A stretch of 52,302 bases of DNA, from assembly GCF_029255285.1 (NCBI RefSeq), contig NZ_JAPUVI010000110.1, positions 1-52,302 on the forward strand, given 5' to 3'. A program made the translations under genes and the position numbers. Positions within the stretch are counted from its first letter, which is position 1. Every line of letters begins with the position of its first letter. Under the pieces are notes generated by a model. It was not told the origin of the DNA, did no database searches, and saw only the letters and a list, made by a program, of their open reading frames with translations. This document shows positions 1-52,302 of the stretch, piece by piece. This DNA comes from Accumulibacter sp. (GTDB taxonomy: Bacteria; Pseudomonadota; Gammaproteobacteria; Burkholderiales; Rhodocyclaceae).

Positions 1-135
1 CAGCGGCACCCGGCGATCCTTGTTGCCTTTGGCGTCGCGGATATGCACGCGGGCGCGGGCGCCGTCGATGTCGGCGACGGTCAGCCGCAATCCTTCGCCC
101 AGGCGAAGCCCGAGACTGTAGAGAGGGTCATCAGC
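1..135 (-). pseudogene. Tyrosine recombinase (phage/integron-type integrase) fragment
   Basis: The minus strand reads a continuous segment with the hallmarks of the catalytic domain of a tyrosine site-specific recombinase: a YSLGLRLGEGLRL stretch holding the first catalytic Arg context, then a beta-strand pair ending in KGNKDRRVPL, the usual position of the conserved Lys. The window starts inside the gene, so the C-terminal part with the His-x-x-Arg and Tyr residues is not visible. In the upstream direction (higher coordinates) similarity stops around position 135, where CTCACG repeats begin, and no N-terminal domain or start codon is seen. It is therefore most likely a gene truncated by the adjacent repeat/transposase block. 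The family call rests on a short stretch; which recombinase subfamily cannot be told. Confidence 0.6.
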
Positions 136-147
136 ACTCAAGCACCA

Positions 148-474
148 ACTCACGCAACTCACGAACTCACGCACGCTCACGGGGTCACGCGCGCTCACGG
201 GGTCACGCGCGCTCACGGGTCAGCTCACGGGGTCACACACTCACGACACTCACGGGGTCAGGTCTTTCTTTTTTTCTTCCTCGCGGCAGCTCACGGGCAG
301 CTCACGCAGCTCACGCGCAGCTCACGGGGTCAGGTCTTTCTTTTTTTCTTCCTCGCAGCTCACGGGGTCCTCACGGGGTCAGGGTCCTCACGCGTCCTCA
401 CGGGGTCAGGTCTTGCTTTTTTTCTTCCTGGCGCACGGTCCTCACGGGGTCAGGTCTTTTTTTTTCTTCCTGGC
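148..474. repeat. Left array flanking the Y1 transposase (CTCACGGGGTC units)
   Basis: A degenerate tandem array of CTCACG and TCACGGGGTC units; I count nine TCACGGGGTC cores. Four of them extend into a longer unit of 34-36 bp: TCACGGGGTCAGGTCTT followed by a poly-T run and CTTCCT, at about 249-284, 321-356, 397-432 and 441-474. Two of these (254-268 and 326-340) contain GGGGTCAGGTCTTTC, the exact reverse complement of 1351-1365 on the other side of the transposase gene. Poly-T length is 7 in three copies and 9 in the last (457-465). The two copies nearest the gene form the 3' end of the transposase reading frame, including its stop. Confidence 0.85.
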
Positions 475-1318
475 GCGCGCATTCGCCGAGGCGCACGATC
501 TTGCTTACGCGGGAGTAGTGCAAACCGAAGTAATCGCCGATTTCCTTCAGGGTGTACCCGCCGCTCGCGTACGCCCCGGCGATGGCGCTGTTCCGATCGT
601 CGCATTGCCGTACGAAGTCAGCGAGAGGCTTTGGGACGGGCCGAGCCCGGGCCTGCGGAACCTCGCGCAGATCGCTGCCGGCAGGAAGGCGGCTGCGCAC
701 TGAATCGACAAACACGTCAGACCCCAGGAACAGTTGCTGTTTGAGTTGTCCCCACGGCGTCGTCGCTTGGCGGTGTCCTTCGGCAACGAAGCGACTGTAC
801 GCCGCAACCGCTTCCGGCATGGTCTCGCCGAATGCTGACAGGACCCACCGCGTCGCCAACCAGTCCGGCGTGCATTCATCGCCAATCGTCGCGCGATAGC
901 TGCTCCACTGCCAGTCTCCAGGAGTGCGGACCATCGCTGCACGAACCGGGTTGAGAACGACGTAGCGGGCGAGTTCCAGCAGGTAAGCGTCCTTTTCGAC
1001 CACTATTGCTTTGTAGCGACCTTGAAAGACGTGCCCGACGCGATGATGGGACTTGTTGAAAGCCTGCGTGTAGACACCGTTGAGCTGCCTCATGCCCTTG
1101 GAGAGATTCGCATCCGGCGTTTCTACGAGCAGGTGATAATGATTGCTCATCAAGCAGTACGCATGGATCGTCCAGTTGAAACGACCCACCACGCCGCTCA
1201 GCACCGCCAGAAACAAGCGCCGGTCCGCATCAGAGAGGTAGATGTCCTCTCTCCCGTCACCTCGCGCCGTAACGTGGTACAGGCCGCCAATAAACTCGAT
1301 GCGAAGTGGTCTTGCCAT
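398..1318 (-). CDS. REP-associated tyrosine transposase (RAYT, Y1/HUH family)
   Basis: A 306-residue single-strand DNA transposase of the IS200/IS605-related TnpA_REP group. It starts MARPLRIEF, the family's usual N-terminus, although an open frame extends upstream through the right array. The HUH metal-binding motif is His60-Tyr-His62 in SNHYHLL. The downstream segment ARYVVLNPVRA (about 117-127) is typical of RAYTs and carries Tyr119, a candidate nucleophile. A C-terminal helix-turn-helix (YTLKEIGDYFGLHYSRVSKIV) is also family-typical. These enzymes cut and join short hairpin/REP-like sequences. The last roughly 25 residues (RQEEKKRPDPV... QEEKKQDLTP) are translated directly from the left array, which is unusual. 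No second ORF or cargo is present. The start is flanked upstream by the G/T-rich (coding-strand) array, so its promoter is unclear. Confidence 0.9.
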   Translation of the reverse strand: MARPLRIEFIGGLYHVTARGDGREDIYLSDADRRLFLAVLSGVVGRFNWTIHAYCLMSNHYHLLVETPDANLSKGMRQLNGVYTQAFNKSHHRVGHVFQGRYKAIVVEKDAYLLELARYVVLNPVRAAMVRTPGDWQWSSYRATIGDECTPDWLATRWVLSAFGETMPEAVAAYSRFVAEGHRQATTPWGQLKQQLFLGSDVFVDSVRSRLPAGSDLREVPQARARPVPKPLADFVRQCDDRNSAIAGAYASGGYTLKEIGDYFGLHYSRVSKIVRLGECARQEEKKRPDPVRTVRQEEKKQDLTP

Positions 1319-1350
1319 GTGACTGATTCTAAGGTGCAACGGAGAAAAAT

Positions 1351-1585
1351 GAAAGACCTGACCCCACAACCTTATGACCCCACAACCTTGACCCCACAAC
1401 CCATGACCCCACAACCCATGACCCCACAACCACATGACCCCACAACCACAACCCCACAACCACAACCCCACAACCACAACCCCACAACCACAACCCCACA
1501 ACCACATGACCCCACAACCACACAACTGCACAAAAGACCTGACCCCACAACTGCACATGACCCCACAACTGCACACAACTGCACT
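1351..1585. repeat. Right array flanking the Y1 transposase (CCCCACAAC units)
   Basis: Thirteen CCCCACAAC units starting at 1362, 1378, 1392, 1407, 1422, 1438, 1452, 1466, 1480, 1494, 1510, 1543 and 1561. From 1438 to 1494 the period is exactly 14 bp (CCCCACAACCACAA); elsewhere it is mostly 14-16 bp, with ATGA insertions. The first unit is preceded by GAAAGACCTGA, making the 15-mer at 1351-1365 that is inverted relative to the left array; a second AAAGACCTGACCCC occurs near 1533-1546. Much of the tract (especially 1441-1500) is only A and C on the plus strand, so the minus strand has regularly spaced GGGG runs immediately upstream of the transposase start. Confidence 0.9.
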
Positions 1586-1958
1586 TTGGCAGAATTCATG
1601 CAACATATACTACACCGTCGCCGAATGGACGGCTTAGGCGAAATGAAGCCGCTACCCGTGGCCTTGCGGTCGACGAAATTTGATGTGGGGATACTCTGTG
1701 GGGGAAACGGGAGCGAGGACTGACAAGGGAGTCAGGAACCGACGCGCGAAGGCGGCAGACCGTCAGGCGCCGCGGCGAAAGAACTCATCGAGCGACGGCG
1801 GAAAGGAACCCGGCACCCGGCTGATCAAGCCAGCCCGCCGCGCTTCCGTTCAAGGTGCGCCCGAGAAGAGTTTTCTCCGCGCCGGTACGCCTCGGGTATC
1901 CCTCGGCGATCGCGCGTGTCTATACTTTAGTGTAGGCAACTTGTCCGGGAGAACGAAC
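1586..1958. other. Intergenic stretch between transposase array and amrB
   Basis: About 370 bp without a recognisable gene. I checked the minus strand for the missing N-terminal half of the recombinase at 1-135 and found nothing convincing. A TATACT hexamer at 1921-1926, 33 bp before the amrB start, could be a -10 element, but no good -35 is visible at the right spacing. A GGGAG Shine-Dalgarno lies at 1947-1951. Confidence 0.5.
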
Positions 1959-2780
1959 ATGATGAGTTACGCGGCAGAACCTATTCGGCCGGCGGCGGTG
2001 GCCGGCAGTTTCTATCCGGGATCGTCGGCGGTTCTGGCGCGCGATTTGCGTGCTTTGCTGAGTCGCGACACCGGGATCCCGGCCCGGCAGCCGAAGGCCA
2101 TCATCGCCCCGCATGCGGGCTATGTCTACTCGGGACCGATCGCCGCCCGCGTCTATGCCCCGCTCAGCGCCTGGCGGGCCGGCATCCGGCGCGTCGTGCT
2201 GCTCGGTCCGACGCATCGCGTCGCGGTCGATGGACTGGCCGTTCCGTCCTCGACGGCCTTCGCCACGCCGCTCGGGACGGTGCCGGTGGACCGGTCGGCC
2301 ATCGCTCTGATCGAGCAACTGCCGCAAGTTCTGGTGAGCGACGCGGCGCACGCTTTCGAGCACTCGCTGGAGGTGCAACTGCCGTTTCTGCAGAGCGTCC
2401 TCGACGAGTTCATGCTCGTTCCGCTGGCCGTCGGCCGCGCCTCGGCGACGCAGGTCGCCGAAGTGCTCGAATGCCTGTGGGGCGGCGACGAAACGCTGCT
2501 CGTGATCAGTTCCGACCTCTCGCACTATCTGCCCTACGGGCTGGCGCGCGAAACCGACACGGCGACCGCGCGCCAGATCGTGGCACTTGGTCCGCCGGTC
2601 GACCATCAGCAGGCCTGCGGTGCGACGCCGGTCAACGGCCTGCTGCTGGCCGCCCGTCGCCACGGGCTGCGGGCCCGGCTGGTCGACCTGCGTAACTCGG
2701 GAGACACCGCCGGCGACAAGTCGCGCGTCGTCGGTTACGGGGCTTTCGCCTTCAGCGCGGAGCCCGAACATGCTGGCTGA
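1959..2780 (+). CDS. amrB: AmmeMemoRadiSam system protein B (MEMO1 family)
   Basis: A 273-residue MEMO1-like protein, related in fold to non-haem-iron extradiol dioxygenases; its bacterial function is not established. Visible family motifs: IIAPHAGYVYSG near 48-59 with His52, GPTHR with His86, an EHSLEVQLPF segment (His135, Glu139), SSDLSHY (184-190) and CGATPVNG beginning at Cys220. These correspond to the His/Asp/Cys pocket residues of the family. I chose the first of two tandem ATG codons because GGGAG lies 7 bp upstream; the open frame extends further upstream but without family similarity. The gene overlaps amrA by 11 bp and is the first gene of a four-gene overlapping run. Confidence 0.9.
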   Translation: MMSYAAEPIRPAAVAGSFYPGSSAVLARDLRALLSRDTGIPARQPKAIIAPHAGYVYSGPIAARVYAPLSAWRAGIRRVVLLGPTHRVAVDGLAVPSSTAFATPLGTVPVDRSAIALIEQLPQVLVSDAAHAFEHSLEVQLPFLQSVLDEFMLVPLAVGRASATQVAEVLECLWGGDETLLVISSDLSHYLPYGLARETDTATARQIVALGPPVDHQQACGATPVNGLLLAARRHGLRARLVDLRNSGDTAGDKSRVVGYGAFAFSAEPEHAG

Positions 2781-3318
2781 CGCTCTCGGCAGGGCCCTGC
2801 TGAGCACCGCGCGCAACGCCATCGACCAGCGCTTCGGGCGGCCGGGGCAGGGCGTCGAACCGCTCCCGGAACTGAACGAGGCGGGTGCCAGCTTCGTGAC
2901 GCTGACCCGGGAAGGCCAGTTGCGCGGTTGCATCGGCAGTCTGGAAGCCTACCGTCCGCTGGCCATCGACGTGGCCGAAAACGCCATCGCCGCCGCCTTT
3001 CGCGATCCCCGCTTCGCGCCGCTGACGGTGTCCGAGTGGCCGCGCATCCGGGTCGAGGTTTCGCTGCTGACGCCGGCCGAGGACTTCCCGGTGGCCAGCG
3101 AGTCGGACGCTTTGAGCCGTCTGCGGCCCGGCGTGGACGGCGTGATCCTGAGCTATGGCAGGCGGCGCGCGACTTTCCTGCCGCAGGTCTGGGAATCGCT
3201 CCCCGAGCCGCGGCGCTTTCTGGCGCAGCTCAAGCTCAAGGCCGGGCTGGCGGCCGATTTCTGGCACGAGGATGTGGTCCTGGCGCGTTACGGAGTACGC
3301 AAATGGAAAGAGACGTGA
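2770..3318 (+). CDS. amrA: AmmeMemoRadiSam system protein A (AMMECR1 domain)
   Basis: A 182-residue AMMECR1-domain protein. The family signature LRGCIGS is at about 51-57, followed by the conserved FRDPRFAPLT segment and a terminal FLPQVWESLPEP. AMMECR1 proteins have no firmly known biochemical activity, but in bacteria they recur beside MEMO1 and radical-SAM genes. The ATG lies inside the 3' end of amrB (11-bp overlap), and the 3' end overlaps amrS by 16 bp, implying translational coupling and a linked function. Length is normal for a single-domain bacterial member. Confidence 0.92.
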   Translation: MLADALGRALLSTARNAIDQRFGRPGQGVEPLPELNEAGASFVTLTREGQLRGCIGSLEAYRPLAIDVAENAIAAAFRDPRFAPLTVSEWPRIRVEVSLLTPAEDFPVASESDALSRLRPGVDGVILSYGRRRATFLPQVWESLPEPRRFLAQLKLKAGLAADFWHEDVVLARYGVRKWKET

Positions 3319-4412
3319 AAGACTCGCCGAAAGTGCCGGAATCGGCTCATCCGGCCCGCTGGTGGCACACGATCGACGACCGACGGATCCAGTGCGACCT
3401 CTGTCCGCGCGATTGCCGGCTGCACGAAGGTCAGCGTGGCGCCTGTTTCGTGCGGCAGAACATCGGCGGTCAGATGGTGCTCACGACTTACGGCCGTTCT
3501 TCGGGCTTTTGCATCGATCCGATAGAGAAGAAGCCGCTCAACCACTTCCTCCCCGGTTCGTCGATCCTCTCCTTTGGCACCGCCGGCTGCAACCTGGCGT
3601 GCAAGTTCTGCCAGAACTGGGACATCTCGAAGTCGAAAGACATGGACCGTCTGCTCGACGCCGCCAGCCCGGAGGGCATCGCCGCCGCGGCGCTGGCCTA
3701 TGGCGCCGCATCGGTGGCCTTCACCTACAACGACCCGGTGATCTTCGCCGAGTACGCGATCGACACGGCGCTTGCCTGTCACGCGCGCGGCGTCCGGACG
3801 GTCGCCGTAACGGCCGCCTACATCCATGCGTTGCCGGCGCGCGAGTTCTACGCCGTGATGGACGCCGCGAACGTCGATCTGAAGGCTTTCAGCGATGATT
3901 TCTACTTCAAGCTTTGCGGCGGCCACCTGCAACCGGTACTCGACGTTCTGGCCTACATCCATCATGCCACCAAGTGCTGGCTCGAGATCACCACTCTGCT
4001 GATTCCCGGGCAGAACGACTCGAGCAGCGAGATCACGGCGCTCGCGCAATGGGTGGCGCGCGAACTGGGGCCGGATGTGCCGCTGCACTTCACCGCTTTC
4101 CACCCTGACTGGAAAATGGACGATCTGCCGCCGACGCCTCGCGCCACCCTGACGCGGGCGCGGCGTATCGCGCTCGACGCCGGTTTGCACTATGTCTACA
4201 CCGGAAACGTCCATGACAGCGAGGGCGGCACGACCTTCTGCCCGAGTTGCCAGGCGGCGCTGATCGAGCGTGACTGGTACGTCATCCGCCGTTACGATCT
4301 GCCCGCCGATGGCCGCTGCCCGCATTGCGCGACGCAGATCGCCGGCCACTTTGCGCGCTTCGGCAAGCCGTTCGGACCGCGCCGCGTACCGGTGCGGCTG
4401 GTGCGCCCTTGA
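3303..4412 (+). CDS. amrS: AmmeMemoRadiSam system radical SAM enzyme
   Basis: A 369-residue radical SAM protein related to PflA-type activases. The [4Fe-4S] cluster motif CxxxCxxC is Cys96-Cys100-Cys103 (CNLACKFC). An N-terminal Cys-rich segment (Cys31, Cys34, Cys38, Cys48) precedes it, and a C-terminal CPSC ... CPHC pair resembles a rubredoxin/zinc-ribbon-like or auxiliary-cluster site. The AFTYNDPVIF and LEITTLLIPGQND segments match the AmrS family. The substrate is unknown; overlap with amrA and amrB suggests they act together. The start ATG at 3303 overlaps the end of amrA. Confidence 0.93.
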   Translation: MERDVKDSPKVPESAHPARWWHTIDDRRIQCDLCPRDCRLHEGQRGACFVRQNIGGQMVLTTYGRSSGFCIDPIEKKPLNHFLPGSSILSFGTAGCNLACKFCQNWDISKSKDMDRLLDAASPEGIAAAALAYGAASVAFTYNDPVIFAEYAIDTALACHARGVRTVAVTAAYIHALPAREFYAVMDAANVDLKAFSDDFYFKLCGGHLQPVLDVLAYIHHATKCWLEITTLLIPGQNDSSSEITALAQWVARELGPDVPLHFTAFHPDWKMDDLPPTPRATLTRARRIALDAGLHYVYTGNVHDSEGGTTFCPSCQAALIERDWYVIRRYDLPADGRCPHCATQIAGHFARFGKPFGPRRVPVRLVRP

Positions 4413-5056
4413 ACGGGCAGCGCGCCATCGAGCGCGCCAACGCGCTGCTGCCTGGCCGGCTGACGCTGCCTGCCGACGCCTTGGCGTTGGTCCTCCTGGC
4501 GCACGCCGGCGCCACTCCCGAAGCTGGCGGCGACGCGCTGGCGAGCGAGTTGGGCAAGGCCGGCTTGGGTTCGCTGAAGGTCGACCTGCTGCGCGACTCG
4601 GAGGAGCGTTTCGCCGACCTGCACCACAACGTCACGCTGCTCGCCCGGCGCCTGCTCGACGATCTCAAATCGATCACCTGGCGGATGTTCCTCGGCGAAC
4701 TGCCGACCCTGCCGATCGGCCTCTGCGCCGCCGGCGACTGTTCGCCGGTCGCGCTGCGCGTCGCCGCGCTGCGCGACAAGGACGTCTTTGCCGTGGTTTG
4801 CCGGTCCGGCCTGATCGATCTCGCGGGGACGCTCTACCTGCGTTCGCTGACCGCGCCGCTGCTCGTTTTCGTCGCTGACGACGACGAGCGGGTGGTGGCC
4901 AGCAATCGGCGGGCCTTGCGCGAGTTGTCGTGCCGCAAGGAACTGATGTTGCTGCCGTCAGGTGGCGAAGTGTCCGACCCGGTGACCGTCGGCCAGTGTT
5001 TGGCGCGGGAGACGACACGGTGGTTCGTGCGCAACCTGCCCATCCGTACGGCTTGA
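4409..5056 (+). CDS. Alpha/beta-hydrolase-like protein, apparently lacking catalytic residues
   Basis: A protein of about 215 residues whose order of segments matches dienelactone-hydrolase-like proteins: LALVLLAHAG (first strand), GLGSLKVDLL, the turn where the nucleophile elbow should be (PIGLCAAGDCSPVAL, about 102-116), LLVFVADDDE (acid loop, 151-160), and LLPSGGEVSDP near 181-191 where the family has its His. By eye, the usual Gly-x-Ser-x-Gly serine aligns with Gly109 and the His with Glu187; only the acidic residue seems kept. The likely start is TTG at 4409, overlapping the amrS stop as TTGA; no in-frame ATG fits better. It could be a non-catalytic binding protein or could use Cys111. 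Function unknown. Confidence 0.7.
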   Translation: MNGQRAIERANALLPGRLTLPADALALVLLAHAGATPEAGGDALASELGKAGLGSLKVDLLRDSEERFADLHHNVTLLARRLLDDLKSITWRMFLGELPTLPIGLCAAGDCSPVALRVAALRDKDVFAVVCRSGLIDLAGTLYLRSLTAPLLVFVADDDERVVASNRRALRELSCRKELMLLPSGGEVSDPVTVGQCLARETTRWFVRNLPIRTA

Positions 5057-5233
5057 ACGACGCGCGGCCGGCGGGCGAACCGGCGGACGTTTGCCCGGCG
5101 CCGATCGTCGCTTACAATCGCCAGCGCGGCGCGCCGAAGCGCTCGTGCCGCCGCGCGGCGCGACAGGCGGTTTGACGATCGTAGCGCCATGACGGCCGGC
5201 TGCGCGACAGACCATCACCCGAGGATGTTTGGC

Positions 5234-6469
5234 ATGCGTCAAAAGATTTCGCTCATCGTGCAGCCGGGCGACAGTTTCTTTCCCATCGTGCGTGCGATCG
5301 ACCGCGCCGAACGCACGATTAACCTGACCGCTTTCCGGATGGACGATCCGATCGTCCAGCGCGCCTTGATCGAGGCTCAGCAACGCGGTGTCCGGATTCG
5401 CGTGCTCATTTCGAGCAGCGCGCGGGGCTGGGAGGAGAGAAACCGCAAACTCCTCAAGGACGCCAGGGAAGCCGGCATCGCGACGCGGGAGCCGGCGGGT
5501 GACAGCAAGCGGGCCCGATATCACTATAAGGTGATGACCGTGGACGACGAAGCGGCGCTGGTTTTCACCTTCAACCCGACGCGCGAAAACCTGCACTACA
5601 CGCGTGATTTCGGCATCGAGATCTATAGCCCGGCGATCACCGCCGAGATCAACCGGCTGTTCGACGCCGACTGGGACGACCTGCCCTTCGTTCCGAACGA
5701 CTCCTCGCCGCTGCTCATCAGCCCGTTCAACAGCCGGCAGAAGTTCGAGCGCTGGCTGGCCGCCGCGGAACACTCGATCCAGATCGCCGACGCCAAACTG
5801 GAGGATCCGGCCATCGTCAAACTCCTCGTGCACAAGGCGCGCAGCGGCGTCCGGGTGCGCGTCCTGGGCGACGAGGCGCACGGCGGCCGGCTGCCGCCCG
5901 AGATCGCCTTCGGGGTCGTGCCGCGCTACAAGCTGCACGCCAAGTGCACCATCGTCGATGGGTCGGCCGCGCTGGTCGGCAGCATGAACCTGCGCGCCGA
6001 AAGCCTCGACCGGCGTCGCGAGTTGGGCATCCTGGTCGATGACGGCGACGTGTTGCACCGCTTGCAGGCCGTTTTCGAGAGCGACTGGGAGCGCAAGGCG
6101 GCGGCCTTCGACCACAGCACGACGCAGGTGATGCGCGCCGGGTGGATGACGCCGCGCGAGCCGCCGGAGAGTCCGGCGGCGGGTCTCGTTCTCCTCTCGC
6201 GCACCAATGCCCTGCGGCGGCATCCGGTGCGCGAGGGCGTGACGACCATCGGGCGGGCACAGGAGAACGACGTGGTGATCCGCGACGCTCTGGTCAGCCG
6301 CTACCACGCGCGCATCACCTGCGACGCGCTGAGTTGCCGGATCACCGACCTGGCGAGCGGCAACGGCACCTTCCTGAATGGCGGGCGAATCACCGAAACG
6401 ACCTGCCTGCGTCCCGGCGACGTCATCCGTATCGCCGATAGCGAAGAGTTCCGCCTTCTGGAACTGTAG
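5234..6469 (+). CDS. Phospholipase D-like protein with C-terminal FHA domain
   Basis: A 411-residue fusion. Residues 1-290 hold two PLD-type HKD repeats: His97-x-Lys99-x4-Asp104 (followed by FTFN rather than GSxN) and a canonical His235-x-Lys237-x4-Asp242 with GSMN. Residues about 318-411 form a forkhead-associated domain: TTIGR (Gly340-Arg341), SRYH (Ser355-His358), and GNGTFLNG (376-383), the phosphothreonine-binding loops. PLD proteins hydrolyse phosphodiesters in phospholipids or nucleic acids; the FHA part suggests recruitment by a phosphorylated partner (inference). No signal peptide is seen. I chose ATG 5234 because GAGG at 5221-5224 is spaced correctly for it; ATGs at 5189 and 5225 are in frame. 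Monocistronic as far as visible. Confidence 0.88.
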   Translation: MRQKISLIVQPGDSFFPIVRAIDRAERTINLTAFRMDDPIVQRALIEAQQRGVRIRVLISSSARGWEERNRKLLKDAREAGIATREPAGDSKRARYHYKVMTVDDEAALVFTFNPTRENLHYTRDFGIEIYSPAITAEINRLFDADWDDLPFVPNDSSPLLISPFNSRQKFERWLAAAEHSIQIADAKLEDPAIVKLLVHKARSGVRVRVLGDEAHGGRLPPEIAFGVVPRYKLHAKCTIVDGSAALVGSMNLRAESLDRRRELGILVDDGDVLHRLQAVFESDWERKAAAFDHSTTQVMRAGWMTPREPPESPAAGLVLLSRTNALRRHPVREGVTTIGRAQENDVVIRDALVSRYHARITCDALSCRITDLASGNGTFLNGGRITETTCLRPGDVIRIADSEEFRLLEL

Positions 6470-6748
6470 GAGCGTTGCCGGCCAGCGGCGCATCGACGCC
6501 CGTCTTGCGCGCTCCGGCGGACCTACCCGAAAACGGCAAAATGGTTTATATTGCGCTGCAACAGACGCGCCTGCGGCGCCCGGACTGGCGGTCACATCCC
6601 GCGCCGGCCGGCACGATCGTCGCTGCAGCGTAGGAGACGTGGCGCGCCGCCCGTCTGCCAGGCCCGGCGCGCTGCCGCGGCCGCGGCAAGTCCGGAACGT
6701 AGAATATCTCACCGCGCCGCCACGGCGGCCAGAAATCAGGACCCTTTC
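6470..6748. other. Intergenic region before the DUF2760-Hsp70 cluster
   Basis: About 280 bp with no convincing gene. A locally AT-rich AAAATGGTTTATATTG lies at 6538-6553 and includes TATATT (6547-6552), which could serve as a -10 for the downstream cluster, but I see no matching -35. No CIRCE-like inverted repeat and no sigma-32-like pair is obvious, so heat-shock control is not supported. Confidence 0.4.
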
Positions 6749-7321
6749 ATGAAACAAGATCCTCCCTCCCTGTTGAGCAGAATTTCCCTGGCCTTCAGCA
6801 GCTTTTTCGCGATCATCGCCGACGGCCATTTCGCGGCTCGTGTCCAGGCCTTGCGTGCCGACGAACAGCGCAGCGAACCGTCGACCGCGGCGCCGGCGCC
6901 TGCGCCGGCGCTCCGGCCGGCCGCACCGCCGCTGCGCGAAGCCGCGCCTGACGGCGCGCTCCAACTGCTCGGCCTGTTGCAGCGCGAAGCGCGCTTCGTC
7001 GACTTCATCGAGGAAGACGTCGCCGCCTACGCCGACGCCGATGTCGGCGCCGCGGCGCGCGTCGTCCATGAAGGCTGCCGTAAGGTACTGCGCGAGAACT
7101 TTACGATCAGTCCGGTACGCGACGAGGCCGAAGGCAGCCGTATCACGCTGCCGGAGGGCTTCGACGCCGCGGCGATTCGCGTCACCGGCAACGTCGTCGG
7201 CCGTCCGCCCTTCGCGGGCAGCCTCGCGCATCGTGGCTGGCGGGTCGTCGAAACGCGCCTGCCCAAGCTCTCCGGCAGCCACGAACTGCGCATCGTCGCT
7301 CCGGCCGAGGTGGAGCTATGA
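6749..7321 (+). CDS. DUF2760 domain-containing protein
   Basis: A 190-residue protein recognised as DUF2760. It has a hydrophobic N-terminal stretch (LSRISLAFSSFFAIIA, about 8-23), an Ala/Pro-rich linker (about 45-68), and a conserved C-terminal domain containing LQLLGLLQREARFVDFIEED and a terminal LRIVAPAEVEL. The family is regularly found immediately upstream of Hsp70-family genes, as here, where its stop overlaps the ATG of the next gene (ATGA). Its molecular role is unknown; co-translation with two divergent Hsp70s suggests a cofactor or membrane tether for them (inference). The start ATG follows a weak AGG. Confidence 0.85.
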   Translation: MKQDPPSLLSRISLAFSSFFAIIADGHFAARVQALRADEQRSEPSTAAPAPAPALRPAAPPLREAAPDGALQLLGLLQREARFVDFIEEDVAAYADADVGAAARVVHEGCRKVLRENFTISPVRDEAEGSRITLPEGFDAAAIRVTGNVVGRPPFAGSLAHRGWRVVETRLPKLSGSHELRIVAPAEVEL

Positions 7322-9165
7322 GCGAAGCACGCTTTTCGATCGGTATCGACCTGGGGACGACGCATTGTGCCCTCTCTTACGTGGACATCGGCGGCAGCGA
7401 CGGCGAACAGGTCAGTCAGCAGGTACTGGCCATTCCCCAACTGACGGCGCCCGGTTCGGTCGAGGCGCGCGGGCTGCTGCCCTCGTTCATCTATCTGCCG
7501 CATGCGAGTGAACTTGCTGCCGGCGACCTCGATCTGCCGTGGACCGCCGAGCAGGAATACGCGGTTGGCGAAATGGCGCGCAGCCGCGGCGCGGCGACAC
7601 CGATCCGCCTGGTGTCGAGCGCCAAGAGCTGGCTCTGCCATGCCGGCGTCGACCGACGCGCCGCGATCCTGCCGAACGATGCGCCACCGGAAGTGGCCCG
7701 TCTGTCGCCGCTCGAAGCGTCCTTGCGCTACCTCGCCCATCTGCGTGCGGCGTGGGACGAGGCGCAGCCGGCGGCTCCTTTTGCCGACCAGGAGATCGTC
7801 GTCACCATTCCTGCGTCTTTCGATCCCGCAGCGCGCGAACTGACGGCCGAGGCGGCCAAGGCGGCCGGATGTGGACGCATGATCCTGCTCGAGGAGCCGC
7901 AGGCGGCGCTCTATAGCTGGATCCAGAAAAGCGCCGGCGGCTGGCGAAAGCAGGTGCGGCCGGGGGACATCATCCTGGTGGTCGATGTCGGTGGCGGAAC
8001 CAGCGACTTTTCGCTGATCGCCGTCCTCGAACGCGACGGCAAGCTCGAACTGCACCGCGTCGCGGTCGGTGAGCACATTCTGCTCGGCGGCGACAACATG
8101 GACCTGGCGCTGGCCTACGCCGTCGCCGCCAAACTGTCGGCCCAGGGCCACAAGCTCGACGCGTGGCAACTGCGTGCGCTGACGCATGCCTGCCGGTCGG
8201 CCAAGGAAACGCTGCTCGGGGATCCGGCGATCGCCGCCGTACCGCTGGTTATTGCCAGCCGTGGCGCGAAGCTGATCGGTGGCTCGATACGCAGCGAGTT
8301 GACGCGCGAAGAACTCACTGCCACGCTGCTCGAAGGCTTCTTCCCGCGCGCGGCGATCGCCGATCGCCCGCAGGGGCGTGGCCGCGCCGGATTGACCCAG
8401 CTCGGGCTGCCCTATGCGCAGGACGCCGCGGTCACTCGCCACCTGGCGGCTTTCCTCGCTCGGCAGCGTGCGGCGACGGCCGATCTCGACGGTTTCGTCG
8501 GCCAACTGCCTGACGATGCCAGTTTTCTTCATCCGACCGCGGTGCTCTTCAATGGCGGCGTCTTCAAGTCCGACCTGCTGGCCGAGCGCACGCTGACGAC
8601 GATCAATTCCTGGCTGGTCGGCGAGAACGCGCCACTCGCCCGTCTGCTCGAAGGTGCCGACCTCGACCTCGCCGTCGCCCGCGGCGCCGCCTACTACGGA
8701 TACGTTCGCCGCGGCCAGGGGGTGCGCATCCGCGGCGGAACCGCGCGCTCCTACTACGTTGCCGTCGAGTCGGTGATGCCCGCCGTGCCTGGTCTGCAAC
8801 CGCCGGTGCAGGCGCTTTGTCTGGCTCCTTTCGGCATGGAGGAGGGGACCGAGGCCGCCTTGTCGACGCAGGAATTCGGTCTCGTCGTCGGCGAACAGGT
8901 GCGCTTCCGCTTCTTCGGCTCGTCGGTCCGCCGTCAGGACGAGGTGGGAACGCTGCTCGAGGACTGGGAACCGGACGAACTGCAGGAACTCGACGAAATT
9001 CAGACTACCCTGCCCAGCGAAGGCCGCGCCGCCGGCGAGGTGGTGCGCGTCAAGCTGCATGCGCGGGTGACCGAAGCCGGGACTCTCGAACTCGAGGCGC
9101 TGCCGCACGGTGGCGACGAGTGCTGGAAGGTCGAATTCGACGTGCGCGGCGGCGCCGGCGACTGA
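7318..9165 (+). CDS. Hsp70-family protein (short paralogue)
   Basis: A 615-residue divergent Hsp70. The nucleotide-binding signatures are present: IGIDLGTTHCALSYVD at the N-terminus (phosphate 1 loop), ILVVDVGGGTSDFSLI (phosphate 2), and LFNGGVFKS (adenosine region). It is not DnaK: the region between 60 and 110 has family-specific SSAKSWLCHAGVDR, and the C-terminal part (after about residue 470) is short and lacks the DnaK alpha-helical lid and EEVD-like tail. It begins at ATG 7318, overlapping the DUF2760 stop by 4 bp, and ends 4 bp before the next Hsp70. Probably an ATP-dependent chaperone-like protein with an unknown client. Confidence 0.92.
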   Translation: MSEARFSIGIDLGTTHCALSYVDIGGSDGEQVSQQVLAIPQLTAPGSVEARGLLPSFIYLPHASELAAGDLDLPWTAEQEYAVGEMARSRGAATPIRLVSSAKSWLCHAGVDRRAAILPNDAPPEVARLSPLEASLRYLAHLRAAWDEAQPAAPFADQEIVVTIPASFDPAARELTAEAAKAAGCGRMILLEEPQAALYSWIQKSAGGWRKQVRPGDIILVVDVGGGTSDFSLIAVLERDGKLELHRVAVGEHILLGGDNMDLALAYAVAAKLSAQGHKLDAWQLRALTHACRSAKETLLGDPAIAAVPLVIASRGAKLIGGSIRSELTREELTATLLEGFFPRAAIADRPQGRGRAGLTQLGLPYAQDAAVTRHLAAFLARQRAATADLDGFVGQLPDDASFLHPTAVLFNGGVFKSDLLAERTLTTINSWLVGENAPLARLLEGADLDLAVARGAAYYGYVRRGQGVRIRGGTARSYYVAVESVMPAVPGLQPPVQALCLAPFGMEEGTEAALSTQEFGLVVGEQVRFRFFGSSVRRQDEVGTLLEDWEPDELQELDEIQTTLPSEGRAAGEVVRVKLHARVTEAGTLELEALPHGGDECWKVEFDVRGGAGD

Positions 9166-9169
9166 CGCC

Positions 9170-11971
9170 GTGCCCAAGCCCTACATCGTCGGCATCGATC
9201 TCGGCACCAGCAATACCGTCGTCGCTTACGCGGCGCCGGGCAAGACGCAGGTCGAACTGTTCTCCATCGAGCAACTGGTCGGCCTCGGCCAGGTCGCCGC
9301 GCGGCCGCTACTGCCTTCGGTGCGCTACCATCCGGCGGCCGGCGAAATCAGTCCGGGCGACCTGCAGCTTCCCTGGGAGATGGCCGGTGGCGGCGAGGCG
9401 GTGATTACTGGCCGTTTGGCGCTCGATCTCGGGGCCCAGGTTCCGGGCCGTCTGGTGGCCAGCGCCAAGAGCTGGCTGTCGCACGCCGCGGTGGACCGGC
9501 TGGCGCCGATCCTGCCCTGGGGTGGCGACGAGGAAGTCCTCAGGGTCTCGCCGGTAGCCGCCAGCGCGAGCTATCTGGCGCACGTCCGGGCCGCTTGGCG
9601 GCACCGCTTCCCGAGCGCGCCGCTCGAAGAGCAGCAGGTGGTCCTGACCGTTCCGGCGTCCTTCGACGAAGGCGCCCGCGCGCTGACGCTGGCCGCTGCG
9701 CGGCAGGCCGGACTGGCCAATCTGCGCCTGCTCGAGGAACCCCAGGCGGCCTTCTACGACTGGCTGTTCCGGCATCGACACCGGCTCGCCGAGGAGCTTG
9801 CCGAGACGCGACTGCTGCTCGTCTGCGACGTTGGCGGCGGCACCACCGACCTGACGCTGATTCAAGTAGCGATGCGGGACGGCGAACCGCAACTGACGCG
9901 CATCGGCGTCGGTGACCATCTGATGCTCGGTGGCGACAACATGGATCTTGCTCTCGCCCATCTCGTCGAAGCGCGCCTGCCGGCCAGCTCCGGACGACTG
10001 TCGGCGGCGCGTTTTTCTCAACTCACGGCACGTTGCCGCGTCTCCAAGGAGCAACTCCTGGTCAGCGGTGCGCCCGAGACGGTAGCCTTGACCTTGCTCG
10101 GCGGCGGTGCGCGGCTGATCGGCGGCGCGCGCAGCCTGGACCTCGCACGCGACGAGGTTCGGCAACTCCTCGTCGATGGCTTCTTCCCCGGCGTCCCGGT
10201 CGACGCCGCGCTACAGCAACGGCGCGCCGCGATCGTCGAATTCGGATTGCCCTATCCGGCCGATCCGGCGATCACGCGCCACCTCGCCGCCTTTCTTCAG
10301 CGCCACGCGTCGGCGGCGCGCCAGGCTCTGGCCGACGACGGCGCCGGCGGGTCGAGCGTGCCGATCCCCGACACCTTGCTGCTCAACGGCGGTGTATTCC
10401 GCTCCGCGGCGCTCGCCGAGCGTCTGCGCGAGACGCTCGGCGCCTGGCGCGGCAGCGCGCTGCGCGTCCTGCACAACGACGACCCGGACATCGCCGTGGC
10501 ACGCGGCGCCGTCGCTTATGCGCTGGTCCGCCAGGGACACGGCCGGCGCATCGGCGGCGGGTCGGCGCGCAGCTATTTCCTTGTCCTCGACGAGGCCGGG
10601 CAGCGGCGGCGAGGCATCTGCCTGCTGCCGCGCGGCAGCGAGGAAGGACACGAAGTCCGCCTGCCGGAACGCAGCTTCGGCTTGCGCCTCGGCCAGCCGG
10701 TGCGCTTCCACCTCGCCTCGTCGGTCGCCGATACGTCCTACCGGCCGGGCGAGATCAGCGAACTGGGCGACGAGGACTTCATTCGCCTGCCGCCGATCGC
10801 CACCGTCGTCCAGCCGCTGGCCGGTAGCAGCCAACGCGAAGTACGCGTGCAACTGATTGCCGCGATGACCGAAGTCGGGACGCTGGAACTCCATTGCGTC
10901 AGCCTCGACGACGCCGCGCGCCGCTGGCTGCTCGAATTCCAGTTGCGCGGCGAGGCCGGCGAAAGCTTCGTTTCGCCGGCCGCCTTGCCGCCGCGTTTCG
11001 CCAGCGCCGTGCAGTGCATCGAGCAGGTGTTCGGGGCGCCGTCGCAAGCCCTCGACAGCAAGGAGGTGCGGCGTCTGCGCGGCCAGCTCGAGCATCTGCT
11101 CGGCAAGCGCGAGGACTGGGAAACGCCGCTGCTGCGCGCTCTTTTCGACGCCTTGCTGCAGCGCGCCCGACGGCGCCGTCGATCACCCGAGCACGAGCGG
11201 CTGTGGCTCAACCTGGCCGGCTATTGCCTGCGTCCCGGCCTCGGCTATGCGCTCGACGACTGGCGGATCGAACAACTGTGCCCGCTGCTCTCGCAGGGGA
11301 TCGAATACAGCGGCGAAAGCCAGAACTGGTCGGAATGGTGGACGCTGTGGCGCCGCGCCGCCGGCGGTCTGCCGGCAGCGGTACAGGAACAGCTTTTTGG
11401 CGAGTTGTTGCCGGCACTGCGCAGCGAGGCGACGAGGAGCCGCCACCGGCGGCCGGCGCTTGCCGGTAGCCAGGATGACATGCTGCGCTTGGTGGCGTCG
11501 CTCGAACGACTACCGATCGAGCGCAAGATAGAATTCGGCGATGGCTTGCTGGACCGCCTGCGCAAGGCGGCGGAGAAGCCGCTGGGCTGGTGGGCGCTCG
11601 GCCGCATCGGCGCCCGTCAGTCGCTTTATGGTAGTGCGCATCAGGTCGTCCCGCCGGAGGTCGCCGGACGTTGGCTGGAAGCCCTGCTGGCCACCGACTG
11701 GAAGAAGGTCGAGCCGGCCGCCTTCGCCGCCACCCAACTGGCGCGCCTGACCGGCGACCGTTCGCGCGATCTGCCGGTGGCGCTGCGCCAACAGGTCGTC
11801 GCGCGGCTGACGGCGATCAATGCCAGCGACTCCTGGGTCAAGCAACTGGAGAGCGTGGTCGAACTCGACCGGGCGGACGAACGCCTGGCTTTCGGCGAGT
11901 CCTTGCCGGCTGGCCTGCGACTGGTCGGCGTGGGAGAGCCAACACGGAACAAGTGCGACGAAGTTTCCTGA
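9170..11971 (+). CDS. Hsp70-family protein with long C-terminal extension (DUF3731-like)
   Basis: A 933-residue protein. Its first ~600 residues align throughout with the preceding Hsp70: IVGIDLGTSNTVVAYAAPG, SAKSWLSHAAVDR, LLVCDVGGGTTDLTLI, LGGDNMDLAL, LLNGGVFRS. The remaining ~330 residues are an additional helical domain rich in Arg/Leu/Trp (for example WSEWWTLWRRAAGG and LGWWALGRIGARQ) that I recognise as the DUF3731-type extension of this subgroup. The start is GTG at 9170, 4 bp after the previous stop; no in-frame ATG precedes the IVGIDLGT signature closely. The tandem pair looks like an old duplication with one partner extended. Confidence 0.9.
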   Translation: MPKPYIVGIDLGTSNTVVAYAAPGKTQVELFSIEQLVGLGQVAARPLLPSVRYHPAAGEISPGDLQLPWEMAGGGEAVITGRLALDLGAQVPGRLVASAKSWLSHAAVDRLAPILPWGGDEEVLRVSPVAASASYLAHVRAAWRHRFPSAPLEEQQVVLTVPASFDEGARALTLAAARQAGLANLRLLEEPQAAFYDWLFRHRHRLAEELAETRLLLVCDVGGGTTDLTLIQVAMRDGEPQLTRIGVGDHLMLGGDNMDLALAHLVEARLPASSGRLSAARFSQLTARCRVSKEQLLVSGAPETVALTLLGGGARLIGGARSLDLARDEVRQLLVDGFFPGVPVDAALQQRRAAIVEFGLPYPADPAITRHLAAFLQRHASAARQALADDGAGGSSVPIPDTLLLNGGVFRSAALAERLRETLGAWRGSALRVLHNDDPDIAVARGAVAYALVRQGHGRRIGGGSARSYFLVLDEAGQRRRGICLLPRGSEEGHEVRLPERSFGLRLGQPVRFHLASSVADTSYRPGEISELGDEDFIRLPPIATVVQPLAGSSQREVRVQLIAAMTEVGTLELHCVSLDDAARRWLLEFQLRGEAGESFVSPAALPPRFASAVQCIEQVFGAPSQALDSKEVRRLRGQLEHLLGKREDWETPLLRALFDALLQRARRRRRSPEHERLWLNLAGYCLRPGLGYALDDWRIEQLCPLLSQGIEYSGESQNWSEWWTLWRRAAGGLPAAVQEQLFGELLPALRSEATRSRHRRPALAGSQDDMLRLVASLERLPIERKIEFGDGLLDRLRKAAEKPLGWWALGRIGARQSLYGSAHQVVPPEVAGRWLEALLATDWKKVEPAAFAATQLARLTGDRSRDLPVALRQQVVARLTAINASDSWVKQLESVVELDRADERLAFGESLPAGLRLVGVGEPTRNKCDEVS

Positions 11972-12003
11972 GCCGCACGGCAAGTCGCCATAAATTCGCT
12001 GCA

Positions 12004-12033
12004 TTGGCTTTTCGCGGGGCTTTTCCGGATAAT
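12004..12033 (+). promoter_or_regulatory. Candidate sigma-70 promoter for the small gene at 12120
   Basis: TTGGCT (12004-12009) and GATAAT (12028-12033) are separated by 18 bp. They match the -35 in four and the -10 in five of six consensus positions. They lie in the 148-bp gap between the long Hsp70 and a small ORF with a strong ribosome-binding site, so they would drive that gene separately from the Hsp70 cluster. Confidence 0.45.
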
Positions 12034-12119
12034 CCGCGATTGCCCTGACAAGGGGCGGCGGCGTCACCAAAGGCAACGCATACCCGACAGTCGAGTCCGG
12101 AATTTTCGAGGAGTAAGCA

Positions 12120-12332
12120 ATGCGCCCGCAACGAGGAACAGATCGTCGTCAGAGCCAGTCGGCACTACCGGCCGGACTGCCTGAACGCCGCTGCGGACCG
12201 GAGCGCCGCCGACTCCAGCTTACCGAGGAATCGATCGCCCTGCTCGAACAGCGTCTTGCCGCACTGACTCCGGACGATGACGACGACCCGGCTGAAGACG
12301 GCTGGGACAAGCTGATCATTCCTGTCGATTAG
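12120..12332 (+). CDS. Small hypothetical protein (70 aa)
   Basis: A 70-residue protein of unknown function. It is likely real because GAGGAG (12108-12113) sits 6 bp before the ATG and a promoter-like pair lies 90 bp upstream. The N-terminal half is Arg/Gln-rich and basic (ERRCGPERRRLQ), followed by a short predicted helix (EESIALLEQRLAAL) and a very acidic tail (TPDDDDDPAEDGWDKLIIPVD). No signal peptide or known domain. Its 3' end overlaps the 3' end of the convergent LEA-2 lipoprotein gene by 17 bp. Confidence 0.6.
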   Translation: MRPQRGTDRRQSQSALPAGLPERRCGPERRRLQLTEESIALLEQRLAALTPDDDDDPAEDGWDKLIIPVD

Positions 12333-12807
12333 GCGGCGAGGGCTTTCTCGGCGAAGCTTCGAGAAGCGGCAACGGCAGGTCGCCGCGCCGTTCGAAAGGC
12401 AAAGTGCCCGCACCGGCCACGCCGAGGCGGCCGGCGATGCGGTAGTCGACCCGGTCGCGACCTCCTTTCTGTAGCTCGCGCAGTTGCTTCAGCGCATTGC
12501 CCAGCGTGCTGGTGGCCGTCACGTCGAGGACGGCTTCGCCCCAACGCGGAACCGTAACCGCCTTGTCCGACGAGCCTTTGAGGAAGGGTTGACCGTTGAG
12601 GTCGACAGCGAAGTCCAGGCCTTCGATCGGCAAGTCGGCTTCGTTCGGGTTGCGGATGCGCAACTGCAAGACGAAGCGCTGTTCCAGGAGGCCGAGCTGC
12701 AGCAGTTGCAGTCCGGCGACGCCGACTTCGGGTGGCCGGGAGAATCCGGCGAGATTCGCACAAGCCGCCAGGCAGGCGAGCACGACGATGGCAAGGGTTC
12801 TTTTCAC
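12316..12807 (-). CDS. LEA type 2 / WHy-domain lipoprotein
   Basis: A 163-residue predicted lipoprotein. It starts at GTG 12807 (VKRTLAIVVLACLAAC) with a lipobox LAAC whose Cys16 would be lipidated. The mature part has the WHy/LEA-2 pattern: LLEQRFVLQLRIRNPNEADLPIEGLDFAVDLNG, then an Arg-Trp-Gly strand and a LPFERRGDLPLPL end. Bacterial LEA-2 proteins are thought to be stress- or envelope-associated; the function here is unknown. The GTG overlaps the stop of the upstream dehydrogenase as GTGA, so it is translationally coupled to a metabolic gene, probably a chance of operon history. Confidence 0.82.
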   Translation of the reverse strand: MKRTLAIVVLACLAACANLAGFSRPPEVGVAGLQLLQLGLLEQRFVLQLRIRNPNEADLPIEGLDFAVDLNGQPFLKGSSDKAVTVPRWGEAVLDVTATSTLGNALKQLRELQKGGRDRVDYRIAGRLGVAGAGTLPFERRGDLPLPLLEASPRKPSPPNRQE

Positions 12808-13733
12808 TCGCCGCGTCCGGTTTCGACCAGTGCCCCGGCGGCGCTTGGCAAGTCGCGCCGGGCCCATCCGCTTCCAACCTCGAGGACACGCAGCAGGGCG
12901 GCCGTGTCCGCGTGTCCCCACCCGCTGGCCAGCAGCGCGTTGAGCTGCTGGCACACCGGCCCGCTGACCGGCAAGGGTACGCCGAGACGGTAGGCTTCGG
13001 CCAGCACGACGCCGTAGTCCTTGTGATGCAGGCGTGCCTCGACGCCGGCCGCGAAATCTCTGTCGACCATCCGGCGACCCATCACCTCGAGCACCCGGCT
13101 GTCGGCCGAGCCGCCGGCCAGCGCCCGGCGCACTTTGGCGGGATCGGCGCCGGCCGCGCGCGCCAGGTGCAGTGCCTCGGCCAGCGCCTGAATGGCGCCG
13201 ACCATGACCATCTGGTTGCACGCCTTGGCGACCTGTCCGGCACCGCTATCGCCGACATGGACGATCGTCCGGCCGAGAATTTCGAGCAGCGGCCGCGCGC
13301 GTTCGAGTACCGCCGCCTTGCCGCCGACCATGATCGCCAGCGTCGCCGCGACGGCGCCCTGTTCGCCACCGGAAACCGGTGCGTCGAGCATCTCGACGCC
13401 CTGAACGGCGAGCCGCCGGGCCAGCGCGCGCGCCGTTTCGGGGGCGATGGTGCTCATGTCCACGAGGATAGAACCGGCCGCCAGGCCGGCGCCGAGACCG
13501 TCGGGCCCGAGCACGACGCTTTCGACGTCGGCACTGCCGGTGACCATGGTGAACACGACGTCGGCACGGCGGGCGACATCGGCCGCCGTCGCGCAGCGCT
13601 CCGCGCCGGCGGCGAGCAGCGGCTCGGCGGCCGCTGCACGACGCGCCCAGACCGCCAGTCGATGCCCGGCGTGCCGCAGGTGCAAGGCCATCGGCCGGCC
13701 CATCGCACCGAGGCCGACGAAGCCGAGACGCAT
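12804..13733 (-). CDS. NAD(P)-dependent 3-hydroxyisobutyrate dehydrogenase-family oxidoreductase
   Basis: A 309-residue beta-hydroxyacid dehydrogenase. Rossmann motif GLGAMG (7-12), substrate-binding signature DAPVSGGEQGA (118-127), catalytic Lys170 in GAGQVAKACNQ with Asn173. Members reduce tartronate or succinate semialdehyde or oxidise 3-hydroxyisobutyrate; the sequence does not settle which. Its start overlaps the stop of the paralogous upstream gene by one base (TGATG), and it overlaps the LEA-2 gene downstream. Compared with the upstream paralogue, the C-terminal domain is noticeably more diverged and has a longer tail. Confidence 0.88.
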   Translation of the reverse strand: MRLGFVGLGAMGRPMALHLRHAGHRLAVWARRAAAAEPLLAAGAERCATAADVARRADVVFTMVTGSADVESVVLGPDGLGAGLAAGSILVDMSTIAPETARALARRLAVQGVEMLDAPVSGGEQGAVAATLAIMVGGKAAVLERARPLLEILGRTIVHVGDSGAGQVAKACNQMVMVGAIQALAEALHLARAAGADPAKVRRALAGGSADSRVLEVMGRRMVDRDFAAGVEARLHHKDYGVVLAEAYRLGVPLPVSGPVCQQLNALLASGWGHADTAALLRVLEVGSGWARRDLPSAAGALVETGRGE

Positions 13734-14611
13734 CAGGACTCGGCGCCGGACAGGCGCTCGAGCAACTTGAGAATGGCGATCGAATCCTCTTCGCCGAGCC
13801 CCGAACCGACCATGGCGTTGTACATCTGCGCCGTCGCCGCCGACACCGGCAGGCACAGTCCGAGTTCGTGCGCGCTTTGCATGACGATGTTCATGTCCTT
13901 CTGGTGCATCCAGGACTTGAAGCCGGGTTTGAAGTTGCGGTCCAGCATACGCTGACCGTGATTCTCGAGGATCCTGGAATAGGCGAAGCCACCGAGCAGC
14001 GCCTCGCGCACGCGCGCCGGATCGACGCCGCTGCGGGCGGCGAAGTTGAGCGCTTCGGCGACGGTCAGCACGCCGACGCCGGTGACGATCTGGTTGGCCG
14101 CTTTCGCCACCTGTCCGGCACCGGCGTCGCCGACGTGAACGACGTTCTTGCCCAGGCAGGCGAAAGCCGGCCGGGCCGTCCCGAAGGCAGCGGCGCTGCC
14201 GCCGACCATGATCGACAACGTTCCGGCGATCGCGCCGACCTCGCCCCCGGAGACCGGTGCGTCGAGAAAGTCGACCCCTTGCTCGGCCAGCCGGGCGCCA
14301 ATGTCACGCGCCGCCGCTGGCCGGATGGTGCTCATGTCGATAGCCACCAAGCCGGGCTGGGCGGCGCTGGCGACGCCCAGCTCGCCGAGCATCACCTGCT
14401 CGACGTCGGGCGCGTCGGCGACCATCGAAATGACCACGTCGGCGCCTTCGGCGACGCCGGCCGGACTGCCGGCGCCGACCGCGCCGGCGTCGAGCAGCGG
14501 CTGCATCGACACCGCCCGCCGCGCCCAGACGGTCAGCGAGTGGCCGCCGGCAAGCAGATTGAGCGCCATCGGGCGCCCCATGATACCCAGACCGATGAAT
14601 CCGATTTTCAT
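13733..14611 (-). CDS. 2-hydroxy-3-oxopropionate (tartronate semialdehyde) reductase-like
   Basis: A 292-residue member of the same family, closest in feel to GarR/GlxR: GFIGLGIMGRPMALNLL N-terminus, DAPVSGGEVGA (118-127), Lys170 in GAGQVAKAANQIV, and the C-terminal HQKDMNIVMQSAHELGLCLPV block typical of tartronate semialdehyde reductases. The product would be D-glycerate. No glyoxylate carboligase or hydroxypyruvate isomerase gene is in the window, so the pathway role is not proven by context. The ATG at 14611 was chosen because the family N-terminus starts there; the frame stays open further upstream. Confidence 0.85.
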   Translation of the reverse strand: MKIGFIGLGIMGRPMALNLLAGGHSLTVWARRAVSMQPLLDAGAVGAGSPAGVAEGADVVISMVADAPDVEQVMLGELGVASAAQPGLVAIDMSTIRPAAARDIGARLAEQGVDFLDAPVSGGEVGAIAGTLSIMVGGSAAAFGTARPAFACLGKNVVHVGDAGAGQVAKAANQIVTGVGVLTVAEALNFAARSGVDPARVREALLGGFAYSRILENHGQRMLDRNFKPGFKSWMHQKDMNIVMQSAHELGLCLPVSAATAQMYNAMVGSGLGEEDSIAILKLLERLSGAES

Positions 14612-14673
14612 TGACGCTCCCTTTCCGGCCAGCCCATGAGCCGAGCCTGCAACAACGCGGCTGCCGCGGCCCT

Positions 14674-15087
14674 TCAGCCGACGACGGTGACGACGATCCG
14701 GCGCCGCTGCGGATGCGTCCGATGCTCCCAAAGATAGATTCCTTGCCAGGTGCCAAGGCACAGTTCGCCGCCGCCGACTGGCACCACCACCGAGGCTCCG
14801 GCGACGATGTTGCGCCCGTGCGCCGCCATGTCGTCGTCCCCCTCGCTGTCGTGCCGATAGGCGGCGTCGCCGTCGGGCGCCCAGCGCGCGGCCAGCGTCT
14901 CGAGGTCGCGGCGCACCGACGGATCGGCATTCTCGGTCAGCACCACCGAGCAACTGGTGTGCTGGACGAAGACGTTGGCCAGGCCGGTCGCGATGCCGGC
15001 CGCGCGGACGATCTGCGCCACTTCGCGGGTGATCTCGAGCGTCCCGCGGCCACGACTGTGAACGTCGAAAAGCTGCTGGTAAGCCAT
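14674..15087 (-). CDS. yjbQ: YjbQ/UPF0047 family protein (secondary thiamine-phosphate synthase-like)
   Basis: A 137-residue YjbQ-family protein of normal length. Family hallmarks: VFVQHTSCSVVLTENADPSVRRDLE, the HDSEGDDDMAAH motif with conserved His and acidic residues, and GTWQGIYLWEHR near the end. Some members show weak thiamine-phosphate synthase activity; the physiological role is uncertain. RBS AGAGGA lies upstream of the ATG. It is a member of the minus-strand run from DUF1415 down to the LEA-2 gene, 19 bp after the DUF924 gene. Confidence 0.9.
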   Translation of the reverse strand: MAYQQLFDVHSRGRGTLEITREVAQIVRAAGIATGLANVFVQHTSCSVVLTENADPSVRRDLETLAARWAPDGDAAYRHDSEGDDDMAAHGRNIVAGASVVVPVGGGELCLGTWQGIYLWEHRTHPQRRRIVVTVVG

Positions 15088-15106
15088 GTTTTTTCCTCTT
15101 CCGGCG

Positions 15107-15646
15107 CTAGAACGCCGATCCCGGCAGCTTCAGAAATTCGATCTCGGCCGGCGTCGACACACGACCCAGGATGGCGTTGCGGTGCGGATAACGGCCGAAG
15201 CGCTCGATGATCGCCCGATGCCGCAACGCGAAGTCGAGATTGCCTTCCATCCCCGGCGTGGCGAACAGCGCGACGGCCAGCGCCTGGATGGCGGCCGACT
15301 CGCTGTGCATGTAGGGCATGTAGAGAAAAGCCCGACGGTCGGCGGGGAGTGATCGGTCGGCACCGGCGGCGACGGCCTCTTGGGCAAGGACCAAAGCCAT
15401 GCCGTCGGCAGCGAAGGCGGTTGCCTGGCCCCGGTAGATGTGGCGCGAAAACTGGTCGAGGACGATGACCTCAGCCAGCCGGCCATCGGCCGCATGGCGC
15501 CAGGCGTATAGCTCGCCACGCAGCGCTGCGGCGTGAACGGCGGCAAAACGCGCGGCGATCCGCCGGTCGAGGTCGTCGTTTGCCGACCACCACTGGGCGG
15601 ACGCCAACTCACCGAACCAGAAACCGAGAACGTCGCTCGGTGCCAT
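15107..15646 (-). CDS. DUF924 family protein
   Basis: A 179-residue all-helical DUF924 protein, recognised by VLGFWFGE at the start, the LAEVIVLDQFSRHIYRG segment and RAFLYMPYMHSES followed by RHRAIIERFGRYPHRNAILGR. Function unknown in bacteria. I chose the ATG at 15646, which is immediately before the family N-terminus. It has no Shine-Dalgarno of its own but overlaps the stop of a 12-codon mini-ORF (TGATG), suggesting re-initiation. Confidence 0.88.
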   Translation of the reverse strand: MAPSDVLGFWFGELASAQWWSANDDLDRRIAARFAAVHAAALRGELYAWRHAADGRLAEVIVLDQFSRHIYRGQATAFAADGMALVLAQEAVAAGADRSLPADRRAFLYMPYMHSESAAIQALAVALFATPGMEGNLDFALRHRAIIERFGRYPHRNAILGRVSTPAEIEFLKLPGSAF

Positions 15647-15684
15647 CAGGCGACAGCCGCGGTGCGGCACACATCGATCAGCAT
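15646..15684 (-). CDS. 12-residue leader mini-ORF upstream of DUF924 gene
   Basis: ATG at 15684 follows a strong GGGAGGAG with a good spacing and opens a 12-codon frame (MLIDVCRTAAVA) whose TGA shares one base with the DUF924 ATG. The ribosome-binding site for this region therefore points to the mini-ORF, not directly to the DUF924 start. Either a translated leader peptide that couples translation, or a frameshifted true N-terminus; the sequence alone cannot decide. Confidence 0.4.
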   Translation of the reverse strand: MLIDVCRTAAVA

Positions 15685-15700
15685 CGGATTTTCTCCTCCC

Positions 15701-16120
15701 TCAAGGCTCGTGGTGGACTTTGGCGCGCAGCAGCTTGACGGCCCCCCGCCTGACTTTGCGGTCCACGCGCCGAGTCTGCGAAGCGCGGCTCGGCCGTGTC
15801 GGCCGGCGTGGCGGTGCCCGGAAAGCGGCGCGGGCGATCAGTTCGCGCAGACGGGTCAGCGCATCGATCCGGTTACGCTCAAGGCTGCGGTGTGCCTGCG
15901 CCTTGATGACCACCACGCCATCGGCGCCGATCCGCTGGTCGCGCAGTTGCCGCAGGCCCTCTTTGACTTCGGCGGGCAGCGACGAAGCGGCGCTGTCGAA
16001 GCGCAGGTGAATCGCATTCGACACCTTGTTCACGTTCTGGCCACCGGCGCCCTGGGCGCGAATCGCGACGAACTCGATCTCCTCCTCGCGCAATTTGATC
16101 TGTTCCAGTCCACCACTCAT
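15701..16120 (-). CDS. arfB: Alternative ribosome-rescue factor / peptidyl-tRNA hydrolase ArfB
   Basis: A 139-residue YaeJ/ArfB protein that releases peptides from stalled ribosomes. The catalytic GGQ is residues 26-28 in RAQGAGGQNVNK. The C-terminal third is a basic tail (RAPPRRPTRPSRASQTRRVDRKVRR) that in the family enters the empty mRNA channel. I chose ATG 16120 (MSGGLEQIKL); an upstream TTG at 16153 is in frame but would overlap DUF1415. The gene lies 7 bp downstream of DUF1415. Confidence 0.93.
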   Translation of the reverse strand: MSGGLEQIKLREEEIEFVAIRAQGAGGQNVNKVSNAIHLRFDSAASSLPAEVKEGLRQLRDQRIGADGVVVIKAQAHRSLERNRIDALTRLRELIARAAFRAPPRRPTRPSRASQTRRVDRKVRRGAVKLLRAKVHHEP

Positions 16121-16127
16121 CGTCAGC

Positions 16128-16739
16128 TCAGCGACTCCCGGTCGGTACGCCAAGGTCGAGCGCGCGCCACCCGGCGTGGCCCAGTTCGCGCAGTGTCTGC
16201 AGGTTGCGCTCGTAGATCGTCGCGGCTTCTGGGAAAGCCGCCGCCGCCCGCTCGACGCTCGCCTCGCGCAGCAGATGCAGCGTCGGGAAGGGCGACCGGT
16301 TGCTGCAGTTGGTCACATCGTCCGCCGCTGTGCCGGCAAACACATAGTCCGGGTGGAAGCTGGCGACCTGGACGATGCCCTCGAGCCGATGGAGACGCAG
16401 CACGACGTCGGTGAGATCGAGAAAGCGCGTGAAGTCGGCGAAGTCGTTGAGCACTCGGGGGTGGATCAGCAGCGTCGTCTCGATGTCTTCCGGGATGCTC
16501 GCCAGCAAAGTCTGAAGCTCGCGCTCGAGGTCGGCCAGCAGGGCCTCGTCGTCGTCTGCCGGGCTGACGACGTAGCGTATCCGACCCTTGGCATGCACGC
16601 TCCTGGCGAAAGGACAGAGCTCGAGGCCGATCACGGCACGTTCGAGCCAGCGACGCGTTGCGGCGACGACCTGATCGGGGCTGGGCAGGAAAGGTGTCAG
16701 GCCATCGGCGGGCTGGGGCGCAGTGCGTCGGGGAAGCAT
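16128..16739 (-). CDS. DUF1415 family protein
   Basis: A 203-residue DUF1415 protein of unknown function. Family features: VVAATRRWLERAVIGLELCPFARSV near the N-terminus with a conserved Cys-Pro-Phe, then LLIHPRVLNDFADFTRFLD and QVASFHPDYVFAG. I chose the ATG at 16739 because the preceding open stretch (to 16844) is Arg/Pro-rich and unlike the family. First gene of the minus-strand run; divergent from the SulP gene. Confidence 0.85.
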   Translation of the reverse strand: MLPRRTAPQPADGLTPFLPSPDQVVAATRRWLERAVIGLELCPFARSVHAKGRIRYVVSPADDDEALLADLERELQTLLASIPEDIETTLLIHPRVLNDFADFTRFLDLTDVVLRLHRLEGIVQVASFHPDYVFAGTAADDVTNCSNRSPFPTLHLLREASVERAAAAFPEAATIYERNLQTLRELGHAGWRALDLGVPTGSR

Positions 16740-16920
16740 TCTTGGCAGTTTAGCGGCTCGCGTCGGCCAAGGCAAAGGTGCGAGTCGAAAATCAGGGAGC
16801 GAGTCACTTGTCGGGGTTTTTGGCAAGTGATGTGTCCGTTTCATGTTGCTCCAAACACTCGTCAGGGGGAAGACGCCTGCGGTCGATCTGGCAGCACGCC
16901 GGGCGAAGTGGCAACGGCAG

Positions 16921-16963
16921 CCCGGCGCCGGGTTGACTACAATGCTAGGGACGGTTTCCTAGC
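16921..16963 (+). promoter_or_regulatory. Candidate promoter/operator upstream of the SulP gene
   Basis: A perfect 12-bp palindrome CCCGGCGCCGGG (16921-16932) is followed by a TACAAT -10-like hexamer (16938-16943) and then by an inverted repeat GCTAGG/CCTAGC (16944-16949 and 16958-16963). No good -35 is present at normal spacing. The arrangement could be an activator- or repressor-controlled promoter for the transporter. I do not recognise the regulator. Confidence 0.35.
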
Positions 16964-17023
16964 GAGCGTTTGCGTCACGCCGCTTGGTGAGTGCCAACTT
17001 TCTGCGCGGCTGGAGAAAGGGCC

Positions 17024-18808
17024 ATGAATAGAGAATCTGACACTGAGGAAGCACGGTCGGCCAGTGCGCTGCGGTGCGAGGCGCCGGTCGCCGGGTGGCG
17101 GGCGCTTTTTCCTCCGGCCCAGTGGCTTGCGGCGTATCGGCCACAGTGGCTGGCGAATGACGCGGTGGCCGGTGTCACTCTCGCGGCCTACGGCATTCCG
17201 GTGTCGCTCGCTTACGCCTCGCTGGCCGGTCTGCCAGCGCAGTACGGCATCTACTGTTATCTGGTTGGCGGTTTCTTCTACGCGCTGTTCGGCTCGTCAC
17301 GCCAGTTGGCGATCGGTCCCACTTCGGCGATCTCGATGCTCGTGGGCGTCACCTTGGCCGGCATGGCGCAGGGCGATCCCGAGCGCTGGGCCGATATCGC
17401 GTCACTGACGGCCGTGGTCATGGCCGCCATGTGTCTGTTGGCCTGGCTGTTGCGCTTGAGTTCGCTGGTCAACTTCATCAGCGAGACCATCCTGCTCGGC
17501 TTCAAGGCCGGTGCCGCGCTGACCATTGGCATGACCCAGCTTCCCAAGCTGTTCGGGGTTCCCGGCGGTGGCGAGCATTTCTTCGAACGGATCGTCATTC
17601 TCGCTGGCCAGATCCCGGATACCAACCTCGCCGTGCTCGCTTTCGGGCTGGCCGCGCTCGCTGTCCTGCTGCTCGGGGAAAGGTTCCTGCCCGGCCGCCC
17701 GGTGGCACTGTTCGTGGTGGTGGTGGCTATCATCGTGTTGTCGGTGACGCCACTCGCCGAACTCGGCTTCAAGGTCGTCGGCGCCTTGCCGCAGGGCTTG
17801 CCCGATTTTCGTCTGCCAAGCTTGCGGCTGCGCGACGTCGATGGAGTCATCCCATTGGCTTTCGCTTGCGTGTTGCTGGCCTACGTCGAAGGGGTTTCGG
17901 CAGCACGCAGCCTGGCGCAGGCGCGAGGCTATGAAATCGACGCGCGCCAGGAGTTGCTTGGATTGGGTGCGGCGAATCTGGGCGCGGCCTTCTTCCAGGC
18001 CTACCCGGTGGCCGGTGGTCTGTCGCAATCCTCGGTGAACGACAAGGCGGGTGCCAAGACACCGCTTGCGCTGGTCTTCGCCTCGCTGACGATCGGTGTC
18101 TGTCTGATGTACCTGACGGGAATGCTTTACAACCTGCCGAACGTCGTCCTTGCCGCCATCGTTCTGGTGGCCGTCAAGGGTTTGATCAATATCCGTGAAC
18201 TGCGGCACGTCTGGCGGGTCAGTCGTTTCGAGTTCGGCGTCTCGATGGTGGCTTTTGCCGGCGTGCTGCTGCTCGGCATCCTGAAAGGCGTCATGGTCGC
18301 CGTGCTCGTCTCGATGCTGTTGCTGATACGCCGCGCGGCGCACCCGCATGTCGCCATTCTCGGTCGTATCCCGGGTAGCCGGACGTTTTCCGACAGGGAG
18401 CGCAACCCGGACAACGAGTCGGTCACCGGCGCGTTGCTTTTCCGTGTTGAGGCGTCGCTGCTCTACTTCAACGTCGAGCACGTGCGCGACTCGGTTTGGC
18501 AAGCCATCCGCTCGACCAGCGGGCCGCTTCAGTTGGCGGTCTGTGACTTGTCTGCGTCGCCCATGGTCGATCTGGCCGGCGCGCGAATGCTCGGCAAGCT
18601 GCACGATGAACTCGCGGCCGCCGGTATTCGCCTGCGCTTGGTGGCGGCACACGCTGCGGTGCGCGATATCCTGCGGGCCGAAGGGCTGGAGGAAAGCATC
18701 GGCTATTTCGGCCGCCGGATCACGGTCGCCGACGTGGTCGACGAGTTTCTGGACGGCGGCGCCGCAGGAGTAGGAGTGGTGGCCAGTGGGGCGGCCGCTA
18801 CGACCTAG
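17024..18808 (+). CDS. SulP family inorganic anion transporter with STAS domain
   Basis: A 594-residue inner-membrane SulP/SLC26-type transporter. The membrane domain begins ALFPPAQWLAAYRPQWLANDAVAGVTLAAYGIPVSLAYASLAGLPAQYG, the sulfate-transporter signature region, and continues with about ten or more hydrophobic segments up to residue ~440. A STAS domain (about 475-575) follows, with the VCDLSASPMVDLAGARML phospho-site-like loop. Substrate may be sulfate, bicarbonate or another anion; the sequence does not tell. GGAGAAAGG precedes the ATG. It is convergent with ppk2. Confidence 0.9.
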   Translation: MNRESDTEEARSASALRCEAPVAGWRALFPPAQWLAAYRPQWLANDAVAGVTLAAYGIPVSLAYASLAGLPAQYGIYCYLVGGFFYALFGSSRQLAIGPTSAISMLVGVTLAGMAQGDPERWADIASLTAVVMAAMCLLAWLLRLSSLVNFISETILLGFKAGAALTIGMTQLPKLFGVPGGGEHFFERIVILAGQIPDTNLAVLAFGLAALAVLLLGERFLPGRPVALFVVVVAIIVLSVTPLAELGFKVVGALPQGLPDFRLPSLRLRDVDGVIPLAFACVLLAYVEGVSAARSLAQARGYEIDARQELLGLGAANLGAAFFQAYPVAGGLSQSSVNDKAGAKTPLALVFASLTIGVCLMYLTGMLYNLPNVVLAAIVLVAVKGLINIRELRHVWRVSRFEFGVSMVAFAGVLLLGILKGVMVAVLVSMLLLIRRAAHPHVAILGRIPGSRTFSDRERNPDNESVTGALLFRVEASLLYFNVEHVRDSVWQAIRSTSGPLQLAVCDLSASPMVDLAGARMLGKLHDELAAAGIRLRLVAAHAAVRDILRAEGLEESIGYFGRRITVADVVDEFLDGGAAGVGVVASGAAATT

Positions 18809-18825
18809 TCGAGCGCGCGGCCGCC
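18790..18825. terminator. Inverted repeat between convergent SulP and ppk2 genes
   Basis: GGCGGCCGC (18790-18798) and GCGGCCGCC (18817-18825) form a 9-bp perfect stem around an 18-nt loop that contains the SulP stop codon. There is no U-rich tail, so rho-independent termination is uncertain, but the position between convergent genes fits a bidirectional transcription barrier. Confidence 0.35.
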
Positions 18826-18850
18826 AGGTACACCTTGCGCTACCGGTGAC

Positions 18851-19753
18851 TCAGTAAACCTCGGGCACGTACTTGAGCGGCAACTTCGGTTCCCGATAGT
18901 CGCCCGGTTTCTGCCGTTTGGGCAGGGTGATCTTCGGTGGCTTGACGACTTCGTAGGGAATGCTGCTCAGGATGTGCTTGATGATGTTCAGGCGGACGCG
19001 CTTTTTGTCGTTGGAACGCGCGACGAACCACGGCGCCCACTCGGTATCGGTTTCTCGGAACATGTCGTCGCGCGCGCGCGAGTAGTCGTACCAGCGGCTG
19101 TAGGACTTGAGATCCATCGGCGAGAGTTTCCACTGCTTGCGAGGGTCGGTGATGCGCGCTTCGAGCCGGCGCGTCTGTTCGTCCATGTCGACTTCGAGCC
19201 AGTACTTGAGCAGGATGATGTTGTTGCTCTTGCCGACCAGAAGCTTTTCGAACAACGGCGCCATCCTCAGGAAACCCTCGACCTGCTCCTCGGTGGCGAA
19301 ACCCATGACGCGTTCGACGCCAGCGCGGTTGTACCAGCTACGGTCGAAGATCACCACCTCGCCAGCCGCTGGCATGTGTGGCAGGTAGCGTTGGGCGTAC
19401 ATTTGGGTCTTCTCGCGCTCGGTCGGCGCCGGCAGCGCGACGACGCGGAATACGCGCGGGCTGACGCGGCCGGTGATGGCCTTGATCGTGCCGCCCTTGC
19501 CGGCACCGTCGCGGCCTTCAAAGACGATGACTACCTTGAGTCCCTGCTTGACCACCCATGTCTGGAGGTGGACCAGTTCGGCCTCGAGTTTTTCGAGTTC
19601 CTTGAGGTAGGCCCGGTTGGAGATCTTTTTCTCCACCGCGACGGCGGGCTCTGTCGCCTCAGTTGCTTCGCTCGTAGTCGACTCGGACGGCATGTCCGGA
19701 TTGATCATCGTCTCCGCTGCGGCCTTTCGTGTTGCCTTGCTTTTCTTGCCCAT
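18851..19753 (-). CDS. ppk2: Polyphosphate kinase 2
   Basis: A 300-residue PPK2 that transfers phosphate between polyphosphate and nucleotides, usually favouring nucleotide phosphorylation. Walker A GRDGAGKGG is 80-88 and the Walker B/lid motif DRSWYNR is 137-143; further family segments are MYAQRYLPHMPAAGEVVIFD and LKYWLEVD. Residues 1-45 form a Ser/Thr/Glu/Lys-rich extension before the catalytic domain. The length and single kinase domain fit class I PPK2. GGAG precedes the ATG at 19753. In a polyphosphate-accumulating organism this enzyme would regenerate ATP or GTP from stored polyP. Confidence 0.93.
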   Translation of the reverse strand: MGKKSKATRKAAAETMINPDMPSESTTSEATEATEPAVAVEKKISNRAYLKELEKLEAELVHLQTWVVKQGLKVVIVFEGRDGAGKGGTIKAITGRVSPRVFRVVALPAPTEREKTQMYAQRYLPHMPAAGEVVIFDRSWYNRAGVERVMGFATEEQVEGFLRMAPLFEKLLVGKSNNIILLKYWLEVDMDEQTRRLEARITDPRKQWKLSPMDLKSYSRWYDYSRARDDMFRETDTEWAPWFVARSNDKKRVRLNIIKHILSSIPYEVVKPPKITLPKRQKPGDYREPKLPLKYVPEVY

Positions 19754-19856
19754 CGTTGACTCCTTTCAAGATGTCTGCGGACCCTATCGCCGCGGCAGAT
19801 GAGCGGTCGCCAGGCCAGCGAGCAAACTGCGGGCGCTCGGCGACGTGGTCGAAGCG

Positions 19857-21266
19857 TCACTGCGCAGAGCCCGCGCTGGCGACTTTTTCTGCTTCGCTCA
19901 CCCAGCCGCCACCCATCGCCAGGTAGAGATTGATCATCGCCTGCAACTGCGCCTGTTGCGTCTGCGTGTACTGAAGCTGGACATTGAACAAGCTGCGCTC
20001 GGCGTCGAGGACTTCGATATAGCTCGTGTAGCCGTTCTCGTAGCGCAGCCGGGCGGTGCCGGCGTACTGCTGGAGCGCCGCAACCTGACGTTTCTGCGCC
20101 TTGAGTTGTTCGCGGGTCCGGTCCTGGTTGACGAGAGCGTCGTTGACTTCGCGGAAGGCTTCCTGGATCGCCTTCTGGTAGGCCAACAGCGCTTGCTGTT
20201 GCGACGCCTCGGCCGCCTGCACCTGTCCGGCAATCGCGCCGGCGGTGAAAATTGGCATGCTGATCGGTGCGCCGTACTGCCACACCTTCGACTGGCTGTC
20301 GAAAAGCTTGCTCAGGCTGGTGCTGGCGAAACCGAAAAGCCCGGTCAGCGAGATGCTCGGAAAGTACGCTGCCTTGGCCGCGCCGATCAGTGCATTGGCG
20401 GCAATCAGGCTCTGCTCGGCGCGCCGGATGTCGGGCCGGCGCTCGAGCAGGTCCGATGGCAGGCCGGCGGGAATGGCTGGCAGTGCCAACTGGTCGATAT
20501 CCTTGCCGCGGACGATCGGGCCGGGGTTGCGGCCGAGCAGAACGCTAAGGCCATTTTCCTGCTGCACGATGGCCTTTTCCAGCGGCGGGATGCTGGCCAG
20601 CGCTTCTTCGTACTGGGATCGGTTCTGGCTCAGCTCGAGTAGCGAGATGACGCCGCCCTCGAAGCGCAGCTTGAAAATCTCGTAGGACTCGCCACGGCTC
20701 TTCGCCGTCGCCCTGGCAATCTCCAACTGGCGATCGAGATCGCGCAGGTTGACGTAGGCGCCGGCGACGCTGCCGACCAGAGACAGGATGACGGCCCGTC
20801 GTCCTTCCTCACTGGCCAACAGTTGCGCCCGCGCCGCCTCGGTCTGGCGGCGGAGGCGGCCCCAGAGGTCGATCTCCCAACTCGCATTCAAGACCGCCTG
20901 ATAGCTGTTGTAGGTCGATGGCTCGGCGCCGCCCGGCAGCGTGCTCCGCTGCCGACTGACCTCGTAACCGACTCCGATCTGTGGGAACAGGCCGGCGCGG
21001 ACGAAGCCGTAGTTGCCGGCGAATTCCTCGATGCGCGCCGCGGCGATCTTCAGATCCTTGTTTTCGCGCAGCGCGGTCGCCACCAGATCGTCCAGCACCG
21101 GGTCGCCAAATTGCTCCCACCAGGCCGTATTGGCGAGATCACGGGCGTCCTGTTCAGTGAGGCGCCAAGCCGCTGGCGTGTCTACCGACGGACGGACGTA
21201 GTCGGGTCCGACCATGCAGCCGCTGGCCAGCAAAGCCAGCAGTGCGACGAGCAGGGGCTTACGCAT
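19857..21266 (-). CDS. RND efflux outer-membrane lipoprotein (NodT/OprM family)
   Basis: A 469-residue outer-membrane channel of the TolC/OprM type. Signal peptide and lipobox LLASGC (Cys17) at the N-terminus, then the family start VGPDYVRPSVDTPAAWR. Two OEP repeats with the NASWEIDLWGRLRRQTEAARA and LLERRPDIRRAEQSLIAANA signatures. It overlaps the RND permease stop by 8 bp, completing a tripartite pump. The substrate cannot be predicted. Confidence 0.93.
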   Translation of the reverse strand: MRKPLLVALLALLASGCMVGPDYVRPSVDTPAAWRLTEQDARDLANTAWWEQFGDPVLDDLVATALRENKDLKIAAARIEEFAGNYGFVRAGLFPQIGVGYEVSRQRSTLPGGAEPSTYNSYQAVLNASWEIDLWGRLRRQTEAARAQLLASEEGRRAVILSLVGSVAGAYVNLRDLDRQLEIARATAKSRGESYEIFKLRFEGGVISLLELSQNRSQYEEALASIPPLEKAIVQQENGLSVLLGRNPGPIVRGKDIDQLALPAIPAGLPSDLLERRPDIRRAEQSLIAANALIGAAKAAYFPSISLTGLFGFASTSLSKLFDSQSKVWQYGAPISMPIFTAGAIAGQVQAAEASQQQALLAYQKAIQEAFREVNDALVNQDRTREQLKAQKRQVAALQQYAGTARLRYENGYTSYIEVLDAERSLFNVQLQYTQTQQAQLQAMINLYLAMGGGWVSEAEKVASAGSAQ

Positions 21267-24200
21267 GGCTGGCGCCCTCCTTGTCAGCAGGATTTTCCGG
21301 CGTCGCGGGCAGTTTGCCATCGTTCCTGTCGACCTGATGCTTACCGCGCACACCGGTCTCTCCCTTGTGGCTGAGTTTCTCGACGACGTAGAAAGTCACC
21401 GGGATCATGAAGATGGCCAGACAGGTCGCCGCCAGCATGCCGCCGATCACCGCACTACCCATGACCTGGCGCGAAATGGCGCCGGCGCCGCTGGCAATCG
21501 CCAGCGGTACGCAGCCAAGGATGAAAGCGAACGAGGTCATCAAGATCGGTCGCAGGCGCAATTGGGCGCCCTTGAGCGTCGCTTCGACGAGCGACAACTC
21601 GCCTTTTTCGTACTCCATCTTGGCGAATTCGACGATCAGGATGGCGTTCTTGGCCGCCAGGCCAATCAGCATCACGAGGCCGATCTGCGCATAGACGTTG
21701 TTCTCCTCGCTCCGCAGGAGCAGGGCGGCGAAGGCGCCGGCAACGGCGATCGGAGTGCCCAGGAGAACGGAGAACGGCAGCGACCAGCTCTCGTACTGAG
21801 CCGCCAGGATGAGAAACACGCAGAGCAGCGAGAAGGCAAAGATGACCATCGGCGACACACCTTGTTGCGCCTTCTGCTCCTGGTAGGACATGCCCAGATA
21901 GTCGTAACCCATCTCGCTGGGCATCGTTTCCGCGAAGACCTCTTCGAGCGCGCGCATGACCTGCGCCGAACTGTAGCCGGGTGCCGCCGACGCATTGATC
22001 TGCGCGCTGCGGTAGAGGTTGTAGCGCATCGTGAACTCCGGACCCGAGATGTTGCGCACCGAAGTCAGGGCCGACAGCGGTACCGCTTCGCCTTTGTTGT
22101 TGCGCACGTAGAACTGTCCGACGTTCTCGATATTGGTCCGGTAGTCGCCTTCGGCTTGCACGTACACCTGCCATTGCCGTCCAAAGCGGTTGAAGTAGTT
22201 GATGAAGCCGCTGCCCAGGAAGCTCTGCAAGGTCTTGTACACGTCGTTCAGGTTGACGCCTTGCTTGAGAACCTTGTCCTGGTCGACGTCGATGAAAAGT
22301 TGCGGCACGGTCGGCCGGAAGGTGGTCGACAGGCCCGCGAGTTCAGGACGTTTGCGTGCGGCCTCGATGAACTTGGTCGTGTGTTCGGCCAGGAAGGCGA
22401 TGTCTTTGCCGGCGCGATCCTCGAGAATGAAGGTGGCGCCGCCCGACACGCCGACCCCCGGAATCGCCGGCGGCGGGAACGAGAAGCCGATGGCACCGCT
22501 GATGCCGCCGAGCTTGTGCGTCAGTTCGGACTTGATTGCCGCGTACTGTTCCTCGGGCTTCTTGCGCTCGGCCCAATCTTCGAGCGTGATGAAGAAGAAG
22601 GCGCTGTAGGTGTTCTGGACCTGGCTCAGCATGTTGTAGCCGATGATCGTCGTGGTGTATTTGACGCCCGGCACCTTCATGATCAGTTCTTCAGCCTGGC
22701 GGGCAATTTCCGCCGTGCGCTGCAGCGAAGCGCCGTCGGGAAGTTGGATTCCGGCATAGACGTAGCCCTGATCCTCGTCGGGGAGGAAGCCGACGGGGAC
22801 GATCTTGCCGAAGAGCCCGGCGGCCGCGGTGAGCGCGACGAGGAAGAAGAGGCTGAGTACGCTGCGCCGGATGGCGATGCGGCAGATGCCGACGTAGCCG
22901 CCGGTGATCCGGCCAAAAACGCCGTTGAACCAGTCGTAGAACTTCTGCAGCGGGCCGCTTCCCTTGACCTTCGGTCGCAGCAGCAGCGCGCACAGGGCCG
23001 GGCTCAGGGTGAGCGCGTTGAACGCCGAAATGATCACCGAGATGGCAATGGTCACCGCGAACTGCTGGTAGAGCTGACCTGTGATTCCAGGAATGAAGGC
23101 GGTGGGAACGAAAACCGCCGCCAGGATGACGGCGATGGCAATCACCGGTCCGGTGACTTCCTCCATCGCGCGCAGCGTGGCGTCCTTGGCCGACATGCCG
23201 TGTTCGATGTGGTGCTCGACCGCTTCGACGACGACGATCGCATCGTCGACCACGAGGCCGATCGCCAGTACCAAACCGAACAGCGACAGGGTATTGATCG
23301 AAAAGCCGAACATCGGAAAGAGCATGAAGGTGCCGACGAGCGACACGGGGACGGCCAGCAAGGGAATCAGCGTCGCGCGCCAGCCTTGCAGGAAGACGAA
23401 GACGACGATCATCACCAGCACCAGCGCTTCGATCAGCGTGTGCTGGATCTCCTTGATTCCCTCGGTGACCGAGAGCGTCGTGTCGAGAGCGACGACATAG
23501 TCGAGGTCGGGCGGGAAGCTCTCCTTGATTTTGGCCATCAGCGCTTTGGCACCGTTGGCGGCCTGCAGGGCGTTGGCGCCCGGCATCTGGTAGAGCGCCA
23601 CCAGTGCCGCCGGTTTGCCGTTGAGCCTGCCTTGCATGTTGTAGGTCTGGGCGCCGAGCTCGATGCGGGCGACGTCGCTGACTCGAACGATCGAACCGTC
23701 CGCGTTGGCGCGCAGGACGACTTTGCCGAACTCCTCGGTACTCTGCAGTCGGCCCTGAGCACGCACCGCGTAGGTGAACTCCTGGCCCGGCGGCACCGGT
23801 TCGGCACCGATGGTGCCTGCCGGATTGACCGTGTTCTGGGCGTTGACGGCGTTGATGATCTCCGGAATGGTGATGTTCAGCTTGGCCAACTGGTCCGGTC
23901 TGACCCACAGACGCATCGCGTACTGGCCGGCGCCGAACACGGTGACGCTGGCGATCCCCTTGACGCGCGTCATCTGGTCGTTGATGTTGATGTACGCGTA
24001 GTTGGCGAGGAAGATGTTGTCGTAGGTACCATTCGGCGAATAGAGCGCGAACATGATGAGCGGCGAAGAGGTCGACTTCTGGACCGTCACCCCGTAGTTG
24101 CGCACGTCCGAGGGGAGTTGCGATTCGGCCTGTCCCTCACGCATCTGCGCGAGAAGCTGGTCGGTGTTGGCGTCGGTCGCGATGTCGAAGTTCACGGTCA

Positions 24201-24468
24201 GCGTCGACTGGCCATTGTTGGCGTTTATCGAGAACATGTAGTTCATGTTGTCGACGCCCGACATCTGCTGTTCGATCGGTGTCGCCACCGCTTGCTCGAC
24301 GGTCAGCGCGTCGGCTCCGGTGTAAGTGCTGTTGACCTTGATCTCGGGGGGAACGATGTTCGGGAACTGCGCGATCGGCAGCCCCGACATGGCGATCAGG
24401 CCGATGATGGTCATCAGAATAGAGATGACCATGGCGACGATCGGCCGATTGATGAAGAACTTGGACAT
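21259..24468 (-). CDS. RND efflux permease, HAE1 family (AcrB/MexB-like)
   Basis: A 1069-residue inner-membrane multidrug transporter. The N-terminus MSKFFINRPIVAMVISILMT is typical of HAE1 members; the proton-relay Asp pair is in LAIGLVVDDAIVVVEAVEHH; and the G-F-loop porter regions follow the AcrB order. The C-terminus extends as a Lys/Asp-rich cytoplasmic tail. It lies 6 bp after the adaptor gene. Drug or solvent export driven by proton-motive force is the expected role. The long open frame on the opposite strand across this gene is a high-GC shadow. Confidence 0.95.
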   Translation of the reverse strand: MSKFFINRPIVAMVISILMTIIGLIAMSGLPIAQFPNIVPPEIKVNSTYTGADALTVEQAVATPIEQQMSGVDNMNYMFSINANNGQSTLTVNFDIATDANTDQLLAQMREGQAESQLPSDVRNYGVTVQKSTSSPLIMFALYSPNGTYDNIFLANYAYININDQMTRVKGIASVTVFGAGQYAMRLWVRPDQLAKLNITIPEIINAVNAQNTVNPAGTIGAEPVPPGQEFTYAVRAQGRLQSTEEFGKVVLRANADGSIVRVSDVARIELGAQTYNMQGRLNGKPAALVALYQMPGANALQAANGAKALMAKIKESFPPDLDYVVALDTTLSVTEGIKEIQHTLIEALVLVMIVVFVFLQGWRATLIPLLAVPVSLVGTFMLFPMFGFSINTLSLFGLVLAIGLVVDDAIVVVEAVEHHIEHGMSAKDATLRAMEEVTGPVIAIAVILAAVFVPTAFIPGITGQLYQQFAVTIAISVIISAFNALTLSPALCALLLRPKVKGSGPLQKFYDWFNGVFGRITGGYVGICRIAIRRSVLSLFFLVALTAAAGLFGKIVPVGFLPDEDQGYVYAGIQLPDGASLQRTAEIARQAEELIMKVPGVKYTTTIIGYNMLSQVQNTYSAFFFITLEDWAERKKPEEQYAAIKSELTHKLGGISGAIGFSFPPPAIPGVGVSGGATFILEDRAGKDIAFLAEHTTKFIEAARKRPELAGLSTTFRPTVPQLFIDVDQDKVLKQGVNLNDVYKTLQSFLGSGFINYFNRFGRQWQVYVQAEGDYRTNIENVGQFYVRNNKGEAVPLSALTSVRNISGPEFTMRYNLYRSAQINASAAPGYSSAQVMRALEEVFAETMPSEMGYDYLGMSYQEQKAQQGVSPMVIFAFSLLCVFLILAAQYESWSLPFSVLLGTPIAVAGAFAALLLRSEENNVYAQIGLVMLIGLAAKNAILIVEFAKMEYEKGELSLVEATLKGAQLRLRPILMTSFAFILGCVPLAIASGAGAISRQVMGSAVIGGMLAATCLAIFMIPVTFYVVEKLSHKGETGVRGKHQVDRNDGKLPATPENPADKEGASHA

Positions 24469-24474
24469 GGCCGC

Positions 24475-25674
24475 TTACCCCTTGCTCGCCGTGGTCGGCG
24501 AGGCCGGCTTGGCCGGGCTGGCAGCGGCCGGCGCTTCGGCGAAGGGCTTCGCCGTGACGGTCATCCCCGGGCGGACCTTCTGCGTTCCCTCGGCGATCAC
24601 CTGCTCGCCGGGCTGCAGCCCCTTGCTGATGATCCACTCCGTGCCGACGCGCTCACCGACGCTCACCGGGCGGATGTCCACCTTGTTGTCCGCCCCCACG
24701 ACCGCTACCAGGTACTTGCCCTGGACTTCCGTGACGGCGCGCTGCGGCACCAGCAGGGCACCCTTGTCGACCGACATCGTGGCCCGGATCTTGCCGTACT
24801 GGCCGGGTCGCAACAGATTGTCCGGATTGGCGAACAGCGCCGCCGCCTTGAACGTCCCCGTGCTCGAGTCAACCTGCCGGTTGAGCAGGAGGAACTTTCC
24901 GGGGTGAGGGTAGAACGATCCATCAACGAGGATCAGATCGAGCGGCACCTGTTTGCTGTTGGCGTTCTTTTCGCCGGTCACCTTGAGGTATTCACGTTCG
25001 CTGATGTTGAAATAGACCTTGATCGGGTCGACGGTCGACACGGTCGTCAGTTCGCTCGCCATGCCCGGGCTGAGGAGGTCGCCGATCTGTGCTTTGGCGA
25101 TGCCGGCAATGCCGGTCACCGGCGAAGTGATCTTGGTGAAACCCAGATTCAGTTTTGCCGTCCGCAAGGACGCTTCGGCCGCTTCGAGCGCGGCCTTGGC
25201 CGAAAGGTCGGCACCGGTGGCGTCGTCGAGGTCTTTCTGACTGACTGCGTTCATTGCCGCCAGCGGCCTGATGCGGGCCAGATTGGCGCGCGTGGTTTCG
25301 TAGCGCGCGGCCTGTTGCGCACGCACTCCCTTCGCTTCGTCGACAGCGGCTTCGAAAGTTCGCGGGTCGATTTCGAACAGCGGCTGGCCCTTTTTCACCA
25401 GGTCGCCTTCACGGTAGTTCTGCTTGATCAGGTAGCCGGTGACCTGCGGGCGGATGACGGCGTTCACATTGCCGTCGAGCGAGCCGATCCATTCCATGTA
25501 GATTGGCACGTCACGCTGTGCTACTCCAACGACCTCGACGACGGCGGCGGCTGGCGGGCCGGCTTTGGGCTTTTCGCAGGCTGTGGTGATCACCAGCGCC
25601 GCCGCGGCGAGACCAGTGGCGATGTAACGGAGAGCGCGCGGTGCGGCGGCGAACGATGATGGGCTAGTCGTCAT
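24475..25674 (-). CDS. RND efflux periplasmic adaptor (membrane fusion protein)
   Basis: A 399-residue AcrA/MexA-like adaptor. A hydrophobic N-terminal segment ends in ITTAC, a plausible lipoprotein site (Cys33). Then come the barrel-sandwich/lipoyl-like halves (GSLDGNVNAVIRPQVTGYLIKQNYREGDLVKKGQPLFEID and NLGFTKITSPVTGIAGIA), separated by a coiled-coil hairpin, and the beta-barrel domain with LRPGQYGKIRATM. AGGAG lies upstream of the ATG at 25674. First gene of the efflux operon; no local regulator gene is adjacent, which is less common for such pumps. Confidence 0.93.
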   Translation of the reverse strand: MTTSPSSFAAAPRALRYIATGLAAAALVITTACEKPKAGPPAAAVVEVVGVAQRDVPIYMEWIGSLDGNVNAVIRPQVTGYLIKQNYREGDLVKKGQPLFEIDPRTFEAAVDEAKGVRAQQAARYETTRANLARIRPLAAMNAVSQKDLDDATGADLSAKAALEAAEASLRTAKLNLGFTKITSPVTGIAGIAKAQIGDLLSPGMASELTTVSTVDPIKVYFNISEREYLKVTGEKNANSKQVPLDLILVDGSFYPHPGKFLLLNRQVDSSTGTFKAAALFANPDNLLRPGQYGKIRATMSVDKGALLVPQRAVTEVQGKYLVAVVGADNKVDIRPVSVGERVGTEWIISKGLQPGEQVIAEGTQKVRPGMTVTAKPFAEAPAAASPAKPASPTTASKG

Positions 25675-25905
25675 GACGGCTCCTGCTGAGGGATTTCTTG
25701 GAGAGGCTGGCCGCGCCGCGGGTTGTGTTACCTCCCACGGCGTCGAACAAATAGAACACATAGGCAAAGGGAACGAGGTCTTCTCAGGATATCGCCGCGC
25801 GACAAATCCTCGAGCGCGAGACATGGCGACACAAGATTTTCGGACAGTGGACCATTGTTCTTCACGTTGCAGCGACTATCAAGTCACTCAGTATGGCGCA
25901 AGCTT

Positions 25906-25929
25906 AATGGCAAATCCAGTCTTGCCATT
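25906..25929. promoter_or_regulatory. 8-bp inverted repeat upstream of the efflux operon
   Basis: AATGGCAA (25906-25913) and TTGCCATT (25922-25929) are a perfect inverted repeat with an 8-nt spacer. It lies in the 380-bp gap between the divergently positioned ends of rdgC (3' end) and the efflux operon (5' end). Such dyads are typical operator shapes, but it could also be a weak hairpin after rdgC; no poly-U follows. The rest of the gap holds no recognisable gene or confident promoter. Confidence 0.4.
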
Positions 25930-25994
25930 GGTTCTTGGGGTGATGGGTGGCGCTGGCGTTACCCCGACGGAGTTCGACCGGCGCCAGTCCTCCG

Positions 25995-26016
25995 GGCGTG
26001 CGCGGGAACGCACGCC
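25995..26016 (-). terminator. Hairpin downstream of rdgC
   Basis: GGCGTGCG (25995-26002) and CGCACGCC (26009-26016) make a perfect 8-bp GC-rich stem with a 6-nt loop, 38 bp after the rdgC stop. No U-run follows on the minus strand, so it may be a rho-assisted or pause hairpin rather than a full intrinsic terminator. Confidence 0.45.
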
Positions 26017-26054
26017 GGCCCCCAATTCGGGCGGCCAGCCTCCGGGCAAGCTGG

Positions 26055-26945
26055 CTAGCGCGGCTCACCGCCCAGTGCTGCCAGCAGATCGTCGAGCAGC
26101 TGCGCAACTTCGCCGGCCATCAGCGTGAAGTCGATGTCGAAGCGTTCGTCTTCGTTTTCCGACTGGCCATCGGCCTGTTCCTTGAGAAGGTCGAGAAAAG
26201 CCAGTCGCTTGATCTGCAGATTGTCATCGAGGAGAAACGAAATGCGATCGTTCCAGGTCATCGCCAGACGCGTAACGACCTTGCCGGCGGCAACGTGTTG
26301 GCGAATCTCATCGCCGTCGAGCGCGTGTTTGACGTAACGTACGGTGGCTTTCTCGGCCGAACGCAGTTCGAGATCCTGGTCGAGCGTGAAGCCGACCGGG
26401 GCTTCACCGTCGGCTAGCCAGACGGTCATCGCCGCGGAAGGCGATTGCGTCACCTTGAGCACCTTGGCCGGCAGGGCGTCGAGCGATTTGCGCAGGTGCT
26501 CGACGAACTCCTCGGCTTTGGCGGGCGAAGCCGAGTCGATGACCAGCCAGCCGTTGATCCGGTCGATCCAGGCGAAAGTCGTTCGCCGGCGGATGAAGGC
26601 GCGCGGCAGCAGTTCGATAGTCATCTCGTCCTGGATTTCGCGCCTCTCCTTGCGGCCGACACGGCGTCCCTCGGCTTCCTCGATGGCCTTTGCCTTGTCG
26701 CTGACGAAGCGCTTGACGATCGAGGCGGGCAGCAGTTTTTCCTCGACGCCAAGGGCGAGCAGCCACTTCTGGTTGACCGCATGGAGCAGTGGGCCACCGT
26801 CGCGTGGCGCCACCCAGCCGACGCTGCGCGCTTCGGTGGCCTGGCAGCCCGGCAGCGTCAAGCGGGCGAGGCATTCCTCAAGGTCGGGCGCGCCGATGGC
26901 CCAGTCTTTCGGCAGCCGGTAGAGATAGAGATTCCTGAACCACAT
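26055..26945 (-). CDS. rdgC: Recombination-associated protein RdgC
   Basis: A 296-residue RdgC, a ring-shaped nucleoid-associated DNA-binding protein that modulates RecA activity. The family N-terminus MWFRNLYLYRL is exact in style; also AIEEAEGRRVGRKERREIQDEM and LLPRAFIRRRTTFAWID are characteristic. Length is normal. GAGG precedes the ATG. It stands alone, divergent from tamA. Confidence 0.95.
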   Translation of the reverse strand: MWFRNLYLYRLPKDWAIGAPDLEECLARLTLPGCQATEARSVGWVAPRDGGPLLHAVNQKWLLALGVEEKLLPASIVKRFVSDKAKAIEEAEGRRVGRKERREIQDEMTIELLPRAFIRRRTTFAWIDRINGWLVIDSASPAKAEEFVEHLRKSLDALPAKVLKVTQSPSAAMTVWLADGEAPVGFTLDQDLELRSAEKATVRYVKHALDGDEIRQHVAAGKVVTRLAMTWNDRISFLLDDNLQIKRLAFLDLLKEQADGQSENEDERFDIDFTLMAGEVAQLLDDLLAALGGEPR

Positions 26946-26969
26946 GGACAGCCTCGAAAAAAGTCGGCA

Positions 26970-26975
26970 ATTATA
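26970..26975 (-). promoter_or_regulatory. Consensus -10 element of rdgC
   Basis: A perfect TATAAT on the minus strand, 24 bp before the rdgC ATG, implies a very short 5' UTR. The -35 region 16-18 bp upstream is not close to consensus, so strength is uncertain. Confidence 0.45.
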
Positions 26976-27116
26976 GGCTTGAAACCCGGCGTGCTGACGG
27001 CGATCCGGCGGATCGCTGGGGCAAATAGCGTTATCCTATGCTGCCCGCCGCTGCCGTCAGCGGCGACCGGGGAGCGCCAGGATTCGCCGTCAGTCGCCCG
27101 GGCAGCCGATAAACCA

Positions 27117-28826
27117 ATGCACAAACCTCTCGCCATCGCCGCCCTGCTGCTCGCTCTGCCCGCCGCCGCGGCCATTCCGCAGTTGTTCGCGCCGGCCGAT
27201 GTGCGCGAACTGCTGAGCGAGCACCTCGACCTCACCGATCTTCCCGACGCGACGGCGCAGGCGGCGTTCGAGCGGCGAATGCCGCGTGAAGTGGGTGATC
27301 TGCTTGCCACCGAGGGTTACTTTTCTCCCACCGTGGTCCTCCGCCGGGATGGCGAAGAATTGCGACTCGAGGTCGATCCGGGCCCGCGCTCGCGGATCGG
27401 TCATGTCCTTGTCGAGATCGACGGTCCGCTGGACGCGGAGCGTCGCGAGTCGCTGCAGCGAGGCTGGAAGCTGAAGACCGGTCAAGCCTTCCGGCAGGCC
27501 GCGTGGGACGACGCCAAGCAGTCGCTGCTGGCCGACATGCTGGCGGTCGACTTTGCGGGCGCCCGCTTGCGCGAGACGCGGGCCGAAGTCGATGTCGAGG
27601 CACAGCGCGTCGACTTGCGGGTGATGGCCGACAGCGGTCCGCGCTACCGTTTCGGCGAACTGCGAATCAGCGGCCTGCAGCGTTACTCGCCGCAACTGGT
27701 CGAGCGCTACAATCACCGGGTCAAGCCCGGCGAGGCCTATCGCGAAGAGCATCTGCTGGCCTTTCAGGCCAGCCTGCAGAGTACGCCCTACTTTTCCTCC
27801 GTCGTCGTGACGCTCGAGCGCGGCGACGACGATGGCGCGGCGTTGTCGACCGGCGACGGCTGGGTGACGGCCCCGGTGCGCGTGCAACTGCGCGAGCGCG
27901 CTCCTTACCAGGTGTCTCTCGGCGCTGGCTACAGTAGCAACACCGGCGCACGGGTCGAGGCGGCCTATCGCAGCAGCGACTTCCTGAGCCGCGCCTGGGA
28001 ACTGCAGACTGGCCTCCGTCTCGAGCAGTTGCGCCAGACGGCCTATGCCGACGTGTTTTTCCCTATCGACCAGCGGCAACAGCGGGATGGTGTCGGTACG
28101 GCGGTCGAGAATTCCGACATCGAGAAACTCGGCATCAAGCGGGTCGCCGTCGGCGCCACTCGCGTTCAGCAGCGCGGCAGCGTCGAGCAACGGCTGAGCC
28201 TCAACTGGCAGCGCGAAGAGCAGTCGCCGCAGGGGGCGCCAGTGACGACCAATCGGGCGCTGACCGCGATGGTGGGCTGGACTTGGCGGCGGGCCAAGGA
28301 TCCGCTCGACCCCGCCGAGGGGGTGTCGCTGCAGTTGCAGGTCGGCGGCGCCAGCAAACAACTGCTGTCCGATCAGAACTTCGTGCGCGGCTATTTGCGT
28401 TACAGCCAGGGGATTCCGCTCTCGGCGACCGATGCGCTGCTGTTTCGCGGCGAACTCGGGGCGACCCTGGCGCCGTCGTCGCAGGGCATCCCGCAGGACT
28501 TCCTGTTTCGGGCCGGCGGCAGCAACTCGGTGCGCGGCTATCCCTATCTCAGCCTGGGCGTCAAGGAGGGTGCGGCTACGGTCGGCGGACGCTATCTGGT
28601 GACGATGAGCGGCGAATACACGCACTGGATCAACTCGACCTGGGGAGCGGCGGCCTTCGTCGACGCCGGCAACGCGGTCGATGAGCCGTCGGCCATGAAC
28701 CTGGCCGTCGGCTATGGCATCGGCGCGCGCTGGAAGAGCCCGGCCGGACCGCTCGGCATCGACCTCGCGTATGGTCAGCGCGACGGTACGCTGCGCTTCG
28801 ACTTCTCCTTGGCGATACCGTTTTGA
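27117..28826 (+). CDS. tamA: Translocation and assembly module outer-membrane protein TamA
   Basis: A 569-residue BamA-superfamily outer-membrane protein. Signal peptide MHKPLAIAALLLALPAAAA, then POTRA-type segments (about 20-245: for example LRLEVDPGPRSRIGHVLVEI and YRFGELRISGL), then a C-terminal 16-strand barrel with VRVQLRERAPYQVSLGAGYSSNTG, the FRAGGSNSVRGYPYLSLG lid-lock region and a terminal Phe (LAIPF). With TamB it helps insert outer-membrane proteins or move lipids between membranes. The stop overlaps the tamB start (TTGA). Confidence 0.93.
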   Translation: MHKPLAIAALLLALPAAAAIPQLFAPADVRELLSEHLDLTDLPDATAQAAFERRMPREVGDLLATEGYFSPTVVLRRDGEELRLEVDPGPRSRIGHVLVEIDGPLDAERRESLQRGWKLKTGQAFRQAAWDDAKQSLLADMLAVDFAGARLRETRAEVDVEAQRVDLRVMADSGPRYRFGELRISGLQRYSPQLVERYNHRVKPGEAYREEHLLAFQASLQSTPYFSSVVVTLERGDDDGAALSTGDGWVTAPVRVQLRERAPYQVSLGAGYSSNTGARVEAAYRSSDFLSRAWELQTGLRLEQLRQTAYADVFFPIDQRQQRDGVGTAVENSDIEKLGIKRVAVGATRVQQRGSVEQRLSLNWQREEQSPQGAPVTTNRALTAMVGWTWRRAKDPLDPAEGVSLQLQVGGASKQLLSDQNFVRGYLRYSQGIPLSATDALLFRGELGATLAPSSQGIPQDFLFRAGGSNSVRGYPYLSLGVKEGAATVGGRYLVTMSGEYTHWINSTWGAAAFVDAGNAVDEPSAMNLAVGYGIGARWKSPAGPLGIDLAYGQRDGTLRFDFSLAIPF

Positions 28827-31800
28827 GCGGCGATCCGGAGCGAGACCCAGGTGCGGCCAGCGAGCTGCGGCAGACGACCGCGCCGCGGCCGGTGCGGCGT
28901 CGGCCTTGGCCGTGGCTGGTCGCGCTGGCGGTCCTCGTCTTGCCCTTGCTGGGCGCTGGCTGGCTGCTTGCGAGCGAGGCTGGTTTGCGCTTCGCCTGCG
29001 CGGCGCTTGGGCGGCTGACGGCCGGCCAGCTTCGTCTGGAAGGTCCGGCGGGGACGTTGGCGGGCTCGTTTTCGCTGCAACTCGTCCATTGGCGCGATGC
29101 GACGCTCGACCTTCAGTTGCGCGAACTGCACGTCGACTGGCAGCCGGCCGCGCTGCCGCAGGGGCGACTCGTCGTCGGTCGTGTGGCGGCGGCCAGCGCA
29201 CGCCTTGCGACCGCGGCCAGCGGCGCTCCGCCGCGCCTTCCCGAGAGTCTGCGGATCGGTTGGCCACTCGAAATCGAGCAACTGACTCTCGGACGCTTCG
29301 AAGCGGGCGAGCATGACCAGCCGGACGGCCAGGCGGCAACGATCGCCGAATCGCTGGTCGGACGCCTGTCGAGCGACGGCCGGCAGCACCGTCTGCATGA
29401 GCTGCGGGCGCGCGTCGCCGGCTTGGCTGTGGCGGGCGAAATCACGCTGGCCGCTGAGCCGCCTTTCGCCCTGGCCGCCGAGGCGGCGATCACGGGCGAA
29501 GTCGCCGCACGACGGCTGGCTTTCGATCTCGTCGCCGACGGCCGGCTGGACGACTTCGTCGTCGCCGGCCGCGCACGGCCACTGGCCGCGGCAGAAAGCG
29601 ATGCGTTTGCCGGCGAACTGAGGGCGCGCATCAGTCCGCTCGCGCCGCAGCCGATCGTCGAAGCGGTGGTGAAGATCTCCGGGATCGATCCGGCGGCCTG
29701 GGTGGCAGGTGCCCCCCAGGCGCAACTCGACCTGCTTGCCGACCTGCCGCCGCGGCAGGCGGCGGGGAGCGATCTGAGCGGGCGTTTGGCGGTCGTCAAT
29801 CGGCGCCCGGGAGGCGTTGATCGGCAACGCCTGCCGGTCGAAACCTTGTCCGCCGCTGTGCGGCTCGGCGCCGGCCAATGGCGCCTGGACGACCTGGAGG
29901 TCGGCCTGTCCGGTGGCGGTCGCTTGCGCGGTAGCGCCGAGTGGCGCGCCGAGCAGCTGGCGCTGCGGGTTGCGGTGAGCGCGCTCGACGCCGCCGCGCT
30001 GCACGGTGCACTGCGGCGCACGCAACTGGCCGGCCCGCTGCGCGGCACCCTGGGCCTCAATCGACAACAGCTCGAAGTCGATCTGCGCGATCCACGCTTC
30101 ACGCTGCGGGGCAAAGTCGCTCTCGATCCGGCGACCGTCGCCGTCGAGACGCTCGAGCTGGCGGCTGGCGACGCGCGGCTCGATATTAGCGCCGAGCTTG
30201 CGCGAGTCGAGACGGGCCGCTTCACGCTGCGCGGCCGCTTGAAGGATTTCGACCCGAGCCGCTTTGCCAGGCTGCCGGCCGCACGCCTCAACGCGGACTT
30301 CGACGCCCACGGCCAGAGCCAGCCGCCGCTCGCCCTGGCACTGCGCTGGCAACTGCATGACAGTCGTCTCGGCCAGGAATCGCTGGCCGGCCGCGGGGAG
30401 ATCGATCTGGCCGGGAGGCGCTTGCGCAAGGTCGACGTCGAAATGACGGCGGCGGGCAACCAGCTTTCCGCAACCGGTGCTTTCGGCGCGCCGGGCGATT
30501 TGCTCAACGTCTCGATCGCCGCACCGAGGCTGGACCCGCTCGGGATCACCGGCGACCTTGGCGGTCGGCTCGTTCTCGGTGGCAGCGCCGCGCTGCCTGA
30601 GTTGTCGGCGGAGCTGCACTCGACACGGTTGTCACTGGCCAAGCTCGGACAGATCCGCGGGCTCGATCTCGAAGCCCGACTGGCCGACGGCAGCCACGGT
30701 TCGCTTTCCGGAAAGCTGCGTATCGCCGCGGTGGACGGTGCGGGCGGAGCAGCGCTTCTGCGCGACGTCGCGCTCGATGCCGACGGCGTGCGCAGCCGGC
30801 ATCGCCTGCGCGGCCAGTTCGGTCTGCCGGGCCAGCGCGACCTTCGCTGTCTGCTCGAAGGGGGCTGGTCGTCACCCCCCGCCGCCCTGGCCTGGATGGG
30901 TCAGCTCAGCGAACTGACGCTTTCTTCCGTCACCGATCGGCAACGGCCGTTTCTGCAACTCGCGGCAGCGACGCCACTGCGCGCGGCGGCCGGCAGCTTC
31001 AGCGTCGGTCCGGCGCAGTTCACCGGAGTCAACTGGTCCCTGCAACTCGATCGCTTGGCTTATGCCGACGAGCGCTGGCGGAGTGCCGGCAGCTTGCGCG
31101 GCTTACCGGTGGCGGCCACCCTGAACGAGTTTCCGGAGATCTTCGGAACTCCTGTCGCACAGGCCAACGGCGATCCTCTGCGCCTAGACGGCGACTGGGA
31201 AATCGGCGGCGACGGTCGGGCCGAGCGGTCGACCGGTGCGCTGCCGGCGGGACGTAGCGCTTGGCCGGCTGGGCGCCTGCGCTTGTCGCGGGCGGGCGGC
31301 GATCTAGTCATCGGCGCTTGGCCACTGGGCCTCGAAGAAGGCAGCCTGAGCCTGCAGACGAACGCCGGGCGTGTCGAGGGACGGCTGCGACTGCGCGGCA
31401 AGCGGCTCGGCGAGCTGGACGCCGATCTTTCGGCCGGCGCTTCGCGCAGCGCCCCGATCGACCGACTGGCGCCCTGGCGCGGGCGGCTCAAGCTGAACGC
31501 GCCCGATCTTGCCTGGGCCGGACCGCTGGTCGGCGACGGTTGGCAACTCGGCGGTCGGCTGGCTGGCGATATTGCTCTCGACGGCACGCCGGCACAGCCT
31601 CGCCTGAGCGGCGAATGGCGCGGCGAACAACTTGCCGTCCGCCTGCTCGACCAGGGAATGCGCCTGGAACGTGGCAAGCTGCTGCTGCGACTAGGTAGCG
31701 AAGCGTCCGGCGATCTGCGCCTCGTGCTCGAACAACTGGTTTTCGACAGCGAGCTGCAGGCGATGCCGCGCGTCCTGCTCCTCGACCCGGCGCTCGATGC

Positions 31801-32890
31801 GGCTCGCCTCAGCGGCCGGCCGGGGCGGCTCGAAGCGAGCGGCGAGCTACGTACCGGGCAGGCGGCTGGCGTTCTGTCGCTCAAGGCCGACCGTGTGGGC
31901 GTCGCGCAGCGCGCCGACCAGTGGATGCTGGTTTCCGGCGAGGCGCAGTTGAAGCTCGGCGAGCAAACGCTGGACGTCAGCGGTAAGGTCAGACTCGACG
32001 CCGCCTACTGGGAATTGGCCAAAGCCGGGACACCACGGCTCTCGGAAGACGTCGTGATCAAACGACAGGGACGCGAGGCGAACCGGCCTTCGGTGCCGGC
32101 ACGCCTGCTGTCGGTAAATCTGAACGCCGATCTGGGTCGCCACTTCCACTTCCGGGGAGCCGGCGTCGAGAGCCGTCTGGTCGGCGCGATCGACCTGCGC
32201 TCGCAGGGTAGCGGGCCGCCGCGGGCCATCGGCACGATCCGGACGCGCGACGGTCGTTTCGACGCCTATGGTCAGCAACTCGATATCGAGCGCGGCATCG
32301 TCAATTTCCAGGGGCTGATCGACAATCCGGGGCTCAACATCCGGGCCATGCGCCGCAATCTGCCGGTCGAGGCCGGCGTCGAGGTGGGCGGAACGGCCAA
32401 GCGGCCGGTCATTCGGCTGGTCTCCGACCCCGAGGTGCCGGATGCCGAGAAGCTGTCCTGGCTGGTTCTCGGCCAGGGTCCGGAGCAGCAGGGCGGCAAG
32501 GATGCCTCGGTGTTGATGGCGGCGGCCGAGACGATTCTCGGCGGTCAGGACGGCGGACCGCTGAAAGCCATCCAGCGCAGTCTGGGAATCGACGAGTTCG
32601 GGCTGCGCACGGGCACGCTCGACGGTAGTGGCCGCTGGCAGACGAGCCGCGTCGCCAGCACCTCGGGCTTTGCCAGCAAAGACTCGACGACCGATCAGAT
32701 CGTCAGCGTCGGCAAGCGCTTGTCGTCGAACGTCGTACTCAGCTACGACCAGTCGCTGAGCGCTACCGGCAGCGTCGTCAAGCTGACCGTCGACCTGAGC
32801 CGGAATCTTTCGCTGGTCGGTCGCGCCGGTACCGACAACGGGTTCGACCTGCTGTGGACCTATCGTTTCGGTCGGCAAGGCGCGAAATGA
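28823..32890 (+). CDS. tamB: Translocation and assembly module protein TamB
   Basis: A 1355-residue AsmA-like protein with one N-terminal inner-membrane segment (about 29-50, PWLVALAVLVLPLLGAGWLL) and a very long periplasmic beta-rich taco built from repeated Leu/Gly/Asp strands. The C-terminal DUF490 domain is clear: GQQLDIERGIVNFQGLIDNPGLN, PVEAGVEVGGTAKRPVI and a final GRAGTDNGFDLLWTYRFG. It spans the periplasm to TamA. The start is TTG at 28823 overlapping the tamA stop; no in-frame ATG precedes the membrane segment. The 3' end overlaps the next gene by 4 bp. Confidence 0.93.
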   Translation: MSGDPERDPGAASELRQTTAPRPVRRRPWPWLVALAVLVLPLLGAGWLLASEAGLRFACAALGRLTAGQLRLEGPAGTLAGSFSLQLVHWRDATLDLQLRELHVDWQPAALPQGRLVVGRVAAASARLATAASGAPPRLPESLRIGWPLEIEQLTLGRFEAGEHDQPDGQAATIAESLVGRLSSDGRQHRLHELRARVAGLAVAGEITLAAEPPFALAAEAAITGEVAARRLAFDLVADGRLDDFVVAGRARPLAAAESDAFAGELRARISPLAPQPIVEAVVKISGIDPAAWVAGAPQAQLDLLADLPPRQAAGSDLSGRLAVVNRRPGGVDRQRLPVETLSAAVRLGAGQWRLDDLEVGLSGGGRLRGSAEWRAEQLALRVAVSALDAAALHGALRRTQLAGPLRGTLGLNRQQLEVDLRDPRFTLRGKVALDPATVAVETLELAAGDARLDISAELARVETGRFTLRGRLKDFDPSRFARLPAARLNADFDAHGQSQPPLALALRWQLHDSRLGQESLAGRGEIDLAGRRLRKVDVEMTAAGNQLSATGAFGAPGDLLNVSIAAPRLDPLGITGDLGGRLVLGGSAALPELSAELHSTRLSLAKLGQIRGLDLEARLADGSHGSLSGKLRIAAVDGAGGAALLRDVALDADGVRSRHRLRGQFGLPGQRDLRCLLEGGWSSPPAALAWMGQLSELTLSSVTDRQRPFLQLAAATPLRAAAGSFSVGPAQFTGVNWSLQLDRLAYADERWRSAGSLRGLPVAATLNEFPEIFGTPVAQANGDPLRLDGDWEIGGDGRAERSTGALPAGRSAWPAGRLRLSRAGGDLVIGAWPLGLEEGSLSLQTNAGRVEGRLRLRGKRLGELDADLSAGASRSAPIDRLAPWRGRLKLNAPDLAWAGPLVGDGWQLGGRLAGDIALDGTPAQPRLSGEWRGEQLAVRLLDQGMRLERGKLLLRLGSEASGDLRLVLEQLVFDSELQAMPRVLLLDPALDAARLSGRPGRLEASGELRTGQAAGVLSLKADRVGVAQRADQWMLVSGEAQLKLGEQTLDVSGKVRLDAAYWELAKAGTPRLSEDVVIKRQGREANRPSVPARLLSVNLNADLGRHFHFRGAGVESRLVGAIDLRSQGSGPPRAIGTIRTRDGRFDAYGQQLDIERGIVNFQGLIDNPGLNIRAMRRNLPVEAGVEVGGTAKRPVIRLVSDPEVPDAEKLSWLVLGQGPEQQGGKDASVLMAAAETILGGQDGGPLKAIQRSLGIDEFGLRTGTLDGSGRWQTSRVASTSGFASKDSTTDQIVSVGKRLSSNVVLSYDQSLSATGSVVKLTVDLSRNLSLVGRAGTDNGFDLLWTYRFGRQGAK

Positions 32891-33960
32891 GCGTGCGCGA
32901 GCGAAGCGGCCCGCGGCGTGGCCGCGGCGCGACCTTCAACCCCGCCGGCCGCTTCGAGCGACGTGCCAGCGAGGCGCTAGACGACGGCTCGAGTGCCGCC
33001 GAAGCGCCAAGTGCACTGCCGACCGTCGTTGTCGAACAGGCCGCGCGCTCGATCATCTCGCACAACGATTCGCCCGACCTTCCCTTCACGCAGTCGATCA
33101 ACCCTTACCAGGGTTGCGAGCACGGCTGCGTGTACTGCTACGCACGGCCGACGCACGCCTACCTCAACCTGTCGCCCGGCATCGACTTCGAGAGCCGCCT
33201 CTTTGCCAAGACGAATGCCGCTGACCTGTTGCGCGCCGAACTGGCCGCCCGATCCTACCGCTGCCAGCCGATCGCGCTGGGCGCGAACACCGATCCCTAT
33301 CAACCGGTCGAGCGCGAACGGCGTATTACGCGATCGGTCGTCGATCTGCTGAGCGAGTGCCGACACCCGTTCACCATCACCACCAAGGGCGCGCTGGTCG
33401 AGCGCGACATCGACCTCATCGCGCCGGCCGCGGCGCTAGGGCTGGCGCGCGTCCTGATTTCCGTGCCGCAGCTCGATCACGATCTGGCGCGCCGGCTCGA
33501 GCCACGGGCCGCGGCGCCAGCGCGGCGCATCGAAACGATCCGTCGGCTGGCCGCCGCCGGGGTGCCGACCGGTGTCCTGGTCGCACCGCTGATCCCGTTT
33601 CTGAACGACCACGAGTTGGAGGCGGTACTTGCCGCAGCGCGTCGCGCCGGTGCGACGACGGCCGCCTTCATCGTCCTCCGCTTGCCGCATGAAGTGCGCG
33701 CACTCTTCGCCGCCTGGCTGCAAGAGCATCATCCGCTCAAGCGCGAGCGCGTGTTCAGCGCATTGCGCGACATGCGCGGCGGTCGCGACAACGACCCGCG
33801 CTTCGGCAGCCGGATGACCGGCTGCGGTCCCTTGGCCGATCTGCTGGCCAGGCGTTTCGCGCTGGCCAAGCGTCGGCTGGGCTTCAGCGAGGCGACGCGC
33901 GAACTGCGCTGCGATCTCTTCCGGCCGCCGCGAACGGACCGGCAGATCGATCTGTTCTGA
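32887..33960 (+). CDS. PA0069-family radical SAM protein
   Basis: A 357-residue radical SAM protein of the PA0069/SplB-like group. The cluster motif is Cys77-x3-Cys81-x2-Cys84 (CEHGCVYC), preceded by NPYQG, and GANTDPYQPVER is a family signature. The N-terminus is Arg/Gly-rich (RGRGATFNPAGRFERR), also family-typical. Substrate unknown; the DNA-repair relation to spore photoproduct lyase is only structural. It starts by an ATGA overlap with tamB, so is expressed with tamAB, a linkage I do not recognise as functional. Confidence 0.9.
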   Translation: MSVRERSGPRRGRGATFNPAGRFERRASEALDDGSSAAEAPSALPTVVVEQAARSIISHNDSPDLPFTQSINPYQGCEHGCVYCYARPTHAYLNLSPGIDFESRLFAKTNAADLLRAELAARSYRCQPIALGANTDPYQPVERERRITRSVVDLLSECRHPFTITTKGALVERDIDLIAPAAALGLARVLISVPQLDHDLARRLEPRAAAPARRIETIRRLAAAGVPTGVLVAPLIPFLNDHELEAVLAAARRAGATTAAFIVLRLPHEVRALFAAWLQEHHPLKRERVFSALRDMRGGRDNDPRFGSRMTGCGPLADLLARRFALAKRRLGFSEATRELRCDLFRPPRTDRQIDLF

Positions 33961-33971
33961 GCGTCAGGCCG

Positions 33972-36287
33972 TCAGGGCGAGGTCTTGGCCAGCCGAAAAC
34001 CGAGATCGGTGGCGCGGTACGAGGCTGCGCCCTTCTGTCGCGCCGCCGAGCGGACGTAGACCGGGCCGCTGCTCCAGCTCCCGCCACGCATCACGCGCTG
34101 CGCGCAATCGCCGCTCAGGCGTGCCTTGCCGTCGCTCGGCGCACCCGTATGGTTGGGATTCCAGCAGTCCTGTGTCCATTCGCTGACGTTGCCTATCATG
34201 TCGTAGAGGCTGAAACCGTTGCGGCCGAAGTAGCCGCCCGCGCTGCTATAGGCTTGGGCATCGCTGCAGTTGTGGGTCACCGGCCAGGCGAGAGCTTTCT
34301 TCAGCGACTCGTCGGCGACGTTGGCGTAGCGACAACTTCGGCTCGGTGGCTGCTCCGGGTCGGAGCCCTTGCCGGACTGGAACATGCGGGCGAAGAAGTT
34401 GCCGGTGTCGCTCCACGGGCGTGGCGTGACGGTACCGGCCCGTGCCGCATACTCCCACTCGGCTTCGCTCGGCAGCCGGTAGCCCGCGCTGCCGCCGTTG
34501 AGCCAGGCGATGTACGCCTGCGCGTCGTGCCAACTGACGCAGACGACCGGATGGCTGTCGGTCTGGGCAAAACCCGGTGCACGCCAGTTGGCGCTGCGCT
34601 CGACAGCAAACTCGCCGCCTTGCCGGGCGACGTGGCAGCCCGGACTGCGGCCGGGACGCTCGGCCTCGGTCAGGTAGGCGGTGGCGTCGACAAACTTGCG
34701 GAACTGACCGACAGTGACCTCGTAATAGGCAAGTTCGAAATTTCCGACGCGCACGTTGTGCTGCGGACGGGCGGCGTCGTCGGCTTCGGGATTGTCGCTC
34801 ACGTCATCGCTCGCCGCGCCCATCGCATAGTCCCCCGCCGAGATGCGTGCCAGGCTCAACTCGTAGATTGCGGCCTGACGAAGTTCGTCCTGCTTTTTCT
34901 TTTCCGGTCGCTCGGGCGTGGTCTTGCGGTCGTCGGCCGGCCGCGGCGGCTCGCGCATCGCTGTCCGGCTCTGGCCGGCGGTGCTCGCCGCCGCCTCCTT
35001 GCGAAGCTTCTTCTGGGCGGCCTGCGCGAGGCCGGCAAAGCTCCCCCGCGGGTAGGCGGCGAGGTAGCTCTGGTAGGACTCGTCAGTGTTCAGTTGCTGC
35101 GCTTTCTCCCAGGCCTGTCGTTCGGCCTGCGCTTGCTGTTCCTTCTCCTGTGCCGCCAGTCGCTTCAGTTCGGTGCGCGCCAGCGCCGCATACTTGCCGC
35201 GCGGGAATTCCTTGAGATAGGTTTCGTAATACTCCTGGCTGCCTGCCGCCTGCACCTGTTGCCACATTAGCGTGTCCCGATCTTCCGCTGCCGCTTCGCT
35301 TTTCACACGCGGCGCCGGCACGGCCGGTACTGGCGCGGCCTGGCCCTGCGGTGTCAGGCTGGCCAGTTTGACGCGCGCCGCGGCCGCGTAAAGGCCTTTC
35401 GGATACTCGTTGAGATAGGCTTGATAGGCTGCCGCGGTGTTGGCCGCTTCCGCGGCCTGCCAGGCCGCGGCGTCGGCGTCGGCCGGCGCCTGCTGGATGG
35501 TGATCTGGGTCGGGCCGTGAATGACGAAATAGAAGTCGCCCGTCAGGCTGCCTTCCATCCACGGTTCCTGCTTGCCCTTGGTGGCATTCTTGACGCGCAC
35601 CGTGACGCGCTTGAGCGCCTGTTCGATGGGCACGCCTTTTTCGTCTATCTGAGCCAGCAGTGCGGCGGTGTAGGTGCCGTTGATGCCGTCGCCGTCCTCG
35701 GCGACGCTGCCCGGCCGCGTCGCGTAGTGGATCAGCGTACCGCTTGGCGCCTGGATGCGGGCCAGGCCGGCACCGGCGCCCGAGCGGAAGCTGCGCGTGA
35801 ACGGGTTGTTGCGGCAGGCATCGAGCAGCACGAGATTGACTCCTGCCTTCGAGTCCTCCATCGTGTTGAGAACGGTATTGACGTTCAGGCTCTGGTGCGG
35901 AACGTCCTCCTCGCTGGAAATTTCCGCGTCGACCGCAGGCAGGTAGTTCTCGCCGCGAATCTGCAGGCCGTGGCCGGCGTAGAAGAACAGCGCGACCGAG
36001 CCAGGACGGAGCTTGCTGCGGAATTCCCGCAGCGCGCCGCCGATGTCGCGTGCCTTGAGGTTCTCCCGCATCACCACGTCGAACTCCATCTTTTTCAATT
36101 TGTCGCGCATTGCGCGCGCGTCGTTCACCGGGTTCTTGAGCGGCGACTGCAGGTAGGCGGAGTTGCCGATGACCAGGGCGACGCGATGTTCGTTGTTTCT
36201 CGTCGGCGTAAACTCCTGTGCGGCGAGGGGCAGCGAAAGACTCAGCAGCACGCTGATCAGGACATGGGCGAGCAGGGCAGGGGGCAT
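33972..36287 (-). CDS. Secreted caspase-like (peptidase C14) protein with repeats and SUMF1-like domain
   Basis: A 771-residue fusion. Residues 1-23 are a signal peptide (ISVLLSLSLPLAAQ). Residues 33-260 are a caspase-p20-like domain with catalytic His106 (YAGHG) and Cys158 (LDACRNNPF). Three ~40-residue repeats follow (about 273-310, 337-378, 389-427), each with an aromatic-rich YxxYLxxYPxGxYA core. A Lys/Glu/Pro linker (430-475) leads to a formylglycine-generating-enzyme/C-type-lectin-like domain (478-771) with YRLPSEAEWEYAARAG and GNVSEWTQD. Its terminal RGGSWSSGPVYVRSAAR lacks the active-site Cys residues of true FGE, so it is probably a ligand-binding fold. The ATG at 36287 begins the signal peptide. 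Function (periplasmic protease, conflict or signalling) is unknown. Confidence 0.88.
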   Translation of the reverse strand: MPPALLAHVLISVLLSLSLPLAAQEFTPTRNNEHRVALVIGNSAYLQSPLKNPVNDARAMRDKLKKMEFDVVMRENLKARDIGGALREFRSKLRPGSVALFFYAGHGLQIRGENYLPAVDAEISSEEDVPHQSLNVNTVLNTMEDSKAGVNLVLLDACRNNPFTRSFRSGAGAGLARIQAPSGTLIHYATRPGSVAEDGDGINGTYTAALLAQIDEKGVPIEQALKRVTVRVKNATKGKQEPWMEGSLTGDFYFVIHGPTQITIQQAPADADAAAWQAAEAANTAAAYQAYLNEYPKGLYAAAARVKLASLTPQGQAAPVPAVPAPRVKSEAAAEDRDTLMWQQVQAAGSQEYYETYLKEFPRGKYAALARTELKRLAAQEKEQQAQAERQAWEKAQQLNTDESYQSYLAAYPRGSFAGLAQAAQKKLRKEAAASTAGQSRTAMREPPRPADDRKTTPERPEKKKQDELRQAAIYELSLARISAGDYAMGAASDDVSDNPEADDAARPQHNVRVGNFELAYYEVTVGQFRKFVDATAYLTEAERPGRSPGCHVARQGGEFAVERSANWRAPGFAQTDSHPVVCVSWHDAQAYIAWLNGGSAGYRLPSEAEWEYAARAGTVTPRPWSDTGNFFARMFQSGKGSDPEQPPSRSCRYANVADESLKKALAWPVTHNCSDAQAYSSAGGYFGRNGFSLYDMIGNVSEWTQDCWNPNHTGAPSDGKARLSGDCAQRVMRGGSWSSGPVYVRSAARQKGAASYRATDLGFRLAKTSP

Positions 36288-36406
36288 CGGCAGGGCCTCG
36301 CAGACAGTGGAACGGAACGAAGCAGACGTGCGAGATTATCAGACGCCGACCGGCGATGGCGCGCTCATCGACGCACTCCGGTGACTTTTTCCCGGCAGGC
36401 GGGAAA

Positions 36407-37444
36407 TCAGGCGGTCGACGAGCCACCACCGCTGCCGGTGGCGGCTCGGCGCAGGCGGTCGGTGACCGCGGCCCAGGCCGGCGTGTCCGGCGTCTCCTGA
36501 ACGACGATCAGGTCGGCTGCCGTCTGATCCAGTTCGCGCAGGGCGGCGTAGAGCGACCGGCCGTAGCCGCGTGCTTCGGCCGGCAGACGGCGCCAGGCGT
36601 GCGCGGCCTCGACGTCGTCCGAGAACCGGACGTGGCAGAGCACCGCACACCGGCGGCCGGTCTGGCGCAGGCTGGCGACGACCTCGGGCAGGCGGGCGGT
36701 CGTCACCAAGCGCATCGGCGTGGCTGGTGCATAGTGCGCGGCAAGCGACCCGGAAGCCCGTGGTGCGCCGTCGTTCATCCGCCGCGGGACGATTTCGGGC
36801 AGCACGCCGATGACCGAGCCGATCTGCTCCGGCGTCACCCGTCCCGGGCGCAGGAGACGCGGCGGCCGGCCAGCGCCCGGCGTCAGATCGAGAATCGTCG
36901 ATTCGATGCCGACCTCACAGCGGCCGCCGTCGAGGATCAGTGGCACGGCCGCGCCGAGTTCATCGCGTACGTGCCCCGCTTCGGTCGGGCTGATGCGGCC
37001 GAAGCGATTGGCCGATGGTGCGGCGACGCCGCAGAGGCCCGCGACGCCACCGCCAGCTAGCGCGTAGGCGCGCAGCAAGGCGAGCGCCAGCGGGTGGGCC
37101 GGCACGCGCAAGCCGACGCTGTCCTGACCGCCGGTGACGGCGTCCGGCACGGCGTCGGAACGTTTGAGGATCAGGGTCAGCGGACCAGGCCAGAAGGCCT
37201 CGGCCAGTTCCCAGGCGTTGTTGGGGACGTCGCGCGCCCACTGTTCGAGGCCACCGTCGCACGCCAGATGAACGATCAGCGGGTGATCTGGCGGCCGGCC
37301 CTTGGCAGCGAAAATCTTGCTCACGGCGGCCGGGTTGGCGGCGTCCGCGCCAAGGCCGTAGACCGTCTCGGTCGGGAAAGCGACCAGTTCCCCAGCTTGC
37401 AGCAAGGCGACCGCCCGATCGAGGTCAGCTTGGTCAGGAAGCAT
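36407..37444 (-). CDS. L-threonylcarbamoyladenylate synthase (Sua5 type)
   Basis: A 345-residue Sua5/YrdC protein making threonylcarbamoyl-AMP for the t6A modification of ANN-decoding tRNAs. The YrdC domain has VAFPTETVYGLGADA, KIFAAKGRPPDHPLIVH and FWPGPLTLIL near the N-terminus, then VGLRVPAHPLA and APSANRFGRISPT. After PGMRPRH-like ASGSLAAHYAPATPM the protein continues into a Sua5 C-terminal domain (about 240-335), so it is the long Sua5 form rather than short TsaC. ATG 37444 lies 11 bp inside the purK 3' end. Confidence 0.93.
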   Translation of the reverse strand: MLPDQADLDRAVALLQAGELVAFPTETVYGLGADAANPAAVSKIFAAKGRPPDHPLIVHLACDGGLEQWARDVPNNAWELAEAFWPGPLTLILKRSDAVPDAVTGGQDSVGLRVPAHPLALALLRAYALAGGGVAGLCGVAAPSANRFGRISPTEAGHVRDELGAAVPLILDGGRCEVGIESTILDLTPGAGRPPRLLRPGRVTPEQIGSVIGVLPEIVPRRMNDGAPRASGSLAAHYAPATPMRLVTTARLPEVVASLRQTGRRCAVLCHVRFSDDVEAAHAWRRLPAEARGYGRSLYAALRELDQTAADLIVVQETPDTPAWAAVTDRLRRAATGSGGGSSTA

Positions 37445-38591
37445 CGGTGATGCCGATCGCCGTGCGGGCCGCCAGCGCGAGTTCCCGTGCCCGTTGCAGA
37501 TCGACGGCGAGCACCGTGAAGTGCCCCATCTTGCGACCGGGGCGGGCGTGGTGCTTGCCGTAGAGATGCAGTTTGAGGCCTGGGACGGCATACAGCGCCG
37601 ACCAGTCGGGCTCGCGATAGTGCTGGCCGGCGGCGGCGCTTTCGTACCACAGGTCGCCGAGCAGGTTGACCATGGTGGCTGCCGAGTGCGCGTCCGTCGC
37701 GCCGAGCGGCAGGCCGCAAAGGGCGCGTACCTGCTGTTCGAACTGGCTGCTGAGGCAGGCGTCGAGCGTGTAGTGGCCGCTGTTGTGCGGGCGCGGTGCC
37801 ATTTCGTTGATCACCAGGTCGCCGTCGACGACGAAAAACTCGACCGCCAGAGTACCGATGTAGTCCAGGCGCTCGGCGATCGTCGCCGCCAGTTCGGCGG
37901 CGCGCCGACGCAATCGGGTCGCCGCCCGTGCCGGGACCAGCGAGACGTCGAGAATGCCCTTGCGATGGCTGTTCTCGATGGTCGGAAAGCTGGCGATCCG
38001 GCCGCTTTCGTCACGCGCCAGGACTATCGACAGTTCACCGTCGAGCGGCAGCTTTTGCTCGACAATGCAGATCTCCCCCTTGAACTGCTGGAAAGCGGTA
38101 ATCGCTTCGGCGGGTCCGGCGACCACGGCTTGTCCACGGCCGTCGTAGCCGAAACGGGCAACCTTGAGGATACCCGGGAAAAGCCGGGAACTCGCCGCAC
38201 GCAGCGACGCCTCGTTCGGTATGGCGGCGAAATCGGCGTGTGGCAGACCATGCTCGCGCAAAAAATTCTTTTCGGCGATGCGGTTCTGACAGACGCTGAC
38301 CGCCGCCGCCGACGGACGCACGACGACGAACTTGTCGAGGTAGTCGAGCGTGCCGGCCGGTACGTTCTCGAACTCGGTGGTCACTGCGGCACAGCCCTGC
38401 GCCAGTTCGTCGAGAGCCGCGTAGTCGTCGTAGGCGGCGATCAGGTGACGGTCCGCGACCCGCGCGGCAGGGCTGTGCGGGTCGGGGTCGAGAACCCAGA
38501 CCGCATAGCCCATCTCGTGCGCCGCGGCGACGAAGAAGCGGCCCAGCTGGCCACCGCCCAGCACGCCGAGTGTCGACGGGGGAAGAATCAT
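37434..38591 (-). CDS. purK: 5-(carboxyamino)imidazole ribonucleotide synthase PurK
   Basis: A 385-residue ATP-grasp enzyme that carboxylates AIR to N5-CAIR in purine synthesis. LGVLGGGQLGRFF is the N-terminal signature; TTEFENVP, KVARFGYDGRGQ and INEMAPRPHNSGHYTLDAC are the ATP-grasp and family motifs. Acts directly before PurE, whose gene is 103 bp upstream in the same transcript. No strong Shine-Dalgarno before ATG 38591, which was chosen on family alignment. Confidence 0.95.
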   Translation of the reverse strand: MILPPSTLGVLGGGQLGRFFVAAAHEMGYAVWVLDPDPHSPAARVADRHLIAAYDDYAALDELAQGCAAVTTEFENVPAGTLDYLDKFVVVRPSAAAVSVCQNRIAEKNFLREHGLPHADFAAIPNEASLRAASSRLFPGILKVARFGYDGRGQAVVAGPAEAITAFQQFKGEICIVEQKLPLDGELSIVLARDESGRIASFPTIENSHRKGILDVSLVPARAATRLRRRAAELAATIAERLDYIGTLAVEFFVVDGDLVINEMAPRPHNSGHYTLDACLSSQFEQQVRALCGLPLGATDAHSAATMVNLLGDLWYESAAAGQHYREPDWSALYAVPGLKLHLYGKHHARPGRKMGHFTVLAVDLQRARELALAARTAIGITDAS

Positions 38592-38694
38592 CGTCGCGGC
38601 CGTAGCTGGCGTCCAGGCGCTTCCGCCGGCAAACTGCCGCAGGTTTCCGGGGGAGGGCGCCGGTGCGAGTGGCGCCACGTAGCGGGAAGGCGGC

Positions 38695-39188
38695 TCACAC
38701 TTCCGGGAGTTTCATGGCCATCACCTTGTCGGCCTGCACCTGACGGAAGCGTGTCAGACGCCGCGCGAGTTCGGGATCGCCCGTGGCGAGCATGGCGACG
38801 GCAAAGAGGGCGGCGTTGGCGGCGCCGGCCTCGCCGATGGCAAAGGTGGCGACCGGAATCCCTTTCGGCATCTGCACGATCGAAAGTAGCGAATCGTGAC
38901 CGGAGAGCGCTTTCGACTGTACCGGTACACCGAGTACCGGCACGAGGCTCTTCGCCGCCAGCATGCCAGGCAGATGCGCGGCGCCGCCAGCGCCGGCGAT
39001 GATCGCCTTGAGGCCCCGTTGAGCGGCCGTTTGCGCGTAGTCGAAAAGCAGGTCCGGCGTGCGATGCGCCGATACGACACGGGTCTCGAACGGCACGCCG
39101 AACTCCTTCAGCATTACCGCCGCCGCCTGCATCGTCGGCCAGTCGGAATCGGACCCCATCAGGATGCCGATCAGCGGCTCACCGGTCG

Positions 39189-39192
<4 letters not shown>
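38695..39192 (-). CDS. purE: N5-carboxyaminoimidazole ribonucleotide mutase PurE
   Basis: A 165-residue class I PurE converting N5-CAIR to [18 protein letters not shown] contains the SDSDW motif; VVSAHRTP and [11 protein letters not shown] are the other active-site segments. Its ATG overlaps the folD stop (ATGA), so it is coupled to one-carbon metabolism, a sensible pairing because purine synthesis consumes formyl-tetrahydrofolate. Confidence 0.96.
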
Positions 39193-40043
<851 letters not shown>

Positions 40044-40094
40044 CTTGCTGTCTCGTACCAGTGGCCAGGAAGGGGAGGGCAATTTTAGCGCAAG

Positions 40095-40730
40095 TCAGGC
40101 GGTCCCCGCTTCTGCTTTCTCCGCCGCGTCGGCCGCGGCCCGCCCGGCGGCGAAAGCGCGCCGGTTGAGTTCGACGATCTCCGCTTTCTTGCTCGCGAAG
40201 CGTGCCAGGATGCAGCGTTCGAGAACCTCGGCGGGGAAGGGCAGGTGGTCGGCGATGGCGCCCAGCATGACCGTGTTGCCGAGCCGGATGTCGCCGAGTT
40301 GGCGGGCGATGGCTGACGCGTCGAAAGGGACGACGTGCGTGCCGACGGCGTGCATCTCGGCGACCGGGTCGTCCGGATAGGCGTAGAGGCCGAGTTCGAC
40401 GACCGGTGGCACGAGGCGCCCAGTGTTCATCAGCACCAGTCCGTCGGGACGCAGCATGTGCCGCCAGCGCATTGCTTCGGCGGCCTCGAAACCGAGCAAC
40501 ACGTCGGCCGAGCCGGGGCTGATCTGCGGCGAGAGCACTTTCGCGCCGAAGCGCAGGTGCGACGAGACCACGCCGCCGCGTTGCGCCATCCCGGCGACCT
40601 CGGTCTTCTTGACGTCGTGGCCGAGCGCGATCGCTGCTTCCGCCAGGATCTCGGTGGCGGTCATCACCCCTTGACCGCCAGTGCCGACGACGAGAATGTT
40701 GGTGGTGTCGAACTTGCTTGTTTCGGACAT
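40095..40730 (-). CDS. iorB: Indolepyruvate ferredoxin oxidoreductase, beta subunit
   Basis: A 211-residue gamma/beta-type subunit of 2-oxoacid:ferredoxin oxidoreductases. Signature NILVVGTGGQGVMTATEIL near the N-terminus, EVAGMAQRGGVVSSHLRFG, and LLGFEAAEAMRW. Together with IorA it oxidatively decarboxylates aryl pyruvates (indole-, phenyl-, 4-hydroxyphenylpyruvate) to aryl-acetyl-CoA, passing electrons to ferredoxin. It lies 23 bp after iorA. Confidence 0.92.
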   Translation of the reverse strand: MSETSKFDTTNILVVGTGGQGVMTATEILAEAAIALGHDVKKTEVAGMAQRGGVVSSHLRFGAKVLSPQISPGSADVLLGFEAAEAMRWRHMLRPDGLVLMNTGRLVPPVVELGLYAYPDDPVAEMHAVGTHVVPFDASAIARQLGDIRLGNTVMLGAIADHLPFPAEVLERCILARFASKKAEIVELNRRAFAAGRAAADAAEKAEAGTA

Positions 40731-40753
40731 GGAATCGCAACCTCTCCCGTTTC

Positions 40754-42658
40754 CTAAGGGGTCTGCGAAAGCTCAGCGCTTTTGCGAATGATCTTGATCG
40801 GCATTGCCAGCGTGTCGACATGGACGATCGCGTCGGGCGCGCAAGGCTTCAGGCACAGGCCGCAGCCCGTACAGGCGGCGCTCTCGATGCGCACGAAAGC
40901 GAGGTCGACTTCACGGCCGCTCGGCTTCTTCACGCGGTCGCGGCGCGTCACGTGAATTGCCGGGCAGCCGACGTCGATGCAGTTGCCGCAACCGGTGCAT
41001 TTATCCTCGACGACGGTATAGGGTTTGAGCGCGTGATAGTCCTTGATCAGCACACACGGCTGGCTGGTGATGATCACCGACGGCTCGGGGATCTTCGTTT
41101 CCTCGCGCAGCGTACGCAGCAGGATCGGCAGTTCATACGCGTTGACCAGGTGTACACGTTCTTCACGCACGCCGAGCGCCTTGACCAGCCTGACGAAATC
41201 GACGCGCGGCGCCTCCTGGCCGTGAATGTCGCGACCGCTGCCCGGGTTGTCCTGGCCGCCGGTCATGCCGACCGCCCGATTATCGAGCAGCAGGACGGTG
41301 ACGTTGCCGCGGTTGTAGACGATGTCGAGCAGGCCCTGCATGCCCATGTGCAGGAAGGTCGAATCGCCGATCACGGCGACGATCTTCTTGTCCTTCTCGG
41401 TCTCGCTTCTCCCCTTGTCCAGACCGAGCGCCATGCCCATCGAGGCGCCCATCGAAATGACCGCGTCGAGCGCGTTCCACGGCTGGCCGAAGCCGAGCGT
41501 GTAGCAGCCGATGTCGCCCGAGATGGTGACGTTGCGCAATTGGGACAGCGTGTAATAGACGCCCAGATGAGGACAGGCGACGCACATCGTCGGCGGGCGT
41601 GGGAAAACGGCCAGCGGCGCCCGGGTCGCCTCCTGCGCGACCGTTTCGCCGAGCAGGCGGGCAACCGCCGGTTTGAGCACCTGGGGCGACAACTCGCCGG
41701 AACGCGGCAGAATGTCCTTGCCGCTGAGCGTCACTCCCTGCGCCTTCAGCTCGGTTTCGATCAGCGGCTCGACCTCTTCGACGACCACCAGGCGGTCGCA
41801 CTCGGCGGCGAAGCGGCGCAAGCTGTCGAAGGGCAGCGGGAAGGAGAAGCCGAGCTTGAACACCGGGGCGTCGGGGAAACTTTCGCGGACGTGCATGTAG
41901 GCCGGGCCCGAGGTCACGAAGCCGACCCGGCGATCGATTCCATCTTCCGCGACGTTGAGTTCCGATACCTCGGCCGCGTCGCGTAGCCGGCGTTCACGAT
42001 CGAACATCAACGGCAGGCGACGGCCCACGGCGCGCGGCTCCATCACCCAACGGTCGACATTCTTGGCGAAACCGGCTACCGGGCGCTCTTGGCGCTGGCC
42101 GACCTGCACCAGCCCCTTGACGTGACAGATGCGCGTCGTCAGACGCAGGATGACGGGCGTCTCGAAGCGTTCCGAGAGTTCGAAGGCGGCCAGCGTGAAG
42201 TCGTGAGCTTCCTGCGAATCGGCCGGCTCGAGCATCGGTACATGCGCGAAACGTGGCCAGAAGCGGGAATCCTGCTCGTTTTGCGAGGACGACAGGCCGA
42301 CGTCGTCGGCGATGGCAATCACCAGGCCGCCGGCCACGCCGGTCAGCGTCATGGTCATCAGCGCGTCGGAGGCGACATTCATGCCGACGTGCTTCATCGC
42401 ACAAAAGCTCCGCGAGCCGGCCATGGCGGCGCCGAAAGCGACTTCGAGCGAAACCTTTTCGTTGACCGACCATTCAGCATAGAGGTCCGGATACTTGGCC
42501 ACGCATTCGAGCATCTCGGTGGCCGGCGTTCCGGGATAAGCAGCGGCGACCCTTGCGCCGGCTTCCCAGACGGCGCGCGCCACCGCCTCGTTGCCTGACA
42601 TCAGAAGCCGGCCAGTGACCGCCTGGCCGGCGATCGGGATCACAGCTTGTGCCGTCAT
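40754..42658 (-). CDS. iorA: Indolepyruvate ferredoxin oxidoreductase, alpha subunit
   Basis: A 634-residue subunit. The N-terminal pyrimidine-binding part (GNEAVARAVWEAGARVAAAYPGTPATEM), the central TPP-binding region with GDIGCYTLGFGQPWNALDAV, and a C-terminal two-cluster ferredoxin domain: Cys554-557-560-565 and Cys596-599-602-606 (four Cys each). These give the enzyme its electron route. TTGAGGAG is upstream of the ATG. It heads a long minus-strand run and is divergent from the pyruvate dehydrogenase operon. Enzymes of this type work anaerobically or under low oxygen. Confidence 0.93.
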   Translation of the reverse strand: MTAQAVIPIAGQAVTGRLLMSGNEAVARAVWEAGARVAAAYPGTPATEMLECVAKYPDLYAEWSVNEKVSLEVAFGAAMAGSRSFCAMKHVGMNVASDALMTMTLTGVAGGLVIAIADDVGLSSSQNEQDSRFWPRFAHVPMLEPADSQEAHDFTLAAFELSERFETPVILRLTTRICHVKGLVQVGQRQERPVAGFAKNVDRWVMEPRAVGRRLPLMFDRERRLRDAAEVSELNVAEDGIDRRVGFVTSGPAYMHVRESFPDAPVFKLGFSFPLPFDSLRRFAAECDRLVVVEEVEPLIETELKAQGVTLSGKDILPRSGELSPQVLKPAVARLLGETVAQEATRAPLAVFPRPPTMCVACPHLGVYYTLSQLRNVTISGDIGCYTLGFGQPWNALDAVISMGASMGMALGLDKGRSETEKDKKIVAVIGDSTFLHMGMQGLLDIVYNRGNVTVLLLDNRAVGMTGGQDNPGSGRDIHGQEAPRVDFVRLVKALGVREERVHLVNAYELPILLRTLREETKIPEPSVIITSQPCVLIKDYHALKPYTVVEDKCTGCGNCIDVGCPAIHVTRRDRVKKPSGREVDLAFVRIESAACTGCGLCLKPCAPDAIVHVDTLAMPIKIIRKSAELSQTP

Positions 42659-42806
42659 CGGTTCTCCTCAAGAAAAAATTTCGGCAAAGGTTCAGACCTT
42701 AGCGGCTGATCGGCGCTCTCGGCTTGATCCAGGTCAACTTCCCCGGCCGCTTGCTGTCAATACCATGGCGCCTAGTGACTCGACACGCTGCGCTGCGGGA
42801 CGATTA

Positions 42807-42844
42807 TTGCACGATACAGAATAGTATTTTACAATACGGGATAC
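42807..42844 (+). promoter_or_regulatory. Promoter and dyad operator of the pyruvate dehydrogenase operon
   Basis: TTGCAC (42807-42812) and TACAAT (42830-42835) with exactly 17 bp between them lie in an AT-rich island of the 310-bp divergent gap between iorA and aceE. GTATT-TTAC-AATAC (42824-42837) is a perfect dyad over the -10, and extra ATAC half-sites occur at 42814 and 42841. A repressor binding there would block RNA polymerase. The regulator is not in the window; the dyad does not match the E. coli PdhR box as I know it. The AGGAGA Shine-Dalgarno of aceE is at 42955-42960. Confidence 0.6.
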
Positions 42845-42968
42845 GTTCAATTGTTGCGCTGCGGTACCGCGTTGCCAGGCAACGTATTACGCTCTCGGTT
42901 GCCGTCGATCCCGGCAAGCCGCGAAGCCTCATCCATTTCACGATTCTGCAGCCCAGGAGACCCTAATC

Positions 42969-45662
42969 ATGGCAGCTTTGCCCGAAAACGCGCTGTCGGC
43001 CGGCATCGGCGATGCGGACCCGCAAGAAACCCAGGAATGGCAGGACGCCCTTGGCGGCGTGATCGAAAAGGAAGGCGCCGAGCGCGCGCATTTCCTGATC
43101 GAGTGCCTGATCGCGCAAGCGCGGCAGGAGGGCATCGACATTCCGTACAGCGCCGCCACCGAGTACGTCAATACCATTCCGGTCGAACAGCAGCCGAAAT
43201 ACCCCGGCAACGCCGACCTCGAAATCCGGATTCACAACTACATTCGCTGGAACGCCATGGCGATGGTCGTGCGCGCCAACAGGAACAGCAACGTCGGCGG
43301 CCATATCGCGTCATTCGCTTCGGCGGCCGCGCTCTACGACGTCGGCTTCTCGTGGTTCTGGCACGCGCCTTCGGAACAGCACGGCGGGGATCTGATCTTT
43401 TTCCAGGGTCACTCGGTGCCCGGCGTCTACGCGCGCGCCCACCTGCTCGGGCGGCTGACCGACGAACAGATGGACTGCTTCCGGCAGGAGGTCGACGGGC
43501 GAGGCGTTTCGTCGTATCCACACCCCTGGTTGATGCCCGATTTCTGGCAGTTCCCGACCGTTTCGATGGGTCTCGGCCCGATTCAGGCGATCTATCAGGC
43601 GCGTTTCATGAGGTATCTCGACAGCCGCGGCTTCATCACCGCCGGTGACCGCAAGGTGTGGGCCTTTCTCGGCGACGGCGAGACCGACGAAGTCGAGTCG
43701 CTGGGTGCCATCGGCATGGCGGCCCGCGAACGGCTCGACAACCTGATTTTCGTCATCAACTGCAACCTGCAGCGTCTCGACGGTCCGGTGCGCGGTAATG
43801 GCAAGATCATCCAGGAACTCGAAGGAACTTTTCGCGGCGCGGGATGGAACGTCATCAAGCTGGTCTGGGGAACCCAATGGGATACGCTTTTCCTGCGCGA
43901 CAAGAAGGGCATCCTGAAGCAGCGGATGATGGAGGCCGTGGACGGCGAGTATCAGACCTTCAAGGCCAAGGATGGCGCCTACGTTCGCGAGCACTTCTTC
44001 AACACCCCGGAACTCAAGGAACTCGTCGCCGACTGGACGGACGACCAGGTCTGGTTGCTCAACCGTGGCGGGCACGACATTTTCAAGATCTTCAGCGCGT
44101 ACAAGAGTGCCGTCGAGCACAAGGGGCAACCGACGCTGATTCTGGCCAAGACGATCAAGGGCTACGGCATGGGCCAGGCCGGCGAGGGCATGAACATCTC
44201 GCACCAGCAGAAGAAGCTGGATTACGAGGCGATCAAGCGCTTCCGCGACCGCTTCAATCTGCCGGTACGCGACGATCAGATCGAGGAGCTGCCTTATCTC
44301 AAGTTCGCCGAAGGCTCGGCCGAACTGACCTACATGCGGCAGCGGCGCATGGATCTGGGAGGCTACCTGCCGAAACGTCGGCGCACTGCCGCGCCGCTCG
44401 AAGTCCCGGATTTATCGGCCTTCGACGCGTTGCTCAAGGCGTCGGGCGAGGGACGGGAGGTGTCCACGACGATGGCCATCGTCCGCTTTCTCAACATCCT
44501 GCTCAAGGACAAGAAGGTCGGCCGCCACGTCGTTCCCATCGTGCCCGACGAATCGCGCACTTTCGGCATGGAGGGCTTGTTCAGGCAGATCGGCATCTGG
44601 AACCAGGAAGGCCAGAAGTACGTTCCTGAAGATCACGACCAGTTGATGTTCTACAAGGAGTCGAAGGACGGCCAGGTGCTGCAGGAGGGAATCAACGAGG
44701 CCGGCGCGATGAGCGACTGGATCGCTGCCGCTACGTCGTACTCGGTGCACGGCGTGCAGATGATCCCGTTCTACATCTGCTACTCGATGTTCGGGCTGCA
44801 GCGCACGATGGATCTCTGCTGGGCGGCTGGCGACCAGCGCGCGCGAGGCTTCCTGATCGGCGGCACGGCCGGACGGACGACCCTGAACGGCGAAGGTCTG
44901 CAGCACGAGGACGGTCATTCGCAGGTGCTGTCGGCACTGATCCCCAACTGCATCAGCTACGACCCGACCTTCTCCTTCGAGATCGCGGTGATCATGTGCG
45001 AAGGCCTGCGCCGGATGCACCAGGAGCAGGAGGATGTCTTCTACTACATCACGGTGATGAACGAGAACTACGAGCATCCGGAGATGCCGGCGGGTGCCGA
45101 GTCCGACATCCTGCGGGGCATGTATCTGCTGCGCCGCGGCCATTCGTCGGACAGCAATCCACCGGCCCCGCGCGTGCAACTGCTCGGTTCGGGGACGATC
45201 TTCCGTGAAGTGATTGCCGCCGCCGATCTGCTCAAGAGCGACTGGGGTGTCGACGCCGACTTGTGGGGCTGCCCGAGCTTCACCGAACTGGCGCGCGACG
45301 GTAACGACGTGCAGCGCTGGAACCTGCTCAATCCGACGGCCAAGCCGAGACTGTCGCACGTCGAAAGGTGTCTTGCCGATACACGCGGGCCGATCGTCGC
45401 CGCGACCGACTACGTGCGCCTGTTCGCCGACCAGATTCGTCCTTTCCTGAACCGGCGTTACGTCACGCTGGGCACCGACGGTTTCGGCCGTTCGGATACG
45501 CGCGAGAAGTTGCGCCACTTCTTCGAGGTCGATCGTCGCTGGGTCACGATCGCCGCGCTGAAGGCCCTGGCTGACGACGGAACGATAGAGCGGAGCAAGG
45601 TCGCCGAAGCGATCGCCCGCTACGGCATCGACGTGAACAAACCCAACCCGGCGACGGTTTAA
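42969..45662 (+). CDS. aceE: Pyruvate dehydrogenase E1 component, homodimeric type
   Basis: An 897-residue E1 that decarboxylates pyruvate and reductively acetylates the E2 lipoyl groups. The TPP motif GDGETDEVESLGAI through VINCNLQRLDG is clear; also HISFASAAALYDVGFSWFW-type core, GTAGRTTLNGEGLQHEDG and YYITVMNENYEHPEMP, all hallmarks of the large homodimeric AceE. First gene of the aceE-aceF-lpdA operon; 12 bp to aceF. Confidence 0.97.
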   Translation: MAALPENALSAGIGDADPQETQEWQDALGGVIEKEGAERAHFLIECLIAQARQEGIDIPYSAATEYVNTIPVEQQPKYPGNADLEIRIHNYIRWNAMAMVVRANRNSNVGGHIASFASAAALYDVGFSWFWHAPSEQHGGDLIFFQGHSVPGVYARAHLLGRLTDEQMDCFRQEVDGRGVSSYPHPWLMPDFWQFPTVSMGLGPIQAIYQARFMRYLDSRGFITAGDRKVWAFLGDGETDEVESLGAIGMAARERLDNLIFVINCNLQRLDGPVRGNGKIIQELEGTFRGAGWNVIKLVWGTQWDTLFLRDKKGILKQRMMEAVDGEYQTFKAKDGAYVREHFFNTPELKELVADWTDDQVWLLNRGGHDIFKIFSAYKSAVEHKGQPTLILAKTIKGYGMGQAGEGMNISHQQKKLDYEAIKRFRDRFNLPVRDDQIEELPYLKFAEGSAELTYMRQRRMDLGGYLPKRRRTAAPLEVPDLSAFDALLKASGEGREVSTTMAIVRFLNILLKDKKVGRHVVPIVPDESRTFGMEGLFRQIGIWNQEGQKYVPEDHDQLMFYKESKDGQVLQEGINEAGAMSDWIAAATSYSVHGVQMIPFYICYSMFGLQRTMDLCWAAGDQRARGFLIGGTAGRTTLNGEGLQHEDGHSQVLSALIPNCISYDPTFSFEIAVIMCEGLRRMHQEQEDVFYYITVMNENYEHPEMPAGAESDILRGMYLLRRGHSSDSNPPAPRVQLLGSGTIFREVIAAADLLKSDWGVDADLWGCPSFTELARDGNDVQRWNLLNPTAKPRLSHVERCLADTRGPIVAATDYVRLFADQIRPFLNRRYVTLGTDGFGRSDTREKLRHFFEVDRRWVTIAALKALADDGTIERSKVAEAIARYGIDVNKPNPATV

Positions 45663-45674
45663 GGGAGCCTCCTG

Positions 45675-46979
45675 ATGAGTCAATTGATCGAAGTAACAGT
45701 CCCGGACATCGGCGACTATCACGACGTGCCGGTGATCGACATCTGTGTCAAGGAAGGCGACACGGTGAAGCTGGACGATGCGCTGGTCACCCTCGAATCC
45801 GACAAGGCGACGATGGATGTACCGTCTTCGGCCGCTGGCGTCATCCGGGAGCTCAAGGTCCGGCTTGGCGACAAGGTTTCGCAGGGCACGGTGGTGGTGC
45901 TGATCGAAGCGGCCGATGCCGCGGCGGCTGCGGCAAGCGTGCCGGCCAGCACGGCGGCGGTGCCAACGCCGCCAGCGGTCAGCACGCCGGTGCCGGCGGC
46001 GTTGCCGGCCGCGCCGTCGCCGGTCGATTCCCCGGCCGCGGTTCCACCCGTTCCAGGTCTCGCGCCCGGTGCCAGAACGCATGCCAGTCCGTCGGTGCGC
46101 CTGCTGGCGCGCGAACTCGGCGTCGACCTGAACAAGGTCACGGCCAGTGGCCCGAAAGGTCGCATTCTCAAAGAAGACGTCAGCGCCTACGTGAAGGGTG
46201 TACTGACCGCCGGCCCGGCGGCCGTCGCCCCGTCGCTCGGCGGCGGACTCGACCTGCTGCCCTGGCCGAAGGTCGACTTCACCAAGTTCGGTGCCGTCGA
46301 AGTCAAGCCGCTGGCGCGCATCAAAAAGATCTCGGCGCAGAACCTGGCCCGCAACTGGGTGATGGTGCCGGCGGTCACCTACCACGAAGACGCCGATATT
46401 ACCGATCTCGAGGCGTTTCGCGTGGCGACCAACCGGGAGAACGAAAAGTCCGGACTGAAGATCACCATGCTGGCCTTCCTGATCAAGGCGTGCACCGTCG
46501 CGCTGAAGAAGTTCCCCGAATTCAACAGCTCGCTTGACGGCGACAACCTGGTACTCAAGCAGTACTACCATGTCGCTTTCGCCGCCGACACGCCGAGCGG
46601 TCTGGTCGTTCCGGTGATCAAGAATGCCGACCAGAAGTCGGTCAGCCAGCTCGCGGCGGAAAGTGGCGATCTGGCCAGAAAGGCACGTGACGGCAAGCTT
46701 TCGCCGGCCGAGATGTCGGGTGCCTGCTTCACCATCTCGAGCGTCGGCGGCATCGGCGGCACGCATTTCTCGCCGATCGTCAATGCGCCCGAAGTGGCCA
46801 TCCTCGGCGTCAGCAAGTCGGTCATGAAACCGGTGTGGAACGGCAAGGAGTTCGCGCCGCGACTGATCCTGCCGCTGTCGCTGTCGGCCGACCATCGCGT
46901 CATCGACGGCGCTCTGGCCACCCGTTTCAACGTCCATGTCGCGCAACTGCTCGCCGACATGCGGCGCGTGCTGCTTTGA
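45675..46979 (+). CDS. aceF: Pyruvate dehydrogenase E2 (dihydrolipoamide acetyltransferase)
   Basis: A 434-residue E2 with one lipoyl domain (lipoylated Lys44 in ESDKATMDV), an Ala/Pro/Val linker (about 78-130), a peripheral-subunit-binding domain (ASPSVRLLARELGVDL...GPKGRILKEDV, about 136-175) and the catalytic acetyltransferase core ending in the DHRVIDGA motif with His407 and Asp411. The single lipoyl domain is fewer than E. coli's three. It is 13 bp before lpdA. Confidence 0.96.
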   Translation: MSQLIEVTVPDIGDYHDVPVIDICVKEGDTVKLDDALVTLESDKATMDVPSSAAGVIRELKVRLGDKVSQGTVVVLIEAADAAAAAASVPASTAAVPTPPAVSTPVPAALPAAPSPVDSPAAVPPVPGLAPGARTHASPSVRLLARELGVDLNKVTASGPKGRILKEDVSAYVKGVLTAGPAAVAPSLGGGLDLLPWPKVDFTKFGAVEVKPLARIKKISAQNLARNWVMVPAVTYHEDADITDLEAFRVATNRENEKSGLKITMLAFLIKACTVALKKFPEFNSSLDGDNLVLKQYYHVAFAADTPSGLVVPVIKNADQKSVSQLAAESGDLARKARDGKLSPAEMSGACFTISSVGGIGGTHFSPIVNAPEVAILGVSKSVMKPVWNGKEFAPRLILPLSLSADHRVIDGALATRFNVHVAQLLADMRRVLL

Positions 46980-46992
46980 TCGGGAGACAGAC

Positions 46993-48732
46993 ATGAGCCA
47001 GATCATTGAAGCCAAAGTGCCCGACATCGGCGATTACCACGACGTGCCGGTGATCGACGTCTGCGTCAAGACCGGCGACACCGTCAGGGTCGACGATCCG
47101 CTGGTCACTCTCGAATCCGACAAGGCGACGATGGACATCCCGAGCAGTGTCGCCGGTGTCGTCAAGGAGGTGAAGGTCGCTCTCGGCGACAAGGTGTCCG
47201 AAGGGTCGGTCGTCGTCCTCATCGAAACGGGCGGTGGCGAGGCCGCCGCCGCACCCCCGGTTACCGCCTCGGCGCCGGCAGCCAGCGCCGTTGCGGCACC
47301 GCAAGCCGCGGCGCCGATCAGCGGCAAGGCCGACATCGAATGCGAAATGTTGGTCCTCGGTGCCGGCCCGGGAGGCTACTCGGCGGCTTTCCGCAGTGCC
47401 GACCTCGGCCTGCAGACGGTCCTCGTTGAGCGCTACCCGACGCTTGGCGGTGTCTGCCTCAACGTCGGTTGTATTCCGTCGAAAGCCCTGCTGCACATCG
47501 CCGGCGTCATGGAAGAAGCGCAGCACATGGGCGACTGCGGCGTCAGCTTCGCCGCCCCGAGCATCGACCTCGACAAACTGCGTGCCCATAAGGACAAGGT
47601 CGTCGGCCGGCTCACCGGCGGTCTCGCCGGCATGGCCAAGGGGCGCAAGGTCGAAGTCGTGCAGGGCGTCGGCCAGTTCGTCGACCCGCATCACCTCGAA
47701 GTCGCACTCGCCGAAGGCGGTAGCAAGCTGATTCGCTTCCAGAAAGCGATCATCGCCGCCGGTTCGCAGCCGATCGCGCTGCCCTTCATGCCCGACGACC
47801 CGCGCGTCGTCGACTCGACCGGCGCTCTCGAGCTGCGCCAGATTCCGGGACGCATGCTGGTGGTCGGTGGCGGCATCATCGGTCTGGAGATGGCCAGCGT
47901 CTACTCGGCACTCGGCTCGCGCATCACGGTCGTCGAACTCGGGGGCGTCCTGATGCCGGGTGCTGACCGTGATCTGGTCAAGGTATGGGAGAAGAAGAAC
48001 GCCCATCGCTTCGACCGTATCCTGCTCAATACCGGCGTCGTTGCCGCCGCCGCCACTCCCGCCGGCATCGAAGTCAGCTACAGCAACGACGAGAAGGAAA
48101 CCTTCGACCTCGTGCTGGTCGCCGTCGGTCGCTCACCGAACGGCAAGAAGCTGGCGGCCGAGAAAGCTGGCGTTGCGGTCGACGAGCGTGGCTTCATTCC
48201 CGTCGACCGCCAGTTGCGGACCAACGTCCCGCACATCCACGCCATCGGCGACATCGTCGGGCAGCCGATGCTGGCTCACAAGGGGGTACACGAGGCGCAT
48301 GTCGCTGCCGAAGCGGCGAACGGCGGCAAGCGTTGCTTCGACGCCCTGCAGATCCCGTCGGTCGCCTACACCGACCCCGAAATCGCCTGGGCCGGCAAGA
48401 CCGAAGAGCAATGCCGGGTCGAGGGAATCACCTACGGCAAGAGCGTCTTCCCCTGGGCGGCGTCGGGACGGGCTCTGGCCAACGGTCGTGAAGAGGGCTT
48501 CACCAAACTGATCTTCGACGAGGCGACGCACCGCATCATCGGCGGCAGCATCGTCGGCACCGACGCCGGCGACCTGATCGGGGAAGTTTGCCTGGCGATC
48601 GAAATGGGTTGCGACGCCACCGACATCGGTCACACCATCCACCCGCACCCGACGCTCGGCGAGTCGGTTGGGATGGCGGCGGAGGTCTATGAGGGAGTGT
48701 GCACGGACCTGCCCGCGGTGAAGAAGAGGTAG
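46993..48732 (+). CDS. lpdA: Dihydrolipoyl dehydrogenase (E3) with N-terminal lipoyl domain
   Basis: A 579-residue E3. Residues 1-78 are a lipoyl domain with Lys44 in ESDKATMDI, nearly the same as the E2 lipoyl domain over its first 45 residues, followed by an Ala-rich linker. Then the flavoprotein: FAD motif LGAGPGGYSAA (122-132), redox-active disulfide Cys155/Cys160 (CLNVGC), NAD motif VGGGIIGLEMAS, and the C-terminal HIHPHPTLGES with the catalytic His. The fused lipoyl domain is common in betaproteobacterial PDH operons. GGGAGA precedes the ATG. Confidence 0.95.
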   Translation: MSQIIEAKVPDIGDYHDVPVIDVCVKTGDTVRVDDPLVTLESDKATMDIPSSVAGVVKEVKVALGDKVSEGSVVVLIETGGGEAAAAPPVTASAPAASAVAAPQAAAPISGKADIECEMLVLGAGPGGYSAAFRSADLGLQTVLVERYPTLGGVCLNVGCIPSKALLHIAGVMEEAQHMGDCGVSFAAPSIDLDKLRAHKDKVVGRLTGGLAGMAKGRKVEVVQGVGQFVDPHHLEVALAEGGSKLIRFQKAIIAAGSQPIALPFMPDDPRVVDSTGALELRQIPGRMLVVGGGIIGLEMASVYSALGSRITVVELGGVLMPGADRDLVKVWEKKNAHRFDRILLNTGVVAAAATPAGIEVSYSNDEKETFDLVLVAVGRSPNGKKLAAEKAGVAVDERGFIPVDRQLRTNVPHIHAIGDIVGQPMLAHKGVHEAHVAAEAANGGKRCFDALQIPSVAYTDPEIAWAGKTEEQCRVEGITYGKSVFPWAASGRALANGREEGFTKLIFDEATHRIIGGSIVGTDAGDLIGEVCLAIEMGCDATDIGHTIHPHPTLGESVGMAAEVYEGVCTDLPAVKKR

Positions 48733-48754
48733 GCCGGCAAGGGCCCAGCGCCCG

Positions 48755-48795
48755 CTGACGCCGCCGCCTACGAGGTTGGGCGGCGTCAGACCTTT
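48755..48795 (+). terminator. Hairpin terminator after the pyruvate dehydrogenase operon
   Basis: CTGACGCCGCC (48755-48765) and GGCGGCGTCAG (48779-48789) form a perfect 11-bp stem with a 13-nt loop, followed by ACCTTT. It starts 23 bp after the lpdA stop. The short T-run is weak, but stem strength and position fit an operon terminator. The rest of the gap to 48983 has only a small GCGGG/CCCGC hairpin (48949-48962) near the end of the opposing aldehyde dehydrogenase gene. Confidence 0.65.
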
Positions 48796-48983
48796 GGCGG
48801 CGGGAAACGCTACGTCCGGGTGCGCGCGACGTCGGTGGCCGGCTCGGAAACGACAGCCGATGTGGCGGGCGGCCTCCGATCGTGCGGCCCGGGCAAGCGC
48901 CGCGAGGCGTATCGAGGGACGGAAGTGGTGAAGGGCATCATTCTTGAGGCGGGCCGTCCCGCTCTGGAGTTCGACGGGCGCTT

Positions 48984-50417
48984 TCAGTCGCCGCGCAACT
49001 GCACCGACTTGTATTCAAGAAACTCTTCCAGTCCGTACTCGCCCATCTCGCGCCCGATTCCCGATTGACGGAAGCCGCCGAACGGGGCGCGGACGTTGAA
49101 GCTGCCACCGTTGATGTCGACCTGGCCGGTGCGCAGGCGTCTGGCGAGGCGCATTGCGCGCCCTTCGTCGGTCGACCAGACAGCGCCCGAAAGGCCGTAG
49201 ATCGAATCGTTGGCGATGGCGACGGCAGCCTCCTCGTCGCCATCCGGGTAGGTCAGGATGGCCAGCACCGGTCCGAAGATCTCTTCCTGCGCGACGCAGC
49301 TTTGTGGCGGCACGCGACCGAGTACCGTCGGTTGTACGTAATAGCCGCGGCTCAGTCCGGCCGGCATGGCCGGGCCGCCGCAGAGCAATTCGGCGCCTTC
49401 CGCGACGCCGCGCACGATGTAGTCGCGCACGCGATCGCGCTGCGCGGCCGACGCCAGCGGACCGAGCTTGCTGCCTTCCGCGAACGGATCGCCGACGGTA
49501 AAGCTCTGCGCTGCTTCGACGGCCAGCCGTGCCGCTTCGGCGTAGCGCGACTCGGGGACGAGAAGGCGTGTGTGCGCGCTGCAGGTCTGGCCGGAATTGA
49601 GGTAGCAGGCGGTGACGACGCCACGGATGGCGCGGGCGAAATCGGCGTCGTCGAGGACGATCGCCGCCGACTTGCCGCCCAGTTCGAGAGCGACGCGCTT
49701 CACCGCTTGTCCGGCGAGGGCTGCGATCTGCTTGCCGGCGCGTGTCGAGCCGGTGAAGGAGATGGTGTCGACCTCCGGGTGGCGCACCAGTGCTTCGCCG
49801 ACCACTGGCCCGTAGCCGGTGACGAGGTTGAACACACCGGGCGGCAGGCCGATTTCGTCGATCACTTCGGCCAGTATGAAAGCGCTGAGCGGCGCGATCT
49901 CCGAAGGCTTGAGCACCACCGTGCAGCCGGCGGCAAGCGCCGGAGCGAGCTTGGTGGCGACCTGGTTGAGCGGATAGTTCCACGGCGTGATGCAGGCCGC
50001 AACGCCGGCCGCCTCGCGTATCACCAGCGAATTGCCGACCCGTTGTTCGAAAACGAACTCGCGGGCCATCTGACCGTAGATTCCGAAGTGCGTGATCGGC
50101 AGTCCGGCCTGGATACGGGTCGACAGCTTGAGCGGCATGCCGACTTCCGCACTGATCGCGCGGGCGATCTCGTCGGCGCGTGCCGCGAGGCCGTCGCGAA
50201 TTCGCTCCAGCGCCGCGCCGCGCTCGCTTGGCGGTGTCGCCGCCCAGGGCTCGAAAGCGGCGCGGGCGGCGCGTACCGCGGCATCGGCATCGGCCTCGTT
50301 GCCTTGCGGAATGCGGGCGATGACCTCTTCGCTGGCGGCACCGAGAACGTCTATCGTTCCCTCGCCCTGCGGCGTGACCCAGCGGCCACCGATGTACAGC
50401 TTGTCAGTTTGCAGCAT
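48984..50417 (-). CDS. NAD(P)-dependent aldehyde dehydrogenase
   Basis: A 477-residue ALDH-superfamily enzyme oxidising an aldehyde to the acid. Catalytic Cys279 in [11 protein letters not shown] and Glu245 in LELGGKSA; the cofactor site includes ITPWNYPL and FTGSTRAGK. The C-terminal [27 protein letters not shown] is typical. The substrate cannot be fixed; adjacency to an enoyl-CoA hydratase may hint at acid or aromatic degradation. AAGGAGA precedes the ATG at 50417. Confidence 0.92.
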
Positions 50418-50477
50418 CTCGTCTCCTTGGTTGTGTCGTTGCGCTGGGCGGCAGAATACCACGCCACCGGGCGACCT

Positions 50478-51275
50478 TCAGCGGCCGCTCCAGAGCGCTT
50501 GCCGCTTGCCGAGGAAAGCCGCAGTGCCGATGCGGAAGTCGTCGCTCGCGGCGACCAGTCCGAAGGCGTCGGCGCCGAGTTGGGCCGCTTCCTCGAGCGA
50601 CAGGTTGAGCCCGCGATGCATCGCTTCCCAGGTCAGGCGGACGGCGATCGGCGATTGCGCGAGGATGTCGGCGACGATGGCCTGCGCTTCGTCGAGCAGC
50701 CGGTCGGGGTCGACGACGCTCTGTACCAGGCCGATTTGCCGCCCTTCATCGGCGTCGACGGCACGACCGCGCAGCAGCATCTCGGCCGCCCGGCCGCGGC
50801 CGACCAGGCGCGGCAAGCGGGTGGTGCCGCCGAAGCCGGCCACGGCGCCGATCTTCACCTCCGGATGGCCGAGCTGCGCTGTGCGCACCGCAACACGGAG
50901 CAGGCACGATTCGGCCAGTTCGAGACCGCCGCCGAGCGCCACGCCGTTGATCGCCGCGATCACCGGCTTGCCGAGCGTTTCGATGCGGTGATTGACCTCG
51001 ACGGCGAGGCGGGCGAAGTCGCGTACGGCGAGCGGCGAAGCGGCGTTCAGGTAGCCGATGTCGGCGCCGGCGCAGAAGGCTCGCCGCCCGCTGCCGGTGA
51101 CGATGACGGCGCGCACCGTAGGGTCGTCGCGCAACTCTTCGAATAGTGCGGCGAGGCGCTGCAAGATGGCGAGGTTGAGCGCGTTGAGCGCCTGCGGGCG
51201 GTTCAGCGTCAGCACGACGACGCCGGCGGTTTGCTGCTGGATGACGAGCGTGGAATCGAGGGTCGCATCAGACAT
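50478..51275 (-). CDS. Enoyl-CoA hydratase/isomerase family protein
   Basis: A 265-residue crotonase-fold protein. Oxyanion-hole segments AFCAGADI (67-73) and NGVALGGG (110-117) are present, as are both acid/base glutamates expected of a hydratase, Glu119 (GGGLELA) and Glu139 (GHPEVKIGAVAGFGG). A true 2-enoyl-CoA hydratase is therefore likely. It is 60 bp upstream of the aldehyde dehydrogenase in the same direction, so the two may share a transcript. Confidence 0.9.
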   Translation of the reverse strand: MSDATLDSTLVIQQQTAGVVVLTLNRPQALNALNLAILQRLAALFEELRDDPTVRAVIVTGSGRRAFCAGADIGYLNAASPLAVRDFARLAVEVNHRIETLGKPVIAAINGVALGGGLELAESCLLRVAVRTAQLGHPEVKIGAVAGFGGTTRLPRLVGRGRAAEMLLRGRAVDADEGRQIGLVQSVVDPDRLLDEAQAIVADILAQSPIAVRLTWEAMHRGLNLSLEEAAQLGADAFGLVAASDDFRIGTAAFLGKRQALWSGR

Positions 51276-51428
51276 GGCGGTTCTCCTGGTTGATTGGCGA
51301 GAACCAAGCCTAGGGGAAACGGTCGCGACCGGGGATGAAACACTTGCTCGCCGGCGATGAAAGTTCTTCATCCTCGGCGTGGGCGCCGATGCTTGCGGCG
51401 GCGAGCCACCGGGTGGCCGGCCGCGGCT

Positions 51429-52302
51429 TCAGCCGCTGTCGCGCAACCAGTCGACGAGCGCGGCGACCTCCGGGCGCGGCGTGGCGCCGGCGGCGGTGAC
51501 GATGTAGTAGGCGCGCTCCGATTCCTGCTCGACATCGAACAGCCTGACCAAAGTGCCGGCGGCGAGTTGGCGTTCGACCAGGGCGCTGAGCACCAGGGCA
51601 ACGCCTTGCGAGTACTCGGCGGCGTCGATGAGCAGCGAGACTTCGCTGAACGAGGGGCCGGTCTGGGGTTCCGGCCAATCGAGGCCGGCGGCGGCGAACC
51701 AGGGCTTCCACTTCGCAACGGCTTGGCGCAGCAAGGTGGCCCGTGCCAGGTCGGCCGGCGTTCGTAGCCACGGGTGGGCGATCAGATAGGCCGGGCTGCA
51801 GACCGGAAACAGGCGAACACGCAGCAGCTCGATCGCCGCCAGCCCTTCCCAGTTGCCGAGCCCGAAACGCAGGCCGACGTCGACCTCGCCGCAACGGAAG
51901 TCGAGAAAGCGCGACGTGACGTTGATCTCGAGGCTGATCTCGGGATGCCGGCGCTGGAAGCCGGCCAGGCGCTGGACCAGCCAGTTCGAAGCCAGCGCTG
52001 GCGGCAGGCTGAGGCGTATCGCCCGCGCCGGCGGCGCGCCGACGGCGGCCAGGCCGCCGCGCAGCGCGTCGAGCGCCTGGCCGACGTGGACAAGAAACTC
52101 TCTGCCTTGGGCTGTCAGGGAGATCACATGGCCGAGGCGGACGAAGAGGGGAACGCCGAGCAGCCATTCGAGCTGGGTGATGCGGTGACTGACGGCGCTC
52201 GGCGTGATCGACAGCGCGTCGGCGGCCTTCGCGAAGCTGCCGTGGCGGGCCACCGCCTCGAAAGCTTCGAGACCGTTGAGCGGTGGCAGGCGCGGCGTTG
52301 TC
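51429..52302 (-). CDS. LysR-family transcriptional regulator (GcvA-like), 5' end outside window
   Basis: The reading frame continues to the window edge (PRLPPLNGLEAFEAVARHGS...), so the start codon lies beyond 52302. The N-terminal winged helix-turn-helix is in SFAKAADALSITPSAVSHRITQLE, and the effector domain carries FRCGEVDVGLRFGLGNWEGL, typical of the GcvA-like LysR group. At least 290 residues. It ends about 150 bp from the enoyl-CoA hydratase start and points the same way; it may regulate the two downstream metabolic genes. Confidence 0.92.
   Translation of the reverse strand, partial: TTPRLPPLNGLEAFEAVARHGSFAKAADALSITPSAVSHRITQLEWLLGVPLFVRLGHVISLTAQGREFLVHVGQALDALRGGLAAVGAPPARAIRLSLPPALASNWLVQRLAGFQRRHPEISLEINVTSRFLDFRCGEVDVGLRFGLGNWEGLAAIELLRVRLFPVCSPAYLIAHPWLRTPADLARATLLRQAVAKWKPWFAAAGLDWPEPQTGPSFSEVSLLIDAAEYSQGVALVLSALVERQLAAGTLVRLFDVEQESERAYYIVTAAGATPRPEVAALVDWLRDSG

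Follow-up and report, generated by a model that had tools for sequence, protein, structure and literature searches.

Terminal inverted repeats (TIRs) of TIRYT transposase genes, and mini- or solo ends elsewhere, can carry tandem arrays that follow a common rule. As read from the sequences, the repeated unit is the tip of the TIR, TGACCCC, together with usually 6-12 nt of the locus-specific sequence that adjoins it. The window, by which we mean the whole stretch of 52,302 nucleotides that was analyzed, holds a TIRYT element (a TIRtron) with an array at each end, and we give about even weight to the reading that both ends grew by tip-anchored capture of flanking sequence as the enzyme nicked, copied and rejoined DNA. 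The rule predicts a cut site, GACC|TGACCCC (the bar marks the break), and a product in which the tip and 6-12 nt of flank are added beside the body of the element. Because it gives a cut site, a product and a genetic read-out, TIRYT activity becomes testable. The footprint of the arrays at many related elements suggests how a poorly understood group of enzymes acts on DNA, and the rule ties together locus-specific mini-satellites that otherwise seem unrelated, in many genomes of the class that we sampled, which we take to be Gammaproteobacteria in GTDB's sense.

The TIRYT element of the window

The window is contig 110, starting at contig base 1, of a 4.19-Mb draft genome in 113 contigs. The assignment to Accumulibacter follows from a genome of the same genus, G005, whose contig C91 shares 2,373 identical bp with locus L147 of Accumulibacter sp. 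SCELSE-7. The gene between the two arrays (Table 1) belongs to the TIRYTs, Y1/HuH transposases that are members of the RAYT superfamily and are flanked by terminal inverted repeats. Its protein, P0001, matches PF01797 (Y1 transposase) in a profile search and scores 81.9 bits against NCBIfam NF047646 REP_Tyr_transpos (cut-off 80). The HuH motif is NHYH (residues 59-62) and the tyrosine motif is Y119-VVL-NP (Y-x3-NP). The predicted model has a mean pLDDT of 85.2 and a pTM of 0.67, and in a fold search with it E. coli TnpAREP 4er8_A ranked first (E 6.9e-8), followed by the ISDra2 and IS608 transposases. Helices are predicted in the C-terminus at residues 242-252, 257-264 and 268-287, a region that looks like an HTH, with no Pfam HTH match there at E<=0.001. 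P0001 is the single match in its own genome at that threshold. The reading frame continues past 413 to a stop at 398-400, within the downstream array, which provides the stop codon and duplicated codons; a 44-bp period at 389-480 lengthens the C-terminal reading frame.

Table 1. Coordinates of the features at the TIRYT locus of the window.
Feature	Position	Strand	Basis
Truncated tyrosine-recombinase (Phage_integrase) gene, presumed flank	1..123	-	PF00589, from profile position 31
Downstream array: CTCAC/GTGAG-type units, 8 GGGGTCA tips	143..480	.	repeat counts
TIR 15-mer copy within downstream array	254..268	+	exact match
TIR 15-mer copy within downstream array	326..340	+	exact match
Coding region of the TIRYT (Y1/HuH transposase), protein P0001	413..1318	-	profile, motif and fold evidence
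Innermost downstream TIR GGGGTCAGGTCTTTT	446..460	+	probable break at 452/453
Upstream TIR GGGGTCAGGTCTTTC, tip outward	1351..1365	-	probable C|T break at 1358/1359
Upstream array: TGACCCC tips, then ACAACC- or ACAACTGCACA-type sequence	1359..1585	.	9 TGACCCC, 13 CCCCACAAC

The sequence-only reading of this DNA had described an inverted 15-mer around the gene and a different array on each side, and both descriptions are borne out. The 15-mer GGGGTCAGGTCTTTC occurs twice in the downstream array, and its reverse complement lies on the other side of the gene. Downstream there are nine copies of CTCACGGGGTC (176-451); upstream there are 13 copies of CCCCACAAC (1362-1570), with the starts from 1438 to 1494 spaced exactly 14 bp apart. 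All 8 copies of GGGGTCA in the 52-kb window fall at 181-452 and all 9 copies of TGACCCC at 1359-1564, and long pieces of the TIR are present in four copies of the downstream array, at 254, 326, 402 and 446. With at most one mismatch, GGGGTCAGGTC occurs 6 times in the window, while 100 dinucleotide shuffles gave a mean of 1.06 and a maximum of 4. The two sides differ because the unit combines the tip with the locus-specific sequence just outside each end. We tried chance as the origin of the arrays and rejected it on the shuffles together with the distant-window, motif-free-scan and breakpoint controls described below.

At the upstream TIR end we found no stable hairpin, and neither strand folded better than its shuffles; structures at the downstream end were weak (z -1.30 and -0.65). 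The exact TIR 11-mer is not a dispersed REP, since 6 of its 7 copies in the whole draft genome are at the locus and 1 is at C98. The C98 copy belongs to a further TIR end, with one duplicated unit. The earlier naming of the gene as a RAYT, a type known to act on REP/REPIN hairpins, is only partly kept: the gene is of the RAYT superfamily and its arrays are unlike a standard REPIN, as had been said, but it is a TIRYT with plain TIRs, and the absence of a stable upstream hairpin and the few genomic copies of the TIR word led us to reject a REP/REPIN system.

TIRYTs were described as tyrosine transposases with flanking TIRs, some of which share GGGGWSAS (Di Nocera 2013, PMC3733652), and 20 of 26 TIRYT examples fall in TnpAY1 subclass 2.1 (Quentin 2018, PMC6006769). 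That subclass has NHVH or NH[YF]H, Y-x3-NP, no REP nearby and a long C-terminus that is HTH or DnaA_C-like (PMC6006769); P0001 resembles it in having NHYH and Y-x3-NP. Like a TIRtron, the window's RAYT-type Y1 gene has the inverted 15-mer on both sides, and GGGGTCAG, at both ends, fits GGGGWSAS (PMC3733652). Because the gene is of the type described in PMC3733652 and PMC6006769, the inverted 15-mer is an already known kind of terminal repeat. For A. phosphatis, PMC3733652 names two TIRYTs but no TIR repeats. Many TIR elements are dimeric or clustered according to the same paper, and in large REP clusters the units are repeated along with the DNA beside them; in the parts drawn on here, neither a tip-anchored unit nor a fixed break of the kind that we see is mentioned, and tandem TIR arrays go unmentioned in the corresponding parts of PMC6006769.

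Other known systems differ more. REPIN clusters are also reiterated with flanking sequence, and lie beside three RAYT genes (PLoS Genet 2011, PMC3116915), but as described in the portion we cite their unit is the whole REPIN with its flanks, whereas here it is a 7-nt tip with usually 6-12 nt and no hairpin. TnpAREP cleaves at CT in E. coli and S. maltophilia and at CT and CA in Marinomonas (PMC8266576), and the preferred break in our arrays, on the strand that reads TGACCCC, is likewise a C|T step; TnpAREP substrates are GTAG-tagged hairpins in the account given there, while the window's upstream end has no predicted stable hairpin. IS200/IS605 insertion sequences have Y-x3-Q, subterminal hairpins and several nearly identical copies, and are set apart by the Y-x3-NP of P0001 and by the single genomic copy and lack of a stable upstream hairpin here. 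REPtrons of RAYTs have GTAG-tagged hairpin REPs beside the gene and dispersed over the genome, and are set apart by that same lack, the weak downstream structures and the distribution of the TIR 11-mer. In the literature searched we found no report of the tip-anchored array rule at TIRYT ends. Papers containing GGGGTCAGGTC or GACCTGACCCC are not on transposases, judged by title and the start of the abstract, and searches for GGGGTCA, TGACCCC and TIRtron gave nothing relevant by title among the matches listed. Nor did the parts of the literature that we examined contain any biochemistry or tested substrate for subclass 2.1.

Two observations concern the surroundings of the element. The recombinase fragment at 1-123 is without its N-terminal part and is bounded by the start of the downstream array and the contig end. 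On the other side, consecutive Memo, AMMECR1 and radical SAM genes (1959-4409, + strand) adjoin the upstream array.

Tips, breakpoints and joins at related loci

At E<=0.001, P0001 has a match in 62 of 101 related genomes, its own included, many at low identity. We named 80 TIRYT loci, of which 68 have enough flank for tip counts. The sequence-only reading had proposed looking for its motif beside other RAYT-type genes, and tips are indeed found at the related transposase genes: GGGG[TA][CG]A occurs within 250 bp upstream in 47/68 loci, within 300 bp downstream in 32/68 and on both sides in 27/68, with at least two copies upstream in 18 and downstream in 16. Absence of the 15-mer beside other RAYTs, which that reading had named as a refutation, is thus not what we observed. 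Control windows 1.25 kb away gave 3, 3, 0 and 0 of 50. The exact motif is absent upstream in 21/68 loci and downstream in 36/68; since it was fixed beforehand, TIR variants such as AGGGTCAGG were missed. A motif-free scan for recurring 12-mers covered 57 of the 80 loci, hand-picked mostly for long upstream flanks (L157, L165, L172, L202, L208 and L215 were left out despite having 2 kb upstream). It placed them at 0-100 bp upstream in 10 loci, at 100-200 bp upstream in 5 and at 0-100 bp downstream in 9, with 0-3 loci in each of the other flank bins and 6 loci within the gene.

We examined breakpoints at 239 TIR ends of 107 transposase-selected loci, without requiring that the repeat retain the tip. 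Among them are the window and two or more loci that are present twice (L015/L147 and L020/L221); identical ends were counted once, and one array can contribute several ends. An adjacent tandem repeat was present at 67/239 ends, and its start was exactly GACC|TGACCCC in 33 of these, from 28 loci. No other offset exceeded 5, the count reached by both -2 and +6; the remaining 34 begin elsewhere, some by chance extension. Control words gave 19/820, most of the 15 listed lying in TIR arrays (11 in L034), and random positions, which could fall in arrays, gave 67/6,420. In L200, whose tip is the variant TGACACC, duplication occurred at the same border.

The unit consists of the tip and a suffix of the sequence just beyond the outermost tip, as in L113, L093, L160 and L186; L105, where the spacers differ from the flank, is an exception. 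From this match to the outermost flank, the spacers appear to be host DNA. In the transposase-selected set, GGGGTC is followed by A in 88/97 units, many of them from the array of L034. A break at GGGGTCA^ fits 89/128 templated joins (28/42 in the transposase-selected set) and misfits 39/128; the array-selected loci came from patterns that keep the tip. The copied flank is 6-12 nt long in 83/89 joins, and longer than 12 nt in 3; the lower limit is due in part to our requirement for 6 or more matching bases.

Microhomology of 0/1/2/3/4 nt was seen in 24/10/6/1/2 of 43 templated joins in the transposase-selected set and in 51/23/10/3/1 of 89 in the array-selected set, which has one further join with 11 nt. 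Blunt joining would give about 56/28/11/4/2% by a hand calculation with equal base frequencies, so that microhomology at the templated joins is no greater than blunt joining predicts. Filler of 1-24 nt, for which a single templated join does not account, is found in 36/79 joins (transposase-selected) and 33/122 (array-selected), which speaks against one clean rule. At the far end, re-entry is at CA in 31/89 joins vs 10.9 expected, a count that includes the CA of the previous tip; within host flank a CA start is found in 12/54 joins vs 5.4 expected (p 0.0045), which is a weak base preference.

Among pairs of successive spacers that differ by CA, 12/13 have the longer spacer on the body side (both sets together), a polarity that puts the newest unit next to the element body. 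Searches of 28 genomes of the genus with L093, L101, L104 and window positions 1500-2100 gave no clean single-event empty site, and neither did a comparison among the fetched loci, within the matches listed. Between L266 and L267 there is a difference of a 1.76-kb island that carries an arrayed mini-element and is absent from the related genome.

Arrays across genomes, with and without a transposase gene

Of the 101 related genomes, 21 contain a triple GGGGTCA pattern, whose reversed control gave 3 matches in 2 genomes. The looser triple GGGGTC pattern matched in 62/274 genomes of the class sample and its reversed control in 75/274, and single matches to the looser pattern are therefore not evidence alone. 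In the class sample the array pattern is present in 33/63 genomes that have a strong TIRYT match (E<=1e-60) vs 29/211 that have none (p 1.5e-9, uncorrected for phylogeny and assembly quality); the reversed control gave 24/63 vs 51/211 (p 0.036). Among the relatives the figures, likewise uncorrected for phylogeny and assembly quality, are 14/27 with a strong TIRYT match vs 7/74 without. Some of the matches in the 29 genomes look like ordinary repeats.

By hand count there are 47 array clusters, and we examined 43, leaving out four palindrome-like clusters of G072. Ten of these have a TIRYT match in their region (L086, L087, L096 twice, L100, L115 twice, the window twice and G071:C42), while 33/43 have none within about 4 kb on each side, or less at contig ends. 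Regions L080-L114 have a TIRYT match in 4/35. The association of arrays with the transposase, on which the sequence-only reading relied, thus holds in that arrays recur at TIRYTs, but an adjacent gene is not needed, and we rejected it as a requirement. The seats of the arrays are short inverted pairs in some cases and single ends in others. P0001 has matches in 25 plasmid records, only 2 of which align with 80% or more of its length, and viral contigs gave 3 array matches.

Several loci show further features. In L115 (G009 C1:3397700-3413700), from a single-contig genome, two TIRYT copies lie 7,648 bp apart, and their arrays have 14 tips each, spaced alike in both. L103 and L105, from two genomes, have the same tip and share another inner sequence, GGGGTCACCCATTAGCCGG.... 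The arrays of L095 and L106 adjoin one common sequence, which may resemble an integron attC site.

Proposed mechanism and its alternatives

On the reading that we give about even weight, the TIRYT would nick a single strand between C and T in CAAGACC|TGACCCC, and its tyrosine would retain the 5' end. The free 3' end would then be extended by about 13-19 nt through displacement synthesis, copying the tip and the adjoining DNA, before attacking the phosphotyrosine and rejoining, which would leave one extra unit next to the body. The expected product is a blunt join with flank-specific sequence, formed at either end independently. Repeated rounds would build the array, and long identical runs might later expand by slippage or recombination. 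The enzyme could also act in trans on mini-elements and solo ends, which would explain why these carry arrays. The sequence-only reading had offered enzymatic cutting and copying as a source of the arrays, and given the recurrent tips and the arrays at related genes this is the best reading, with the enzymatic steps themselves conjectural. In its favor are also the preferred break, the blunt joins, the polarity, the length of copied flank, the association across genomes, the first rank of TnpAREP in the fold search and the CT cleavage by TnpAREP (PMC8266576). Against it stand the joins with filler, the templated joins and repeats that do not fit the preferred break, the weak preference at the far end, the array clusters and genomes without a TIRYT match, the loci that lack the exact tip motif, and the searches that gave no clean empty site.

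That reading had also offered replication slippage. In this alternative, the TIR tips would be the site of slippage or of unequal recombination, with bound transposase or fork stalling as a possible trigger, and the arrays would arise with no enzymatic cutting and joining. The units are short, many in the window vary by small indels, and long identical runs exist (10 identical spacers in L034, and 13 tips at a 9-bp period in L196). Slippage could enlarge any array after a first duplication and may contribute to later expansion, and probably to the long identical runs. As the first step it is disfavored because the templated junctions show no excess microhomology, and one dinucleotide is preferred as the break with a polarity towards the body; as a full account we consider it unlikely, if still the strongest competitor. 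Somewhat more doubtful is a cut-and-join between sister strands, in which the C|T step and a second site in the flank are cut and the wrong partners joined without synthesis, or a tiny circle is re-inserted. The preferred break, the blunt joins and the short distance all fit, the far-end CA preference could mark a second cleavage site, and both cleavage and strand transfer by TnpAREP occur in vitro (PMC8266576). The far end, however, has no consistent dinucleotide, with 42/54 host-flank joins starting with other than CA, and because its base preference is weak the data do not establish a second enzymatic cut.

Selection for multiple sites, with GGGGTCA as an operator or binding site of the TIRYT C-terminus whose copies tune expression or titrate the enzyme, would be in keeping with the predicted C-terminal helices and with an upstream array that by its position spans the presumed promoter region. 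Yet 16/68 loci have at least two tips downstream as well, arrays exist with no gene nearby, and the preferred break and the captured flank would be left unexplained, so that we regard it as very improbable. A short-read assembly artefact, which the sequence-only reading had named as something that would undo its case, is the least credible of all. The first base of the window is indeed a contig end, in a draft of 113 contigs, but the same architecture appears in many separate assemblies, and as a general cause misassembly is unlikely because arrays are found in the single-contig genomes G009 and G075 and in the chromosome records CP054864.1 and CP024202.1.

Extending nicking, copying and rejoining from the window to the whole group is a more tentative step. 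TIRYTs could perhaps be nick-extend-rejoin enzymes in general, each TIR end lengthening itself into a micro-array in which the site of insertion is recorded. If true, a domesticated Y1 transposase would here be carrying out a rolling-circle-like reaction that is abortive. The rule itself may reach beyond this tip: around G256 C11:259064-259272 (L119), two inverted ends with the tip GGGGTCGGAGTC carry arrays on both, which suggests that it extends to other tip families.
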